In this document: positions 1 to 64,000 of the stretch, one piece after another | Layout: every line of letters starts with the position of its first letter | Numbering within the stretch: position 1 is the first letter of the stretch | Assembly: GCF_024346135.1 (NCBI RefSeq) | Contig: NZ_JAGQCJ010000002.1 | Coordinates: forward strand, 62,001 to 126,000 | Reading direction: 5' to 3' | DNA from: Cyanobium sp. CH-040 | Lineage (GTDB): Bacteria > Cyanobacteriota > Cyanobacteriia > PCC-6307 > Cyanobiaceae | DNA: 64,000 nucleotides | The notes under the pieces: model-generated | What the model was told of the DNA's origin: nothing | The model's input: the letters and a program-made list of their open reading frames with translations, nothing else | The model's database searches: none | Position numbers and translations under genes: made by a program

Positions 1-553
1 GGGCCCGGTGAACCTCGAGCACCTCGTAGCCCAGTGCCTCCAGGGTGTGCTGCACGTCGTCGCGGTGGTCGTCGCCGGGCTGGGCGTCCGTCAACGCCGC
101 GAGATCGTCGGGGTCGGGATCCAGACCGCCGAGGAAGCGCTGCTGCAGCCGGCCGCGCAGTTCCACGGCCAGCCGTTCCGCCGTGCGCCGCCCCACCCCG
201 GGCGCCTGGCAGAGCCGGCGCAGGTCGGCCTGCACGATCGCCTGCACCAGGGCGTCGGGCTCCAGGCAACCCAACAGCCCCAGGGCCATCTGCGGTCCCA
301 CGCCGCTCACCGCCACCAGCTCCCGGAACAGCTCCCGTTCCTGGCGGACGCCGAAGCCGTAGAGGGTCCAGCCGTCCTCCCGCACCGTCTGGTGAATGTG
401 CAGGCTGAGGCGGGTGCCCACTGGCGGCAGCTGCCGCCAGTGGCGCTGGCTCACCTGCACCTCGTAGCCCACCCCCTGACACACCAGCAGCAGGCCGCAG
501 CGTTTGTCCTGTTGCCAGGGATCGGCGAGTTCGCCCTGCAACCAGCCGATCAT
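1..553 (-). CDS. ruvA: Holliday junction branch migration protein RuvA (partial)
   Basis: RuvA binds four-way DNA junctions as a tetramer and loads the RuvB motor during recombinational repair. The start is ATG at 553 and about 184 codons are visible before the window edge removes the C-terminus. The N-terminus begins MIGWLQGELADP, the usual RuvA OB-fold start (MIGxLxG). Two helix-hairpin-helix segments follow, GVGPQMALGLLG and APGVGRRTAERLAVEL, which contact DNA. The last visible part (LEALGYEV) belongs to the RuvB-binding third domain. Its start codon lies only 21 bases from that of a divergent lipoprotein gene. I see no LexA-like box in that gap. Confidence 0.95.
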   Translation of the reverse strand, partial: MIGWLQGELADPWQQDKRCGLLLVCQGVGYEVQVSQRHWRQLPPVGTRLSLHIHQTVREDGWTLYGFGVRQERELFRELVAVSGVGPQMALGLLGCLEPDALVQAIVQADLRRLCQAPGVGRRTAERLAVELRGRLQQRFLGGLDPDPDDLAALTDAQPGDDHRDDVQHTLEALGYEVLEVHRA

Positions 554-574
554 GGGTGCACTGTCGATCGCACC

Positions 575-1069
575 ATGCTGCCCGCCCCGCGGCCCCCTGC
601 CCAGTTCCGGTTGCCGGCAACCCTGACGCGCTGGACCCGGCCGGCGCTGCGTTCCCTCGCGGGTGCGGCGCTGGCGCTGCTGCTGCTCCTGCCCCTGGCG
701 GGCTGCGCTGGCGCTCCCCAGCCCCCCCGTGGGGTGCTGCTCCGGGCCCTGGCCCTGCAGATCCAGCTCACCCAGAGCGCCATCGCCCAGGCTCTCGACC
801 TGGCCAGCGACCCTGATGCCGTCCCCCAGGTCAGCCGCGTGCGGGTGTCCGAGCAACAGGCGCTGCGCATCGGCGAGGCCAGGGGCCTGCGGCTGGTCGG
901 CCAGTTCGACTGGCGCCTGCCCGGTGATCCGATCCGGGTCGACAGCCCCTTCGAGCTCTACCTGCAGCGCGGCGAGCGTGGCCAGAGCTGGCGGCTCGCC
1001 CGTCCCGTCGGCAGTGCCGACGGCAGCACCCAGGAGTGGATCACCGACCCGCTGCCGTTGCCGGGCTGA
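575..1069 (+). CDS. predicted lipoprotein, unknown function
   Basis: Predicted 164-residue protein. A basic N-terminus is followed by a hydrophobic stretch (about residues 28-42) ending in a lipobox LAGC at 41-44, so it is probably exported and lipid-anchored at Cys44. The mature part has no motif I recognise; it mixes helix-like segments (LALQIQLTQSAIAQALDLA) and a possible beta part (GLRLVGQFDWRLPG). Earlier in-frame codons overlap ruvA on the other strand and read as antisense, so the ATG at 575 is preferred. Its 3' end overlaps the convergent EamA gene by 29 bases. Confidence 0.75.
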   Translation: MLPAPRPPAQFRLPATLTRWTRPALRSLAGAALALLLLLPLAGCAGAPQPPRGVLLRALALQIQLTQSAIAQALDLASDPDAVPQVSRVRVSEQQALRIGEARGLRLVGQFDWRLPGDPIRVDSPFELYLQRGERGQSWRLARPVGSADGSTQEWITDPLPLPG

Positions 1070-1955
1070 CGCGGCTGCGGCCGAGGCTGATCAGCGTGGC
1101 GCCCAGCACCAGGGCCGCACCGGCCATGGTCCAGCCATCCACCGCCTCACCGAAGATCAGCCAGCCCCACAGGCCTGCGAAAGCCACCTGCACGTAGCTG
1201 ATCGCCGTGGCCCGGGCGGCCGGCAGGCCGATCAGCCCGCGGGTGAGCGTCAGCTGCCCCAGCTGGGTGAACAGGCCCACCCCCAGCAGCCAGAGCAGCT
1301 CGACCGCCGTGGGCAGCACCGGGTTCAGCAGCACCAGGGGCAGGCTCATGGGCAGCGCCACCAACGGGAAATAGAACACGATCACCAGCGGGTGCTCGCT
1401 GCCGGCCAGGCTGCGCACGCTCACATAGGCCAGTGCCGTGCAGAAGGCGCCGGCGATGGCGATCAGCACCGCAGGCGCCGGCAGGGCAGCGCCGCCGGCC
1501 AGTGCCAGCGTGCCCGGCAGCACTGCCGGCCGGGTCACCAGCAGCACGCCCAGCCAGCCCACCGCCACGGCCGCCAGCACCCGCCGGCCGATGGGCTCTC
1601 CCAGCAATAGCCAGGCCAGCAGCGCCGTGCAGGTGGGATAGAGGTACTGCAGCACCGTCGCCGAGGCCAGGGGCAGCTCGCTGAGGGCCACGTACACGCA
1701 GAACAGGGCGACGCTGCCGATGCCGCCACGCCACACCAGCAGGGCGCGCCGCTCTCCCCAGGGACGGATCCCGGCCCGACGCAGCTGCCACCAGCTCAGG
1801 GTCAGGTTCACCAGGGAGCGGGCCAGCACCACCTCGGCAGCGGGGATGCGTCCGCCCACCTGCTTCACGCAGATGCCCATCAGCGAGAAGCTCAGGGCAC
1901 TGATCACCATGGCCGCCCCCGGTCCCGGCGACCAGCTCCGGACCCCTGCCGTCAC
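1041..1955 (-). CDS. EamA/DMT-family transporter
   Basis: Drug/metabolite transporter family protein with about ten predicted membrane segments in two EamA repeats. Visible features include ISALSFSLMGICVKQ (helix 1), LARSLVNLTLSWW, the ASATVLQYLYPTCTALLAWLL type helix of repeat 1, and GWLIFGEAVDGWTMAGAALV in repeat 2. Family members export amino acids, nucleosides or other metabolites; the substrate cannot be read from sequence. I prefer the GTG at 1955 (304 residues, preceded by AGGGG), because the upstream in-frame stretch is Gly/Pro-rich and not membrane-like. The ATG at 1910 is the alternative but would place the first helix at the very N-terminus. The gene is divergent from dnaG. Confidence 0.85.
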   Translation of the reverse strand: MTAGVRSWSPGPGAAMVISALSFSLMGICVKQVGGRIPAAEVVLARSLVNLTLSWWQLRRAGIRPWGERRALLVWRGGIGSVALFCVYVALSELPLASATVLQYLYPTCTALLAWLLLGEPIGRRVLAAVAVGWLGVLLVTRPAVLPGTLALAGGAALPAPAVLIAIAGAFCTALAYVSVRSLAGSEHPLVIVFYFPLVALPMSLPLVLLNPVLPTAVELLWLLGVGLFTQLGQLTLTRGLIGLPAARATAISYVQVAFAGLWGWLIFGEAVDGWTMAGAALVLGATLISLGRSRVSPATAAGR

Positions 1956-2071
1956 AGCGGCCCCTGGCCCGGGCAGGATCGGTCCGCCTCCCCCAGAATC
2001 GTCTCCTGAACCGGCCCGGGATCCCGGCTCGGCCGGCCGGCCACCCCTGTCCACCCGACGTCCTCCACCCC

Positions 2072-4216
2072 TTGAGCCTGCCCCGCCTGCATCCCCGCAC
2101 GATCGAGGCCGTCAAGGAGCGGGCCGACATCGTCGATGTGGTCGGTGAGCATGTGGTCCTCAAGAAGAAGGGTCGCGAATACGTGGGGCTGTGCCCCTTC
2201 CACGACGACCGTTCGCCGTCGATGACGGTGTCGCCGGCCAAGCAGTTCTATTACTGCTTCTCCTGCGGTGCCGGCGGCAATGCCATCAAGTTCCTGATGG
2301 AACTGCAGCGGCAGAGCTTCAGCGACGTGGTGCTGGAGCTGGCGCGCAAGTATCAGCTGCCGGTGGAGACGCTGGACGGACCCCAGCAGGAGCGGCTGCG
2401 GCGCCAGCTCTCCCGCCGCGAGCAGCTGCACCGGGTGCTCACCCTGGCTGCCGGCTGGTTCCGCAGCCAGCTGCGCGCCCCCGAGGGCCAGGCGGCCCTG
2501 GCCTACCTGCGCGACAGCCGCCGACTCAGTGAGGGCACCCTCGAGGCCTTCGAGCTCGGCTTCGCCCCCGACCGCTGGGATGGCCTGCTGCAGCACCTGG
2601 GTCAGGCCCACGGCCTGGGGCCCGACCTGCTCGAGGCCGCCGGCCTGGTGGTGCCGCGCAAGGGCGGCGACGGGTTCTACGACCGCTTCCGCGGCCGGGT
2701 GATGGTGCCGATCAAGGACCGCCAGGGCCGGGTGGTGGGCTTCGGCGGCCGCAGTCTCGACGGCGCCGAGCCCAAGTACCTCAACTCGCCGGAGACGGAG
2801 CTGTTCGAGAAGGGCCAGCACCTCTTCGGGCTCGACCGCGCGCTTGACGCCATCCGCCGTGAGGACCGGGCCGTGGTGGTGGAGGGCTACTTCGATGTGA
2901 TCGCCCTGCACGCCGCCGGCATCACCAACGCCGTGGCGGCCCTGGGCACGGCCCTGAGCAGCCAGCAGATCACCCAGCTCTGCCGCTGCTGCGAGAGCCG
3001 GCGGCTGATCCTCAACTTCGACAGCGACGGCGCCGGCGTGCGCGCCGCCCAGCGCGCCATTGGCGAGGTGGAACATCTGGCGCTGCAGGGCCAGCTGGAG
3101 CTGCGGGTGCTGCACCTGCCCGCCGGCAAGGACCCCGACGAGTTCCTCAATGAGCGCGGTGCCGGCGACTACCGGGCCCTGCTGGATCAGGCCCCCCTCT
3201 GGCTCGACTGGCAGATCGAGCAGGTGCTGGCCGGTCGGGATCTGGCCCGCGCCGACCAGTTCCAGCAGGCCGTGACGGCCCTGGTGGCCCTGCTGGGCAA
3301 GCTGCCCCAGAGCGCCGTGCGCAGCCACTACCTGCAGCAGGTGGCCGAACGTCTCTCCGGCGGCCAGGCGCGGCTGGCCCTGCAGCTGGAGGACGACCTG
3401 CGCCAGCAGGTGAAGGGCCAGCGCTGGCACGGCCGCTCCCAGAAGTGGGAGCAGCCTGGCGAGGCGGGCCTGCGGGAGCGGGCCGAGGCGGAGCTGCTGC
3501 GTCTCTACCTGCACTGCCCGGCGCAGCGGGGCGCCATCCGCGCCGAGCTGCGCCAGCGGGAGCTCGATGACTTCGCCCTTCGCCATCACCGCCAGCTCTG
3601 GGCCGCCATCTCCGCCCTGGAGGAGGACAACCTGGGCGCAGGCCGCCTCGAGGCCATCAACCGCGGCGCCGATCCCGGCCACGACCTGGCCGATCTGGAT
3701 CTGGCCCGCCTCCTCGCCGACCAGCTGGTGGTGGAGCAGAGCGAGCTGCTGAGCCGGCTCACCCCCCTGCTGGAGCCCAGCGAGCTGCAGCGCCTGGCCC
3801 TCACCCAGCCCCTGCTGCAGCTGCGCGGCGCCACCGCCACCCTGGAACGGCAGCGCAGCCTGCGCCGCTGCCGCCACCTGCTCGATGCCTGGAGCAGCCA
3901 GCGGCTGGAGACCCTGGAGCGCTGCATCGCCCGTCTGCTGGAGGAGGAGCCCCCCGAGGGCTGGAGCGGCACTCCCCCCGCCGATGGGCTGGTCCCGGTC
4001 GGTGACATGGAGCAGCGCATCGAGGCCCTGTTCGCCCACCTCAACGCCGATGCCCTGCGCTTCCAGGAGCTGTACTACAGCGAGCGGCGCTACCTCCACC
4101 AGCTCGACAGCCACCGCCGTGCCGGCCTGACGGAGGTGGTGGCTGGGCCGCCCGGCGATGCCGATTCCCCTGCGGGCGAGCCCGTCGCTTCTGGCGGTGT
4201 GACGGGCTCTGCCTAG
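2072..4216 (+). CDS. dnaG: DNA primase DnaG
   Basis: Synthesises RNA primers at the replication fork together with the replicative helicase. The 714-residue protein has the N-terminal zinc-binding domain with Cys41, His44, Cys62 and Cys65 (CPFH...YYCFSC), a catalytic core, and a TOPRIM domain with VVVEGYFDVIAL (Glu near 270) and NFDSDGAG (Asp pair near 315). The C-terminal part is the helicase-binding region. Start: TTG at 2072 gives SLPRLHPRTIEAVKERAD, the usual cyanobacterial DnaG N-terminus, and no better upstream start exists. The stop codon TAG lies inside a TAGGGT hexamer that looks like the -10 box of the next gene. Confidence 0.97.
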   Translation: MSLPRLHPRTIEAVKERADIVDVVGEHVVLKKKGREYVGLCPFHDDRSPSMTVSPAKQFYYCFSCGAGGNAIKFLMELQRQSFSDVVLELARKYQLPVETLDGPQQERLRRQLSRREQLHRVLTLAAGWFRSQLRAPEGQAALAYLRDSRRLSEGTLEAFELGFAPDRWDGLLQHLGQAHGLGPDLLEAAGLVVPRKGGDGFYDRFRGRVMVPIKDRQGRVVGFGGRSLDGAEPKYLNSPETELFEKGQHLFGLDRALDAIRREDRAVVVEGYFDVIALHAAGITNAVAALGTALSSQQITQLCRCCESRRLILNFDSDGAGVRAAQRAIGEVEHLALQGQLELRVLHLPAGKDPDEFLNERGAGDYRALLDQAPLWLDWQIEQVLAGRDLARADQFQQAVTALVALLGKLPQSAVRSHYLQQVAERLSGGQARLALQLEDDLRQQVKGQRWHGRSQKWEQPGEAGLRERAEAELLRLYLHCPAQRGAIRAELRQRELDDFALRHHRQLWAAISALEEDNLGAGRLEAINRGADPGHDLADLDLARLLADQLVVEQSELLSRLTPLLEPSELQRLALTQPLLQLRGATATLERQRSLRRCRHLLDAWSSQRLETLERCIARLLEEEPPEGWSGTPPADGLVPVGDMEQRIEALFAHLNADALRFQELYYSERRYLHQLDSHRRAGLTEVVAGPPGDADSPAGEPVASGGVTGSA

Positions 4217-4219
4217 GGT
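4214..4219 (+). promoter_or_regulatory. candidate -10 element TAGGGT
   Basis: TAGGGT hexamer 26 bases before the ATG at 4246. It fits the TAnnnT form of cyanobacterial -10 boxes and recurs before several other genes in this window. No clear -35 element. Confidence 0.4.
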
Positions 4220-4245
4220 CATCCTGTTCTCCGCTGGTGCGCCCG

Positions 4246-4539
4246 ATGGCCTTCTTCGAGGTGCTCTGGCACGGTGAGGCCATCGGCGACGGGGGCGATC
4301 TCGAGGAGGCCCTGCAGTCCTACGGGCTGCTGGATCCCCGACCGCCGAGCTGGCCCGAGGCCTGCGCCCAGCCCCGCGCCGAGCCCTGCATCCGCCGCTA
4401 CGCCTCCTTCGACGCCTTCCTCGACAACGCCGATGAGCTGGAGACGATCCCGGTGACGGCGGCGATGATCGAAACCGCCCTGGCTTCAGCCGGCGTGCAC
4501 CAGGGGCAGGTCGGCGAGGCGGGTGGTGGCGGCCCGTGA
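4246..4539 (+). CDS. conserved small hypothetical protein
   Basis: Predicted 97-residue soluble protein beginning MAFFEVLWHGEAIGDGGDL. It is acidic in the middle (SFDAFLDNADELETIP) and ends with a Gly-rich tail. I do not recognise a domain. The ATG at 4246 sits at a normal distance from a TAGGGT -10-like box; a GTG at 4237 is possible. Its last 54 bases overlap the convergent umuC gene, so the Gly-rich C-terminus is read antisense to the umuC C-terminus. No function is proposed. Confidence 0.65.
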   Translation: MAFFEVLWHGEAIGDGGDLEEALQSYGLLDPRPPSWPEACAQPRAEPCIRRYASFDAFLDNADELETIPVTAAMIETALASAGVHQGQVGEAGGGGP

Positions 4540-5817
4540 CAGCCGGCCGCGCCGCATCGCCCAGGGCCGCTGCAGCCCGCAGGCGGCCCATTGCACCGTG
4601 CCGCTGCCGTAGCGGCGGTTGAGGCCGTCCACCACCGCCATCAGGGCCTGGCGGCGGCGCTGCTGCTCCGCGCTCTGGGGCACCAGCAGGTGGTGCTGCA
4701 GCAGGGTGTCCGGTTGCAGCTGCTGCAGCAGCACGCCGGCCTTCTGCAGGGGCTTGTGGGGGTTGAACAGGCGCTCGGCCAGGGGCAGGGCCGCCGCCAG
4801 CAGCACGGCGCTGTCGTGGCTGGCCAGCGGCAGGGTCACGGTGGCGGCGTTGGCGTAGAAGCTGGTGCCGTTGAACGGGCTGCTGCGTACGAACACGGTG
4901 AGGGCGCCGGCCCGCTGGTGCTGGCGCCGCAGTTTCTCGGCCGCCCGGCAGGTGTAGGTGGCGATCGCCTCGCGCAGGTGGGCCAGGGTGGCGATCGGCC
5001 GCGAGAAGCTGCGGCTCACGCAGGTTTCACGCTTGGCCGCCGGCAGCCGCTCCAGCGGCAGGCAGGCGATCCCGCGCAGTTCCTGCTGCAGCCGCACCCC
5101 CACCACGCCGCAGCCGCGGCGCAGCTCGCCGCTGGGCATGTCGCGCAGGGCCCGGGCGCTGGCGATGCCGCGCAGCCGGCACCAGCGGGCCAGCCGGCGG
5201 CCGATGCCCCACACGTCCTCGATCGCCACCGCCTCCAGCCAGGGGTCGGCATCGGCCACGGCCCCCAGGTCGAACACCCCCTCACCCGCGCCCTGGCCCA
5301 TTCCCCTGCCGGCGGCCTTGGCCAGCCGGTTGGCCAGCTTCGCCTGCACCTTGGTGGCGGCGATGCCCACCGCCACCGGCAGGCCCAGCCGCCGCTGCAC
5401 GTCGCGGCGCAGGCGCCGGCCCCAGTCCGTGAGATCGCCGCCGCCATCGCTTGCCGGGCCGGGGCGGTGCAGCAGGCCGAAGGCCTCGTCGATCGAGTAG
5501 ATCTCCAGCTCCTCCACCCACTCCTCCAGCACGCTCATCAGCCGCTGGCTCATGTCGGCGTAGAGGGCGTAGTTGGAGCTGCGCACGATCACCCCCAGCC
5601 GCTCCAGCTGGCGCTGCACCTGGAAATACGGCTGGCCCATGGGGATGCCCAGGGCGCGGGCCTCGGCGCTGCGCGAGACGATGCAGCCGTCGTTGTTGGA
5701 GAGCACCACCAGGGGCCGGCCGATCAGGGCCGGATCCAGCAGCGCCTCGCAGGAGGCGTAGAAGTTGTTGCCGTCGATCAGCACGGTGGCTTCCCGACCG
5801 CTGGCCAGGCGCGCCAT
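4486..5817 (-). CDS. umuC: Y-family DNA polymerase UmuC (Pol V catalytic subunit)
   Basis: Error-prone translesion polymerase that works with cleaved UmuD. The 443-residue protein has the Y-family palm motifs: LIDGNNFYASCE with catalytic Asp15, and YSIDEAF with Asp110-Glu111. NNDGCIVSRSAEARALGIPMG is the usual UmuC fingers segment. A helix-hairpin-helix (IEDVWGIGRRLARW) and little-finger domain follow. The length matches full UmuC (about 420 residues). It lies 31 bases downstream of umuD in the same direction, so both are probably transcribed from the LexA-like promoter before umuD. Confidence 0.96.
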   Translation of the reverse strand: MARLASGREATVLIDGNNFYASCEALLDPALIGRPLVVLSNNDGCIVSRSAEARALGIPMGQPYFQVQRQLERLGVIVRSSNYALYADMSQRLMSVLEEWVEELEIYSIDEAFGLLHRPGPASDGGGDLTDWGRRLRRDVQRRLGLPVAVGIAATKVQAKLANRLAKAAGRGMGQGAGEGVFDLGAVADADPWLEAVAIEDVWGIGRRLARWCRLRGIASARALRDMPSGELRRGCGVVGVRLQQELRGIACLPLERLPAAKRETCVSRSFSRPIATLAHLREAIATYTCRAAEKLRRQHQRAGALTVFVRSSPFNGTSFYANAATVTLPLASHDSAVLLAAALPLAERLFNPHKPLQKAGVLLQQLQPDTLLQHHLLVPQSAEQQRRRQALMAVVDGLNRRYGSGTVQWAACGLQRPWAMRRGRLSRAATTRLADLPLVHAG

Positions 5818-5848
5818 GGCTCAGGAGCTGTGGTTCAGGAGTTGCGGT

Positions 5849-6496
5849 TCAGAGGCTGTGGATGGCGTGGATGGCCACCCCCCAGATGCGGCTGTCGTCG
5901 CCGTCGCCCAGCTCCAGCGGCGGGTAGTCGGGATGGGCGGCCTCCAGGCGCCAGCGGCCGCGGTGGCGGCGCAGGTGCTTGAGGGTGAAGGCCCCCTCGA
6001 TCACGGCCACCACCACCAGGCCCGCCCGCGGCTCGACCGCCCGGTCCACCACCAGCAGATCGCCGTCGAGGATGCCGGCCCCGCGCATCGAGTCGCCGCT
6101 CACCCGCAGGAAGAAGGTGCTGCTGGGGTGGCGGATCAGCGCCTCGTTGAGATCGATGCGGCTCTCCACGTAGTCGTCGGCCGGGCTGGGGAAGCCCGCG
6201 GCCACCGTGGTTCCGGCCAGGGGGAGGAGGAGGCGCAGCCGCTGGCCCGGCGGCGGCTGCGGCCCCAGCAGGCTGAGCTGCGGCCGGTCGGGCTCCGGCG
6301 GCCTGAGCGGCGGCCCATCGGGCTCCGGCAGATCGCGTGACGCCGGAACCTGTTGCTGCGAAACCTGTTGCTGCGGGCTCCGCTGCTGAGGAACTTGCTG
6401 CTGCGGAATCCGCTGCGGCGGAATCCGTTGTGGTGGACCGCTGTCGGGCGGGCGCCCGTCCTGGTGCGGCATGGGCGCGGGAGAGGCTGCATCCAT
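5849..6496 (-). CDS. umuD: UmuD, self-cleaving S24 peptidase with repeat-rich N-terminal extension
   Basis: SOS mutagenesis subunit; RecA-stimulated self-cleavage turns UmuD into the active UmuD' partner of UmuC. The cleavage site is Ala100-Gly101 in VAAGFPSPADDYVE, catalytic Ser136 is in SGDSMRGAG, and catalytic Lys173 is in FTLKHL. The catalytic part is normal, but the protein is 215 residues against about 140 for typical UmuD, because a Pro/Gln-rich segment of some 75 residues, including six pentapeptide repeats (residues 21-50), precedes it. Cleavage would remove this whole extension. The start may be ATG 6496 or the next ATG (6472); the first is very close to the promoter elements. Confidence 0.93.
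   Translation of the reverse strand: MDAASPAPMPHQDGRPPDSGPPQRIPPQRIPQQQVPQQRSPQQQVSQQQVPASRDLPEPDGPPLRPPEPDRPQLSLLGPQPPPGQRLRLLLPLAGTTVAAGFPSPADDYVESRIDLNEALIRHPSSTFFLRVSGDSMRGAGILDGDLLVVDRAVEPRAGLVVVAVIEGAFTLKHLRRHRGRWRLEAAHPDYPPLELGDGDDSRIWGVAIHAIHSL
6347..6436. repeat. 15-bp coding tandem repeat in umuD
   Basis: Six imperfect 15-base units encoding PPQRI, PPQRI, PQQQV, PQQRS, PQQQV and SQQQV on the minus strand. They lie upstream of the self-cleavage site. The period is an exact multiple of three, so copy-number change by slippage would keep the frame. Confidence 0.8.
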
Positions 6497-6502
6497 GCCG
6501 TT

Positions 6503-6516
6503 AGTTTAGATGTACT
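6503..6516. promoter_or_regulatory. LexA (SOS) box-like sequence
   Basis: AGTTTAGATGTACT matches the cyanobacterial LexA pattern RGTACNNNDGTWCB except for two bases in the left half-site. It lies 6 bases before the umuD start codon and overlaps a possible minus-strand -10 box (TAAACT, 6508-6503). A repressor bound here would block umuDC transcription. The consensus is recalled from published work, not computed here. Confidence 0.6.
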
Positions 6517-6543
6517 ACTCGGGTCTGCCGCGCGGCTCTCGGC

Positions 6544-6564
6544 GCTGCCGGGCGATCCGGCAGC
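6544..6564. promoter_or_regulatory. perfect 8-bp inverted repeat at the sdhC promoter
   Basis: GCTGCCGG, a 5-base spacer (GCGAT), then CCGGCAGC. It occupies the place where a -35 element would sit relative to the TACGAT -10 box at 6575. It could be an operator for sdhCAB or simply a GC-rich palindrome. Confidence 0.4.
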
Positions 6565-6574
6565 CGGCGCTCCA

Positions 6575-6580
6575 TACGAT
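6575..6580 (+). promoter_or_regulatory. candidate -10 element TACGAT for sdhCAB
   Basis: TACGAT hexamer 24 bases before the sdhC ATG, fitting TAnnnT. An inverted repeat lies just upstream. This spacing supports ATG 6605 rather than longer in-frame starts that run antisense through umuD. Confidence 0.45.
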
Positions 6581-6604
6581 GGGGGAGCGGTGGATGGCGG
6601 ACCG

Positions 6605-7209
6605 ATGGGGGTGAGGACGGCCTGGGCGGCCGCGTCAGGGCTGGTGCTGGTGCTGTTCCTGATCGTCCATCTCGGTGGCGTGGCCCTGGCCCCGCTGGAT
6701 CCGGCCGCCTTCGAGACCTATGCGGCCGCCCTGCACGGCGCGGCCTGGCTGCCGGTGGCCGAACTGGGGCTGCTGGCGGTGGCCCTGAGCCACGCCGGCC
6801 TCAGTCTGGCCAAGGCGATCGCCAACCGCCGCGCGGGCAACGGGGCGGCGCTGGTGAGCCGTCGCGCGGATGCTCTGGGGGCTCTGGCGGCCCGCAGCCA
6901 GGCCATGGGGGGGGTGACCCTGCTGGCCTTTCTGGTCGTGCATCTGCTGCAGCTGCGCTGGTCCAGGCCGGCAGCCGGTGAGGAACTGGCAGCTCTGCAC
7001 AGCGTTTTGGCCCAGCCGGCATCCCTGCTGCTGTATCTGGCCGCTGCCACGGCGGTGGCCCTGCACCTGTTCCATGGCAGCGAGGCGGCCCACCGCAGCC
7101 TGGGGCTGCTGGATCCCGCCAACGGCAGTCGCATCCGCGCCGCCGGCCGGGCGCTGGCGCTGCTGGTGGGCGGCGGCTTCGCCGCGGTGGCCGTGCTGGT
7201 GGCCCTGCC

Positions 7210-7213
<4 letters not shown>
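6605..7213 (+). CDS. sdhC: succinate dehydrogenase cytochrome b subunit (diheme type)
   Basis: Membrane anchor of succinate:quinone oxidoreductase. The 202-residue protein has five predicted membrane helices, as in the Bacillus subtilis-type single-subunit anchor. Histidines at 22 (IVHLGG), 63 (LSHAGL), 113 (VVHLLQ) and 154 (ALHLFH) have nearly the same positions as the four haem ligands of that family (about 28, 70, 113, 155), which points to two b haems. It overlaps sdhA by four bases (ATGA), so the operon order is sdhC-sdhA-sdhB. In cyanobacteria such an enzyme would feed electrons from succinate to plastoquinone. Confidence 0.88.
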
Positions 7214-9125
<1,912 letters not shown>

Positions 9126-9129
<4 letters not shown>

Positions 9130-9866
9130 CGCGCACGATCTCCCTCGGCCTGCGCATCTGGCGCCAGGCGTCGCCCGAGGCTCCGGGCGGTTTCCAGAGC
9201 TACCGGCTGGAGCAGGTGTCTGTCGATCTCTCGCTACTGGAGGCCCTCGACCAGCTCAACGAACGGCTGATCGCCGCCGGCGAGCGGCCGGTGCACTTCG
9301 AGCACGACTGCCGCGAGGGTATCTGCGGCAGCTGCGGCTTCCTGGTGAACGGTCAGGCCCACGGTCCCCAGGCCGCCACCACGGTGTGCCAGCTCTACCT
9401 GCGCCAGTTCCGCGACGGTGCCACCCTCACCTTGGAGCCCTGGCGGGCCCGCGCCTTTCCCCCGATCCAGGATCTGGTGGTGGAGCGCGCCGCCCTCGAC
9501 CGGCTGCTGATCGCCGGTGGCTACTGCTCGGTGAACACGGGCCAGGCGCCGGAGGCCAACGCCATGCTGGTGGGCCAGGAGCAGGCCCGCTCCGCTTTCG
9601 ACACCGCCACCTGCATCGGCTGCGGCGCCTGTGTGGCCAGCTGCCGCAACGCCTCGGCCAGCCTGTTCGTGGCCGCTAAGCTGGCTCACCTGGGTCAGCT
9701 GCCCCAGGGCCAGCCGGAGCGGGTCCGGCGGGCCCGGGCGATGCAGGCGGCGATGACGGCCGAGGGCTTCGGCAGCTGCAGCAGCAATCTGGAGTGCGAG
9801 GCCGTATGCCCCCAGCAGATCTCGGCCGACTGGATCAGCTGGATGCAGCGGGAGAACCGGCGTTGA
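9126..9866 (+). CDS. sdhB: succinate dehydrogenase iron-sulfur subunit
   Basis: Passes electrons from FAD to quinone. The 246-residue protein has a plant-type ferredoxin domain with [11 protein letters not shown] plus a later Cys (TTVCQLY) for the 2Fe-2S cluster, then [11 protein letters not shown] and [12 protein letters not shown] for the 4Fe-4S and 3Fe-4S clusters. The ATG at 9126 overlaps the sdhA stop. Gene end is 10 bases from the end of a convergent hypothetical gene, and I see no terminator hairpin between them. Confidence 0.95.
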
Positions 9867-9876
9867 TCGCGGCGCC

Positions 9877-10236
9877 CTAAAATCGGCTCACGAACGGGCC
9901 CAGGGCCACCGGACCGCAGCGCCGCAGCCAGCCGATGCCGCCCGGGTAGCGGCGCCAGCAGCTGAGCGTGGCGCCGGCGGCATGGGTCTGGATCAGATAC
10001 CGGTACACGGCCTGCTGCGCCGCCGGCCCCGCAGCACCTGCGGTCAGCCGTGGCAGGGGAGCGAACACCGCGCTGAATTCCGGGAAGCGGCGGGGCGGCA
10101 GGCCGGTGGCGCGCAGGGGCGCCCCCAGCAGCCCGGCCAGCCGTTGCGGAACGCCCCCATCCCCCAGCCACCAGTGCCGCTGACGGCCGGTGGCGGGGTC
10201 GATCAGGGAGATGAGGGCGGAGCTGGCAGCAGGCAC
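9877..10236 (-). CDS. hypothetical protein
   Basis: Predicted 119-residue protein with an even, globular-looking composition (SLIDPATGRQRHWWLGDGG, AVYRYLIQTHAAGATLSCW) and no membrane segment or signal peptide. I recognise no family. It lies 54 bases downstream of the GAPDH gene in the same direction and could be co-transcribed with it. The other frames here look like shadows, but the evidence that this frame is a gene is only compositional. Confidence 0.55.
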   Translation of the reverse strand: MPAASSALISLIDPATGRQRHWWLGDGGVPQRLAGLLGAPLRATGLPPRRFPEFSAVFAPLPRLTAGAAGPAAQQAVYRYLIQTHAAGATLSCWRRYPGGIGWLRRCGPVALGPFVSRF

Positions 10237-10290
10237 CGGTGGGGGATGCGTCGGCCCCGATCCAGTGCCACCCCTGTCACCCGGCCTGCC

Positions 10291-11307
<1,017 letters not shown>

Positions 11308-11322
11308 TCACGCTCCATGGGC

Positions 11323-11328
11323 AGGCTA
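11323..11328 (-). promoter_or_regulatory. candidate -10 element TAGCCT for gap1
   Basis: TAGCCT on the minus strand, 30 bases before the gap1 ATG; fits TAnnnT. A palindrome GTGA-GA-TCAC lies between it and the start codon. Confidence 0.35.
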
Positions 11329-11369
11329 CGGATCGAGGCCGCGCCCGTCAGGTCCGCAGCCGCCGGATC

Positions 11370-11825
11370 TCAGATTTCGTCGTCTTCCAGGAGCAACTGC
11401 TCGAAGGCGGTGTAGAGGTCCGCCTGCTCGCGCCCGCGCTGGGGTTGGCCGGCGCCCCGGGCTCCCGGTCCGCGCCGCCGAGTCCGCCCCGCCCCGCGGC
11501 CCGCTGCCTGCTCCGCTGCCGTGCTTCGGCCCGCGGTCGCCGCGGCGCCCGGCTGAGGAGTTTCAGGCCGGCTGCGGCGCGCCTCGAGTTCCCGCAGCCG
11601 CTCGAGCAGGTGCGGCGGTGCACTGCCGTCGGCACTGGTGCGCATCAGCTCATGGAACAGCGCCTCCGGATCCATCTCCGTCTCCAGCCTGTGGCGCTTT
11701 CCCTCGGCGGCGGACGGGGTGGCAGACGGGGTGACCGCTGGTGGCGGTTCCGGCGCAGGCAGGCGCTGCGGCAGGCTGCGGCCCAGCTGGCGCAGGCGCT
11801 CGAGGCTGCGGGGGTCGAAGCTCAT
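11370..11825 (-). CDS. hypothetical protein with disordered C-terminal half
   Basis: Predicted 151-residue protein starting MSFDPRSLERLRQLGRSLP. It has two short helical segments (ETEMDPEALFHELMRTS and HLLERLRELEARRS), a long Arg/Gly/Ala-rich linker that is probably disordered, and an acidic end (YTAFEQLLLEDDEI). The terminal acidic helix could be a docking peptide, but that is speculation. It lies 16 bases after the pentapeptide gene and may be in its operon. No family recognised. Confidence 0.65.
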   Translation of the reverse strand: MSFDPRSLERLRQLGRSLPQRLPAPEPPPAVTPSATPSAAEGKRHRLETEMDPEALFHELMRTSADGSAPPHLLERLRELEARRSRPETPQPGAAATAGRSTAAEQAAGRGAGRTRRRGPGARGAGQPQRGREQADLYTAFEQLLLEDDEI

Positions 11826-11841
11826 GGTGCCGGGTCGGGGT

Positions 11842-12408
11842 TCAGGGGCAGTCCAGGCTGGCCCGGGTGTCCCGGCCGGTGACCGGATTGGTGCCGCGGG
11901 CCACGGCACAGAGGGCCTTGCGGGCATCGCCGCGCAGGGGCACGTTGCTGAAATCCGCTCCGTCGATGGTCACATTCTCGAAGCGGGTGTTGAAGGCGAA
12001 GGCGTCCACCAGCACGGCATTGCTGAGGTCGGTGCCGTTGAACACCGCCGAATCGAGGGTGGCCTCGCGCAGGTTGGTGTCGCTTAGGTCGGCGTCCTGC
12101 AGCTTGGCCCCGAACAGGCTGGCGCCCTGGAGGTCGGAGCCGGAGAGGTCGGCGTCGCGCAGGTTGGTGAGGTTGAAGGTGGCGCCGCGCAGATCCTGGC
12201 CGGAGTAGTCGGCGCCGATCAGCACCTGCTTGGCCACATCCACGGCCGCCGCCGCCGGCGCCGCTCCCGCCAGCAGCGGCAGCAGCAGCAGAACCGCCGG
12301 CAGCAGCAGGCCCAGCAGCACTGCCGGCAGCCGGGCCGGCAGTCTGAAGCCGGCGGCCCCGCGACCCCTGGCGGCCTGCCGAACCGGAACCTCGGGCTGG
12401 GAAGCCAT
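11842..12408 (-). CDS. pentapeptide repeat protein, probably thylakoid-lumen or periplasmic
   Basis: The 188-residue protein has a basic N-terminus, a long hydrophobic core (about residues 28-48) and AGAAPAAAA, a typical signal peptide with cleavage after an Ala-x-Ala. The mature part has about eight A(D/N)Lxx-type repeats (GADYS, QDLRG, ATFNL, TNLRD, ADLSG, SDLQG, ASLFG, AKLQD, ADLSD) predicting a right-handed beta-helix. Two Cys residues near the C-terminus (LCAVA, LDCP) could form a disulfide, as in lumenal pentapeptide proteins. The molecular role of this family is unclear. Confidence 0.85.
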   Translation of the reverse strand: MASQPEVPVRQAARGRGAAGFRLPARLPAVLLGLLLPAVLLLLPLLAGAAPAAAAVDVAKQVLIGADYSGQDLRGATFNLTNLRDADLSGSDLQGASLFGAKLQDADLSDTNLREATLDSAVFNGTDLSNAVLVDAFAFNTRFENVTIDGADFSNVPLRGDARKALCAVARGTNPVTGRDTRASLDCP

Positions 12409-12429
12409 GGCAGCGCTGCAGCTGGGGCA

Positions 12430-12439
12430 ACCCTAGGGA
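12430..12439. promoter_or_regulatory. palindromic CCCTAGGG giving overlapping divergent -10 boxes
   Basis: The sequence ACCCTAGGGA reads TAGGGT on the minus strand (12435-12430, 21 bases before the pentapeptide gene) and TAGGGA on the plus strand (12434-12439, 21 bases before yraN). The two hexamers share their central TA, so the divergent genes may use one symmetrical promoter core. Confidence 0.4.
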
Positions 12440-12460
12440 CCGTCCCCGCCGGCGCCGCCG

Positions 12461-12817
12461 ATGCCCCACCCCCGACTCTCCGGTGGCTGGGCCGAGCAGC
12501 GTGCCCTGAGGCTGCTGCAGCAGCGCGGCTGGCGGCTGCGTGACCGCAACTGGCGCTGCCGCTGGGGAGAACTGGATCTGGTGCTCCAGAAGCACGAGCG
12601 CCTGCTGCTCGTGGAGGTGAAGGGACGGTGCAGCGGTGTCGATGGCTGGGGCGTGGCGGCCCTGCGGGCCGGCAAGCGCGGGCGGCTGGAGCGGGCCTGG
12701 CGGTGCTGGCTGGCCGAGCACCCCGCTGACACCGCCAGAACCGTGGAGCTGGTGTATGCCCTGGTGCCCCTGCCGCCTCGGCAGGGTGCCGTCCGCTGGA
12801 TCCGGGCCGGCTTCTGA
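12461..12817 (+). CDS. YraN/UPF0102 family nuclease-like protein
   Basis: Small protein of 118 residues with the restriction-endonuclease-like fold motif of UPF0102: WGELDLVLQ followed by LLLVEVKGR (the E-D...E-x-K active-site pattern). The family is widely conserved and thought to act on DNA, but its role is not established. Its start ATG at 12461 is 21 bases after a TAGGGA -10-like box shared with the divergent pentapeptide gene. Confidence 0.85.
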   Translation: MPHPRLSGGWAEQRALRLLQQRGWRLRDRNWRCRWGELDLVLQKHERLLLVEVKGRCSGVDGWGVAALRAGKRGRLERAWRCWLAEHPADTARTVELVYALVPLPPRQGAVRWIRAGF

Positions 12818-12884
12818 GGCAGCCGGTTCCTGTTCCGCCGCCTGAACGGCGCCAGGCAATCTGGAGCGTTCAGGCCCCTTCACC

Positions 12885-13718
12885 ATGACCTCTGGCGCCC
12901 ACCGGGCCCGCAAGCGCTTCGGCCAGCACTGGCTGGTGGATCAGGGGGTGCTGGAGCGGATCGTGGCGGCGGCGGAGCTGCTGCCGGGTGAGCGCGTCCT
13001 GGAGATCGGCCCCGGCCGTGGCGCCCTCAGCGAACGTCTGCTGCGCTCGCCAGCGGCGGCGGTGCTGGCGGTGGAGCTGGACCGGGATCTGCTGGACGGG
13101 CTGCGGCAGCGTTTCGGCGCCGATCCGCGCTTCAGCCTGGTGGCCGGCGATGCCCTGGCGGTGCAGCTGCCGCCCGCCGACAAGGTGGTGGCCAACATCC
13201 CCTACAACATCACCGGCCCCCTGCTGGAGCGCCTGGTGGGCCGCCTCGACCGGCCCGTCACGCCGCCCTACCGCAGGCTGGTGCTGCTGCTGCAGCAGGA
13301 AGTGGCCGAGCGCATCTGCGCCCCTCCCGGCAGCCGGGCCTACTCGGCCCTGAGCGTGCGGCTGCAGCTGCTGGCGCACTGCCGCCGGGTGTGTGCCGTG
13401 CCGCCGCGCTGCTTCCGGCCACCCCCGCGGGTGCAGTCCGAGGTGATCCGCCTCGACCCCCTGCCCGAGCCGGACCGGCTCGATCCGCCGCTGGCACGTC
13501 AGCTGGAGCGGCTGCTGCAGCGCTGCTTCGCCTCCCGCCGCAAGATGCTGCGCAACACCCTGGCCGGCCTGCTGCCCCCCGCCGAGCTGGCGGAGCTGGC
13601 CGAGGCCGTGGGCATCGCCCTCTCCCAGCGCCCGCAGGAGATTGCCCCGCCTGCCTGGGTGGCCCTGGCGGCGGGCTTGAATCGCCGCAGCAGCGATCCG
13701 CAGGTCGGCAATGGTTGA
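12885..13718 (+). CDS. rsmA: 16S rRNA dimethyladenosine transferase RsmA/KsgA
   Basis: Dimethylates two adjacent adenosines near the 3' end of 16S rRNA during small-subunit assembly. The 277-residue protein has [11 protein letters not shown] at the N-terminus, the SAM-binding [12 protein letters not shown] near residue 44, acidic VELDRD, and the catalytic [11 protein letters not shown] (NxPY-type motif). The 3' end overlaps ispE by eight bases, and the pair ksgA-ispE is a common bacterial arrangement. Confidence 0.96.
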
Positions 13719-14646
13719 ACTCACGGTGTGGTCGCCAGCCAAGATCAACCTGCACCTGGAGGTGCTCGGTCTGCGGCCCGACGGTTTCCATGAGCTGGCG
13801 ATGGTGATGCAGACCATCGACCTGCTCGACGCCCTGGAGCTGGAATCCAGCGCCGACGCCGCCATCACCCTGGAGTGCGACCGCCCCGGCTTGCCCACCG
13901 ACGGCAGCAACCTGATCGTCAAGGCCGCCGAACTGCTGCGGCTGCGCTCCGGCCTGCCCGAGCTCGGTGCCCGCATCAGACTGCGCAAGCGCATCCCCGT
14001 GGGAGCCGGGCTGGCCGGCGGCTCCAGCAATGCCGCTGCGGCCCTGGTTGGGCTCAACGCCCTCTGGGGGCTGGGACTGGGGGATGGCGACCTGCACGCC
14101 CTGGCCGCCCGTCTGGGGTCCGACGTGCCCTTCTGCCTCGCCGGCGGCACCCAGCTCTGCTTCGGCCGCGGAGAACGGCTCGAGCCCCTGCTTCCGGGTG
14201 CCTCCTCCTCCCTGGCCGTGCTGCTGATCAAGCACCCTGCCGCCAGCGTGAGCACGCCCTGGGCCTATGGCCGTTTCCGCGACCTGCGCGGGCGCAGCTA
14301 CCTCAGCGGCGAGGAGGCCTTCGAGCGCCGGCGTGAGGCCCTGCGCCGCGGACCGCTGCTTCAGGCCCTGCCGCAGCCCGGTCCGCTGCCCACGCTGCGC
14401 AACGATCTGCAGGCGGTGGTGGAGCCCGAGGTGGCCAGTGTCCGGGAGGGCCTGGCCCTCCTGCGCGGCCTGCCCGGGAGCCTGGCGGTGGCGATGAGCG
14501 GCTCGGGCCCGAGCCTGTTCGCCCTGTTCGCCGGCCAGCCCCGGGCGCTGGCGGCCCAGGCCCTGCTGGCGGAGGATCTGGGGGCGGCGGGATTCGAGAG
14601 CTGGGTGTGCGGCTTCCGCGCCTCGGGCGTCATGCTGGAGCCGTGA
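13711..14646 (+). CDS. ispE: 4-diphosphocytidyl-2-C-methyl-D-erythritol kinase IspE
   Basis: ATP-dependent kinase of the MEP pathway for isoprenoid precursors, which supplies carotenoids, phytol and quinone side chains. The 311-residue GHMP kinase has [13 protein letters not shown] at the N-terminus, the ATP-binding [17 protein letters not shown], and the C-terminal [13 protein letters not shown]. The start overlaps rsmA by eight bases (ATGGTTGA). Confidence 0.96.
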
Positions 14647-15005
14647 CCGACCCGAGTCCCACGCCTGCATCCGGCACCAGTGCTGCTGCCAACACCAGCC
14701 CCGCTGCGCCGCCTTCCAAGGGGCCCCTCAGCTTCCTCTCCGGTGCCCTCACGGCCGGGCTGCTGAGCTGGCTCTGCCTGGGCCTGAGCCGGCGCCTGGC
14801 GCTGTATTACGCCCTGCACCCTCCCCACTACGCCTCGAGCATCGCCCAGTCGATCGCCACCGCCCTCAAGACCCTGCTGGTGGGCATGGCTTTCCTGGCC
14901 ACCTTCAGCTTCGGCTTCATCGCCCTGGGGCTCGGCCTCACCTTCCTGCGCAGCCTGGTGGGCTCCAGCTCACCAAGCGGTGACAGTGCAGGGCCCGGTT
15001 CCTAG
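14643..15005 (+). CDS. DUF3082 family membrane protein
   Basis: Predicted 120-residue protein with a disordered Ser/Pro/Ala-rich N-terminus and two membrane helices ([16 protein letters not shown] and [23 protein letters not shown]). The pattern, [12 protein letters not shown] followed by [18 protein letters not shown], fits DUF3082, a family I know from cyanobacteria and plastid-bearing plants, of unknown function. The GTG start at 14643 overlaps the ispE stop codon (GTGA). Family assignment is from memory. Confidence 0.75.
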
Positions 15006-15008
15006 GGT
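15003..15008 (+). promoter_or_regulatory. candidate -10 element TAGGGT
   Basis: TAGGGT immediately at the end of the DUF3082 gene (its stop TAG is the first three bases) and 19 bases before the ATG of the 31-residue membrane protein gene. Confidence 0.4.
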
Positions 15009-15027
15009 CGTCACCTGCGCCCCCGCC

Positions 15028-15123
15028 ATGACCCTCCACGACCTCGGTCTGCTGATCACCCTGCTGCTGCCGGGGATGCTGTTGTCGGTGCTGATTCTCA
15101 GCACCTTTGCCGCCGGCGGCTGA
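15028..15123 (+). CDS. 31-residue single-helix membrane protein
   Basis: Very short gene: [18 protein letters not shown], then [13 protein letters not shown]. It encodes one hydrophobic helix with hardly any loops, similar in size and shape to the small subunits of photosystems, cytochrome b6f and NDH-1, although I cannot match it to any of them. Support for a real gene: its own TAGGGT -10-like box 19 bases upstream, a clean ATG, a coding sequence that fills most of the space between DUF3082 and pdhB, and a separate -10-like box for pdhB after it. Confidence 0.6.
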
Positions 15124-15149
15124 GGGCGGGGCGGCGCGCGCGGCTGAGA

Positions 15150-15155
15150 TAGGTT
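15150..15155 (+). promoter_or_regulatory. candidate -10 element TAGGTT for pdhB
   Basis: TAGGTT 26 bases before the GTG start of pdhB; fits TAnnnT and supports the start at 15182 over longer in-frame options. Confidence 0.4.
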
Positions 15156-15181
15156 GGCCGCCTGCCGATCCCTGCCGACGC

Positions 15182-16165
15182 GTGGCCGAAACGCTGCTCT
15201 TCAACGCCCTCCGCGAGGCCATCGACGAGGAGATGGCCCGCGATCCCCACGTCTGTGTCATGGGCGAGGACGTGGGTCACTACGGCGGCTCCTACAAGGT
15301 CACCAAGGACCTGTATGAAAAGTACGGCGAGCTGCGCGTGCTCGACACACCGATCGCCGAGAACTCCTTCACCGGCATGGCCGTGGGTGCGGCCATGACC
15401 GGTCTGCGGCCGATCGTGGAAGGCATGAACATGGGCTTTCTGCTGCTGGCCTTCAACCAGATCTCCAACAACATGGGGATGCTCCGTTACACCAGCGGCG
15501 GCAACTACACGATCCCGGCCGTGGTGCGTGGCCCCGGAGGTGTGGGGCGCCAGCTGGGCGCGGAGCACAGCCAGCGCCTCGAGGCCTACTTCCACGCCGT
15601 GCCCGGCATCAAGATCGTGGCGGTGAGCACCCCCACCAATGCCAAGGGCCTGATGAAGGCGGCGATCCGCGACGACAACCCCGTGCTCTTCTTCGAGCAC
15701 GTGCTGCTCTACAACCTCAGCGAGGAGCTTCCCGAAGGGGATTACATCTGCGCCCTCGATCAGGCCGAGGTGGTGCGTGAGGGCACGGATATCACCATCC
15801 TCACCTACTCCCGCATGCGCCATCACTGCCTCAAGGCCGTGCAGTCCCTCGAGGCTGAGGGCGTGGATGTGGAGCTGATCGATCTGATCAGCCTCAAGCC
15901 CTTCGACATGGAGACGATCCGGGCCTCGATCCGCAAGACCCACAAAGTGCTGATCGTGGAGGAGTGCATGAAGACCGGGGGCATCGGCGCCGAACTGATG
16001 GCCCTGATCACCGAGCAGTGCTTCGACGACCTCGATGCCCGGCCGGTGCGCCTTTCGTCCCAGGACATCCCCACGCCCTACAACGGCACCCTCGAGAACC
16101 TCACGATCATCCAGCCGCACCAGATCGTGGAGGCCGCCAGGGCGCTGAAAGCGGGCGTGATCTGA
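15182..16165 (+). CDS. pdhB: pyruvate dehydrogenase E1 component, beta subunit
   Basis: Half of the thiamine diphosphate-dependent E1 enzyme that decarboxylates pyruvate toward acetyl-CoA. The 327-residue protein starts [18 protein letters not shown] (GTG 15182) and contains [37 protein letters not shown] and [10 protein letters not shown]-like segments (here [10 protein letters not shown]) of the transketolase pyrimidine domain, plus the C-terminal transketolase domain ([16 protein letters not shown]). The alpha subunit is not in the window. One base separates its stop from secD. Confidence 0.96.
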
Positions 16166-16166
16166 G

Positions 16167-17690
16167 ATGGCCCGTCAACAGGGCTGGCTCGCCCTCATCC
16201 TGGCGCTGGCGATCGCTGCCGGCGCCCTGCTGCTCCAGTTCCCGCTGCAGCTCGGTCTCGACCTGCGCGGCGGCAGCCAGCTCTCCCTGCAGGTGATGCC
16301 GGCCGGAGACATCCGCCGGGTGCAGCCCGAACAGCTGGAGGCGGTGAAGGAAGTGCTCGACCGCCGCATCAACGGTCTGGGCGTGGCCGAGTCCACGCTT
16401 CAGACGGTTGGCGACGACCAGCTGGTGCTCCAGCTTCCCGGTGAGCAGGACCCCAGCCGGGCTGCCCGCGTGCTGGGTACCACCGCCCTGCTCGAATTCC
16501 GCGCCCAGAAGCCCGGCAGCGAAGCGGAGATGCGCACGCTGCTGGGCCTCAAGCGCCAGGCCCAGGCGGTCCTGGCCCGCCGCCGTCCCCCCTCCCAGAC
16601 CCCCGAGCAGTCCTCCGCGCCGCCCGCCGACACCGGCGACGACAGCGGAGCCAGCGACGGTCTCGGGGATGAGGCCCTCGGCCAGGCTCTGCGCGAGCTC
16701 GGGGTGGACGTTCCCGCCGGTAGCGGCGAGACCCGCCAGCTGGAACTCCTCCTCGATGCGGTGAACACCCGCATCGTCACTCTTTATGAGCCGGCGGCGC
16801 TCACCGGCAAGGAGCTCGTCAGCGCCGGCCGTCAGCAGCAGCAGACCGGCAGCGGCTGGGATGTGACCCTCAACTTCACGCGGGAGGGAGGCGAGCAGTT
16901 CGCCCGCCTCACCCAGTCCATCGCCGGCAGCGGCCGCCTGCTGGGCATCGTGCTGGATGGGCGTTCGATCAGTGAGGCCAGCGTGGGGCCCGAGTTCCAG
17001 GCCGCGGGCATCACCGGCGGCGCCGCCAGCATCACCGGCAACTTCACGGCCGAGGAGGCGCGCGACCTCGAGGTGCAGCTGCGGGGCGGTTCGCTGCCGT
17101 TGCCCGTGCGCGTGATCGAGGTGCGCACGGTGGGGCCGAGCCTGGGCGCGGAGAACGTGCGCACCAGCCTCCGGGCCGCTCTGGTGGGGCTGGCGCTGGT
17201 GGCCCTGTTCATGCTGCTCGTCTATCGCCTGGCCGGCGTGGTGGCGGTGCTCGCCCTGAGCCTCTATGCCCTGTTCAACCTGGCGGTCTATGCCCTGATT
17301 CCGGTGACCCTCACCCTGCCGGGGATCGCCGGTTTCATCCTCTCCCTGGGCATGGCGGTGGATGCCAACGTGCTGATCTTCGAGCGCATCAAGGACGAGC
17401 TGCGCGAGGGCAACACGCTCATCCGCTCCATCGAGTCGGGCTTCACCCAGGCCCTCTCCAGCATCCTCGATGGTCAGATCACCACCCTGATCAGCTGTCT
17501 GGCCCTGTTCATCCTGGGCACCGGGCTGGTGAAGGGCTTTGCCGTCACCCTCGGCATCGGTGTGCTCATCAGTCTGTTCAGCGCCCTCAGCTGCACCCGG
17601 GTGCTGCTGCGCCTGCTGATGAGCTATCCGGCGCTGCGCCGCCCCACCAACTTCATCGCCCGGGACGAGCTGCCCGCGGCCGCGTCCTGA
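16167..17690 (+). CDS. secD: protein translocase subunit SecD
   Basis: Uses the proton gradient to assist protein export through SecYEG, at the plasma and thylakoid membranes. The 507-residue protein has the N-terminal helix, LGLDLRGGSQLSLQV, a large periplasmic domain, and five C-terminal helices (FMLLVYRLAGVVAVLALSLY, LGMAVDANVLIFERIKDE). Residues about 130-190 are a Pro/Ser/Asp-rich insertion in the periplasmic domain (PPSQTPEQSSAPPADTGDD), which is probably disordered. It is followed by secF after three bases. Confidence 0.96.
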   Translation: MARQQGWLALILALAIAAGALLLQFPLQLGLDLRGGSQLSLQVMPAGDIRRVQPEQLEAVKEVLDRRINGLGVAESTLQTVGDDQLVLQLPGEQDPSRAARVLGTTALLEFRAQKPGSEAEMRTLLGLKRQAQAVLARRRPPSQTPEQSSAPPADTGDDSGASDGLGDEALGQALRELGVDVPAGSGETRQLELLLDAVNTRIVTLYEPAALTGKELVSAGRQQQQTGSGWDVTLNFTREGGEQFARLTQSIAGSGRLLGIVLDGRSISEASVGPEFQAAGITGGAASITGNFTAEEARDLEVQLRGGSLPLPVRVIEVRTVGPSLGAENVRTSLRAALVGLALVALFMLLVYRLAGVVAVLALSLYALFNLAVYALIPVTLTLPGIAGFILSLGMAVDANVLIFERIKDELREGNTLIRSIESGFTQALSSILDGQITTLISCLALFILGTGLVKGFAVTLGIGVLISLFSALSCTRVLLRLLMSYPALRRPTNFIARDELPAAAS

Positions 17691-17693
17691 GCC

Positions 17694-18653
17694 ATGTCTC
17701 CCCTTTCCTCCCTGCTCCAGGTGCGCGTCAACCAGCGCCGCCGTTCCCTCTGGACCATCTCCGCTCTGGCGCTGGTCCTCAGTGTGCTCGGCCTGATGCT
17801 GTCCTGGCTGTCGCCCGCCATCGGTGCCCCGCTGCGCGCCGGCCTCGATTTCACCGGCGGCACCCAGATTCAGATCGAGCGCCTCTGCCAGGGTGACTGT
17901 CCGCCGCTCACGGTGTCCGCCCTGCAGCGCCGTCTGGCCGCGCTGGAGCTGCCCGCGGCGGAAGGCGAGCAGCCTCCCCGGCTGGGCAGCAGCACGGTCC
18001 AGCTGCTCGATGACGGCCGCCAGGTGGTGCTGCGACTTCCCACCCTGACGGCAGACCAGTCGCAGGCGGTCATCGAGGGTCTCCAGAACGACATCGGCGG
18101 CATCGAGCCTGGCGGCCTGGGCGTCGACACCATCGGCCCCACCCTCGGTGCCCAGTTGCTGCGGGCCAGCCTCGTGTCGCTGCTGGTGAGCTTCCTGGGC
18201 ATCTCGGCCTACATCACCCTGCGCTACGACCGCCTCTACGCCGTGCTGGCTCTGGTCTGCCTGGCCCACGACGTGCTGATCACCTGCGGCGTGTTCGCCT
18301 GGCTGGGGCTGCTGGCCGGGGTGGAGGTGAACAGCCTGTTCGCCGTCGCCCTGCTCACCGTGGCCGGCTATTCGGTGAACGACACGGTGGTGATCTTCGA
18401 CCGCATCCGCGAGAAACGTGCCCAGCTCCAGGACATTGGCCTGGCTGAGCAGGCCGATGCGGCGGTGTCGGCCACCCTCACCCGTTCGCTGTTCACCAGC
18501 TTCACCACCCTGCTGCCCCTGCTCGGTCTGATCCTCTTCGGCGGCAGCACGCTCTTCTGGTTCGCCGTCGCCCTCACCATCGGCGTCGTGGTGGGTGCCT
18601 GGTCGAGCATCGCCGTGGCGCCAACGCTTCTGCCTGTGCTGGCGCGGCGGTGA
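17694..18653 (+). CDS. secF: protein translocase subunit SecF
   Basis: Partner of SecD. The 319-residue protein has GLDFTGGTQIQIE after the first helix, a periplasmic domain, and the family motif AGYSVNDTVVIFDRIRE in the membrane region near residue 230. Gene order secD-secF is usual. The stop overlaps the next gene's GTG start (GTGA). Confidence 0.96.
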   Translation: MSPLSSLLQVRVNQRRRSLWTISALALVLSVLGLMLSWLSPAIGAPLRAGLDFTGGTQIQIERLCQGDCPPLTVSALQRRLAALELPAAEGEQPPRLGSSTVQLLDDGRQVVLRLPTLTADQSQAVIEGLQNDIGGIEPGGLGVDTIGPTLGAQLLRASLVSLLVSFLGISAYITLRYDRLYAVLALVCLAHDVLITCGVFAWLGLLAGVEVNSLFAVALLTVAGYSVNDTVVIFDRIREKRAQLQDIGLAEQADAAVSATLTRSLFTSFTTLLPLLGLILFGGSTLFWFAVALTIGVVVGAWSSIAVAPTLLPVLARR

Positions 18654-18865
18654 GCGAAACGCCCCGCCGTCACTCCAGATCCTGGGGACGCTGGCCCCTG
18701 GTGCCCGTGCTGCTGGCCGTTCTCGCCCTGCTGGATCTGCGGCTGGAATTTCGCCTGCTGGCGGATCATTTCACCTTCACGGCCCTGGGATTTCTGGTGC
18801 GCTCGCACCCCCTGGCGGTATCGGTGCTGCTGCTGCAGCCCAGCCTCTGGCATCACTACCGCTGA
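18650..18865 (+). CDS. small membrane-associated hypothetical protein
   Basis: Predicted 71-residue protein. Basic N-terminus (ETPRRHSRSWGRW), a hydrophobic helix (PLVPVLLAVLALLDLRLEF), and a second, weaker hydrophobic segment (SHPLAVSVLLLQPSLWHHY). The GTG start overlaps the secF stop in the GTGA form, which suggests translational coupling and a place in the secDF transcript. No family recognised; a role linked to secDF is only suggested by position. Confidence 0.65.
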   Translation: MSETPRRHSRSWGRWPLVPVLLAVLALLDLRLEFRLLADHFTFTALGFLVRSHPLAVSVLLLQPSLWHHYR

Positions 18866-18886
18866 GGGCCTGGCCTGTGGCCACGG

Positions 18887-19984
18887 TCAGGCGGCGCGGC
18901 GCAGGCGCTTCCAGTCGTCGAGGACGTCGTGGATGAGGATCTCCCGCACCAGCACCTGCAGGCACACCGCCAGGGGCAAGGCCATCAGCAGGCCGATGGG
19001 GCCGAAGATGATCGTGAAGATCACCTGGGCGGAAAGCGTGAGACCGGGCAGGAGCTTGAGCTGGTGATGCATCACCGACGGGGTGATCAGGTAGCTCTCC
19101 ACGTTCTGAATCGCCACGTAGAGCAGCAGCACCGCCAGCGACTTCCAGGGTGAATCGAGCAGGGCCACGGACATGGGGAACACCGTGCTGAGCGTCGGCC
19201 CCACGTTAGGGATCACGTTCAGCATTCCGGCCAGCAGGGCGTTGGCCGCCACCAGGTTCACCCCCAGCAGCGACAGACCGATGGCGGCCAGCACGCCCAC
19301 GCACAGGGACGAGATCATCACCCCCACCATCCAGCCGCTCAACGCCTCGCCGCACTGCACCAGCACGCTGCGGAACCGGCGTCGGTAGAAGGACGGCACC
19401 AGCAGCACCCCCACCTCCCGGTAGGCCGTGGGCTGAACCGCCACCATCAGGGCCACGGCCAGCACGAACACGAGCTGCAGCAGCCCGGATCCCACACCGC
19501 CTGCCAGGCCGACGATCTGCATCGCCCCCTGGCCCAGATCCGGGATCGGCAACCGGCCATCGCGCAGCATCCCTTCGCGCAGGCGGTCAACGGCGCCATC
19601 GGAGCTGCCGTACAGCATCCGCGTGGCGCTGGCCGTGGCGTCACGCAGCAGATTGAAGAGGGTGTTGGCCGCCGCAGGCAGCTTGGCGATCAGTTCGCCG
19701 AACTGTTCCACGAAGGGGGGAATCACCGCCGTCGCGAGCACGGCGGTGATCACCAGCAGCAGGCTCAGGCTGAGCAGCAGCGCCAGGCCGCGCCCGCAGC
19801 CCAGGCGCCGCTGCACCCAGGCCACCAGGGTGCAGATGGCCATGGCCACCACCACGGCCGTGAACATCAGAATCAGGCTCTGGCGCAGGTTCCAGAGCAG
19901 CACCAGAGCGGCCATGAGGGCGATCAGCCCCAGCCACTGGCCGAAGGACATGGGCTGGAGCGCGCCCCCGGAGGACCTAGTCAC
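18887..19984 (-). CDS. AI-2E family transporter (PerM/YdiK-like permease)
   Basis: Predicted 365-residue membrane protein with about eight helices. The N-terminal part ([21 protein letters not shown]), a central soluble segment (residues about 90-160), and the C-terminal block [18 protein letters not shown]...[14 protein letters not shown] are typical of this family. Members export small molecules, including autoinducer-2 in E. coli; the substrate here is unknown. The GTG start at 19984 overlaps the psb28 stop by eight bases, so the two genes are translationally coupled. Confidence 0.88.
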
Positions 19985-20354
19985 CCTGTCCTTCAGCCTC
20001 GGCCTGCTCCTCGCCCTGGCTGCCGGAGAAGCCCAGGTCGTGGCTGTCGGCGTAGCGCTGGGCGAAGCGCATGAAGCGCTCGAAGTCCGGCAGGGTCTTC
20101 CAGGTGTAGGTGGCTTCCAGGGCGCTGGGCTTGCCGTTCACAAACCGGGCCTTGACCTCGCGGGTCACCATCTCACCCTCCTCATCGACCATGAACATGC
20201 CGGTGATGTCGCCCAGGGTTTCCGGGGCCAGGGCGTCCGGTTCCTCGAACACGAACATGGCCTGGCCGGTGCGCCCATCCCGCGAGCGGGTGAGCCGGAT
20301 GTCGGGCACGACCGGCTCGTCCACGCCCCGGAAGAACTGAATGGCTGCGGCCAT
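19977..20354 (-). CDS. psb28: photosystem II assembly factor Psb28
   Basis: Psb28 binds photosystem II assembly intermediates (RC47 and PSII-I complexes) on the cytoplasmic side and is absent from mature PSII. The 125-residue protein matches the family in [33 protein letters not shown] and [12 protein letters not shown], with the usual length of about 110-125. The acidic tail ([15 protein letters not shown]) is longer than I expect. A TAGGAT -10-like box lies 19 bases before the ATG. Confidence 0.94.
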
Positions 20355-20373
20355 GCCAGCTGAGCAAAGGCCG

Positions 20374-20379
20374 ATCCTA
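20374..20379 (-). promoter_or_regulatory. candidate -10 element TAGGAT for psb28
   Basis: TAGGAT on the minus strand, 19 bases before the psb28 ATG; fits TAnnnT. It would drive psb28 and the AI-2E-type permease. Confidence 0.45.
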
Positions 20380-20479
20380 CGCGCGGGTTCCCTGCCGGGC
20401 TCCCCCGTCGCCCACCTGCGCCTGCGATGCTCGTGGCTGACATAGTGGGCCCACGCTGGCCCGATCTGGTTCGGTTTCC

Positions 20480-21214
20480 ATGCTCTCCGGCCCTCCGGTC
20501 ACTGCCACCGTCAGTCCCTCGGACACCCCCTCGGAGCTGCTGGCCCGCTTCCAGGCCGGAGCCGAGCGGCAGCGGCGGCGCCTGCTGCCCCAGCTGGAGG
20601 AGCGGGCCGAGGCCATCCGTCCCCTGATCCCCGATCACATCGCCGCGCTCGACCCCACCGGTGACGACTGGGCCGCGGGGTGTCTGATTCAGTTGCTGGT
20701 GGCTCGGGATGACGCTCAGCGCGAGGCCTTCTTCAGCCGCTATCCCGGCGGCTGGCTGGCCACCACCAGCGCCCGGGGTGTGGATTACGCCCCGCTGCAG
20801 CGGGCCCTGGCGCTGCAGGAGTTCGAGCAGGCGGACCGCATCACCAGCAGTCTGCTGCGGGAACTGGCCGGTTCGGGAGCCGTGCAGCGGGGGTATGTGT
20901 ATTACAGCGAGGTGCCGGCCATGCCCGCCACCGATCTGGACGCTCTCGATCGCCTCTGGGTCTGTTTCTCCCGGGGGCGCTTCGGCTTTTCCGTGCAGGC
21001 CAGGCTGCTGGAGGCCGCCGGCGGCCGCTGGGAACGCCTCTGGCCCAGGTTGGGCTGGAAGGACGGCTCCCAGTGGTCCCGCTACCCCGGCGGCTTTCAG
21101 TGGACGATCGACGCCCCCGAGGGTCACATGCCCCTGATCAACCAGCTGCGCGGTGTGCGCCTGATGGATGCCCTGCTGCAGCATCCGGCCCTGGTGCAGC
21201 GCTGCAGGCGCTGA
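20480..21214 (+). CDS. gun4: GUN4-domain tetrapyrrole-binding protein
   Basis: GUN4 binds protoporphyrin IX and Mg-protoporphyrin and stimulates magnesium chelatase at the first committed step of chlorophyll synthesis. The 244-residue protein has an N-terminal helical domain (residues 1-95) and the GUN4 core: [44 protein letters not shown], and [13 protein letters not shown]. The order and spacing match the cyanobacterial family. It is divergent from psb28, which is also linked to the photosynthetic apparatus. Confidence 0.93.
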
Positions 21215-21275
21215 GCAGCGCTGCCGTCTCGTTGCTGTTGCCTTCTACCCCCTGGGCTGAGGCCATGGGCCGCCT

Positions 21276-21281
21276 TAGGGT
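21276..21281 (+). promoter_or_regulatory. candidate -10 element TAGGGT
   Basis: TAGGGT 27 bases before the ATG of the HATPase gene at 21309, which suggests that this gene is not simply read from the GUN4 promoter. Confidence 0.4.
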
Positions 21282-21308
21282 CGGTTCGGCCCCTGCGGAT
21301 CCACCTGG

Positions 21309-21758
21309 ATGACGCTCCGCTGGTCGGACTTCATCACCCCATCCACGCTGCAGCTGGCCCCGCTGGTGGAGCTGCTGCTGGAACCGGTCCCCTGCCTGCG
21401 CCTGCAGGCTGAGCTGCACCTCGGTCTCCAGGAGGCCCTGGTCAATGCCGTGCGCCACGGCAACGGCGGGGATCCCGGCAAGCTGCTGCGCATCCGCCGG
21501 ATCGAAACCCCCCGCTGGCTGGTCTGGCAGGTGCAGGACGAGGGGGACGGTGTGCCCGAGAGCTCCCGGACGCGGCTGGCCTGCCTGCCCGAATCTCCGG
21601 AGGCCGAAGGGGGCCGGGGCCTGTTCCTCATCCGCCATTGCTTCGACGACGTGCGCTGGAGCCCTCGCGGCAACCGGCTGCAGCTGGCCGTGCGCCGCGA
21701 GCGCCTCTCGCCGGCGGCTGTGCTCAGCGGCCGTGGCTGGGGCAGCCGGGATCGCTGA
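21309..21758 (+). CDS. HATPase_c anti-sigma-factor-type kinase (RsbW-like)
   Basis: Stand-alone GHKL ATP-binding domain of 149 residues. It has the N-box helix LQEALVNAVRHGN, the G1 box QDEGDGVP and the G2 box EGGRGLFLIRHCFDDV. Proteins of this shape bind and inhibit sigma factors or phosphorylate anti-sigma antagonists (partner switching). No antagonist, sigma factor or phosphatase is encoded nearby, so the partner is unknown. Its 3' end overlaps the convergent DUF6439-like gene by 35 bases. Confidence 0.88.
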   Translation: MTLRWSDFITPSTLQLAPLVELLLEPVPCLRLQAELHLGLQEALVNAVRHGNGGDPGKLLRIRRIETPRWLVWQVQDEGDGVPESSRTRLACLPESPEAEGGRGLFLIRHCFDDVRWSPRGNRLQLAVRRERLSPAAVLSGRGWGSRDR

Positions 21759-22047
21759 CCTCCGCGCGCAGCCAGAGCAGGGCGTGTTCCACCAGGGCGA
21801 TGGCTTGTTCGCGGGACGGCGTGCTGGAGCGGCGCCGGGGGTCGTCACCCCGAAGCAACTGCACCAGGGCTGCGGCCAGCTGTTCGGCACCCCGGCGTGG
21901 CCTCTGGCTCTTGAGGGCGTGCCAGTCCCGGTCGGCGATCGTCAGCTGACGATGCAGCGCCTCGGCCAGGGCCGCGGCCTGGTCCGGCCAGGGACCGCGA
22001 GTCTCGCCGCCAGACTCCGCGGCGGGCTGTGCTGCTTGCTCGCGCAT
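21724..22047 (-). CDS. DUF6439-like small protein
   Basis: Predicted 107-residue helical protein with ALAEALHRQLTIADRDWHALK, GAEQLAAALVQLLRG and AIALVEHALLWLRAEVSDPGCPSH. I recall this pattern as a picocyanobacterial conserved family (DUF6439), but cannot check it here. There is no membrane segment and no obvious catalytic motif. Start ATG at 22047; a TAGGGA hexamer lies 9 bases upstream, too close for a normal -10 unless the true start is further in. Confidence 0.7.
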   Translation of the reverse strand: MREQAAQPAAESGGETRGPWPDQAAALAEALHRQLTIADRDWHALKSQRPRRGAEQLAAALVQLLRGDDPRRRSSTPSREQAIALVEHALLWLRAEVSDPGCPSHGR

Positions 22048-22125
22048 CGATGGACATCCCTAGTCTCGGCGTTCCATCCTGTCGTGGGCATCGCGACTCC
22101 GGGTGCCTGACCCTGCCCTGTACCC

Positions 22126-22449
22126 GTGTCCCCGCCCTCCGCCACCTCGCCGGCAGCATCGGCTTCCGCAGCTGCGCCTGTGTTCCGTCGCCATCGGCTG
22201 CGCGTCCGGCGCCGCCACCCCGTGCGGCTGCTGCATCTACTGGACGGTCTGTTCACCCAGGCCTCCCTTGCCCGCCGCAGCAGCGGCGTGGCCCAGCGTC
22301 GCCAGCAGCAGCGTCTGGCCGTCGCCCAGCGCTTGCTCGACCCCCTGCCGGCGCCACTGACCATGGCCGATGGCGGCGCCACGGCGTTCTGGAGGGCCCT
22401 GCGCTGGGGCGGCCTGGGGCTGCTGCTGGCCTGGCTGCTGCGCCCCTAG
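22126..22449 (+). CDS. hypothetical protein with C-terminal hydrophobic tail
   Basis: Predicted 107-residue protein. The N-terminus is Ser/Ala-rich and the middle very basic ([36 protein letters not shown]). It ends with a short hydrophobic helix, LRWGGLGLLLAWLLRP, that could be a tail anchor. GTG start. Its stop codon lies in a CTAG palindrome that also supplies the stop of the convergent methyltransferase gene. Coding status rests on composition and position only. Confidence 0.5.
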   Translation: MSPPSATSPAASASAAAPVFRRHRLRVRRRHPVRLLHLLDGLFTQASLARRSSGVAQRRQQQRLAVAQRLLDPLPAPLTMADGGATAFWRALRWGGLGLLLAWLLRP

Positions 22450-23528
22450 GTGCTCGCGGGCTGCAGGGGGCTGGCCGGCTTGCGGGCCGACCAGACCCGT
22501 GTCATGAAGTGGGTGGTGGCCTCGATCGCGTCGAATCCGGCTGCCTGCAGCCGGCCGAGGATGTCGTCGCTGATGTACTCGCGGTAGTAGGGCTCGTGGA
22601 ACACGCGGCGGAAGTTCTCCATCACGGCCGAGAACTGCGGTGAATCCGCCAGCTGAATGGAATCGGCCAGCACCAGCACACCCCCGGGCTCCAGCAGCCG
22701 GAAACACTCCTCGATCACGCCCTGGCGTGCAGCGCCGGGCAGCTCGTGCAGCAGGAACACACAGGTGATGCCCTGCACGCTGGCGTCGGCGAAGGGCATG
22801 TGTTCGGCGTTGCCCTGCACCAGCTGGGGCAGCTCTCCGGGAACCTGGGCCAGCCAGCGGTTGGCCTGGCGCAGATAGGCGGTGGACAAATCCAGACCCA
22901 TCAGCTGGGCTTCCGGCAGCGCCCCGCGCAGCTGCCGCAGGGTGCGGCCCGTGCCGGTGGCCACGTCCAGCACCCGGATCCGACCGGCAGGGCGCTCCCC
23001 GAAGCTGCGCAGACCGTTCAGCAGGGGACCGATCACCCGGCGGCGCATGGGGTCGGCGCTGCCGTTGAACAACAGTTCCACCTGGAGGTCGTAGAGGGCG
23101 GCGGAGTGGTCGCTCAGGTAACCGTCGGTCTGGTGATGAAAGTTCTGCAGGTAGTAGTCGGGATACAGCGAGGCATCGACCCCATCGGGCAGGTCGCGCA
23201 CCCGGCGGGCCCGCCGGCGGTTCCAGATCTGGGGCAGATCCAGCCAGATCAGGGGGTAGCGGCCCGCCCAATCGAGCCAGGGGGCGTCAAAGAGGAGCGA
23301 GGCGGGGTAGAGACCCTGCTCGGCCTCCTGCCAGTCACGGGCATGGAGGTCATCCATCGACTCCTGCAGGCGGGAGATCAGCTCGGCCGGCACGGGCACG
23401 GTGCGCGGGCTGCCATCGGGCGCGAGCACGGCCATCAGGCGGTTGGTCACCTCCTTGTGGGTGATGCCGAACAGCGCCTTGCCCTGCTGCAGGGTGCGGT
23501 AGGCCAGCCTGGTGAGCTGATCGGACAT
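22446..23528 (-). CDS. class I SAM-dependent methyltransferase
   Basis: Predicted 360-residue protein. Residues about 1-165 form a family-specific N-terminal region (LYPDYYLQNFHHQTDGYLSDHSAALYDLQVE); the Rossmann methyltransferase domain follows, with VLDVATGTGRTLRQL (motif I), LMGLDLSTAYLRQA, GNAEHMPFADASVQGITCVFLLHE and LEPGGVLVLADS. The substrate is unknown; small molecules or lipids are more likely than RNA from the domain type. ATG 23528 chosen because the in-frame upstream part reads as non-coding. Confidence 0.88.
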   Translation of the reverse strand: MSDQLTRLAYRTLQQGKALFGITHKEVTNRLMAVLAPDGSPRTVPVPAELISRLQESMDDLHARDWQEAEQGLYPASLLFDAPWLDWAGRYPLIWLDLPQIWNRRRARRVRDLPDGVDASLYPDYYLQNFHHQTDGYLSDHSAALYDLQVELLFNGSADPMRRRVIGPLLNGLRSFGERPAGRIRVLDVATGTGRTLRQLRGALPEAQLMGLDLSTAYLRQANRWLAQVPGELPQLVQGNAEHMPFADASVQGITCVFLLHELPGAARQGVIEECFRLLEPGGVLVLADSIQLADSPQFSAVMENFRRVFHEPYYREYISDDILGRLQAAGFDAIEATTHFMTRVWSARKPASPLQPAST

Positions 23529-23628
23529 GGGTGAGGGCGGTTGCAGGCCCATTCCAGCCGATGGAAACGGCAGCCGCGAGCGGCGCGGGAGCGCAGGTTG
23601 AAGACCTATGAAGCCCTTCGGGCCATCT

Positions 23629-23642
23629 GTAGTGGTTGATAC
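23629..23642. promoter_or_regulatory. NtcA-type box GTA-N8-TAC
   Basis: GTAGTGGTTGATAC is an exact match to the NtcA core GTA-N8-TAC. It lies 46 bases before the ATG of a small gene that converges on glnA, and 100 bases before the methyltransferase start on the other strand. A TACCGG hexamer 21 bases downstream is a weak -10 candidate. One exact match in intergenic DNA could still be chance. Confidence 0.4.
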
Positions 23643-23688
23643 AGCGCTGCACGACAATGTGGGTACCGGAGCAAGGAGCCCGCTCGCC

Positions 23689-23967
23689 ATGACCGCCAAC
23701 CGCATTCCCGCCGGCCCGGCTCCGGTGGCCGTCCCCCTGCCGGCCAATGCCGCGCGCCAGGGCGGTCCGGCCCGGGAATTCCTGGCCTGGGCCCGTCACC
23801 ATCAGCGCGACCGCCGGCTGCACGCGGCCCAGCTGGCTCAGATCACGCGCCATCACGACCCCAACCCCGGCGCCGACGCCGTCCATGAGGTTCAGGCCTG
23901 GGCCGTGCGTGAGGCACACCTCAAGCACCTGCATGACAGTGCCATCGCCCAGATCCGCCATCCCTGA
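23689..23967 (+). CDS. small Arg/His-rich protein convergent with glnA
   Basis: Predicted 92-residue soluble protein: a Pro/Ala-rich start, then a helical part with AREFLAWARHHQRDRRLHAAQ and ITRHHDPNPGADAVHEVQ. It is rich in Arg and His. The ATG at 23689 follows GGAG (AAGGAGC) at a good ribosome-binding distance, and an exact NtcA box lies upstream. The RHHQ-type helix and the position beside glnA recall the glutamine synthetase inactivating factors (IF7/IF17), but the resemblance is weak and from memory. I treat the function as unknown. Confidence 0.65.
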   Translation: MTANRIPAGPAPVAVPLPANAARQGGPAREFLAWARHHQRDRRLHAAQLAQITRHHDPNPGADAVHEVQAWAVREAHLKHLHDSAIAQIRHP

Positions 23968-23991
23968 GGGCTGCGGTCGCGGCGACCGATG

Positions 23992-24018
23992 AAAAAGCCC
24001 CGGCCGCAAGGCCGGGGC
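23992..24018 (-). terminator. rho-independent terminator of glnA
   Basis: Read on the minus strand: GCCCCGGCC, loop TTGC, GGCCGGGGC, then TTTTTC. A perfect 9-bp stem and T-tract 12 bases after the glnA stop codon. Read on the plus strand it has no T-tract, so it serves glnA. Confidence 0.9.
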
Positions 24019-24029
24019 AGGGATCTGGA

Positions 24030-25448
24030 TCAGGCGTCGTAGTACATCACGAACTCGTGGGGGTGCGGCCGCTGGCGCAGCTGCTGCACCTCTTCGTACT
24101 TCATGGCGATCCAGTTGTTGATGAAGTCCTCGGTGAACACCCCGCCCTCCATCAGGTAGTGCTTGTCGGCATCGAGGGCCTCCAGTGACCCGTTGAGGGA
24201 GGCCGGCACCGTGGAGATCCGGGCCAGTTCCTCGGCGGAGAGCTCGAACAGGTCGACGTCGGTGCCGTCGCCGGGGTCGATCTGGTTCTTGATGCCGTCG
24301 ATGCCGGCCATGAGCATGGCGGCAAAGCCCAGGTAGGGATTGGAGAGGGCGTCACCGGAGCGGAACTCCAGACGCTTGGCCTTGGGGCTGGGGCCCGTGA
24401 GCGGGATGCGCACGGCGGCCGAGCGGTTGCCCTGGGAGTACACCAGGTTGACGGGAGCCTCGAAGCCCGGCACCAGGCGCTTGTAGCTGTTCGTGGTGGG
24501 GTTGGTGAAGGCCAGGAAGCTGGGGGCGTGCTTGAGCAGGCCGCCGATGTACCAGCGGGCCGTCTGAGAGAGGTTGGCGTAGGTGCCCTCGCCGAAGAAC
24601 AGGGGATTGCCGCCCTTCCAGAGGCTCTGGTGCACATGCATGCCGCTGCCGTTGTCGGCGAACACCGGCTTGGGCATGAAGGTGGCCGTCTTGCCGTACT
24701 TGCGGGCGACGTTGCGCACCACGTACTTGTAGATCATGACGTTGTCGGCCGCGCTGATCAGCTCGGCGAACTTCATGCCCAGCTCGTGCTGGGCCGTGGC
24801 CACCTCGTGATGGTGCTTCTCGATCGGCACCCCCAGGGCCGCCATGGTGAGGATCATCTCGGTCCTCATGTCCTGAAGGGTGTCGTTCGGGGCGACGGGG
24901 AAGTAGCCCTCCTTCAGCTGGATCTTGTAGGCCAGGTTGCCGCCTTCCTCCAGCCGTGAGGTGTTCCACGGCGCTTCGATGGAATCGACGCTGTAGAAAC
25001 TGCTGCCGCTGCCGGAGCTGTAGCGCACGTCGTCGAACACGAAGAATTCCGGCTCCGGGCCGAAATAGGCCGTGTCGGCGATGCCGGTCGATTCCAGATA
25101 GTCGAGGGCCTTCTGAGCCAGCGCCCGGGGGCAGCGGCCGTAGGGCTGGCCGCTGCGGGGTTCCTGGATCGAGCAGATCAGGCTGAGGGTCTTGTGGCTG
25201 TAGAAGGGGTCGATCCAGGCGGTGTCGGGGTCCGGCACCATCGCCATGTCCGACTCGTTGATCGCCTTCCAGCCGCGGATCGAGGAGCCGTCGAAGGCCA
25301 CGCCGTCCGTGAAGGCATCCTCATCCACGAGATCCTTGCTCACGGTGAGGTGCTGCCACTTGCCGTGGAGATCCACGAACTTGAGGTCGATCAGCTCGAT
25401 GCCCTCGTCCTGGATCTGACGGAGCACGTCCTGGGCTGTTTTGGCCAT
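24030..25448 (-). CDS. glnA: glutamine synthetase type I
   Basis: Condenses ammonium and glutamate to glutamine; the main ammonium entry point. The 472-residue GSI protein has [24 protein letters not shown] (metal ligands), [25 protein letters not shown], and [12 protein letters not shown]. At the position of the adenylylated Tyr in E. coli (NLYDLP) this protein reads DLFELS, so the target Tyr is replaced by Phe. This fits cyanobacteria, which do not adenylylate GSI. The start ATG 25448 ([16 protein letters not shown]) is standard. Transcription probably uses the NtcA-type promoter at 25494-25535 and ends at the terminator just after the gene. Confidence 0.98.
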
Positions 25449-25493
25449 GGCGGAGAACGGGGGGACAGACCGCCCCAGCGGCGGACTGGCGGG

Positions 25494-25499
25494 ACCGTA
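25494..25499 (-). promoter_or_regulatory. -10 element TACGGT of the glnA NtcA promoter
   Basis: TACGGT on the minus strand lies exactly 22 bases downstream of the NtcA-like box at 25522-25535, the spacing of NtcA-activated promoters, and 45 bases before the glnA ATG. Confidence 0.5.
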
Positions 25500-25521
25500 C
25501 GGAGCGGCCTGGGCCAGCTTT

Positions 25522-25535
25522 GTAGCGGCTGACAC
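25522..25535 (-). promoter_or_regulatory. ntcA box: NtcA-like box GTG-N8-TAC upstream of glnA
   Basis: Minus-strand GTGTCAGCCGCTAC: one change from GTA-N8-TAC. Together with TACGGT 22 bases downstream it forms the layout of a nitrogen-controlled class II promoter. glnA is a classic NtcA target in cyanobacteria. Confidence 0.55.
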
Positions 25536-25669
25536 CAAAACGCCGGTTCCGGCGGGCCGGCGCTTGCGTAACCGTTTCTGTCAGATCCGCCAGAAGCCCT
25601 GTCAGGTCAGGGATTTTGCCCGATCTGAGTGCTACCTTCCGGCCTGGGCACATGCGATCCACTCCAGCC

Positions 25670-26200
25670 ATGCGGGATGCCATCACCGGTCTGATCGGGC
25701 GCTACGACCAGCTGGGGCGCTACCTCGACCGCGAGGCCATCGACCGCATCAACACCTACCTGTCCCAGTCGGCCCTGCGCCTGGCGGCGGTGGAGCTGAT
25801 CAACCGCGAGGCCGCCGGGATCGTGCGCGAGGCCGCCCAGCGCCTGTGGCTGGAGGATCCCGAACTGATCCTTCCCGGTGGCAACGCCTACACCACCCGG
25901 CGTCTCTCGGCCTGCCTGCGCGACATGGACTACTTCCTGCGCTACGCCAGCTACGCCCTGATCGCGGCCGACCCCGCGATCCTCGATGAGCGCGTGCTCA
26001 ATGGCCTGGATGACACGTACAAGAGTCTGGGCGTGCCCACCGGCCCCACCGTGCGCAGCATCGCCCTGATGGCCGACGTCGTCTGCGAGATGCTGGCGGA
26101 GACCGGGATGGCCGAGGCCGCCGATCTGGCCGCCGTGGTGCGGGATCCCTTCGACCATCTCTGCCGCGGGCTGGCGCCCGCCAACGTGCGGGCCCGCTGA
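25670..26200 (+). CDS. apcF: allophycocyanin beta-18 subunit ApcF
   Basis: Phycobilisome core subunit that pairs with the ApcE core-membrane linker domain and helps pass energy to the photosystems. The 176-residue phycobiliprotein begins MRDAITGLIGRYDQLGRYLD and carries the chromophore Cys82 in LSACLRDMDYF and the beta-type Asn72 (PGGNAYTTRR), usually N-methylated. It reads closer to ApcF than to ApcB (RSIALMADVVCEMLAETG, PFDHLCRGL). Longer in-frame starts (from 25616) overlap promoter sequence. A TACCTT -10-like hexamer lies at 25633-25638. Confidence 0.93.
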   Translation: MRDAITGLIGRYDQLGRYLDREAIDRINTYLSQSALRLAAVELINREAAGIVREAAQRLWLEDPELILPGGNAYTTRRLSACLRDMDYFLRYASYALIAADPAILDERVLNGLDDTYKSLGVPTGPTVRSIALMADVVCEMLAETGMAEAADLAAVVRDPFDHLCRGLAPANVRAR

Positions 26201-26240
26201 GCAGCAGCCCCCCTTCCGCGGCCGCCCTGCGGTGGCTGCC

Positions 26241-26246
26241 TACTGT
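26241..26246 (+). promoter_or_regulatory. candidate -10 element TACTGT
   Basis: TACTGT 27 bases before the TTG at 26274. Its position downstream of the alternative GTG start (26232) favours TTG 26274 as the true start of the aminotransferase. Confidence 0.4.
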
Positions 26247-26273
26247 CCCCGTTCCGCTCCCCGATCCGGCCCC

Positions 26274-27461
26274 TTGTCCGCGCTGCCTCCCGTCAACACC
26301 GCCCATCGGCTCCAGCTCGATCCCATCGCCACCCCCGATCGTCTGCTGCTCGGTCCCGGGCCTTCCAACGCCCACCCGCAGGTGCTTCAGGCCCTGGCGC
26401 GCACCCCGATCGGCCACCTCGATCCGCTCTACGTGCACCTCATGGGTGAGGTGCAGGAGCTGCTGCGCTACGCCTGGCAGACCGACAATCGCCTCACCCT
26501 GCCGATGAGCGGCACCGGCAGCGCCGCCATGGAGGCCACCCTGGCCAACACCGTGGAGCCCGGCGACAAGGTGCTGGTGGCGGTGAAGGGCTACTTCGGT
26601 CTGCGCCTGGCGGACATGGCCGAGCGCTACCGCGCCGAGGTGGTGACGATCGAGCGGCCGTGGGGAGAGGCGTTCACCCTCGAGGAGATCGAGGCGGCCC
26701 TGGAGCTGCACCGTCCGGCGGTGCTGGCGATCGTGCATGCGGAGACCTCCACCGGCATCCGCCAGCCGATGGAGGGGATCGGCGATCTCTGCCGTCGCCA
26801 CAATTGCCTGCTGCTGCTGGACACCGTCACCTCCCTGGGAGCGGTGCCCCTCTTCCTGGACGACTGGAAGGTGGATCTCGCTTACAGCTGCAGCCAGAAG
26901 GGGCTCAGCTGCCCTCCGGGTCTGGGGCCCTTCACCATGGGCCCCCGGGCGGAAGCCAAGATGGAGGCCCGCAGCGGCAAGGTGCCGAACTGGTACCTGG
27001 ACGTGACCCTGCTCAACCGCTATTGGGGCAGCGACCGGGTGTACCACCACACCGCCCCGGTGAACATGAACTTCGGCATGCGTGAGGCCCTGCGCCTGCT
27101 GGCCGACGAGGGCCTCGAGCAGGTCTGGGCGCGCCATCAGCGCAACGCCGAGCGTCTCTGGGCGGGTCTGGAGGCTCTGGGGCTGGATCTGCATGCTCCC
27201 CGCGAGCTGCGCCTGCCCACCCTCACCACCGTGCGCATTCCGGAGGGCGTGGACGGCAAGGCGTTCACCCTGCACCTGCTCAACAAGCACGGCATCGAGG
27301 TGGGCGGCGGCCTGGGCGCGCTGGCCGGCAAGGTGTGGCGCATCGGTCTGATGGGCTACAACAGCCAGGCCGAGAACGTGGACCGGCTGCTCAATCTGTT
27401 CGAGACCGAACTGCCGGCGTTCCGTGCCGGCGCCACAGAGCCCGCCGTCGTCAGCGTCTGA
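26274..27461 (+). CDS. alanine-glyoxylate / serine-pyruvate-type aminotransferase
   Basis: Class V PLP aminotransferase of 395 residues, probably converting glyoxylate to glycine in photorespiration or using serine. Visible: LLLGPGPSNAHPQVLQAL at the N-terminus, MSGTGSAAMEATLAN (PLP phosphate), HAETSTGIRQP, LLLDTVTSLGAVPL (Asp that holds the PLP ring) and CSQKGLSCPPGLG with the Schiff-base Lys. The C-terminal domain (KVWRIGLMGYNSQAENV) is also family-typical. The TTG start at 26274 is chosen over GTG 26232 because of the -10-like box at 26241. Confidence 0.92.
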   Translation: MSALPPVNTAHRLQLDPIATPDRLLLGPGPSNAHPQVLQALARTPIGHLDPLYVHLMGEVQELLRYAWQTDNRLTLPMSGTGSAAMEATLANTVEPGDKVLVAVKGYFGLRLADMAERYRAEVVTIERPWGEAFTLEEIEAALELHRPAVLAIVHAETSTGIRQPMEGIGDLCRRHNCLLLLDTVTSLGAVPLFLDDWKVDLAYSCSQKGLSCPPGLGPFTMGPRAEAKMEARSGKVPNWYLDVTLLNRYWGSDRVYHHTAPVNMNFGMREALRLLADEGLEQVWARHQRNAERLWAGLEALGLDLHAPRELRLPTLTTVRIPEGVDGKAFTLHLLNKHGIEVGGGLGALAGKVWRIGLMGYNSQAENVDRLLNLFETELPAFRAGATEPAVVSV

Positions 27462-27948
27462 GCGCGGCAGCTGCGCTCCGGCGCCTCCGGAACCACGCCT
27501 CCAGCTGGTGCCGGGCGCTCTCCCCCTCGACGCCGCCGATCACCTGCATGTGGTGATGGGCGCTGGTGTGGGCGGCCAGGTTCAGGGTGCTGCCCAGGGC
27601 ACCACGCTTGGGATCGGCGGCGCCATACACCACCGTGCCCACGCGCGCCTGGACCGCGGCCCCCGCACACATCGGGCACGGCTCGAGCGTCACCAGCAGG
27701 GTGCAGCCGTTCAGGCGCCAGTCGCCCAGGGCCCGGGCCGCCTGCCCGATCGCCGTGATCTCCGCATGCCCGAGCGGATCGCCCTGGCGGTGGCGACGGT
27801 TGCTGCCCCAGCCCAGGCAGCGTCCGCAGCCATCGAGCACCGCTGCCGCCACGGGGATCTCGCCCCCCTCGCCCACCCGCGCGGCCAGCCGCAGCAGGCG
27901 GGCCATCCACAGCCGATGATCAGGGGTGCCGGGGCCGCATCTCACCAT
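27451..27948 (-). CDS. tadA: tRNA-specific adenosine deaminase TadA
   Basis: Zinc enzyme that converts A34 to inosine in the tRNA-Arg anticodon. The 165-residue protein has the deaminase motifs GHAEITAI (His zinc ligand and catalytic Glu) and LEPCPMCAGA (two Cys ligands), then VVYGAADPKRGALG and ending in a basic C-terminus. Start could be ATG 27948 or ATG 27906. With the first, only 20 bases separate it from the divergent decarboxylase start. The 3' end overlaps the aminotransferase end by 11 bases. Confidence 0.94.
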   Translation of the reverse strand: MVRCGPGTPDHRLWMARLLRLAARVGEGGEIPVAAAVLDGCGRCLGWGSNRRHRQGDPLGHAEITAIGQAARALGDWRLNGCTLLVTLEPCPMCAGAAVQARVGTVVYGAADPKRGALGSTLNLAAHTSAHHHMQVIGGVEGESARHQLEAWFRRRRSAAAALRR

Positions 27949-27968
27949 GGAGGAACCAACGGGTGACA

Positions 27969-29408
27969 ATGGTGCGGTCTGATCATCCGCCGTTGGCACC
28001 CGCGCCAGAGGCCCAGCGGGGGATCCCACCGCTGCCCTTCGCCAGCCCGCCAGGGCATGACCCTGCCCTTCAGGACTTCCTGGAGCAGGCCAGCAGTCGG
28101 CTCTGCGCCTGGATGGCCAGTGCAGGCCAGCGCCCGCCGCTTCCCGGCCTGAGCCTGATGCCGGCGGTGGAGCCAGCCCAGGGGGCCCAGCCTGCCGATC
28201 AGCTGCTCGCCGACCTGCAGCTGGTGATGGACGGTGCCTACAACCCAGGCCATCCCGGCGCCCTGGCCCATCTCGATCCACCCGCCCTCGGTGCCTCGAT
28301 CGTCGCTGAGCTGGTCTGCGCAGGTCTGAACAACAATCTCCTGGCCGAGGAGCTCTCCCCCACCCTCACCCGCCTGGAGCGGAGCCTGATGGCCTGGCTG
28401 GCGGAACGCCTCGGCCTGCCGCCGGGCAGCGGTGGCGTGCCGGCCAGTGGCGGCACCCTCTCCAACCTGATGGCCCTGGTCACGGCCCGGCGCAGCAGGA
28501 ACCTCGCCGCCTGCAGCGAAGCCGTGGTGCTGGCCAGTGCCGACGCCCACGTCTCACTGGCGAAGTCCCTGGCGGTGATGGGTCTGCCGGCGGAGGCGCT
28601 TCAGCAGGTGCCGGTGGACGCCACCGGAGCCATGGATTCCGCCCATCTGGAGCGCCAGCTGCAGCGGCTGGCCCAGCGTGGGATCCCGGTGATCGCGGTG
28701 GTGGCCACCGCGGGCACCACCGTGCGCGGCGCCGTGGACCCGCTGCCGGCGATCGCCACCCTCTGTCGCCGTCACGGCGTGTGGCTGCATGTGGACGGGG
28801 CCATCGGGGCCGTGTTCGCCCTCAGCGACGCCCACCGCAGCCGCGTGCCCGGGCTGGGGCAGGCCGATTCGCTCACCGTCAATCCCCAGAAGCTGCTGGG
28901 CATCACCAAGACCTCGTCCCTGTTGCTGCTGGCGGAGCCCCGCCTGCTGGAGACTGCCTTCGGCACCGGTCTCCCCTACATGGAGCCCAGCTGGGGTGGT
29001 GGCCACGGCGGCGAGCAGGGCATCCAGGGCACGCGGCCGGCGGAGGTGCTGAAGCTCTGGCTGGGGCTGCGCCAGCTGGGGCTGGATGGCATCGAGGCGC
29101 TTCTGGATGGTGCCGTGGCGCGCCGGCGGGCGCTGCAGGAGCTGCTGGCGGCGATTCCCGGCCTGCGCCTGGTGGGTGGCCCCCTGCACCTGCTCGCCTT
29201 CACCCCGGAGCACGGCGATGCCGCCGCCGCCGAGCGCTGGAGCCTGGCCGCACGCCAGCGGCTCCTGGAGCACGACCTGATGCTCTCGCGCCCCCTCTAC
29301 CGCGGCCGCCACCATCTCAAGGCGGTGCTGGGCAACCCCCACACCGGCAGCGCCGAACTGGAGCGCCTGGCCGCCCTGGTGGCGGCAACCCTGCCGGCCA
29401 CGCCATGA
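27969..29408 (+). CDS. group II PLP-dependent decarboxylase family protein
   Basis: Predicted 479-residue PLP enzyme related to glutamate, diaminobutyrate and aromatic amino acid decarboxylases. It has GVPASGGTLSNLMAL, SADAHVSLAKSLAVMGL (HxS pyridine stacking), VATAGTTVRGAVDP, LHVDGAIGAVF (Asp to pyridine N) and NPQKLLGITKTSSLLL. The usual (D)(P/x)HKW lysine motif is replaced by NPQK, so the His before the Lys is changed to Gln. Substrate unknown. Start is ATG 27969 or GTG 27963. A small membrane protein gene overlaps its stop. Confidence 0.85.
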   Translation: MVRSDHPPLAPAPEAQRGIPPLPFASPPGHDPALQDFLEQASSRLCAWMASAGQRPPLPGLSLMPAVEPAQGAQPADQLLADLQLVMDGAYNPGHPGALAHLDPPALGASIVAELVCAGLNNNLLAEELSPTLTRLERSLMAWLAERLGLPPGSGGVPASGGTLSNLMALVTARRSRNLAACSEAVVLASADAHVSLAKSLAVMGLPAEALQQVPVDATGAMDSAHLERQLQRLAQRGIPVIAVVATAGTTVRGAVDPLPAIATLCRRHGVWLHVDGAIGAVFALSDAHRSRVPGLGQADSLTVNPQKLLGITKTSSLLLLAEPRLLETAFGTGLPYMEPSWGGGHGGEQGIQGTRPAEVLKLWLGLRQLGLDGIEALLDGAVARRRALQELLAAIPGLRLVGGPLHLLAFTPEHGDAAAAERWSLAARQRLLEHDLMLSRPLYRGRHHLKAVLGNPHTGSAELERLAALVAATLPATP

Positions 29409-29668
29409 CCGACCTGCCGCCACAACCTTCCTCCCAGCAGCGCCGCGGCCGCTGGGTGGCGATCGTCACCGGCGCCATCTCGGTGCTGGTGGGGGTGCTC
29501 TACCTGCTGCTGATCGTGGTGCTCGACAGCCGCGGGCCGCTGCAGCCACCCCCGCCGGAGGCCCTCGGTGCGGCGCCGGCCCGGATCGGCACGCCGCCGC
29601 TCAGCGCCCCTCAGGACGGGGCGGCAGCTGGCGATCCCGCCGCCGCAACGGTTCCACCACACGGTTGA
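29405..29668 (+). CDS. small single-helix membrane protein
   Basis: Predicted 87-residue protein: polar start (PPQPSSQQRRGRW), one helix (VAIVTGAISVLVGVLYLLLIVVL), then a Pro/Ala-rich tail. It overlaps the decarboxylase stop by four bases (ATGA) and so is translationally coupled. Its last 68 bases, encoding part of the tail, overlap the convergent GTPase gene. No family recognised. Confidence 0.72.
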   Translation: MTDLPPQPSSQQRRGRWVAIVTGAISVLVGVLYLLLIVVLDSRGPLQPPPPEALGAAPARIGTPPLSAPQDGAAAGDPAAATVPPHG

Positions 29669-31172
29669 GGGCCTCCTGCAGGAAGCGCTGCAGGGCCCCT
29701 TCCCGGCGGTTGAGGTCGAAGTGGCGTTGCACCACCTCCTGCATGCCGCCGTCGCCCCAGTCCTGATCGCGCTCGAAGTAGGTGATGAAGCTGGCCCCCG
29801 CCACCCGCGTGAGCCAGGCGGCGCTCACCGCCTGCACCACCCGGCTCACGACGAGCGCGGGCAGGTTCAGGCTCAGCGCAGCGGAGAGCAGTCCCACGCC
29901 GCCCTTCACCAGCCCCAGGGCCGCCAGTGTGCGCCCCACGGAGAGGGCCAGGTCCTGGGCGCTCTCCCGGCTCAGCGTCACGCCATGGACGCGACCCAGC
30001 TCGATCACCATCTGGGCGTTCACGGCGGCGGCGCCCAGCAGATCCAGCCCCGGCAGGGGGGTCACCGCCACCACCCCGGCGCCGATCCACATGTAACGCT
30101 CCACCACCGCCTCAGCGTCACCGCGGCGCTGACGCGCCAGCAGGGACCTGCTCGCCTCACTGAGGGTGCGGCACTGCAGCAGCAGGTTGTCGGCGATCAG
30201 CTCCTCGCCGTCGGCATGCAGCACGGCGGCGATGCGCCGCAGCAGCACCTCCACCTCAGCGGGCGGCTGCAGCGGCCGCCCGCCAGGCATCGGCACGCTC
30301 TGGGGGGCTGCGCTGGCGGGCAGCACGTCCTCCGGCGGCAGCAGGCCCTGGACGCGGCGGCGCAGCAGCGTCAGCAACCGCTCCACCTCCTGATCCCCGC
30401 GCAGATCGCACTTGTTCAGCACCAGCAGCAGGCGCTTGCCCATGCCGGCCAGGCTGCGCAGCACCTCCGCCTCGCTGGCGCGCAGGTCGCCGTCCACCAC
30501 CAGCAGCAGCAGATCAGTCCGGCTGGCCTGCTGCCGGGCGAGCTGCTCCCGTTCCCGGCCGCTGGCACCGGCCTCGAGGATGCCGGGGGTGTCCACCAGC
30601 CACACGGCTCTCTCCAGCCCCCGCAGGCGCAGCCGGTAGCGCTGGGCCTCTGTGGTGGAGCCCATCGGCGCTCCCACGCTGCCCACCAGGTCCTGCAGCA
30701 GGGCCCGGATCAGGGAGGTCTTGCCGGCGGAGCCCGTGCCGAACACCACGATGGTCAGGTCGCCGCGCTCCAGTTCGCGGGCCATCCGCTGGCGCTCCTG
30801 ACGCAGGGCCTCACGGGCGATGCCGTCGCGCACCCGCTCCAGGGTCTGATCGATCGCCTCCAGGTTGCGGGCCGCCGCCTCGCGGCTGGTGCTGGGCGCC
30901 TCGGGTCTGGATGCCCCCTTGCCGCCGCGCTCCCGGCCTGCGGCGGCGGCTCCGCCCGGCCGCAGCAGGCGCAGCCATGGCCAGGCCAGCTGCACCAGCA
31001 GCGCCGCCACCGCCAGCACCAGCAGCAGGGCCACCGGCCCCACCAGTCCGTAGGGCAGCACACCGCTGAGCTGCCAGATCAGCTGGTTGAAGGCCTGGAG
31101 CACCAGGCCCACCACCAGCAGCGCCAGCAGCAGCACGCCGGCGGCGATCCAGAGGCGGGTGCGGTGCTTCAT
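29601..31172 (-). CDS. membrane GTPase with C-terminal DUF697
   Basis: Predicted 523-residue protein. Two N-terminal helices (residues 9-30 and 42-62) anchor it; a GTPase domain follows with G1 GTGSAGKTSL, G3 LVDTPG and G4 LVLNKCDL; the C-terminus is a DUF697-type region with hydrophobic hairpins (WIGAGVVAVTPLPGLDLLGAAAV) and conserved Asp/Leu. Such YcjF-related proteins associate with membranes; the role in cyanobacteria is not established. It is 17 bases after the FHA/penicillin-binding protein gene in the same operon, which suggests a link to the cell envelope. Confidence 0.88.
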   Translation of the reverse strand: MKHRTRLWIAAGVLLLALLVVGLVLQAFNQLIWQLSGVLPYGLVGPVALLLVLAVAALLVQLAWPWLRLLRPGGAAAAGRERGGKGASRPEAPSTSREAAARNLEAIDQTLERVRDGIAREALRQERQRMARELERGDLTIVVFGTGSAGKTSLIRALLQDLVGSVGAPMGSTTEAQRYRLRLRGLERAVWLVDTPGILEAGASGREREQLARQQASRTDLLLLVVDGDLRASEAEVLRSLAGMGKRLLLVLNKCDLRGDQEVERLLTLLRRRVQGLLPPEDVLPASAAPQSVPMPGGRPLQPPAEVEVLLRRIAAVLHADGEELIADNLLLQCRTLSEASRSLLARQRRGDAEAVVERYMWIGAGVVAVTPLPGLDLLGAAAVNAQMVIELGRVHGVTLSRESAQDLALSVGRTLAALGLVKGGVGLLSAALSLNLPALVVSRVVQAVSAAWLTRVAGASFITYFERDQDWGDGGMQEVVQRHFDLNRREGALQRFLQEALNRVVEPLRRRDRQLPPRPEGR

Positions 31173-31189
31173 GCCGGAACCTCCCCTGC

Positions 31190-33331
31190 CTAGCTGCCGG
31201 CGGAGCGCATGATCTCGCCCCAGAGCCCTGCCGCCAGGGCGCTGGAGGCGTTGGTGGGGCTGTTGTCATCGTTGCCCAGCCAGATGCCGATCACCCGTCT
31301 GCGGCCGGCGTCGTAGCCCACGAACAGCAGGTCGCGGTTCTCATTGGTGGTGCCGGTCTTGCCCCCCTCCTGGCCGCCCAGGGAAGCGGCCGTCCCCGTG
31401 CCCGAACGCACCACCGCACGCATCAGCTGCTGCATGCGCCGGGCGGTCTCCCGCGGCACCGCCTGCCGGCCCGCGGGCGCGGCGGTGGCAGCCGGAGGGG
31501 CTGTTCCGCGTCCAGCCCCACCGGCCCGTCTGCGGCACTGATCCGGCTCCTCGCCCGGGCACGTTTCCCCATCCACCACCTTGCGGATCGTGGTGGGCGG
31601 CAGCCACACCCCATCGTTGGCGACGGCCGCATAGGCGGCGGTGAGCTCCAGCAGCGTCACCTCGCTCTGGCCCAGGGCCAGGCCGGGAACGGGGTCCAGG
31701 GGGCTGGTGATGCCCAGGTCGCGGGCCTTCTGCACCACCGCCTCCAGGCCCACCCGCTGGGCGAGGCGCAGCGCCGCGGTGTTGCTGCTGCGGGCGAAGG
31801 CGCTCACCAGCGTCAGCGAACCGCTGCAGTCGCTGCTGAAGGTCTGCCCGCGCCAGCGCAGGGGGCCGCAGTCCACCGGGTCGCCCGGGTTGGCCCCCCG
31901 CTCGAGGGCCACCAGAAAGGGGAACAGCTTGAAGGTGCTGCCGGGCTGGCGCAGGGCCATCGTGGCCCGGTTGAACTGGCTCTGCTGGTAGTCGCGCCCT
32001 CCGGCCAGCGCCAGGATGCCGCCGCTGCCGGCATCCAGCACCACCACAGCCCCCTCGCTGACGCCCAGGCTGCGGCTGCCATCCAGGCGACGGCGCAGCA
32101 GCCGCTCCACCCGCTCCTGCAGGCCGGTATCGAGATGGGTGTCGATGAGGAAATTGCCCTCGGCGGCGACACTGCGGCCCACCGACGCCTCCAGATCCCG
32201 GCGCACCTGATCGGTGTAGAAGGGGGCTCCGCGGCCCAGCTCCCTGGTGCGGCAGGCATCGGCATGCAGCTGCACCGGACTGCGCCGCGCCCGGCGGCCG
32301 GCATCGGGGCTGATGCGGCCCGTATCGGCCATCTTCTGGAGCACCTGGTTGCGGGAGCTCAGGGCCGCCTGGGGGTCGAAGCAGGGGTCGTAGCCGTTCG
32401 GGGAGGGCAGCAGGCCCACCAGCAGGGCCGCCTCCGCCAGCTTCAGCTCCCGGGCCGGCCTGCCGAAGTAGTGACGGCTGGCATCCTCGAAGCCCCAGCC
32501 CACGCCCAGATACACCCGGTTGAGATAGCTGAGCAGCAGATCGCGTTTGCTGAAGCGCGCCTCCAGCTGCAGCGACACCAGCAGTTCGCGCCACTTGCGT
32601 CCCAGCGTCTCCCCCTGGCCCACCTGATCGGGGTAGAGGCTGCGGGCGAGCTGCTGGGTGAGCGTGCTGCCGCCCTGCAGCACCCGGCCGCCGATCAGGT
32701 TGGTCACCAGGGCCCGTGCGGTGCCCACCGGGTCCACGCCCGGGTGCCACCAGAAACGGCTGTCCTCACTGGCCAGCAGCGCATCCACCAGCACCGGGGG
32801 ATAGTCGCGCAGGGCCGCCAGCTCCCGGTGCTGGCGCCCTTCGGCGCTGGCGATCGGCTTGCCGCTGCGGTCGTAGAAGCTCAGGGGCCCGCGCACCGGC
32901 GCCAGGCTGCCGCGGATGGGCACCTGGGCCACCGCCAGGGCCAGGGTGGCAAGGCCGATGCCGGCCACGCCGGCCAGCGCCAGGCTGGCGCCGCGCACCA
33001 CCTTCGCCAGACGGGGTCGGGGACGCTGCTGGAATTCCAGCTCCGGCAGCCCGGCCTGCTGGCTGGGGCCGAAGCGCACGCTGTCGCCGTCGCTGAGCAA
33101 CAGCTCGCTCACCCGCCGGCCGCGCCACCAGAGCCCGTTGGTGGAGCCGCTGTCGCGCAGCAGCCAGTGGCGACCCACCTGCTCCAGCAGGGCATGCTGA
33201 CGGCTGACGGCCGCATGGGGGATCGACACCTGGCAGCCGGCATCGCGGCCGATGCGGTACACGCCCGCATGCAGGGACAGCCGGGTGCTGCCCCGGCCGG
33301 GTAGGTGCACCAGCAGCACGCCCTCAGTCAT
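31190..33331 (-). CDS. bifunctional penicillin-binding protein with N-terminal FHA domain
   Basis: Class A PBP of 713 residues that polymerises and cross-links peptidoglycan. Order: FHA domain (residues about 20-90: YRIGRDAGCQVSIPHAAVSRQHA, DSGSTNGLWWRG), one membrane helix (about 110-135), glycosyltransferase 51 domain (ALLASEDSRFWWHPGVD with catalytic Glu; GGSTLTQQLARSL), and transpeptidase domain with PGSTFKLFPF (SxxK), SSNTAAL (SxN) and KTGTTNE (KTG). The FHA domain would be cytoplasmic and binds phospho-Thr peptides, suggesting control of wall synthesis by a Ser/Thr kinase. It lies between lspA and the DUF697 GTPase. Confidence 0.93.
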   Translation of the reverse strand: MTEGVLLVHLPGRGSTRLSLHAGVYRIGRDAGCQVSIPHAAVSRQHALLEQVGRHWLLRDSGSTNGLWWRGRRVSELLLSDGDSVRFGPSQQAGLPELEFQQRPRPRLAKVVRGASLALAGVAGIGLATLALAVAQVPIRGSLAPVRGPLSFYDRSGKPIASAEGRQHRELAALRDYPPVLVDALLASEDSRFWWHPGVDPVGTARALVTNLIGGRVLQGGSTLTQQLARSLYPDQVGQGETLGRKWRELLVSLQLEARFSKRDLLLSYLNRVYLGVGWGFEDASRHYFGRPARELKLAEAALLVGLLPSPNGYDPCFDPQAALSSRNQVLQKMADTGRISPDAGRRARRSPVQLHADACRTRELGRGAPFYTDQVRRDLEASVGRSVAAEGNFLIDTHLDTGLQERVERLLRRRLDGSRSLGVSEGAVVVLDAGSGGILALAGGRDYQQSQFNRATMALRQPGSTFKLFPFLVALERGANPGDPVDCGPLRWRGQTFSSDCSGSLTLVSAFARSSNTAALRLAQRVGLEAVVQKARDLGITSPLDPVPGLALGQSEVTLLELTAAYAAVANDGVWLPPTTIRKVVDGETCPGEEPDQCRRRAGGAGRGTAPPAATAAPAGRQAVPRETARRMQQLMRAVVRSGTGTAASLGGQEGGKTGTTNENRDLLFVGYDAGRRRVIGIWLGNDDNSPTNASSALAAGLWGEIMRSAGS

Positions 33332-33366
33332 GAGCGTGGATCAGCGGCCTGGCCCATCAGCCTGGG

Positions 33367-33858
33367 TCATCGTCTGCGCCCATCACCGGGCTCCGGCGCG
33401 AACAGGTCGATCACGAAGCAGAGCACAGCCAGGTTGATGGCCACATCGGCGAGATTGAACACCGGGAAGGACACCGGCATCAGGGCCAGGAAGTCGACGA
33501 CGGCGCCCAGCCGCCAGCGGTCGATGCCGTTGCCGATGGCCCCTCCGAGCAGCAGCCCCAGGGCCAGGCCGCGGGCCAGGCTGTGGGGAGCGCGGCCCTG
33601 CCGCCAGATCCACACCGTCACGCCGACGGCCACCGCCAGGCTCACCAGACCCAGCAGCGTCGAGGACCCGCTGAACAGGCTGAAGGCGGCACCGGTGTTG
33701 GTGGTGTGGGTGAACTCCAGCAGGCCGGGGATGAACGGGCGTGCCGGCCGCCCGGCCAGATGGTCGCTGGCCCACGCCTTGGTGAGCTGGTCGGCCAGCA
33801 CCACCGCGGCGGCCAGCCCAAGGCTGAGGCGGCGGGGGCTGCGCGCTGGGCCGCTCAC
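33367..33858 (-). CDS. lspA: lipoprotein signal peptidase LspA (SPase II)
   Basis: Aspartic protease that removes signal peptides from prolipoproteins. The 163-residue protein has four membrane helices, NTGAAFSLF, GNGIDRWRLGAVVDFL and FPVFNLADVAINLAV; the two catalytic Asp residues are in the last two segments. The GTG start at 33858 overlaps the bioY stop in the form GTGA, so the long in-frame extension into bioY is rejected. Confidence 0.95.
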   Translation of the reverse strand: MSGPARSPRRLSLGLAAAVVLADQLTKAWASDHLAGRPARPFIPGLLEFTHTTNTGAAFSLFSGSSTLLGLVSLAVAVGVTVWIWRQGRAPHSLARGLALGLLLGGAIGNGIDRWRLGAVVDFLALMPVSFPVFNLADVAINLAVLCFVIDLFAPEPGDGRRR

Positions 33859-34430
33859 GGTTGCACGAGCAGCACACGCCGCAGGGCCAGGGCCACCACA
33901 GCCACGGCCGTGCACAGCAGCAGCTGGGAGGGCAGGGGGACCACGCTGAAGCTCACCAGCAGCTGCAGGAGATCGCCCCTCCAGCGACCGGCCAGGGCCC
34001 CCAGGAGCAGGTTCAGCATCCCGCAGAGCTGGATCACCAGCAGGCCGAAGGCCGCCGTTCCCGTGAGCTTGAGCACATCATTCATGCCGGGCTGGCGGGC
34101 CAGCTTGCCCGCCAGCCAGCCGGCGGGCACGAAGCCGGCCAGATAGCCGAAACCCGGATCCAGCAGGTAGCGCGCTCCGCCCCCGCTGTGAAACACGGGC
34201 AGCTGCAGCAGACCCAGGCTGAGGTAGGCGACCGCCGCCAGCAGGGCGCTGCGATGCCCGCACACCAGCGCGGTGAGCAGCAGCGCGGGAACCTGGAGGG
34301 TGATCGGCAGGGCCACGACCGCCCAGCCGCCTTTGCCCACCGGCAGGGGTGCAGCAGCCTGGATCATGCCCCCGAGCAGGATCAGCAGCAGACCGGCGAT
34401 CGCTCCGCTCCAGTTGGCCAGGGCCCTCAA
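33855..34430 (-). CDS. bioY: biotin transporter BioY
   Basis: Substrate-binding S component of the biotin ECF transporter, able to take up biotin alone or with an energising module. The 191-residue protein has six predicted helices and the family segment GGGARYLLDPGFGYLAGFVPAGWLAG. Start TTG at 34430 (LRALANWSGAIAG) is preferred; the ORF extends further upstream but that part (about 35 codons) has no helix and reads as non-coding. First gene of the run bioY-lspA-pbp-GTPase. Confidence 0.9.
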   Translation of the reverse strand: MRALANWSGAIAGLLLILLGGMIQAAAPLPVGKGGWAVVALPITLQVPALLLTALVCGHRSALLAAVAYLSLGLLQLPVFHSGGGARYLLDPGFGYLAGFVPAGWLAGKLARQPGMNDVLKLTGTAAFGLLVIQLCGMLNLLLGALAGRWRGDLLQLLVSFSVVPLPSQLLLCTAVAVVALALRRVLLVQP

Positions 34431-34543
34431 TGGCTCAGCGTCCAGTTCGCCACAGTCTGAAGGCTGATGCACCTGATGGGCTCGGCAGCGGTGGTCTTGG
34501 GCCCCGTGCCAGGGTGCAGGCCTTTGTTCCCGCACTGCCCTGG

Positions 34544-34804
34544 ATGTCCATGGTTGAACCCATCCGTTCCGATGACGCTCCCGCAGCTTCCACCCCGGAG
34601 CTGGCGGTGGGGCAGCGGGTGAGCCTGCGAGAACGCCCCGCTTACCTCAAGACGGCTGATCCCATGCCGATGCTGCGCCCACCCGATCTGGTCGATCGGG
34701 ATGAGGTGGGACAGGTGGTGGAGGTACGGGCCCTGGGCCTGGTGGCCGTGCGCTTCCGGCGCGGCAGCTTTCTGCTGGCGGCCGGGGATCTGCAGCCCAC
34801 CTGA
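34544..34804 (+). CDS. sipA: SipA-like DUF3148 protein
   Basis: Predicted 86-residue protein. After a polar N-terminus it matches SipA/DUF3148: VGQRVSLRERPAYLKTADP, PMLRPPDLV, VGQVVEVRALGLVAVRFRRG, FLLAAGDLQ. SipA is an SH3-like small protein known from Synechococcus elongatus as a partner that activates the sensor kinase NblS, which controls light- and stress-responsive genes. Start ATG 34544 or 34550. Divergent from bioY. Confidence 0.85.
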   Translation: MSMVEPIRSDDAPAASTPELAVGQRVSLRERPAYLKTADPMPMLRPPDLVDRDEVGQVVEVRALGLVAVRFRRGSFLLAAGDLQPT

Positions 34805-34832
34805 GCCCGCCGTGGTTGCGCGTCCGGCTGGC

Positions 34833-36125
34833 TCAGGTGGTGAGGTCCGCCCACGCCCGCTCACCCGCCTCAAGGGCCGCCACCGGACCGCAGAGGCTGA
34901 GCACGGGCCGGCCCAGCCAGCGCCGGGCGGCGGCGCGCAGGTCCTGGGACCTGAGTCGCCCGGCCCGCTCCAGGCAGTCCTCCACGTGGCGTTCGCCGAG
35001 CCCATGGCCCAGCACCAGGGCCTGACGGTCTGCCACCTGGGCGCAGGTCTGTCGGCCCATGGCGTCCTGACCCCGGAACTTGGCCAGGGCCAGCTCCAGT
35101 TCCGCGTCGCTGAGGAGCTCGGCTGACAGCCGCTGCCACTCCGCGATCAGCGCGTCGCAGGCTTCGCGGGCTCGCGCCAGCGAACTGGAGAGGTGGATCA
35201 CGAACGGCGCGGCGGCGCAGCGGGGCGGCATGTGCACCCCTACGTCATAGGCCAGGCCGCGCTGCTCGCGCATCACCTGGAAGAGCCGGCTGGACATCCC
35301 CAACCCCAGATGCGCCTGCAGCAGGCGCAGGGGCAGGGCATCCGGGTGGCCCAGCGGCACGGTGGCGGCGCCCAGCATCACCACCAGCTGCTCGGTGTCC
35401 TGCTCCTGCCGGGCCAGCGTTGCCGCTGGCGAAGCCGTTGCGCTCCAGGACTCGGCGCGGGGAGCGCGGGTGGGCCAGGGTCGGGCGGTGAGCAGCTCCT
35501 GGAGGCGGTTCTGCAGCCGCTGATCGAGATCACCGCAGAGCACCAGCAACGCGCCGGGTTCAGCCAGGTCCTGCAGCAGCGCGCGCAGCTCCGCCGTGCC
35601 CAGCCGTGCCAGCTCGTCCTCCACGCCCAGCGGGTCGTGGCCGTAGGGACCGTCGCCGTACAGCAATCCCCGCAGCCCGTCATGGGCGAGCTGGAACGGG
35701 TCCTCCCGCTGGCGCTGCAGGTGCTGGAGATTGAGCTCCCGCTCCAGCTCCACCTGCTCCGGGCTGAGGAGCGGTTCGGCGGCCATCGCCAGGAGCAGAG
35801 GCAGCAGATCAGCCGCGTCCTCGCTGGCGCACTTGAGGCTCATCACCAGCGCGTCCTCGCTGGCCTCGGTGCGCAGGCCGGCGCCGCGGCCTTCCACCAG
35901 TTCCGCCAGTGCGTCGGTGTCGTAGTCGCCGGCGCCACGGGTCATGCTGCCCGCCAGCAGCTGCATGGCACCGCGCTGGCCGTGGGGGTCGCGGCTGCTG
36001 CCGCCGCGGATCCACAGCCGCGCCGCCACCAGGCCCGCCCCGCTGCGCAGCTGGCTCAGCAGCGGCAGCCCGCCGGGGAGCTGGCTGCGCTGCCAGCCGT
36101 GGGGAGGTGCTGCGGAGAGGGTCAT
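34833..36125 (-). CDS. M16 family peptidase, inactive-type partner
   Basis: Predicted 430-residue M16 (insulinase/MPP) protein. It has the fold-typical segments (LSQLRSGAGLVAARLWIRGGS, AELVEGRGAGLRTEASEDALVMSL, LGLGMSSRLFQVMREQRGLAYDVG), but where active enzymes have HxxEH it reads MQLLAGSM, so no zinc site. The active partner (HFLEH) is encoded just upstream and overlaps by four bases (ATGA). Two-subunit M16 enzymes commonly combine one active and one inactive chain. Confidence 0.9.
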   Translation of the reverse strand: MTLSAAPPHGWQRSQLPGGLPLLSQLRSGAGLVAARLWIRGGSSRDPHGQRGAMQLLAGSMTRGAGDYDTDALAELVEGRGAGLRTEASEDALVMSLKCASEDAADLLPLLLAMAAEPLLSPEQVELERELNLQHLQRQREDPFQLAHDGLRGLLYGDGPYGHDPLGVEDELARLGTAELRALLQDLAEPGALLVLCGDLDQRLQNRLQELLTARPWPTRAPRAESWSATASPAATLARQEQDTEQLVVMLGAATVPLGHPDALPLRLLQAHLGLGMSSRLFQVMREQRGLAYDVGVHMPPRCAAAPFVIHLSSSLARAREACDALIAEWQRLSAELLSDAELELALAKFRGQDAMGRQTCAQVADRQALVLGHGLGERHVEDCLERAGRLRSQDLRAAARRWLGRPVLSLCGPVAALEAGERAWADLTT

Positions 36126-37465
36126 GCCGGCACCGCCTCGAGCACGCAGGCCCGTTCGGGGGCCAGCAGCGGCAGCACCTCGCGCACCAGGGCCGGTGCA
36201 TCCCAGCCCTCCAGGTCCCTGAGGGGAGCGTCGAGGGACACCCCGTGACCCCACAGGTGCTGGCTGCCCAGGGTGCCGGCAACCCCGCCGGCCGACTCCA
36301 GGCCGAAGCGATAGCCGTTGGCCACGAGGCGCCGGCTGCGACCCCATTCCTCCGGTGGAATCTCCTCCGCGGCCAGCTCCAGCAGCACCGCCTCGATCTC
36401 CCGCCGGATGGCCGGCAGGTCCTCCTCCTCGGCGATGGCCTCCAGCAGGCCCAGGCTGCCGCACTCCAGCACGTGCAGGTCGAGGTCGATGCTCTCGACC
36501 AGGCGCAGCCGCTCCCGCAGCCGGTCCACAAGCCGGCTGCGCCGGCCTTCCGCCAGCAGGGTGGTGAGCAGGTCGGCGCCCATCACCCCATGCAGGTCGG
36601 CGGCCGCCGGCAGCTCCCAGAGCATCATCAGGCGTGCCGATTCCAGCCGGGGCAGGCGCAGGCGATGCTCCCCAGGCCGCACCGCCAGCGGCGGCAGTGC
36701 CCGCCTGCCGGTGGCGGCCGGCGCCAGCCGCGCCAGGCTGCTGGCCGCCAGGCGCTCCTGCAGGGCGACCGTATGGGCCGCTCCGGGGTCGAGGCAGCCG
36801 CTGAGGATCAGCAGGCAGCGGTCGGCCGTGTACAGGCGACGGTGGAATGCCGCCATCGCCTCGGGCGTCTGGGCCAGCAACTGGTCGCGGCGGCCGAGGA
36901 TCGGCTCCCCATAGGCGTGCTGCGGGCAGCCGGCTCCGAGCAGCTGCTGCAGGGCCACCTCCTCGGGCTGGTCCTCGCTCTGGGCGAGCTCCTCGAGCAC
37001 CACCTGGCGCTCCATCTGGAAGGCCTGGTCGTCGAGGCGCGGTTCGAGCACCAGATCGAGCAGCAGCTCCAGCGCCTCCACGGCGCCATCCGGCGGGATC
37101 AGCAGGTGGTAGTGCACATCGTCGAAGCCGGTGGCGGCATTGCTGCTGCCCCCGAGCGCCTCCACGCGGCGGTCGAACTCACCGGGCTGCAGATGGGCGC
37201 TGCCCTTGAACACCATGTGCTCGAGGAAGTGGGCCATGCCGCTCTCCCCGGCCGCCTCGAACACACTGCCGGCCTGGCACCAAAAATCGAGACACACCAG
37301 GGGCGCATCCGGCAGGTTGACGCTCACCACCCGGGCGCCGTTGGCCAGCCGTTGCATCCGGGGCGTCTCCAGGCCCGGCAGAGATGGGGATCCGGAATCC
37401 GGGGCCGGAGCGGGCACAGGTGCTGGGGCCAGGGGCAACGGGCAGGCGCGTGGCAGGATCCGCAT
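36122..37465 (-). CDS. M16 family zinc peptidase, active partner
   Basis: Predicted 447-residue M16 peptidase with the inverted zinc motif HFLEH at residues 79-83 ([11 protein letters not shown]) and a downstream Glu-rich helix ([15 protein letters not shown]) supplying the third ligand. Residues about 8-36 are Pro/Ala-rich. Processing peptidases of this type cleave targeting or small peptides. The start at 37465 lies 22 bases from the divergent pcyA start; the internal ATG just before [10 protein letters not shown] (about 37357) is an alternative. Confidence 0.92.
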
Positions 37466-37487
37466 TCTGCTGGCTGGTGTCGCCGCC

Positions 37488-38225
37488 GTGACTGCCTCCT
37501 CCCCTCCGGGACTGCCGCTGCACCCCCTGGTGGACCGGCTGGCTGAGCGGATCCGCAGCGCCTGGGCCGAGCTGCCGGAGCTGGCCGCCCTGCCGGTGGA
37601 TCCGGAGCTGGAGGCGATCAGCGGCAGCCTGGATGGCGAGGCGCTGTTCATCCGCAATGAGCTCTACCGCAGCCGGGGGCTGCGCAAGCTCCACCTCGAG
37701 ACCGCGCGCCTGGGCCTTGGGCTGCAGATCCTGCACTGCGTGTGGTTCCCCGATCCGCGCTGCGACCTGCCCGTGTTCGGAGCCGACATCGTCGCCAGCC
37801 CCGCCGGGGTGTCGGCGGCGATCATGGACCTCTCGCCCGTGAGCGGGTCACTGCCGGAGGCCATCCGTGCCGCGCTGGAGGCCCGCTCCCCGCGCGTCTA
37901 CAGCCAGCCCCGGGACCTGCCCCCGTGGGGCTCGATCTTCTCCCCCTACGTGCGCTTCGTGCGCCCCGCCGGCGCGGCCGAGGAGGAGGCGTTCGTGGAG
38001 GAGGTGGGGGAAGCCCTGGGCATCCTGGCCGAGGCCAGCCGCCGCTGCCCGGTTCAGGGGGCCGATGATCCGGCTACGGTTGAGCGATGGCAGGGTCAAC
38101 TCCGCTATTGCAAGCAACAGAAACAAAACGACAAGACCCGCCGCGTGCTCGAGAAGGCCTTCGATCCCGCCTGGGCGGAGCGCTACATCGAGGAGCTGCT
38201 CTTCGACGATCCTCCGCAGCCCTGA
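37488..38225 (+). CDS. pcyA: phycocyanobilin:ferredoxin oxidoreductase PcyA
   Basis: Reduces biliverdin IXalpha by four electrons to phycocyanobilin, the chromophore of phycobilisomes and phytochromes. The 245-residue protein has the family segments [36 protein letters not shown] and [13 protein letters not shown]; the catalytic His/Asp residues lie in the RKLHLE and FGAD regions by my recollection of the family. Start GTG 37488 gives the standard N-terminal length; the longer in-frame reading runs antisense through the M16 gene. It is followed by an overlapping HlyD-type gene. Confidence 0.95.
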
Positions 38226-39145
38226 CCCGCTCGCGCCGGCCCGTCCTGCTGGCTGGCTCGCTGCTCACCCTGACGCTGCTGGCGGGCTTCGGCCTGACGC
38301 AGGTGCTGCAGCGTCAGGGCGCCGGCCGTCAGCCTGAGGCCAGCCCCCCTCCAGCCGCCGCCCCGAACCGTCCCGAGCCGGTGGCCGCCCTCGGGCGCCT
38401 CGATCCCAGCGGTGAGGTGCATCAGCTGGCGGCGCCGATCAGCGGCATCGGCGGCAGCCCCCGCATCACCCGCCTGCTGGTGCAGGAGGGCTCCCGGGTG
38501 CAGGCCGGCCAGCTGCTGGCCGAGTTCGACACCGGCCCGCCCCTGAAGGCCCAGCGCGAGCTCCTCGACGCCCGCATCGCCAACCTGCGCTCCCGTCTGG
38601 CGGTGCAGAGCCGGGACATCGCCCGCTACCGCGAGCTGGCCCGCAACGGCGCCATCCCCGGCACCGAGCTGGACAGCCGCGAGAACGATCTGCTGGCCCT
38701 GCGGGGTCTGCTGCAGGAGGCCGAGGCCGAACGGCGCAAGATCACCGCTGATCTGGTGCTCACCGAGCTGCGTGCCCCGATCGACGGCACCGTGCTGCGG
38801 GTGCATGCCCGCCTGGGTGAACGCCCGGGTGAGCGCGGGGTGCTGGAACTGGGCGCCAGCGAACGCATGGAGGCCCTGATCGAGGTGTACGAAAGCGACG
38901 TGGACCGGGTGCGGCTCGAACAGCCGGTGCTGATCACCAGCGAGAGCGGCGGTTTCAGCGGCAGCCTGCGCGGGCGGGTGACGCGCGTCAGCCCCCAGGT
39001 GCGCCAGAGGGAGGTGCTCTCCACCGATCCCGCCAAGGACGCCGATGCCCGCATCGTCGAGGTGCGGGTGGCCCTCGAGCCTCAGGACGCGCAGCGCGTG
39101 CGCGATCTCACCGGCCTGCGGGTGATCGCCCGGATGGAGAACTGA
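38087..39145 (+). CDS. devB: HlyD/DevB-type membrane fusion protein
   Basis: Periplasmic adaptor of a DevBCA-type ABC exporter. The protein (up to 352 residues) has one N-terminal helix ([18 protein letters not shown]), split lipoyl/barrel segments ([30 protein letters not shown]), a coiled-coil hairpin ([20 protein letters not shown]...), and the second lipoyl half ([22 protein letters not shown]). The start is unclear: ATG 38087 or TTG 38108 would overlap pcyA by over 115 bases, and the only codon at the pcyA stop is CTG at 38222 (CTGA overlap). The helix begins nine residues after that CTG. devC follows with a TGATG overlap. Confidence 0.85.
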
Positions 39146-40317
39146 TGGTCTGGCGCGCATGGCGGGGCCGCCGCATTCCCCTGGCCTGGCTGCTGCTCAC
39201 CCGTCAGCCGATGCGCCTGGCGGTGGCTCTGGCCGGCATCTCCTTCGCCGGCATCCTGATGTTCATGCAGCTGGGCTTCCGGGACGGGCTGTTCGACGCG
39301 AGCGTCACGATCCACCGGCAGTTCGATGCCGACCTGGTGCTGATGAGTCCGCGCACGATCAGCTCGATCGGCATGGCCGCCTTCCCCCGCCGGCGGCTGG
39401 TGCAGGCGATGGCCGACCCGGCGGTGCGCGGCATCACACCGGTGCACTGGAACCTGCTGCTCTGGCGCAATCCAGAGACGCGCACCACCCGCTCGATCCT
39501 CACCCTCGGCTTCGAGCCCTCCGACCCGCTGTTCATCGATCCCGCCCTCACCCGCCAGGCCCAGGTGCTCACCCAGCGCGGGCGGGTGCTCTTCGATGAG
39601 CGCTCCCGGCCCGAGTTCGGGCCGATCGCCGAGCGCTTCCGCGCCGGCGAGGTGGTGGAGACGGAGGTGGCCGGCACCCGCGTGCGGGTGGAGGGCCTGG
39701 TGAATCTGGGCCCCTCCTTCGGGGCTGACGGCAACATGATCACCAGCCGCGAGACCTTCCTCGAACTCACACCCGCCAGCTCCCCCGGCAGCATCGAGCT
39801 CGGCCTGATCCGTCTGGAGCCCGGCGCCGACGCCGCCGCCGCCGCCGAGCGGCTGCGGCGGCTGCTCCCCGAGGACGTGCGGGTGTTCACCAAGGCCGGC
39901 TTTGAGGAGTTCGAGAAGACCTACTGGCGCACCAGCACCGCCATCGGCTTCATCTTCACGCTCGGGGCCGCCATGGGGTTCATCGTCGGCTGCGTGATCG
40001 TGTATCAGATCCTCCACTCCGACGTGAGCGATCACCTGCCCGAGTACGCCACCCTGATGGCCATGGGCTACCCCCTGCCCTCGCTGCTGCGGGTGGTGGG
40101 CCGCGAAGGGCTGCTGCTGGCGGTGCTGGGGTACCTGCCGGCCTATGCCGCAGGTCTCGGCCTCTATGCCCTGGTGCGCAGCGGCACCCGCCTGCCGGTG
40201 TACATGAACCTCGACCGCGCCCTGGTGGTGCTGGTGATGATCCTGGTGATGTGCCTGGCCTCGGCCGCGCTGGCGATGCGGCGGCTGGCCGATGCCGATC
40301 CGGCGGAGATCTTCTGA
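39145..40317 (+). CDS. devC: DevC-type ABC exporter permease
   Basis: Predicted 390-residue MacB/FtsX-type permease: one N-terminal helix (AVALAGISFAGILMFMQLGF), a large periplasmic domain (residues about 40-255), and three C-terminal helices (GFIFTLGAAMGFIVGCVIVYQIL and following). In heterocyst formers DevBCA exports glycolipids; unicellular relatives have paralogues of unknown substrate. It sits between devB and devA with overlapping stop/start codons on both sides. Confidence 0.92.
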   Translation: MVWRAWRGRRIPLAWLLLTRQPMRLAVALAGISFAGILMFMQLGFRDGLFDASVTIHRQFDADLVLMSPRTISSIGMAAFPRRRLVQAMADPAVRGITPVHWNLLLWRNPETRTTRSILTLGFEPSDPLFIDPALTRQAQVLTQRGRVLFDERSRPEFGPIAERFRAGEVVETEVAGTRVRVEGLVNLGPSFGADGNMITSRETFLELTPASSPGSIELGLIRLEPGADAAAAAERLRRLLPEDVRVFTKAGFEEFEKTYWRTSTAIGFIFTLGAAMGFIVGCVIVYQILHSDVSDHLPEYATLMAMGYPLPSLLRVVGREGLLLAVLGYLPAYAAGLGLYALVRSGTRLPVYMNLDRALVVLVMILVMCLASAALAMRRLADADPAEIF

Positions 40318-41006
40318 TGGGTGTGCTGGTGCGGGGGCTGTGCCACAGCTACGGCCGGGGGGCCATGGCGCGCCAGGTGCTGCAGGACGTGGACCTGCAC
40401 ATCGATCCGGGGGAGGTGGTGCTGCTCACCGGCCCCTCCGGCTGCGGCAAGACCACCCTGCTCACCCTGGTGGGGGCCCTGCGGCAGGTGCAGCAGGGAT
40501 CGGTGCGTGTGCTGGGCCAGGAGCTGGCGGGGGCCGGTCGCGGCAGCCGCCAGCGGCTGCGCCGGCGCATCGGCATGATCTTCCAGGGCCACAACCTGCT
40601 GCGTTGCCTCACGGCGGAGCAGAACGTGCAGATGGGCGCCGACCTGCTGCCGGAGCTGGGCTACCGGGCCCGGCGCGACCGTGCCCGGGAGTGGCTGCGG
40701 GCCGTGGGGCTGGGTGACCATCTCGGCAAGCTCCCCCACGATCTCTCCGGTGGTCAGAAGCAGCGGGTGGCGATCGCCCGTGCCCTGGCGGCCGAACCGC
40801 AGCTGCTGCTGGCCGATGAACCCACCGCCGCCCTCGATTCCCGCAGCGGCCGCGATGTGGTGGAGCTGCTGCGGGGCCTGGCGCGGGAGCAGGGCTGCGC
40901 CGTGCTGATGGTGACCCACGATCCGCGCATCCTCGACGTGGCCGACCGGCTGCTGCGCATGGAGGACGGTCGCCTGTTCGGTTCGCTCGCCGAGGCGGTT
41001 GGTTAG
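40317..41006 (+). CDS. devA: DevA-type ABC exporter ATPase
   Basis: Nucleotide-binding subunit of 229 residues with Walker A GPSGCGKTTLL, Q-loop FQGHNLL, signature LSGGQKQRVAIARAL, Walker B LLLADEPTAALD and the switch His in VTHDPR. The ATG at 40317 overlaps the devC stop (TGATG). With devB and devC it forms a complete tripartite exporter apart from the TolC-like outer membrane channel, which would be encoded elsewhere. Confidence 0.94.
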   Translation: MGVLVRGLCHSYGRGAMARQVLQDVDLHIDPGEVVLLTGPSGCGKTTLLTLVGALRQVQQGSVRVLGQELAGAGRGSRQRLRRRIGMIFQGHNLLRCLTAEQNVQMGADLLPELGYRARRDRAREWLRAVGLGDHLGKLPHDLSGGQKQRVAIARALAAEPQLLLADEPTAALDSRSGRDVVELLRGLAREQGCAVLMVTHDPRILDVADRLLRMEDGRLFGSLAEAVG

Positions 41007-41009
41007 GGT
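41004..41009 (+). promoter_or_regulatory. candidate -10 element TAGGGT for the 51-residue protein gene
   Basis: TAGGGT spanning the devA stop codon, 32 bases before the ATG at 41042. With the terminator at 41225 it would define a transcript of about 230 nucleotides. Confidence 0.45.
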
Positions 41010-41041
41010 GAGGGTTCGCAAACCCCTGAGGGCCCGTCCAT

Positions 41042-41197
41042 ATGGCGAAACGCCGCAATCTGAAGAAGGAGAAGCAGGAGCGCAACCGTGCCTACGCCCG
41101 CAAGTTCAAGAAGCGCAAGCTGCGCAATGACGGCCGTGGCGAGGGTGTCGGCAACGGTGTGACCGGCACGGCCAACAACGGTGGCGCCGCCGACTGA
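41042..41197 (+). CDS. 51-residue highly basic small protein
   Basis: Short gene starting MAKRRNLKKEKQERNR and continuing AYARKFKKRKLRNDGRG, then a Gly/Asn-rich tail ending GGAAD. Half of the first 32 residues are Lys or Arg, spaced as in a helix, which suggests RNA, ribosome or DNA binding. I recall similar small proteins in picocyanobacteria but know no function. Support: its own TAGGGT -10-like box, a strong terminator 27 bases after the stop, and clear codon structure. Confidence 0.8.
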   Translation: MAKRRNLKKEKQERNRAYARKFKKRKLRNDGRGEGVGNGVTGTANNGGAAD

Positions 41198-41224
41198 TCC
41201 GGGCCCATCTCTCTCCCGCTCTCA

Positions 41225-41253
41225 GGGGATCCCACGGGATCCCCTTTTTGTTT
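41225..41253 (+). terminator. rho-independent terminator
   Basis: GGGGATCCC, loop AC, GGGATCCCC, then TTTTTGTTT: a perfect 9-bp stem with a T-tract. It ends the transcript of the 51-residue protein gene (and devBCA read-through). It stops only 11 bases before the next ATG at 41265. Confidence 0.92.
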
Positions 41254-41264
41254 GCAACCGGGAC

Positions 41265-42227
41265 ATGTTCCTGAGCGTCGTCATTCCCACCTACAACCGC
41301 CTGCCGATCCTGCGCCAGTGCCTTGAGGCGCTGGAGCGGCAGCAGCTGGTCGAACCGCTGCGGGACTTCGAGGTGGTGGTGGTGGATGACGGCTCCAGCG
41401 ACGACACGGTTGCCTGGATCGAGAGCCATGCCCGGCAGCTGCCCCATGTGCGCCTGATCCGCCAGCGGCACGGGGGCCCGGCCACGGGCCGCAACCGCGG
41501 TGTGGCCGCCGCCCGCGGTGAGGTGGTGGTGTTCATCGACAGCGACCTGGTGGTGCGGCCCGACTTCCTGGTCAGCCATGCCCGTGCCCTGGCCGGTGCA
41601 TGGCAGCGCCACGGCGATCGCCTCTGCTTCACCTACGGAGCGGTGATCAACACGGCGAACTTCGAGGATCCCACCTCCGAGCGCCACAAGCTGCGGGATC
41701 TCTCCTGGGCCTATTTCGCCACGGGCAATGTGGCCATCGAGCGCGCGTTGCTGGAGCGCGCCGGCCTCTTCGACACGGCCTTCCACCTCTACGGCTGGGA
41801 GGACCTGGAGCTGGGCGAGCGACTGCGGCGCCTCGGGGTGCGGCTCGTACGCTGCCCGGAGGCGGTGGGGTATCACTGGCATCCGGCCCTGACGGTCGCG
41901 CAGATCCCCGATCTCATCCGGGTGGAGCGGGAGCGGGCCCGGATGGCCCTGGTGTTCTTCCGCAAGCACCCCACCCGCCGGGTGCGCTTCATCATCCAGT
42001 ACACCTGGCTGCACCGCGTGCTGTGGGAGCTGCTCACGGCCGGCGGACTGATCAACGAACGCAGCCTGAGGCCGCTGCTGGCCTGGCTGATCCGTCACGG
42101 CAGGCCAGCCCTGGCCATGGAGCTGCTGCGCCTGCCCCTCAATCGCATCGGCGTGCGGGCTCTGTTCCGGGAGGCGCGCCAGCAACGTCTCGCGGCAGAC
42201 GGCCCGGTTGTGCAGACGCCGTTTTGA
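41265..42227 (+). CDS. glycosyltransferase family 2
   Basis: Predicted 320-residue GT-A-fold enzyme with [26 protein letters not shown] (nucleotide-sugar binding), [15 protein letters not shown] and FIDSDLVV (DxD metal site), then [16 protein letters not shown], the acceptor-side ED motif of the chondroitin-polymerase-like subgroup. It transfers a sugar from a nucleotide donor; acceptor unknown, likely envelope polysaccharide. The ATG 41265 is directly after a terminator, leaving no room for a normal promoter, so transcription may depend on read-through or a promoter within the terminator. Confidence 0.9.
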
Positions 42228-42233
42228 TAGGCT
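42228..42233 (+). promoter_or_regulatory. candidate -10 element TAGGCT for rpsB-tsf
   Basis: TAGGCT directly after the glycosyltransferase stop and 151 bases before the rpsB ATG; fits TAnnnT. A start near 42240 would give a leader of about 145 nucleotides that contains the predicted fold at 42265-42375. Confidence 0.4.
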
Positions 42234-42264
42234 AACCCGGTTCCCTCAAACCGCACACCTGCGC

Positions 42265-42375
42265 GTTTCGGGTGATCACGTCAATGGCCCCGTGGTCATG
42301 GGTGCCGGGACTGCTCCCGGTGTCTCCCCACACGGCCGCCGCGCGATCCCTGGCAGGTGGTGGCCAACCCGAAAC
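42265..42375 (+). ncRNA. predicted multi-branch structured leader RNA of rpsB
   Basis: A perfect 9-bp long-range helix (GTTTCGGGT at 42265-42273 with ACCCGAAAC at 42367-42375) encloses three hairpins: 42274-42280 with 42291-42297 (7 bp, one G-U), 42305-42310 with 42315-42320 (6 bp, CCGGGA/TCCCGG, four-base loop), and 42334-42340 with 42359-42365 (7 bp, one G-U). The closing helix ends 9 bases before the rpsB ATG. Hairpin 1 stacks directly on the closing helix and hairpin 3 is one base from it. The layout suggests a cis-acting regulator, for example feedback by ribosomal protein S2. Found by eye; no covariation evidence. Confidence 0.5.
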
Positions 42376-42384
42376 CCCACAACC

Positions 42385-43098
42385 ATGGCTGTCGTCACTC
42401 TCGCCGAAATGATGGAGGCGGGTGCCCACTTCGGGCATCAGACCCGTCGCTGGAACCCGAAGATGTCGCGCTACATCTACTGCGCGCGCAACGGCGTTCA
42501 CATCATCGATCTCGTGCAGACCGCCGTCTGCATGAACAACGCCTACAAATGGGTGCGCACTGCAGCCCGCAGCGGCAAGCGTTTCCTGTTCGTCGGCACC
42601 AAGAAGCAGGCATCCGAAGTGATCGCCCAGGAGGCCACCCGCTGCGGAGCCGCCTACGTGAATCAGCGCTGGCTGGGCGGCATGCTCACCAACTGGACCA
42701 CCATGCGCGCGCGCATCGAGCGTCTCAAGGACCTGGAGCGCATGGAGAGCTCCGGAGCCATCGCCATGCGCCCCAAGAAGGAGGCGGCCGTGCTGCGCCG
42801 TGAACTGGAGCGCCTCCAGAAGTACCTGGGCGGTCTCAAGAACATGCGCCGCCTGCCCGATGTGGTGGTGCTGGTGGACCAGCGCCGGGAGTCCAATGCC
42901 GTGCTCGAGGCCCGCAAGCTCGACATCCCCCTGGTCTCGATGCTCGACACCAACTGCGATCCCGACCTCTGCGATGTGCCGATTCCCTGCAACGATGACG
43001 CCGTCCGCTCCGTGCACCTGGTGCTGAGCCGTCTGGCCGACGCCATCAACGAAGGCCGCCATGGCTCCGGCGAGCCCACCGACAGCGACGAGGGCTGA
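42385..43098 (+). CDS. rpsB: 30S ribosomal protein S2
   Basis: Small-subunit protein at the mRNA exit region. The 237-residue protein has [65 protein letters not shown] and [18 protein letters not shown] 42385 gives the family-standard N-terminus; longer in-frame starts (from 42208) run through the structured leader. No Shine-Dalgarno sequence precedes the ATG (ACCCCACAACC). Confidence 0.98.
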
Positions 43099-43114
43099 GC
43101 CCTTCGCTCAAGGG

Positions 43115-43143
43115 AGCGCTGGGCGCCCATCCGCACCAGCGCT
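43115..43143 (+). promoter_or_regulatory. 8-bp hairpin in the rpsB-tsf spacer
   Basis: AGCGCTGG and CCAGCGCT form a perfect 8-bp stem around a 13-base loop that itself contains GGGCGCCC-like sequence. No T-tract follows, so it is not a simple terminator; it may be a processing or mRNA-stability element between the two cistrons. Confidence 0.45.
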
Positions 43144-43182
43144 GCCACCCTCTGCAGCCACCCTCTGCTGCCACCGTCTCCC
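43144..43182 (+). repeat. 13-bp pyrimidine-rich tandem repeat before tsf
   Basis: Three tandem 13-base units: GCCACCCTCTGCA, GCCACCCTCTGCT, GCCACCGTCTCCC. They are followed by more pyrimidines up to the tsf start at 43211, leaving an unstructured leader with no purine-rich ribosome-binding site. Confidence 0.7.
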
Positions 43183-43210
43183 TCTTCTCCGTCCCCAGAT
43201 TCCTCACCCC

Positions 43211-43870
43211 ATGGCTGAGATTTCAGCGAAGCTCGTCAAGACCCTGCGCGACAAGACCGGCGCCGGGATGATGGATTGCAAGAAGGCTCTCGCCGAGACC
43301 AACGGCGATACCGAAAAAGCGATCGAATGGCTGCGCCAGAAGGGCATCGCCAGCGCCGAGAAGAAGGCGGGCCGCACCGCCGCCGAAGGCGCCATCGGCT
43401 CCTACATTCACACCGGTGCCCGCGTGGGTGTTCTGGTCGAGGTGAACTGCGAGACCGATTTCGTGGCCCGCGGTGAGATCTTCCAGGAGCTGATCCGCAA
43501 CGTGGCGATGCAGATCGCAGCCTGTCCCTCCGTCGATTACGTGAAGGTCGAGGACATCCCGGCCGACGTGGCTGACCGCGAGAAGCAGATCGAGATGGGT
43601 CGTGACGACCTGGCCGGTAAGAAGGAGGAGATGAAGGAGAAGATCGTGGCCGGCCGCATCGGCAAGCGACTCAAGGAAATGGCCCTGATGGATCAGCCTT
43701 ACATCAAGGACAGCACCATCACCGTGTCTGAACTGGTGAAGCAGGTGGCCGGCAAGGTGGGCGAGAACGTGCAGGTGCGCCGTTTTGTGCGCTTCAACCT
43801 CGGCGAGGGCATCGAGGTGGAAACCGCCGACTTCGCGGCCGAGGTGGCCGCAATGAGCGGCGCCTCCTGA
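43211..43870 (+). CDS. tsf: translation elongation factor Ts
   Basis: Guanine nucleotide exchange factor for EF-Tu. The 219-residue protein has the N-terminal UBA-like domain ([20 protein letters not shown]), the TDFVAR motif ([14 protein letters not shown]) that inserts into EF-Tu, and the C-terminal part ([15 protein letters not shown]). The length matches the short, single-repeat cyanobacterial form. It follows rpsB after 112 bases, the usual order. Confidence 0.98.
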
Positions 43871-43937
43871 GTCCAGACCCATCACAGCCGAATCTCCTCT
43901 GTCCGGCGGTCAGGTCCAGGCCGACGCCCTCAGCGAG

Positions 43938-44978
43938 GTGCGACGGCAGATCGAACACGCCAGCGTGACCCTGCAGGGCGTCAATCCGGCGCTCTACCGG
44001 GACCTGGCCCTCTACCTGCAGGTGCTGCGCGAACACCTGCCGGACGCCGTGGAGAAGGCCCTGTTTCATCTGGCCACGCGCCTCCACCCCCGGCGCTACT
44101 GCGAGCTGCCTGCCGATCGGCGCCGCGGCCTGCATGAGCGCGCAGCGGCGCTGGTGCGGCAGGCCGGCAGCCTGTTCACCGTCGAACAGCTGGTCCAGCT
44201 CGCCGCTGCACTGGCCAGCGGCCGCCAGCAGCGGCAGCAGGCGTGGCTGACCCAGCTGCGAGCTGTCGCAGCCGACAGCGACCACGATGCTGGGGCCGGC
44301 GCTGCCGGCGAAGCCGATGGTTCCGTGCGGCTGAGTCTGGCCCCCCCCGTCGCCATGACCTGGTGGCGGGGACACGAGGCCTGGCCAGCCGGCGGCGACC
44401 GGGGCGAAGCACCCGGCGGCGATCCTCCGGACCCTTCCCCGGACGACGGCCCCGATCAGGCTGCCGATCCCTTCGCTGAAATCCCTGCTGGGCATCTGCG
44501 CGAAGGTGCGCCCCCGCTCTGGGATTCAGGGCTGCTGCCCCGTGAACCGGTGGAGCTGCTCACCTGGCTCGACGGCATCGAACGGGCGCTGGCGCGCCGG
44601 CTGCTCGATCTCTCCCATGGCCTCAATGCCGAGCTGCTGCGAGCTGGCCTGAGCCACAGCCTGCTGCCGCTCAACCTCCTCGAGGCCGCCCTGAGCGGAC
44701 AACTGGAGCAGCTGGCGGCCCCCGCCAACCTGCTGCGCCTGCAGCTGCCCGTTCCCGACCCCCTGGCCGGTTCACTGGAGTCGGTGGCGCTGCTCCTGCG
44801 CACGGCCGACCTGGAGCTGGACTACCCGCGCCTGCGCACCTGCCGCAGCCGCCTGCAACGCCACCGCCAGGAGGTGCGCAGAATGGCGGAGCGGCACCGG
44901 CGCCTCAGGCGCCGTCTGCAGGCCCTCGAGGCGGAACAGCTGTGGCGCCAGGACAACCCCAGGTACCGACAGCTGTAG
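43938..44978 (+). CDS. conserved hypothetical helical protein between tsf and recG
   Basis: Predicted 346-residue protein with an all-helical look. Residues 1-105 (LYRDLALYLQVLREHLPDAVEKALFHLAT, SLFTVEQLVQLAAALASGRQQRQ) are separated by a long acidic, Gly/Pro-rich linker (about 110-190) from a C-terminal helical domain (PREPVELLTWLDGIERALARRLLDLSHGLN, RLRTCRSRLQRHRQEVRRMAERHRRLR). GTG start at 43938. It overlaps recG by 37 bases. Position beside recG seems conserved in picocyanobacteria as I recall it; function unknown. Confidence 0.75.
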   Translation: MRRQIEHASVTLQGVNPALYRDLALYLQVLREHLPDAVEKALFHLATRLHPRRYCELPADRRRGLHERAAALVRQAGSLFTVEQLVQLAAALASGRQQRQQAWLTQLRAVAADSDHDAGAGAAGEADGSVRLSLAPPVAMTWWRGHEAWPAGGDRGEAPGGDPPDPSPDDGPDQAADPFAEIPAGHLREGAPPLWDSGLLPREPVELLTWLDGIERALARRLLDLSHGLNAELLRAGLSHSLLPLNLLEAALSGQLEQLAAPANLLRLQLPVPDPLAGSLESVALLLRTADLELDYPRLRTCRSRLQRHRQEVRRMAERHRRLRRRLQALEAEQLWRQDNPRYRQL

Positions 44979-47458
44979 ATCCGGCCGCCGCCGAGTCCTG
45001 GTTCCGCACCCTTCACCAGGCCCTGCAGCTGGAGTCCGACAGGGGCTTCGGTGACCTCACCGGCCGGCGTGAGCGCTTCAGCGTCTTCCTTGCCCGCAGC
45101 CTGCGCCAGCCCCCGGAAGGGTTGCGCCCGGCTGCCACCGAGCTGGAGCTCGCTGAGCAATTCACCCGCTACTCCGACCTCACCCAGAGCCAACGGCAGC
45201 ACCTGGTGACACGCTGCCGCCAGTGCCTGCAGGCTTGGCGGCAACGCAGCAGGCCGGCGGATCCCCCGGGCCCCCCACGGCTGCGCCTGGTGGAGCCCGC
45301 CCCGGCCCCAGCTGCCCTGGCCCGGCTGACGGCAGACACACCCCTGGCGGAGATTCCCGGTGTGGGCCCACGCACCGCAACCCGGATGGCGCAGCTGGGC
45401 CTGTTCGTGGCCCGAGATCTGCTCCACTACTACCCCCGCGACTATCTCGATTACGCCAACCTGGTGCGCATCCATGCCCTGGAGCCCGGCACCACGGCCA
45501 CGATCGTCGCTGCCGTGCGCAGCTGCCGCACCTTCGTCAGTCCGCGCAATCCGCAGCTGGCGATCCTGGAGCTGCAGCTGGCCGATCCCACCGGCCGCAT
45601 CCGGGTGAGCCGCTTCTACGCTGGCAAGCGCTTCACCTCTCCCGCCTGGCTGAAACTGCAGCAGCGCCAGTTTCCCAGCGGCGCCACCGTGGCGGTGAGC
45701 GGACTGGTGAAGGACGGGCCCTACGGGCCCCAGTTCCAGGATCCCCTCATGGAGGTGCTCTCCAGCCCCCAGGCCCCGGTGCGCTCCACCCAGATCGGCC
45801 GTCTGATCCCGGTGTACGGGCTCACCGAGGGCCTGGGGGCCGATCGTCTGCGTCAGGCCATCGCTGCGGTGCTGCCGTTGCTGCCGGGCTGCCCGGATCC
45901 GCTCCCCGAGCCTGTGCGCCAGGCCGAGGGCCTGATCGAACGGGCCTCGGCCCTCCAGCAGATCCACGCCCCCGCCAACCGGGACCAGCTGCAGGCCAGC
46001 CGGCGGCGGCTGGTGTTCGATGAGTTCCTGCTCATGCAGCTCGGCCTGCTGCAGCGCCGGCGGCAGCTCACCGCCAGACCCGCTCCGCCGCTTGCGCCCG
46101 GCGCCGCCCCGCACGCCGGCAGCCCCGCCGGCGGGGCGGGCGTGGTGCAGCGCTTCCTGGAGCTCCTGCCCTTCGGTTTCACCGCCGCCCAGGAACGGGT
46201 GCTGGCGGAGATCCGCGCCGACCTGGCCCGCGAGCAGCCGATGGCGCGGCTCCTGCAGGGGGATGTGGGCAGCGGCAAGACCGTGGTGGCGGTCGCCGCC
46301 CTGCTCACCGCTGTGGAGGCCGGCTGCCAGGGAGCGCTGATGGCTCCCACCGAGGTGCTGGCGGAGCAGCACCATGCGCGTCTGGCCGCCTGGCTGCCGC
46401 GGCTGCATGTGAACTGCGGGTTGCTCACCGGCGCCACGCCGGCGCGGCGGCGGCGCCAGCTGCTCGACGACCTGGCCAACGGACAGCTGCAGCTGCTGGT
46501 GGGCACCCATGCCCTGCTCGAGGACCCGGTGCAGTTCGCCCGCCTGGGGCTGGTGGTGGTGGACGAGCAGCACCGCTTCGGGGTGCGCCAGCGGGACCGC
46601 CTGCTCCACAAGGGCCTGCAGCCCCATCTGCTGACGATGACGGCCACCCCTATCCCCCGCACCCTGGCGCTCTCGCTCCATGGCGACCTGGAGGTGAGCC
46701 AGATCGATGAACTGCCCCCCGGCCGCACCCCCGTGCGCACCCGCCTGCTGAAGGCATCTCAGCGGCAGGAGGCCTACGACCTGATCCGCGCCGAGGTGGC
46801 CCGGGGCCAGCGGGCCTATGTGGTGCTGCCGTTGGTAGAGGAGTCGGAGAAGAGCGATCTGCGCTCGGCGGTGGAGGTGCACCGCCAGCTGGCCGGCGAG
46901 GTGTTCCCCGACCTGCGGGTGGGCCTGCTGCACGGCCGCATGGCCAGCGCCGACAAGCAGACGGCCATCACCGCCTTCGCCCGGGGCGACACCCAGCTGC
47001 TGGTGAGCACCACGGTGGTGGAGGTGGGGGTGGACGTGCCGGAGGCCAGCGTGATGGTGATCGAGCACGCCGAGCGCTTCGGACTGGCGCAGCTGCATCA
47101 GCTGCGCGGGCGGGTGGGGCGTGGTGCCGCCGCCTCCCATTGCCTGCTCGTGCATGACGGTCGCAATCCGCAGGCCCGGCAGCGTCTGGAGGTGCTGGTG
47201 CGCTCCAGCGATGGCTTCGAGATCGCCGAGATGGACCTGCGCCTGCGTGGCCCGGGCCAGGTGCTCGGCACGCGCCAGAGCGGCCTGCCCGATCTCGCCC
47301 TGGCCAGCCTCGCGGACGACGGCGAGGTGCTGGAGCGGGCGCGCGAGTTGGCCCGCCGGATTCTGGAGCGCGATCCCGAGCTGAGTCAGCTTCCCCATCT
47401 GGCGGCGCTGCTGGCCCGGCAGCGCCGCGCCCTCAGCCAGCCCGCCCCCCTGAACTGA
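44942..47458 (+). CDS. recG: ATP-dependent DNA helicase RecG
   Basis: Branch-migration helicase that reverses stalled replication forks. The 838-residue protein has a cyanobacterial N-terminal extension (about 120 residues), a helix-hairpin-helix (EIPGVGPRTATRMAQLG), the wedge/OB domain (TATIVAAVRSCRTF), and SF2 helicase motifs GDVGSGKT (Walker A), APTEVLAEQH, VVVDEQHRFG (DExQ), TMTATPIPRTLAL, and HQLRGRVGRG (motif VI). GTG 44942 is the only reasonable start and overlaps the preceding gene by 37 bases. Confidence 0.96.
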   Translation: MAPGQPQVPTAVDPAAAESWFRTLHQALQLESDRGFGDLTGRRERFSVFLARSLRQPPEGLRPAATELELAEQFTRYSDLTQSQRQHLVTRCRQCLQAWRQRSRPADPPGPPRLRLVEPAPAPAALARLTADTPLAEIPGVGPRTATRMAQLGLFVARDLLHYYPRDYLDYANLVRIHALEPGTTATIVAAVRSCRTFVSPRNPQLAILELQLADPTGRIRVSRFYAGKRFTSPAWLKLQQRQFPSGATVAVSGLVKDGPYGPQFQDPLMEVLSSPQAPVRSTQIGRLIPVYGLTEGLGADRLRQAIAAVLPLLPGCPDPLPEPVRQAEGLIERASALQQIHAPANRDQLQASRRRLVFDEFLLMQLGLLQRRRQLTARPAPPLAPGAAPHAGSPAGGAGVVQRFLELLPFGFTAAQERVLAEIRADLAREQPMARLLQGDVGSGKTVVAVAALLTAVEAGCQGALMAPTEVLAEQHHARLAAWLPRLHVNCGLLTGATPARRRRQLLDDLANGQLQLLVGTHALLEDPVQFARLGLVVVDEQHRFGVRQRDRLLHKGLQPHLLTMTATPIPRTLALSLHGDLEVSQIDELPPGRTPVRTRLLKASQRQEAYDLIRAEVARGQRAYVVLPLVEESEKSDLRSAVEVHRQLAGEVFPDLRVGLLHGRMASADKQTAITAFARGDTQLLVSTTVVEVGVDVPEASVMVIEHAERFGLAQLHQLRGRVGRGAAASHCLLVHDGRNPQARQRLEVLVRSSDGFEIAEMDLRLRGPGQVLGTRQSGLPDLALASLADDGEVLERARELARRILERDPELSQLPHLAALLARQRRALSQPAPLN

Positions 47459-47462
47459 CGCG

Positions 47463-48179
47463 ATGTCCCGCCGACCCTGGAATGCGATCCCCATCCGTGA
47501 TGCCGGCGAACCGCTCGAGCCGCTGCCTGAAGCCCTCTGGCGGCTGGAGCCCCATCCCTATGCCGCCCTGGGGGCCCCCTACGGCGACAGCGGCTCTCCG
47601 TTCCGCCTGCGCAGCGGTGTGATCCGGCGGCTGCTGGAGGCCGAGGAGCTGCTGCACCTGGACCAGCCCGCCTGGCGTCTGGCGATCTTCGACGCCTGGC
47701 GGCCCCTGGCCGTGCAGGCCTTCATGGTGGAGTACAGCATCGCCAGCACCTGCCGGGAGCGGGGCCTGGACCCTGAGGCAGCCGGCCCGGGCCGGGACGC
47801 CGTGGCCGCCGAGGTGGGCCGTTTCTGGGCACCGCCCAATCCGGATCCCGATGCTCCGCCGCCCCACAGCACCGGCGCCGCCGTGGATCTCACCCTGGCC
47901 GGGCCCGATGGCGAGCCCCTGGAGATGGGCTCGGCCATCGACGCGATCGGCGCGGTGTCCGAGCCCGATCACTTTCTTCACGCCTGCAGCGGCTGCCCGG
48001 ACCCGGAGCTCCAGGCGCGCTACCGCCGCTGGCACGCCAGGCGCAGTCTGCTGCGGCGGGTGATGGAACAGGCGGGCTTCGTCCAGCACCCCAACGAGTG
48101 GTGGCACTTTAGCTGGGGTGATCAGCTCTGGGCCTGGCGTCTGGGCGCAGCGGCGGCCCGCTACGGGCGGGTGGCCTGA
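47463..48179 (+). CDS. D-alanyl-D-alanine dipeptidase, VanX/M15D-like
   Basis: Predicted 238-residue zinc peptidase hydrolysing D-Ala-D-Ala. It has AIFDAWRPLAVQ (Arg that stabilises the transition state), PPHSTGAAVDLTL (SxHxxGxAxD zinc ligands His and Asp), and EWWHFSWG (catalytic Glu and third His ligand). No signal peptide, so probably cytoplasmic, recycling wall dipeptide rather than giving vancomycin resistance. The 3' end overlaps sir by 19 bases, convergent. Confidence 0.92.
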   Translation: MSRRPWNAIPIRDAGEPLEPLPEALWRLEPHPYAALGAPYGDSGSPFRLRSGVIRRLLEAEELLHLDQPAWRLAIFDAWRPLAVQAFMVEYSIASTCRERGLDPEAAGPGRDAVAAEVGRFWAPPNPDPDAPPPHSTGAAVDLTLAGPDGEPLEMGSAIDAIGAVSEPDHFLHACSGCPDPELQARYRRWHARRSLLRRVMEQAGFVQHPNEWWHFSWGDQLWAWRLGAAAARYGRVA

Positions 48180-49957
48180 GCGGCCAGCAGTCGCTCCACC
48201 TCCTCACGGCCGCTCTTCACCACGAAGTCGCCGAATCCACGCCGCATCCCTGCCTGCCGCCAGGCCAGCAGCAGCGGCTCGAGGGTGGCCTCCAGGGCGT
48301 CGAGGGGCATCTTCTCCAGGTAGGGCTCAGCGAGTCGGCTGAGCTGGGCGCTGCCGCCGAGCCAGAGCTGGTACTGATCGACGCCGCTGCCCACCAGGCC
48401 GATCTCGGCCATGTACGGGCGGGCGCAGCCGTTGGGGCAGCCGGTCATGCGCACCAGGATCGGCTTGTCGATCCGCAGACGCTCCAGCAGGGACTCCAGC
48501 CGTTCCAGCACCGCCGGGAAGATCCGCTCCGATTCGGTCACCGCCAGCCCGCAGAGGGGCAGCGCCGGACAGGCGATGCCGTGACGGGAGAGCAGGGAGG
48601 TGTCCTCCGGCTTTTCCCAGCCCAGGGCCGCCAGCTCGGCCTTGAGCGTGGAGCGCTGGGCGGTGCCGATGTTGCAGAGCAGCAGGTCCTGGTTCGGGGT
48701 GATGCGCACCTCGAGCTTGTAGGTGTCCACCAGCCGCCGCAGGCCCGCCTTGCGTTCACCACCGAGACGGCCGCAGAGCAGCGGCAGCCCCACGAACCAG
48801 AGCCCCTGGCTCTGGCGATGCCAGCCGAGATAGTCCTCGAGGCGCCGCCGGGGTTCGTCCCGCAGGGTGCGGATCGGGTGCTGGAAGTAGACGCTGCGCA
48901 GCTGCTCGCGGAACCAGTCCACCCCGTGGTCGTGAATCAGGTATTTCATGCGGGCGTGGCGGCGCTGCTGGCGGTCGCCGTGATCGCGCTGCAGGGCCAC
49001 GATCGCCTGCACCAGATCGAGCACGTGCTCATAGGCCACGTAGCCGAGGGGATCGGCGGTGCGGGCGAACGTCTCCTCCTTGTTGTGGGTGCGGCCCATG
49101 CCGCCGCCCACGTAGACGTTGCAGCCCTGGGGGCGGCCCTGGGGATCGCAGAACAGCACCAGGCCGATGTCCTGGGTGAGCAGATCCACCGAGTTGTCGC
49201 CCGGCACGGTGACGGCCACCTTGAACTTGCGCGGCATGTAGGTGGAGCCGTAGAGGGGCTCGGCGGCGTCGCCGCTGAACACGCCTCCCTCGCTCTGGCG
49301 CTCCCTCACCCGGCGGGTGGTGCCGCTGGGCTTGATGCGGTAGCTCAGATCCCCATCCACCCAGAGGTCCAGGTAGGAGCCCTCGGCTGCCTGGGGCACC
49401 AGCAGATCGGCGAGGTCGTCGGCCAGCTGGCGGGCGGCCGGGTAGGCGCCCTTGGCATAGGGGGCCGCGGGGGCCATCACGTTGCGGTTGATGTCCCCGC
49501 AGGCGGCCAGGGTGGAGCCCAGGTGGCGCACGATCGTGCCGATCACCTGCCTGAGGTTCTCCTTGCGCACCCCGTGCATCTGGAAGGCCTGGCGGGTGGT
49601 GGCCCGCAGGGTGCCGTTGCCGAGCTGATCGGCGAGCGCATCGAGGGCCAGATAGAGGTCGGCGGGGATGCGGCCGCCCGGACTGCGCAGGCGCAGCATC
49701 ATCTGCCAGTCCTTCTCACGCCCCTTCTGACGGTTGTCGCGATCGTCCTGCTGATAGGAGCCGTGAAACTTGAGAATCTGGACCGCCGGCTCGGAGAAGT
49801 TCGGCAGGTCGTTGCCGAGTTCCGTCAGCAGCGGCTCACGCAGGTGACCGCTGCCGGCCTTGAGCTGTTCGAACTTGGTGGGCGCAGCCGTCGAGGCCGC
49901 CGTTGAGCCGGGAGCTGACCGGGTGGATCCGGCAGACGCGTTGGCAGTCACGGTCAC
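48161..49957 (-). CDS. sir: ferredoxin-sulfite reductase
   Basis: Six-electron reduction of sulfite to sulfide for assimilation, with ferredoxin as donor. The 598-residue protein has two sirohaem/nitrite reductase half-domains, KFHGSYQQDDRD near the N-terminus, and the cluster ligands CPALPLC (C-x5-C) and TGCPNGCARPYMAEIG (C-x3-C). The C-x5-C ... C-x3-C pattern and the CPNGC segment favour sulfite over nitrite reductase. GTG start at 49957; an ATG just upstream is out of frame. A TACGGT -10-like box is 23 bases upstream. Confidence 0.93.
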   Translation of the reverse strand: MTVTANASAGSTRSAPGSTAASTAAPTKFEQLKAGSGHLREPLLTELGNDLPNFSEPAVQILKFHGSYQQDDRDNRQKGREKDWQMMLRLRSPGGRIPADLYLALDALADQLGNGTLRATTRQAFQMHGVRKENLRQVIGTIVRHLGSTLAACGDINRNVMAPAAPYAKGAYPAARQLADDLADLLVPQAAEGSYLDLWVDGDLSYRIKPSGTTRRVRERQSEGGVFSGDAAEPLYGSTYMPRKFKVAVTVPGDNSVDLLTQDIGLVLFCDPQGRPQGCNVYVGGGMGRTHNKEETFARTADPLGYVAYEHVLDLVQAIVALQRDHGDRQQRRHARMKYLIHDHGVDWFREQLRSVYFQHPIRTLRDEPRRRLEDYLGWHRQSQGLWFVGLPLLCGRLGGERKAGLRRLVDTYKLEVRITPNQDLLLCNIGTAQRSTLKAELAALGWEKPEDTSLLSRHGIACPALPLCGLAVTESERIFPAVLERLESLLERLRIDKPILVRMTGCPNGCARPYMAEIGLVGSGVDQYQLWLGGSAQLSRLAEPYLEKMPLDALEATLEPLLLAWRQAGMRRGFGDFVVKSGREEVERLLAAQATRP

Positions 49958-49980
49958 GCGGTCATGTCCTCAACCCGCCG

Positions 49981-49986
49981 ACCGTA
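49981..49986 (-). promoter_or_regulatory. candidate -10 element TACGGT for sir
   Basis: TACGGT on the minus strand, 23 bases before the sir GTG; fits TAnnnT. Confidence 0.4.
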
Positions 49987-50037
49987 GCGAACGGCAGGGG
50001 GGTGGAGCTGACAGGGTTCCGGCGGCGACCGGATTCA

Positions 50038-50043
50038 TAGAGT
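50038..50043 (+). promoter_or_regulatory. candidate -10 element TAGAGT for glyS
   Basis: TAGAGT (within CATAGAGT) 24 bases before the glyS GTG start; fits TAnnnT. Confidence 0.4.
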
Positions 50044-50067
50044 TGGCCCCTGCCGTGGCTTGGTTCC

Positions 50068-52239
50068 GTGTCGTCGTTTCTGCTGGAGATCGGAACCGAG
50101 GAACTGCCCGCCGACTTCGCCCGTCTCGCCCTCCCCCAGCTGCAGGCGCTGGTGAGCCGCGATCTGGCTGACCGCCATCTCCAGCCGTCCGCGCTCCAGG
50201 TCACCGGCACCCCGCGTCGTCTGGCGGTGCTGGTGGAGGGTCTGCCCGCTGCCCAGCCCGACCGGCACGAGGAACGCAAGGGCCCACCCGCCTCCCAGGC
50301 CTTCAGCGCCGGGCAGCCCACCCAGGCTGCCATCGGTTTCGCCCGCCGCTGCGGGGTGGAGCCGGCGGCCCTGGAGGTGCGCGAAACTCCGCGCGGACCT
50401 TTCGTGTTCGCCAGGGTGGTGGAGGCTGGCCAGCCGGCCGCCGCCGTGCTCAGCGAGCTCATCCCCGGATGGATTCAGGCCCTCCAGGGCCGCCGTTTCA
50501 TGCGCTGGGGTGCGGGCGAACGCCGCTTTTCCAGGCCGATACGCTGGCTGGTGGCCCTCCTGGACGCGGAGGTGCTGCCCGTGGAGCTGGAGGGTTGCGA
50601 CCCCCCGGTCCAGGCGTCCGCCGGCAGCCGCGGCCATCGCCTCACTGCCGAGCCGGTGAACATCCGCTCAGCGGCCAGCTACCGCGACGATCTCGCCGCT
50701 GCGGGTGTGGAGGTGGACCGGCAGGCCCGTGCCGACTGGATCCGCTCCGCGGTGCACAGCGCCGCGGAGCGCCACGGCGCCAGGGCCGATCTCCCCGCTG
50801 AGCTGTTCGACGAGCTCGTGGATCTGGTGGAGGCACCTCTGCTGATCGAGGGGCGGATCGAGGAGCGCTACCTCGCCCTGCCGCCCGAGGTGCTCAGCAC
50901 GGTGATGCGCGCCCATCAGCGCTACGTGCCCCTGGTGGACCGCCAGGCCTCCGCCGATCCGCTGGCGCAGCACGCCCGCGGCGAGCTGCAGCCCCGTTTC
51001 CTGTGCATCGCCAACGGCCGTCCGGAGGCCAGGGAGACCATCCGCCGCGGCAATGAACGGGTGCTCAGGGCCCGCCTGGCGGATGCGGAGTTCTTCGTGA
51101 GCAGCGACCGCGCAACCGCCAGCATCGATCGTCGCGACCGCCTGGCCCAGGTCACCTTCGCCGAGGGGCTGGGTTCCCTGCGGGACCGGGTGGAACGCAT
51201 GGAGTGGTGCACGGACGTGCTGCTGGAGCAGCTGCGCCTCCCCGCCGCCGCGGCCGGTCACGCCCGGCGTGCCGCCCATCTGTGCAAGCACGATCTCGTC
51301 AGTCAGATGGTGGGCGAGTTCCCGGAGCTGCAGGGGGTGATGGGGGGCAAGTACCTGCTGGCGGAAGGGGAGCACCCCCAGGTCGCCCTGGCCGTGCTGG
51401 AGCACTACCTGCCCCGGGGCGCCGGAGACGCCCTTCCCCAGTCCGATGCCGGCGCGGTCGTCGCCCTGGCCGAACGGCTGGAACTGCTGCTGAGCATCTA
51501 CGCCACGGGCGAGCGCCCCAGCGGCTCATCCGATCCCTACGCCCTGCGTCGGGCCGGCAACGGGGTGCTCCAGATCCTCTGGGACCGGCAGTGGCAACTC
51601 GACCTGCTCGCCGTGCTCGACCGCGGTGCCGAGCACTGGAGCTCGCTCCTGCCCCACTTCCGCATCGATGCCGCCGCGTTGGCGCAGGATCTGGCCGAGC
51701 TGCTGCGGCAACGGCTGGCGAGCCTGCTGGAGGACGCCGACGCCGGCGTGGCGGTGGATCTGGTGCAGGCGGTGGCCGGTGACAGCGTGCCCGTGGAGCG
51801 TCTGCTCAGGGACCCCGCCGATGCCCGGCAACGGGTGGATCTGCTGCTGGATCTGCGCCAGAACGGACGCCTCGACGCCGTGCGCGCGGTGGTCACCCGT
51901 GCCGCGCGGTTGGCGGAGAAGGCCGATCTCGCCGGCGATGTTCTGGGCGTGGATGGCACCGTGGACCAGAGCCTGTTCGAGCAGCCCAGCGAGGCGGCGA
52001 TGCTGACGGTGCTCCGCCGCCTGGAGCCCCTGGCGCGGGCCGGTCGTTCCCACAGCTACGGCCATCTGGCCGAGGCCCTGGCCGCCAGTGCTGGAACCCT
52101 GGCTGAGTTCTTCGACGGCGAGCAGAGCGTGATGGTGATGGCCGACGATCCGGCCGTGCGGCGCAATCGTCTGAACATGCTGGCGCTGCTGCGCAATCAG
52201 GCTTCGGTGCTGGCCGATTTCAGCTGCATCAACGGCTGA
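50068..52239 (+). CDS. glyS: glycyl-tRNA synthetase beta subunit
   Basis: Partner of GlyQ in the bacterial alpha2-beta2 glycyl-tRNA synthetase; provides tRNA recognition. The 723-residue protein starts SSFLLEIGTEELPADF (GTG start) and shows MRWGAGERRFSRPIRWLVALLD, VMRAHQRYVPLVD, RLADAEFFVSSDR, GEFPELQGVMGGKYLL, SSDPYALRRAGNGVLQIL and a C-terminal anticodon-binding region (VMADDPAVRRNRLNMLALLRNQ). All are typical of GlyS. Divergent from sir; convergent with chlP. Confidence 0.97.
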   Translation: MSSFLLEIGTEELPADFARLALPQLQALVSRDLADRHLQPSALQVTGTPRRLAVLVEGLPAAQPDRHEERKGPPASQAFSAGQPTQAAIGFARRCGVEPAALEVRETPRGPFVFARVVEAGQPAAAVLSELIPGWIQALQGRRFMRWGAGERRFSRPIRWLVALLDAEVLPVELEGCDPPVQASAGSRGHRLTAEPVNIRSAASYRDDLAAAGVEVDRQARADWIRSAVHSAAERHGARADLPAELFDELVDLVEAPLLIEGRIEERYLALPPEVLSTVMRAHQRYVPLVDRQASADPLAQHARGELQPRFLCIANGRPEARETIRRGNERVLRARLADAEFFVSSDRATASIDRRDRLAQVTFAEGLGSLRDRVERMEWCTDVLLEQLRLPAAAAGHARRAAHLCKHDLVSQMVGEFPELQGVMGGKYLLAEGEHPQVALAVLEHYLPRGAGDALPQSDAGAVVALAERLELLLSIYATGERPSGSSDPYALRRAGNGVLQILWDRQWQLDLLAVLDRGAEHWSSLLPHFRIDAAALAQDLAELLRQRLASLLEDADAGVAVDLVQAVAGDSVPVERLLRDPADARQRVDLLLDLRQNGRLDAVRAVVTRAARLAEKADLAGDVLGVDGTVDQSLFEQPSEAAMLTVLRRLEPLARAGRSHSYGHLAEALAASAGTLAEFFDGEQSVMVMADDPAVRRNRLNMLALLRNQASVLADFSCING

Positions 52240-52273
52240 CACCCACCAAAGGGCTGACAACCACACGGCTGAC
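52234..52273 (+). repeat. three short GGCTGAC repeats after glyS
   Basis: GGCTGAC at 52234-52240 (it includes the glyS stop), 52252-52258 and 52267-52273. Spacing 18 and 15 bases. Probably incidental or the remnant of a small duplication. Confidence 0.4.
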
Positions 52274-52296
52274 CATCATGAGCTGAAATCGGCCTG

Positions 52297-52328
52297 CCGG
52301 CCCGGGGTGGTCAGGCCACCCCGGCCGG
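52297..52328. terminator. strong hairpin spanning the chlP stop codon
   Basis: CCGGCCCGGGGTGG, loop TCAGG, CCACCCCGGCCGG: 13 pairs with one bulged C. It lies between the convergent glyS and chlP genes, and the chlP stop codon (52311-52313) falls in the loop. Neither strand has a proper T-tract after the stem, so it may act as a weak bidirectional terminator or 3'-end stabiliser. Confidence 0.5.
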
Positions 52329-53735
52329 TTCCCGCTCAGCGCTGCGGCTGTCTGCTGCTGCCGCTGCGGCGGTGCCGTCGGCGGCCGAGGCTGCGGCCTC
52401 CGCCTTGGCCTCACGCTTCTCGCGCGAGGCGTTGATGCCGCCCTTGATGCTGCTCACCGCCAGCATCGCGTTCACCTCCTCGTCGCTGCGCACCGTGCTC
52501 GGCACGGGCTTGTAGCTCTGGGGTGCGAGGGCGTTGCCGCGCAGCACGGCCCCAAGGGTGAGGAAGGTGAGCTTGAGCTGCTGCCAGGGGTTCATCGCCA
52601 CCACCCGCTTGTAGAGGTAGCTGTCGAAGGTCAGCCGCTGCACGTCCTTGTCGTCGCACATCTCCACGAAGGCTTCCCTCGCCGCGTCGTTGCGGTAGAA
52701 GATGTTCTGCAGAATTTCCAGCACCTTGTAGGTGGTGCCGTACTGGCGGTCCCACGTCTTCAGATACTTCTTCAGATCGGCTTCGCTGGGAACACGGGTG
52801 CCGCCCTGGCTGGCTTCCACGATCTGCTCGGCGCACATGCGGCCGCTCTTGGCGGCGAAATAGATGCCCTCGCCCGAACTCTTGGTGACGTAGCCGGCGG
52901 CATCGCCCACCAGGGCCATGCGACCCACCACACGCCTGGGGCGCGGGTGCTCGGGGATGGGGTGTGCCTCCACCTTGATCACCTCACCCTTGATCAGGCG
53001 CTTCTTGGCCCGTTCCCGGATGCCCACCTGCAGGCTCTTGATCAGGGCCTGGTTCTCCTGCATGGTGCCGGTGCCCACGGCCACATGGTCGTACTTCGGA
53101 AACACCCAGGCGTAGAAGTCCGGTGAGACGTCGGTGCCGACATACATCTCGGCCAGATCCTCGTAATAGCTCATCTCCTCGGGCGGCAGCTTGATGCGCT
53201 CCTGGAAGGCGATGGCCACGTTGTAATCACCGGCATCCATGGCCTTGGCCACCCGGCTGTTGGCTCCGTCGGCACCGACGATCAGGTCAACCTCCAGGGT
53301 GCGGGTCTCGCCGGTGGCCTCACCGCCGCTGTAGTCGGAGTAGGTGAGGGTGTAAGGACCCTGGCGATTCTTGCCGGTGTCGATCTTGGTGACCAGACCG
53401 TTGATCAGATGGGCTCCGAGGTCGGCGGCACGGTTGCGCAGGAATGCGTCCAGAACCTCCCGCCGGCACATGCCGATGTATTCCTCCTCGTTGTCAAGAT
53501 GGATGTCCACCTCGCGGTTGGAGGGCGAGATCATGCGCATGTTGCGCACCTTCCTGTCGATGATGGAATCAGGAAGATCAAATTCACTGACCATGCAGAG
53601 GGGAATGGCGCCCCCACATGGCTTGGCATTGTCGAGCTTGCGCTCGAAGATCCAGGTTTCGATGCCGGCCTTGGCCAGAACCTCGGCGGCGCACGATCCA
53701 CTGGGACCGCCACCCACTACTGCCACTCGCAACAT
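52311..53735 (-). CDS. chlP: geranylgeranyl reductase ChlP
   Basis: NADPH-dependent flavoenzyme that reduces the geranylgeranyl chain to phytyl for chlorophyll and tocopherol. The 474-residue protein has the FAD motif VAVVGGGPSGSCAAEVLAKAG at the N-terminus, PCGGAIPLCMVSEF, LIVGADGANSRVAKAM, and RMALVGDAAGYVTKSSGEGI. The C-terminal 60 residues are an Ala/Ser/Lys-rich tail (KREAKAEAAASAADGT) longer than in the core family, ending near a strong hairpin. Confidence 0.96.
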   Translation of the reverse strand: MLRVAVVGGGPSGSCAAEVLAKAGIETWIFERKLDNAKPCGGAIPLCMVSEFDLPDSIIDRKVRNMRMISPSNREVDIHLDNEEEYIGMCRREVLDAFLRNRAADLGAHLINGLVTKIDTGKNRQGPYTLTYSDYSGGEATGETRTLEVDLIVGADGANSRVAKAMDAGDYNVAIAFQERIKLPPEEMSYYEDLAEMYVGTDVSPDFYAWVFPKYDHVAVGTGTMQENQALIKSLQVGIRERAKKRLIKGEVIKVEAHPIPEHPRPRRVVGRMALVGDAAGYVTKSSGEGIYFAAKSGRMCAEQIVEASQGGTRVPSEADLKKYLKTWDRQYGTTYKVLEILQNIFYRNDAAREAFVEMCDDKDVQRLTFDSYLYKRVVAMNPWQQLKLTFLTLGAVLRGNALAPQSYKPVPSTVRSDEEVNAMLAVSSIKGGINASREKREAKAEAAASAADGTAAAAAADSRSAEREPAGVA

Positions 53736-53771
53736 CGAAAGATCGTCCCGCAGGGAGTTGGAAGTGGCCGG

Positions 53772-53777
53772 AACCTA
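53772..53777 (-). promoter_or_regulatory. candidate -10 element TAGGTT for chlP
   Basis: TAGGTT on the minus strand, 36 bases before the chlP ATG; fits TAnnnT. Confidence 0.4.
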
Positions 53778-53821
53778 ACACCGTTGCCACGGCTGTCGGG
53801 GCCTGCTTGCCGCTTCCCAAC

Positions 53822-53827
53822 TAGGAT
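53822..53827 (+). promoter_or_regulatory. candidate -10 element TAGGAT for the vanY-like gene
   Basis: TAGGAT on the plus strand. It is 167 bases before the first canonical start (GTG 53995), but the reading frame is open from 53854, so the true start may be nearer. Confidence 0.35.
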
Positions 53828-53994
53828 CTTCACCGTGTGTTGCCCGCCGGTGACACAGCGCGGCCATCCCCGCCGCGGCCGTCCCCTTCTCCACGTCACC
53901 AGCCATCGCCCCGCAGCCGTCAGCTCCCCAGCCCGGAGGCGCCCGCCTGCGGGCCCTCACCGGCGGGCGGGTCGCTGCTGCCGACGACATCCCC

Positions 53995-54687
53995 GTGGCC
54001 GAGCGGGCCAGGGTGCCGGTACCCGTGTGGCAGCAGCTGCTGAGTCGTCTGGGCCTGCTGGCGCTCGTGGTGTCGCTCGCGGGCCTGGGGCTGCTGCTCC
54101 TGTTTCCCCGGTCCCTGCGGCTCTGGCTCAGTCCTCCGCCCGTGGAGGGCCTCGACGCCCGCACCACGGCCGATGGACGCCTGCTGGGTCACTTTCCCTA
54201 TGGCGAAGCCTCCCCGGAGACCCTGGTGGAGGTGGCTCCGGGCCAGGCCCTCCACCGCGATGCAGCCCAGGCGCTGCTGGGGATGCAGCGGGCCGCCGCC
54301 GCCGACGGGGTGCAACTGGTGCTGCTCAGCGCCTTCCGCCCCGTGGCGCTCCAGAAGGAACTGTTCTTTGACGTGAAGTCGGAGCGCAACCAGAGCGCCA
54401 GAGAAAGGGCCCAGGTGAGCGCTCCCCCCGGGTTCTCCGAGCACAGCACCGGCTACGCCGTCGACCTGGGCGATGCCCTGGCACCCCAGAGCCACCTCTC
54501 GGTGAGTTTCGAGCGCACGGCCGCCTTCGCCTGGCTGGAGGCCAACGCCGCCCGTCACCATTTCATCCTTTCGTTTCCTCCCGGCAATGCGCAGGGAGTG
54601 AGCTACGAGCCCTGGCACTGGCGCTTCGAGGGCTCCGCCGATGCCCTCCAGCTGTTCGAGGCCGCCCACCGCCTCGAGCGCGACTGA
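53995..54687 (+). CDS. D-alanyl-D-alanine carboxypeptidase, VanY/M15B family
   Basis: Zinc peptidase of the cell envelope, trimming the last D-Ala from peptidoglycan stems. From GTG 53995 it has 230 residues: a membrane helix (RLGLLALVVSLAGLGLLLLF, residues about 18-37), then LLSAFRPVALQ, FSEHSTGYAVDLGDAL (SxHxxGxAxD zinc motif) and SYEPWHWRFEG (ExWH). The frame stays open and protein-like for 47 codons upstream (PQPGGARLRALTGGRVAAADD) but holds no ATG, GTG or TTG. The start may therefore be a rare codon, or GTG 53995 with a long leader. Confidence 0.88.
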   Translation: MAERARVPVPVWQQLLSRLGLLALVVSLAGLGLLLLFPRSLRLWLSPPPVEGLDARTTADGRLLGHFPYGEASPETLVEVAPGQALHRDAAQALLGMQRAAAADGVQLVLLSAFRPVALQKELFFDVKSERNQSARERAQVSAPPGFSEHSTGYAVDLGDALAPQSHLSVSFERTAAFAWLEANAARHHFILSFPPGNAQGVSYEPWHWRFEGSADALQLFEAAHRLERD

Positions 54688-54802
54688 GCACGCCTGACCA
54701 TGCCTGCCCACCGGGCCTGACCAAGCCTGAGCACGGCCCAGCACATGGCCCAGGACATGGCCCCGCATGCTGCCTGTCCCGGGCGCTGCCAGGCCAGTAG
54801 GC

Positions 54803-54808
54803 TAGGGT
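54803..54808 (+). promoter_or_regulatory. candidate -10 element TAGGGT for typA
   Basis: TAGGGT (preceded by TAGGC) 41 bases before the typA ATG. The 162-base spacer before typA otherwise holds short CCTGACC/GCCTG-type repeats (54690-54730) and nothing else I can name. Confidence 0.4.
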
Positions 54809-54849
54809 GAATGCTGGGCTACAGACCAGAACGCAGGAATTCTTAAAGT

Positions 54850-56658
54850 ATGAGCGCCGTCCATCCCGGCACGCCGATTCGCAATATCGCGATCATCGCC
54901 CACGTTGACCACGGCAAAACCACCCTGGTGGACGCACTGCTGGCGCAGTCCGGCATCTTCCGCGACAACGAGGCGGTGCCCACCTGCGTGATGGACTCCA
55001 ACGACCTGGAGCGGGAGCGCGGCATCACCATCCTCTCCAAGAACACCGCGGTGGATTACGAGGGGATCCGCATCAACATCGTCGACACCCCCGGTCACGC
55101 CGACTTCGGCGGTGAGGTGGAGCGGGTGCTGGGCATGGTGGACGGCTGTCTGCTGATCGTGGACGCCAACGAGGGGCCCATGCCCCAGACCCGCTTCGTG
55201 CTCAAGAAGGCCCTGGAGAAGGGCCTGCGCCCGATCGTGTTCGTGAACAAGATCGACCGGGCCCGGGTGGATCCCGAGGTGGCCGTCGACAAGGTGCTCG
55301 ACCTGTTTCTGGAGCTGGGCGCCGACGACGACCAGTGTGATTTCCCCTACCTGTTCGGCAGCGGCATGGGCGGCTATGCCAAGCCGGACATGAAGACCGA
55401 CAGCGACACGATGAAGCCGCTGTTTGACGCGATCCTGCGCCATGTGCCGCCGCCGGTGGGCGATGCCGAGAAGCCCCTGCAGCTGCAGGTCACCACGCTG
55501 GATTACAGCGACTTCCTCGGCCGGATCATGATCGGCCGGATCCACAACGGCGTGATCAAGGCCGGCCAGCCCGCCGCCCTGATCCGCGACGACGGCTCCA
55601 TCAAGCGCGGGCGCATCAGCAAGCTGCTGGGCTTCCAGGGCCTGCAGCGGGTGGAGATCGACCAGGCCAGCGCCGGCGACCTGGTGGCCGTGGCCGGTTT
55701 CGATGAGGTGAACATCGGCGAGACGATCGCCTGTCCCGACAACCCCGAGGCCCTGCCGCTGATCAAGGTGGACGAGCCCACCCTGCAGATGACCTTCGTG
55801 GTCAACGACTCCCCGTTCGCCGGCAAGGAGGGCAAGTTCGTCACCAGCCGTCAGGTGCGCGACCGCCTGCAGCGGGAACTGCTCACCAACGTGGCCCTGC
55901 GGGTGGAGGACACCGACTCGCCGGACCGCTGGGCCGTGAGCGGCCGTGGTGAGCTGCACCTGGGCATCCTGATCGAGACCATGCGCCGCGAGGGCTACGA
56001 GTTCCAGGTGAGCCAGCCCCAGGTGATCTTCCGCACGATCGACGGCACCCCCCACGAGCCCTTCGAGACCCTGGTGCTGGATGTGCCCGAGGAATCCGTG
56101 GGCGCCTGCATCGAGAAGCTCGGCATCCGCAAGGCCGAGATGCAGAATATGGAGAACACCAACGACGGCCGCACCCAGCTGGAGTTCCTGGTGCCGTCCC
56201 GGGGCCTGATCGGTTTCCGGGGCGAGTTCATCCGCGCCACCCGCGGCGAGGGGATCATGAGCCACTCCTTCCTCGACTACCGGCCGATGCAGGGTGAGTT
56301 CGATGCCCGCCGCAACGGCGTGCTGATCGCCTTCGAGGAGGGCACCGCCACCTTCTACGCCCTCAAGAACGCCGAGGACCGTGGCCAGTTCTTCATCAGC
56401 CCCGGCACCAAGGTCTACAAGAGCATGATCGTCGGTGAACACAACCGGCCCCAGGACCTGGAGATCAACGTCTGCAAGACCAAGCAGCTCACGAACATGC
56501 GCTCCGCCGGCGCCGAGGAGCTCGACACCCTGCAGGCGCCGATGCAGATGACCCTGGAGCGGGCGCTGGAGTACATCGGTCCCGACGAGATGCTCGAGGT
56601 GACCCCCGAGTCGATCCGCCTGCGCAAGCTGCCCGCCAGGAAGCCCGCCAAGCGCTGA
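54850..56658 (+). CDS. typA: ribosome-associated GTPase TypA/BipA
   Basis: Translational GTPase that binds the 70S ribosome under stress and affects ribosome assembly. The 602-residue protein has G1 [16 protein letters not shown]2/G3 RGITI and [16 protein letters not shown]4 [11 protein letters not shown], then EF-G-like domains and the TypA-specific C-terminus ([36 protein letters not shown], shown here only in part as [12 protein letters not shown]). Length matches the family (about 600). Confidence 0.97.
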
Positions 56659-56676
56659 ATCCGCCCCCGCGGTGCC

Positions 56677-57105
56677 GTGTCCCTGCCTCCGGATCCCGAT
56701 GAGACGGTCCTGATGGCCGATCCTCGCTTCCGCGAGGCCGTCGCCCTCTTCAATGCCGGCGCGTGGTATGCCGCCCACGACGGCTTCGAGGAGCTCTGGC
56801 ACGAGACGGCCGGGCCTCTGCGCCCCGTGCTGCAGGGAATCCTGCAGCTGGCGGTGGCCCAGCTGCATCTGGAGCGGGGCAACCGCCGTGGCGCCACCAT
56901 CCTCACCGGCGAGGGGCTGGGTCGCCTGCGCTCGGCGCCCGAGCAGGCCCTGGGACTCGATCTCGTGGCGCTGCGGACCAACGCCGGCTGCTGGCTGCAG
57001 CTCCTGCAGCAGGATCGGCCGCTCGATGGCGCTGCCCTGCCGCCGCCGCGGCTGGGGCCTGCCCTGCCCCGAACCCGCCCAGAGGCCCCCGGGGTGGATC
57101 GGTAG
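56677..57105 (+). CDS. DUF309 family protein
   Basis: Predicted 142-residue helical protein. It shows the DUF309 pattern: RFREAVALFNAGAWYAAHDGFEELWHE followed by PVLQGILQLAVAQLHLERGN and GATILTGEGLGRL. The H-(D/E)-x-(F/L)-E-E-L-W helix is the family hallmark. Function unknown; possibly a small helical scaffold. GTG start at 56677, 18 bases after typA, so possibly co-transcribed. The C-terminus is Pro-rich. Confidence 0.85.
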   Translation: MSLPPDPDETVLMADPRFREAVALFNAGAWYAAHDGFEELWHETAGPLRPVLQGILQLAVAQLHLERGNRRGATILTGEGLGRLRSAPEQALGLDLVALRTNAGCWLQLLQQDRPLDGAALPPPRLGPALPRTRPEAPGVDR

Positions 57106-57108
57106 ATT
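57103..57108 (+). promoter_or_regulatory. candidate -10 element TAGATT for the lptA-lptB-lptF run
   Basis: TAGATT overlapping the DUF309 stop codon, 44 bases before the TTG start of the lptA-like gene; fits TAnnnT. Confidence 0.4.
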
Positions 57109-57152
57109 GCCTGCACCGACGGCCCTCCGGCCCGGCCGCCGCTCCGCCCCCC

Positions 57153-57626
57153 TTGCCCCCTGTCCCTCCGCCGCTCAGACCACCCCTGGCCGGCCTCGCA
57201 CTGGTCGGCCTGATGCTCTGGGGGGCCCTGGCGCCCGGGCGGGTGGAGGCCCAGAGGCAGGCCCAGGCCGGCGAACCGGTGGTGACCCCCACCAGCGGTC
57301 TCGTCACCATCGAGTCCGACCTGCAGCGCGCTGACAACCTCACCGGTGTGATCACGGCCAGCGGCAACGTGCGCATCGTCTATCCGGACCGGCGGGTGGT
57401 GGCCACGGCTCGCCAGGCGCAGTACTTCACCCGGGAGGGACGGGTGGTGCTCAGCGGCGACGTCGATGTGATCCAGGTGGACGGCCCCTCGATCCAGGCC
57501 GACCGCATCACCTACCTGGTGGACCAGGAGCGGGTGATCGCCGAACCCGTGCGCGGCGGCCAGGTGTTCAGCCGCTTCCCCGTGCCCCAGGAACGGCGGG
57601 AACCGCGTTCCCCCGAGGCACGATGA
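57153..57626 (+). CDS. lptA: LptA/OstA-like lipopolysaccharide transport protein
   Basis: Periplasmic bridge protein for LPS transport. The 157-residue protein has a signal peptide (PLAGLALVGLMLWGALAPGRVEA, cleaved after VEAQ-like Ala-x-Ala region) and OstA beta-jellyroll repeats: GLVTIESDLQRADNLTGVITASGNV, VVATARQAQYFTREGRVVLSGDV and ADRITYLVDQERVIAEP. TTG at 57153 is preferred; ATG 57213 would cut into the signal peptide. The stop overlaps lptB (ATGA). Confidence 0.88.
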   Translation: MPPVPPPLRPPLAGLALVGLMLWGALAPGRVEAQRQAQAGEPVVTPTSGLVTIESDLQRADNLTGVITASGNVRIVYPDRRVVATARQAQYFTREGRVVLSGDVDVIQVDGPSIQADRITYLVDQERVIAEPVRGGQVFSRFPVPQERREPRSPEAR

Positions 57627-58351
57627 CGCTGGTGCTGGACGAGGTGCTCCTGGCCATCGGCGGCCGGGTGCTGGTCAACCGCGTCTCGATCGCGCTCGAC
57701 CAGGGTGAGGTGGTGGGTCTGCTCGGACCCAACGGTGCCGGCAAGACCACCACCTTCGGCCTCGTCACCGGCCTGCTGCGCCCCGATGCGGGGCAGGTGC
57801 TGCTGGACGGACAGGAGATCGGCCGCCTGCCGATGCCCCAGCGCGCCCGTCTCGGGATCGGCTACCTGCCCCAGGAGCCGAGCGTGTTCCGGCAGCTGAG
57901 CGTGCGCGACAACCTGCGTCTGGCCCTGGAGCAGAGCGGCACACCCCGCTCCCTGCGCCGGGAGCGCCTGGACAGCCTGATCGCCGAGTTCCACCTCACC
58001 CCCTTCCAGCACCGGCGGGGTTTTCAGCTGTCCGGCGGGGAACGTCGACGCTGCGAGGTGGCCCGGGCGCTGGCGGTGGGCGTCAGCGGCCCCCGCTATC
58101 TCCTGCTCGACGAGCCCTTCGCGGGGGTTGACCCCATCGCCGTGGCCGACCTGCAGGAGCTGATCGCCGGCCTGCGAGAGCGCGGCATGGGCCTGCTGAT
58201 CACCGACCACAACGTGCGCGAGACCCTGGCCATCACCGACCGGGCCTACATCCTCTCGGAGGGCTCGATCCTGGCCTCGGGCAGCTCCCACGAAGTGGGC
58301 CACGATCCTCTGGTGAGGCGGCACTATCTCGGCGAGGGATTCCGGCTGTGA
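57623..58351 (+). CDS. lptB: LPS export ABC transporter ATPase LptB
   Basis: Powers extraction of LPS from the inner membrane. The 242-residue ABC protein has Walker A LLGPNGAGKTTTFG, Q-loop YLPQEPSVFRQL, signature LSGGERRRCEVARAL, Walker B LLLDEPFAGVDP and the switch His in ITDHNVRETL. QEPSVFR and DHNVRETL are LptB-typical. Overlaps lptA and lptF by four bases each. Confidence 0.95.
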   Translation: MTLVLDEVLLAIGGRVLVNRVSIALDQGEVVGLLGPNGAGKTTTFGLVTGLLRPDAGQVLLDGQEIGRLPMPQRARLGIGYLPQEPSVFRQLSVRDNLRLALEQSGTPRSLRRERLDSLIAEFHLTPFQHRRGFQLSGGERRRCEVARALAVGVSGPRYLLLDEPFAGVDPIAVADLQELIAGLRERGMGLLITDHNVRETLAITDRAYILSEGSILASGSSHEVGHDPLVRRHYLGEGFRL

Positions 58352-59526
58352 GCGCTGTGCAACGCCTGCTGCGCCCTCTGTTGGCCCCCTGGCGCTCGCT
58401 GCCGCTGATCGACCGCTGGCTGCTGGGGGAGCTTGTCGGTCCGCTGCTGTTCGGCATCGGGGCCTTCACGGCGGTGTCGCTGTCGGTGGGTGCGGTGTTC
58501 GATCTGGTGCGCCGCATCGCCGAGTCCGGCCTGCCCGTAAGCATCGCGCTGCAGGTGCTGGTCCTGGAGCTGCCGTCCTTCCTGGTGCTGTCGTTCCCGA
58601 TGGCCACGCTGATGGCCTGTCTGCTCACCTACAGCAAGCTGTCGGGCAACAGCGAGCTCACGGCGCTGCGCAGCGTGGGCGTGAGCGCCTGGCGGATGGT
58701 GTCTCCTGCCCTGGCGCTGGCGCTGGTGATGACCCTGCTCACCTTCGCCTTCAACGAGGCCGTGGTACCCCACACCCTGCGCCAGGCCGAGGCCACCCGG
58801 GACCGGGCGATCGGCAAGGCCGTGCTCGGGGAGGACCGGGAGCGCGTGAGCTACTCGCGCTTCGGCAACGTCACCCAGCCCGACGGCAGCCGCAACCGCA
58901 CCCTCACCCACTTCTTCTACGCCCAGCGGATGAACCAGGGGGTGATGGAGCAGGTGACGGTGCTGGACCTCTCCCAGTCTGGTCAACGTCTGATGCTCAC
59001 CGCCGAGGAGGGCCGCTGGAATGAGCAGGAGGAGATGTGGGAGTTCCGGGACGGCCGGCTCTATGTGGTGAGCGAGCAGGGCGGCGAGACCATCACCTCG
59101 GCCACCTTCGACCGCTATCTCTATCCGCTCGGCAACCAGCCCCTGAAGGTGGCCAAGCTGCCCACCGACGCCGAGCTGCTCACGATCGGCCAGGCCCGCA
59201 CCGCCGAGCGCCTCCTGCGCGAATCGGGCGACCCCCAGGCCGCCCGCAAGCTGCGCGTGCGCATCCAGGAGAAGTTCTCCTTCCCGGCGGTCTGTCTGGT
59301 GTTCGGCCTGCTGGGCAGCTGCCTGGGGGTGAGGCCGAATGCCCGGCGTAGCCGCAGCCAGGGGTTCGGCCTCAGCGTGCTGTTGATCTTCGCTTACTAC
59401 GTGGTGGCCTTCAGCTTCAGCGCCATGGGCGTGAACGGCGCCCTCACCCCCCAGCTCTCCGCCTGGCTGCCGGTGGCGATCTTCCTGCTGATCGGTGCCG
59501 GTTTGCTGCGTCAGGCCAGCCGCTAA
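58348..59526 (+). CDS. lptF: LptF/LptG family permease
   Basis: Membrane subunit of the LPS exporter. The 392-residue protein has the N-terminal helices ([56 protein letters not shown] shown in parts), a beta-jellyroll periplasmic domain (residues about 130-270), and C-terminal helices ([29 protein letters not shown]). The [10 protein letters not shown] coupling region contacts LptB. Only one LptF/G gene is present, as in other cyanobacteria. GTG start overlaps the lptB stop. Confidence 0.93.
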
Positions 59527-59558
59527 GCGGCAGACTGGCCGCAGGACTTCCTCCGACC

Positions 59559-60494
59559 TTGCCTGATCTGCTGCATGACCCGGTGACGGCCCTCGGCCTC
59601 ACCGCCTTCGCCCTGCTGTTGACCGTTCTGCCGCTGGCCTTCTGGTCCGTGAGCGGCGGTCGCAGCAGCACCGGCGTGCGCCTGCTCGTGGCTGCCGCCA
59701 ATCTCTGTCTCACCGCCCAGCTGGTGCTGCGCTGGATAGGCTCCGGCCACTTCCCCATCAGCAACCTCTACGAGTCGCTCTGCTTCCTGGCCTGGGGCTG
59801 CACGCTGGTGCAGCTGCTGGTGGAGCGCAGCTGGCCCTCGCCTCTGGTTCCCGCCGCCACGACCCCCGTAGCTCTGGGCTGCGTGGCCTTCGCCAGCTTC
59901 GCCCTGCCCGAGCGGCTGCAGGAGGCGTCGCCGCTGGTGCCCGCCCTGCGCTCCAGCTGGCTTGTGATGCACGTGAGCGTGATCATGCTGAGCTACGCCG
60001 CCCTGCTGGTGGGCTCGCTGCTCTCCCTGGCCGTGCTGTTCACCGACCGGGGCCAGGACCTGGAGCTGCGCAGCAGCTCGATCGGCAGCGGCGGCTTCCG
60101 CCAGGCCCGTCTGGCCAGCGACGGACCCGGGGCCATGGCTGCCCCGCTGCAGCTCAGCAGTGTGTCGATGACGATGGCCGAGCAGCTCGATTCGCTCAGC
60201 TACCGCACCATCACGGTGGGCTTCCTGCTGCTCTCGGTGGGCCTGGTGAGCGGCGCCGTCTGGGCCAACGAGGCCTGGGGCAGCTGGTGGAGCTGGGATC
60301 CGAAGGAAACCTGGGCCCTGATCTGCTGGCTGGTGTACGCGGCCTACCTGCACACGCGCCTGATCCGCGGCTGGCAGGGCCGCAGACCGGCACTGCTGGC
60401 CAGTGCCGGTCTGGTGGTGATCGCCGTCTGCTACATCGGCGTCAACCTCCTGGGCATCGGCCTGCACAGCTACGGCTGGTTCTTCGAGGGCTGA
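59559..60494 (+). CDS. ccsA: cytochrome c biogenesis protein CcsA (ResC/Ycf5-type)
   Basis: Haem-handling subunit of system II cytochrome c maturation; attaches haem to apocytochromes such as cytochrome f and c6 in the lumen. The 311-residue protein has about eight helices and the haem-binding [21 protein letters not shown] near residue 245 (the tryptophan-rich WWD motif), with conserved His in [23 protein letters not shown] and IGLHSYGWF. Some annotations call it CcsB. Start TTG 59559, 32 bases after lptF. Confidence 0.94.
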
Positions 60495-60502
60495 TCCGCC
60501 GA

Positions 60503-61186
60503 TCAGGCCGCCACCGGTTCGGGGCGCCGGCTTTGCCGGATGCCCCGGATCGCCTCGGCGTAGTCGCCGGCGCCGAACACGCCCGAACCGCTCACGATCG
60601 CGTTGGCACCGGCCTCGATCACCTTCCAGGCGTTGGCGGGCTTGATGCCGCCGTCCACCTCGATCCAGGGATCCACACCCTTCTCGTCGCACATGCGGCG
60701 CAGATCGCGGATCTTGTCCACCTGGCTCTCGATGAAGCTCTGCCCGCCGAAGCCGGGGTTCACGCTCATCACCAGCACCAGGTCGCAGAGCTCGAGGCAG
60801 TACTCGAGGGTGTCCAGCGGGGTGCTGGGGTTGAGCACGGCGCCAGCCATCTTGCCGAGGTCGCGGATCTGGGCGAGGTTGCGGTGCAGGTGCGGGCAGG
60901 CCTCCACCTGCACGGAGATGATGTCGGCGCCGGCGCGGGCGAAGTCGGCCACGTACTTCTCCGGCTCCACGATCATCAGGTGCACGTCGAGGGGCTTGCT
61001 GGTGACGGGCCGCAGGGCCTCGACGATCAGGGGACCGATGGTGATGTTGGGAACGAAGCGGCCGTCCATCACGTCCACGTGGATCCAGTCGGCTCCCGCC
61101 TGATCCACGGCGCGCACGTCCTCACCCAGACGGGAGAAATCCGCCGACAGGATCGACGGGGACACGACCAGGGACTTCGTGCTCAT
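60503..61186 (-). CDS. rpe: ribulose-phosphate 3-epimerase
   Basis: Interconverts ribulose 5-phosphate and xylulose 5-phosphate in the Calvin and pentose phosphate cycles. The 227-residue TIM barrel has [34 protein letters not shown] (metal ligands), [23 protein letters not shown] and [15 protein letters not shown] -10-like TACAAT at 61218-61213 would place the transcript start near 61206, so ATG 61186 ([11 protein letters not shown]) fits better than the in-frame ATG at 61201. Confidence 0.96.
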
Positions 61187-61212
61187 GGGAGATGTCGGCA
61201 TGGGAGGGCGTG

Positions 61213-61218
61213 ATTGTA
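61213..61218 (-). promoter_or_regulatory. candidate -10 element TACAAT for rpe
   Basis: Minus-strand TACAAT, one base from the consensus TATAAT, 26 bases before the rpe ATG at 61186. Confidence 0.5.
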
Positions 61219-61268
61219 GGAAGGGGGCTGCGGTGCCTCCCTGGCGCTGTGCCGACCGGAGCCGCTGA

Positions 61269-61274
61269 TAAAGT
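61269..61274 (+). promoter_or_regulatory. candidate -10 element TAAAGT for glpX
   Basis: TAAAGT 138 bases before the glpX start; a transcript from here would carry a leader of about 130 nucleotides that includes the G-tract motif at 61305. Confidence 0.4.
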
Positions 61275-61304
61275 TGCTCCGCTTCAGGCCTGGGAGTGAG
61301 CGCA

Positions 61305-61335
61305 GGGGCAGGGGTCAGGGTTCAGGGCTGAGGGG
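61305..61335 (+). promoter_or_regulatory. five-tract G-quadruplex motif in the glpX leader
   Basis: GGGG-CA-GGGG-TCA-GGG-TTCA-GGG-CTGA-GGGG: five tracts of at least three G with loops of 2, 3, 4 and 4 bases on the coding strand, so it would also form in the mRNA. It lies between the -10-like box at 61269 and the glpX start. Confidence 0.6.
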
Positions 61336-61412
61336 TCATCCACTCAGCGATCCCAGCACCGCTTCTGAGGCCCGTTCCCTGCGCCTGCATCGTTCTCCCC
61401 TGCCGGTACACC

Positions 61413-62417
61413 GTGGATCGCACCCTCATTCAGGAAATTCTCGAGGTCGTCGAACAGGCGGCCATCGCCTCGGCGAAGCTCACCGGCATGGGCCTCAAGA
61501 ACGAAGCCGACGCCGCTGCGGTCGAGGCCATGCGCGAGCGCATGGGTCAGATCCAGATGCAGGGCCGGATCGTGATCGGCGAGGGCGAGCGCGACGAAGC
61601 GCCCATGCTCTACATCGGTGAGGAAGTGGGCAGCGGCAGCGGCCCCGGCGTGGACTTCGCCGTCGACCCCTGCGAGGGCACCAACCTCTGCGCCAACAGC
61701 CAGCGCGGCTCCATGGCGGTGCTGGCGGCCTCCGACCGCGGCGGCCTGTTCAACGCACCCGACTTCTACATGAACAAGCTGGCGGCGCCGCCGGCCGCCA
61801 AGGGCAAGGTGGACATCCGCAAGTCGGCCACCGAGAACATCGAGATTCTCAGCCAGTGCCTGGGCGTGCCCAAGAGCGATCTGGTGATCGTGGTCATGGA
61901 CCGGGCCCGCCACAAGGGGCTGATCGCCGAGATCCGCGCCACCGGCGCCCGGGTGCAGCCGATCTCCGACGGCGACGTGCAGGCCGCCATCGCCTGCGGG
62001 TTCGCCGGCACCGGCACCCACTGCCTGATGGGCATCGGCGCGGCCCCTGAAGGGGTGATCTCCGCCGCCGCCCTGCGTGCCCTGGGCGGCCACTTCCAGG
62101 GGCAGCTCGTCTATGACCCCGCCGTGGCCCAGACCAAGGAGTGGGAGGGGCTCACCCGCGAGGGCAACCTGGCCCGCCTGGCCGAGATGGGCATCAGCGA
62201 CCCCGACAGGGTCTACGAAGCCGAGGAACTGGCCTGCGGCGAGAACGTGGTCTTCGCCGCCTCCGGGATCACCGACGGCCTGCTCTTCGACGGCGTCAAG
62301 TTCGAGCCGGACTGCACCCGCACCAGCTCGCTGGTGATCAGCACCCTGGACAACACCGCTCGCTTCACCACGACGGTTCACATCAAGGAGGGCGCCAAGA
62401 GCATCTCCCTGCGCTGA
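61413..62417 (+). CDS. glpX: class II fructose-1,6-/sedoheptulose-1,7-bisphosphatase
   Basis: Dual bisphosphatase of the Calvin cycle in cyanobacteria, releasing phosphate from FBP and SBP. The 334-residue GlpX-type protein has [32 protein letters not shown] (metal-binding), [15 protein letters not shown] and [25 protein letters not shown] start. The surrounding order rpe, glpX, hemA, glgC is typical of picocyanobacteria. Confidence 0.97.
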
Positions 62418-62461
62418 GGTTCCCACCCCCGCCAGCTCACCGGCTCCATCACGTTTCCTCC

Positions 62462-63772
62462 ATGCACATCGCGGTCGTCGGACTGAGCCATCGCACGGCT
62501 CCGGTGGAGATCCGGGAGCGGCTCAGCATCCCGGAGCAGACGATGGAGGACTCCCTCCAGAGGCTGCGCAGTGATGAGCAGGTGCTGGAGGCCTCCATCC
62601 TCAGCACCTGCAACCGGCTGGAGATCTACACCCTGCTCCGCCATCCCGAGCAGGGCATCACCGCGGTGGGGCAGTTCCTCAGCCAGGTCTCCGGCCTGGC
62701 GATCGAAGACCTTTCGCCCCACCTGTTCACCTACCACCACGAGGAGGCGGTAGGGCACCTGCTGCGGGTGGCCGCCGGCCTCGATTCGCTGGTGCTTGGT
62801 GAAGGCCAGATCCTCTCCCAGGTGAAGCGGATGGTGCGCCTCGGCCAGGAGCACCGCTCCCTCGGTCCGATCCTCAACCGCCTGCTCAACCAGGCGGTGA
62901 GCACCGGCAAGCGGGTGCGCACCGAAACCAGGCTCGGCACCGGCGCCGTGTCGATCAGCTCGGCGGCGGTGGAGCTCGCCCAGCTCAAGGTGGGCCAGGC
63001 CCGCGGCCAGGACGAGATGGTGCCGCTCGATCAGGAGCAGGTGGCCGTCGTGGGTGCAGGCCGCATGGCCAGGCTGCTGCTCCAGCACCTGCAGGCCAAG
63101 GGCTGCCGGGGCGTGGTGCTGCTCAACCGCACCCTCAGCAAGGCGGAACTGCTGGCCGCCGATTTCCCCGACCTGCCCGTGCAGTGCCGCCCCCTGGAGG
63201 ATCTGGACCACTGCCTGAGCACCTGTTCGCTGGTGTTCACCAGCACCGGCGCCGAGGACCCGATCATCAGCGCCGAGCGCCTCTCGGGGCTCAACCGGCG
63301 CAGCTCGCTGATGCTCGTGGACATCGGCGTGCCCCGCAACATCGCCGCAGACACCGCCTCGCTCCCCGGAGTGCAGGCCTTTGACGTGGACGACCTCCAG
63401 GAGGTGGTGGCCCGCAACCAGGAGGCACGCCGGGAGATGGCCGCCGAGGCCGAAGCCCTGCTGGAGGAGGAAGCGCGCCTGTTTCTGGAGTGGTGGGACG
63501 GCCTTGAGGCGGTGCCGGTGGTGAACCGGCTGCGCCGCCTGCTGGAGGACATCCGCGAACAGGAACTGCAGAAGGCCCTCAGCCGCATGGGACCGGACCT
63601 CTCGGCCCGGGAGCGCAAGGTGGTGGAGGCCCTCAGCAAGGGCATCATCAACAAGATCCTGCACACCCCGGTCACCAACATCCGGGCGCCGCAGCCCCGT
63701 CCGCACCGCCACACGGCGATGCGGGTGCTCGAGGAGCTGTTCGAACTCCATGACCCCGTACAGTCCGACTGA
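62462..63772 (+). CDS. hemA: glutamyl-tRNA reductase HemA
   Basis: First committed step of tetrapyrrole synthesis: reduces glutamyl-tRNA to glutamate-1-semialdehyde for haem, chlorophyll and bilins. The 436-residue protein has [26 protein letters not shown] with the catalytic Cys, [20 protein letters not shown], the NADPH-binding [17 protein letters not shown], and the C-terminal dimerisation helix. It completes, with GUN4, chlP and pcyA in this window, parts of the chlorophyll and bilin branches. Confidence 0.97.
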
Positions 63773-63817
63773 TCCCGGTTGATGGGATCACCGCTGTGCT
63801 GCCTGCAACAGTTCGTG

Positions 63818-63838
63818 CCCCTCGCCCCCCTCCCCCCT
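63818..63838. repeat. C-rich tract between hemA and glgC
   Basis: CCCC-TCG-CCCCCC-T-CCCCCC. On the minus strand these are three G-tracts, two long enough to be split, so a quadruplex is possible. It lies upstream of the glgC -10-like box. The rest of this 125-base gap holds GATCCC/GGGATC (7-base loop) just after the hemA stop and nothing else I can name. Confidence 0.4.
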
Positions 63839-63861
63839 GGCCTGATGACCGGGCCTTCCCC

Positions 63862-63867
63862 TACGGT
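63862..63867 (+). promoter_or_regulatory. candidate -10 element TACGGT for glgC
   Basis: TACGGT 30 bases before the glgC ATG; fits TAnnnT. Confidence 0.4.
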
Positions 63868-63897
63868 CGCCGCAGCCCAACAACGGGGACGGCTGGC

Positions 63898-64000
63898 ATG
63901 AAACGGGTACTTGCGATCATCCTCGGCGGTGGAGCGGGCACGCGCCTCTATCCGCTCACCAAGATGCGGGCCAAGCCGGCCGTTCCCCTGGCCGGCAAGT
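63898..64000 (+). CDS. glgC: glucose-1-phosphate adenylyltransferase (partial)
   Basis: ADP-glucose pyrophosphorylase, the controlled step of glycogen synthesis. Only the first 34 codons are in the window: [21 protein letters not shown] and [25 protein letters not shown] is the nucleotide-binding loop and PAVPLAGK the conserved Lys region of the family. Its place after rpe-glpX-hemA agrees with glgC in picocyanobacteria. Confidence 0.95.

Follow-up and report, generated by a model that had tools for sequence, protein, structure and literature searches.

A conserved pseudoknot in the rpsB leader of Cyanobium, the cyanobacterial version of a known ribosomal leader

The window analysed here, a stretch of 64,000 nucleotides from Cyanobium sp. 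CH-040, contains the rpsB gene for ribosomal protein uS2, followed by tsf for elongation factor Ts. Judging from their spacing, the two genes presumably share an operon. The spacer between them (43099-43210, 112 nt) is C-rich, with no obvious Shine-Dalgarno sequence ahead of tsf. Homologues of rpsB were found in 140 of 149 related genomes, and in all 112 of those of good quality. In one genome of the same genus, rpsB lies in two adjoining pieces in different frames, covering residues 1-158 and 158-236 (G003:C13:38907-39613), the result of a frameshift or an assembly error; elsewhere, an rpsB match with an internal TAA (G020:C64:39724-40416) may merely include the stop codon of a shorter protein. 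The features of the locus are as follows.

42225..42233, + strand: extended -10 promoter element TGATAGGCT (TGnTAnnnT), recognised by comparison across leaders
42249..42255, + strand: conserved single-stranded 5' flank AACCGCA, with CCGCA in >90% of 148 picocyanobacterial leaders
42256..42262, + strand: 5' strand of P1, CACCTGC, covarying with and complementary to 42353-42359
42265..42273, + strand: 5' strand of the long (pseudoknot) helix, GTTTCGGGT, 9 bp, the J2-3 segment of Meyer et al.
42274..42277, + strand: 5' strand of P3, GATC, with complementarity above all shuffles
42278..42344, + strand: variable insert capping P3, containing the hairpin 42305-42310/42315-42320, the sole subclade-conserved one
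42345..42348, + strand: 3' strand of P3, GATC, pairing with 42274-42277
42353..42359, + strand: 3' strand of P1, GCAGGTG, pairing with CACCTGC
42360..42366, + strand: conserved loop 3, GTGGCCA (GAGGCnA in most relatives)
42367..42375, + strand: 3' strand of the long helix, ACCCGAAAC, pairing perfectly with GTTTCGGGT
42385..43098, + strand: rpsB, ribosomal protein uS2 (open reading frame with an ATG start and no Shine-Dalgarno sequence)
43211..43870, + strand: tsf, elongation factor Ts (open reading frame, identified from sequence)

Leaders of rpsB were drawn from the 149 related genomes, from 80 named contigs (all close to Cyanobium, Synechococcus, Vulcanococcus and Prochlorococcus) and from stretches belonging to more distant families of cyanobacteria. 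The start was located in 189 leaders, and 187 were scored, the two left out ending at contig ends. The scored set comprises 148 picocyanobacterial and 39 other cyanobacterial leaders; the collections overlap, leaving 165 distinct sequences. Two blocks, CCGCACACCTGnnGTTTCGGGTG and GGCAGGTGGAGGCnAACCCGAAAC, are strongly conserved, and the interval between them, from the long helix to P1, is anywhere between about 10 and about 140 nt long. Interleaved complementarity was seen in the 187 scored leaders, and on this comparative evidence the rpsB leader is a pseudoknot, its strands following in the order P1 5', long helix 5', P1 3', long helix 3'. P1 measures 6-9 bp across all 148 picocyanobacterial leaders. 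Loop 1, which separates P1 from the long helix, spans 0-3 nt in almost every leader and 2 nt here, the third loop is 7 nt here, and the variable P3 arm lies between the strands. L149, from a distant cyanobacterium, has enough space after P1 and ahead of the long helix for a hairpin (GCTGAGGCTTGGCTTCGGTC...) resembling a P2 arm, which is otherwise absent in cyanobacteria. In picocyanobacteria, 6-15 nt separate the end of the long helix from the start codon. Here, with the ATG at 42385, the distance is 9 nt, as the original prediction had it, and the tail, CCCACAACC, is indeed free of a Shine-Dalgarno sequence.

The pseudoknot probably lies at the very beginning of the transcript. A scan for consensus -35/-10 promoters found none, and the extended -10 element emerged by comparison only. 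At 42225-42233, TGATAGGCT overlaps the stop codon of an upstream glycosyltransferase-like open reading frame. TGnTAnnnT is present 5' of P1 in 148/148 picocyanobacterial leaders (about 5 expected) and in 34 of the 39 other cyanobacterial leaders (about 2 expected), and its distance to P1 is almost always 29-33 nt. From this conserved position, transcription would start near 42240, so that the whole pseudoknot would form the 5' end of the rpsB mRNA; such a start lies upstream, rather than downstream, of 42273, the end of the first long-helix strand. No mapped rpsB transcription starts were found in the literature for picocyanobacteria, and a search of 42150-42400 for a transcription terminator or attenuator found none.

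The original prediction, made from this one sequence, placed the element at 42265-42375 and drew the 9-bp helix 42265-42273/42367-42375 as closing three hairpins in a four-way junction, a closed fold that could gate translation. All of these helices can be drawn in the sequence, and the fold is close to its minimum-energy structure; RNAfold returns a fold of this kind. Its stability, however, is no better than that of shuffled sequence (z = -0.30; 75 of 200 shuffles equalled or exceeded it), and 15 of 500 dinucleotide shuffles contain a perfect helix of at least 9 bp with widely separated strands. One sequence is therefore not enough to decide the structure, and since the fold supported here is a pseudoknot, RNAfold cannot return it. 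Comparison among relatives does support the 9-bp helix itself as real: it is kept at 9 bp in 148/148 picocyanobacterial leaders, and the breakage in relatives that would have spoken against it was not seen. The same comparison makes it the second stem of an interleaved pseudoknot instead of the closing helix of a junction. P1, interleaved with it, lies partly outside the interval first reported, and the start of the element is better placed at about 42248 than at 42265.

The three inner hairpins fared unevenly, only the middle one being conserved, and that within a subclade. Hairpin 1 (42274-42280/42291-42297) takes up the 5' strand of P3, and it is broken in the closest relative, L002 (S2 98% identical), in which P3 pairing persists. 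Hairpin 2 (42305-42310/42315-42320) survives in L002, L008, L011 and L012, where compensating changes maintain it, and plausibly caps P3 in its subclade. Hairpin 3 (42334-42342/42357-42365) takes up the loop following P1 together with the 3' strand of P1, a strand that is complementary to its P1 partner in every scored relative. The region that the junction would enclose varies in length from about 10 to 140 nt. The four-way junction was accordingly rejected as a conserved structure, given the conservation of P1 and P3 and the conflicts with the hairpins, and a closed fold of this kind gating translation is very improbable.

Covariation was assessed in two ways. In an alignment of 26 sequences (A1), with 500 shuffles and with partners slid by 1-3 columns as controls, 100% of P1 cells were paired and 6 of the 7 P1 pairs showed two-sided changes; for the long helix the figures were 90.6% of cells and 5 of 9 pairs, and for P3 80.6% of cells and 4 of 5 pairs. 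None of the 500 shuffles matched the observed values, and slides of 1-3 columns abolished the signal. Since the scoring of the 187 leaders had used pairing to choose the registers, 144 leaders were, as a check, aligned with MAFFT blind to pairing and tested against an R-scape-like, tree-based null. Here P1 remained 98-100% canonical per pair. Four of the seven top-ranked column pairs were P1 pairs, and a fifth joined bases just inside P1. All-pairs E-values for single P1 pairs were about 1, and four P1 pairs reached significance (approximately 0.007-0.05, calculated as E/2080 x 15) only when the test was limited to the 15 proposed pairs. No long-helix pair was significant in this test on the 144 leaders, also among the 15 proposed pairs. 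P3, formed by the bases directly after GGGT and the bases ending about 4 before P1, showed complementarity exceeding that of all 1000 shuffles in both leader groups.

Covariation was thus found in P1 and P3 and, as the two-sided changes in A1, in the outer pairs of the long helix. P1 covaries strongly and P3 moderately, and the long helix is nearly invariant in its core, GGGU/ACCC, which hardly varies within cyanobacteria. The long helix is supported more by this invariance and by differences between phyla than by covariation; its complementarity is kept in the outlying leaders L145 (CTACGGGT/ACCCGTAG) and L138 (ATCGGGT/ACCCGAT). The very high sequence identity of the two blocks, with a promoter element just upstream, might also be expected of a DNA operator or promoter acting in place of an RNA, but the compensatory changes preserve pairing across tens of bases, between blocks whose spacing varies, and a DNA element is scarcely credible.

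An rpsB motif with a pseudoknot was published in 2009, and Cyanobacteria are among the hosts that its authors name (Meyer et al., 2009, PMC2704228), so the suggestion that this leader is a new candidate regulatory RNA does not hold. In cyanobacteria, the motif was described as having a variable P3 and a P2 that is absent or at most 3 bp (PMC2704228). The present leader agrees in its location upstream of rpsB (42385), in its P1 stem and variable P3, in the pairing of the segment between P2 and P3 (J2-3, GTTTCGGGT) with a 3' extension after P1 (ACCCGAAAC), and in the missing P2, for which a first loop of 0-3 nt leaves no room. It differs in the long helix, which is 9 bp here in contrast to the five base pairs predicted in that paper. 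On these features, the leader belongs to the Meyer et al. motif as its cyanobacterial lineage variant. A related report, covering two model cyanobacteria, likewise predicted a structured 5' UTR of rps2, the "rps2 leader" of cluster 394, and grouped it with ribosomal leaders; in the portions of that source available to us, this is a prediction only, without a pseudoknot model or picocyanobacteria (Voss et al., 2009, PMC2662882).

A covariance model built from cyanobacteria only (R1) matches a single site in this genome, the rpsB leader (8.1e-11; next best 2.2), and it has a match in 180 of 194 cyanobacteria. Outside this phylum, it matches Catenovulum (1.6e-5), E. coli (3.8e-5) and Aeromonas (1.3e-3), always just upstream of rpsB, and more weakly the rpsB leader of Sinorhizobium (E 0.024); a search with R1 of the rpsB leaders of Sphingomonas, Paracoccus, Methylobacterium and Bacillus found no match. 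The gammaproteobacterial leaders matched by R1 are those that Rfam calls t44 (RF00127) and rpsB (RF01815), and RF01815 is, judging by its name, probably the Meyer et al. motif. The part of the original prediction that saw a structured rpsB leader akin to the S2-controlled leader of E. coli is therefore borne out: the leader is conserved, and the model shows its homology with the gammaproteobacterial leaders. Like the gammaproteobacterial t44/tff leader, the cyanobacterial one has CACA before P1, P1 itself, GUGGAGGCnUAACCC after P1 and a GGGU/ACCC long-helix core, whereas t44/tff has its own P1 sequence, a shorter long helix (GGGGU/ACCCC in E. coli), a Shine-Dalgarno-like GAGG ahead of the start and an annotation as an sRNA gene.

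Both Rfam families as curated exclude the cyanobacterial leader. At the gathering score of 44 bits, RF00127 matched neither the window nor any of 99 cyanobacterial relatives, the best cyanobacterial score being 28.2 bits; at 40 bits, RF01815 likewise matched neither the window nor any of the 99, the best score being 28.7 bits at an rpsB leader. The comparison with Rfam proposed by the original prediction thus gave no match at gathering score in the window, and for the leader stretch itself a search admitting E-values as high as 5 returned chance matches only. Both models do give sub-threshold matches exactly at the rpsB leader in several cyanobacteria, and the two families look like parts of a single motif. 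Both are typed "Gene; sRNA" in Rfam despite being cis-acting leaders. Two further observations came from the Rfam searches: t44 (RF00127) also matches Thermotoga maritima among the controls, and L140 carries a glutamine riboswitch (RF01739) above cut-off at 399-455, near rpsB and on the opposite strand. Taken together, the leader is a genuine, conserved RNA element whose structure has been corrected here, and it is one lineage's variant of a ribosomal leader already known. What is modestly new is that picocyanobacterial rpsB leaders are without a Shine-Dalgarno sequence and that both Rfam families miss the cyanobacterial element (0/99 each).

The function of the homologous leader has been studied in E. 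coli. Excess S2, helped by S1, represses rpsB-tsf through the leader (Aseev, 2008, as summarised in a review, PMC10931766). According to the same review, the ribosome binding site lies outside the structure of the S2 operator. A search of the literature found no demonstration of S2 binding or regulation for any cyanobacterium. It is nevertheless likely, and we hold this with good confidence, that the region from about 42240 to 42384 is a cyanobacterial rpsB leader pseudoknot through which free S2 represses rpsB, and with it perhaps tsf. S2 binding, the direction of its effect and steric occlusion as the route are what we infer. Once S2 outnumbers 30S subunits, the free protein, perhaps joined by S1, would bind and stabilise the pseudoknot; the final helix of the fold, 9 nt ahead of the AUG, would then occupy the stretch that the 30S subunit must cover, and translation of rpsB and tsf would drop. 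While S2 is being taken into ribosomes, the leader would open. With 6-15 nt between the long helix and the start codon in picocyanobacteria, the folded leader should hinder loading of the 30S subunit; as the E. coli ribosome binding site lies outside the operator, steric occlusion may not be a shared mechanism.

The Shine-Dalgarno sequence divides the leaders. Scored for rpsB only, none of the 148 picocyanobacterial leaders has one between the long helix and the ATG, and 33 of the 39 other cyanobacterial leaders have one directly after the long helix. The last base of P1 and loop 3 together give GGAGG in most relatives, in 128 of the 148 picocyanobacterial leaders; 19, this genome included, have GGTGG. 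The same GGAGG is also conserved in lineages that have a Shine-Dalgarno sequence. A perfect GGAGG in most leaders that are otherwise devoid of a Shine-Dalgarno sequence, in a pseudoknot that by promoter inference stands at the very 5' end, might suggest a constitutive role, in which the same structure would protect the 5' end of the mRNA or dock the 30S subunit, with a ligand other than S2. Such a role is rather unlikely: in E. coli, S2 feedback acts through the homologous leader, the element occurs in this genome at rpsB and at no other gene, and GGAGG is kept even where a Shine-Dalgarno sequence exists and is GGTGG here.

A pseudoknot leader near the start codon, stabilised by a ribosomal protein, is also found at E. 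coli rpsO, the gene for S15. Gene, protein and sequence differ from those at rpsB, and the likeness drawn here is one of mode. By analogy, loop-3 GGAGG, about 25 nt before the start, might dock the 30S subunit in picocyanobacteria in place of a lost Shine-Dalgarno sequence, with S2 trapping the docked subunit, an S15-like entrapment evolved at rpsB. GGTGG in the 19 leaders argues against GGAGG as an essential docking site, and we consider entrapment of this kind decidedly improbable.

Repression by free S2 through the leader pseudoknot is thus the preferred reading. The S2 leader is near-universal in cyanobacteria, the abundant picocyanobacteria included, though current Rfam models miss it, and the corrected structure is now available as a testable model for the rpsB leader. 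Leaders with a Shine-Dalgarno sequence, as in most cyanobacteria, and leaders without one, as in picocyanobacteria, offer a natural comparison that could tell whether S2 control needs a Shine-Dalgarno sequence at all.
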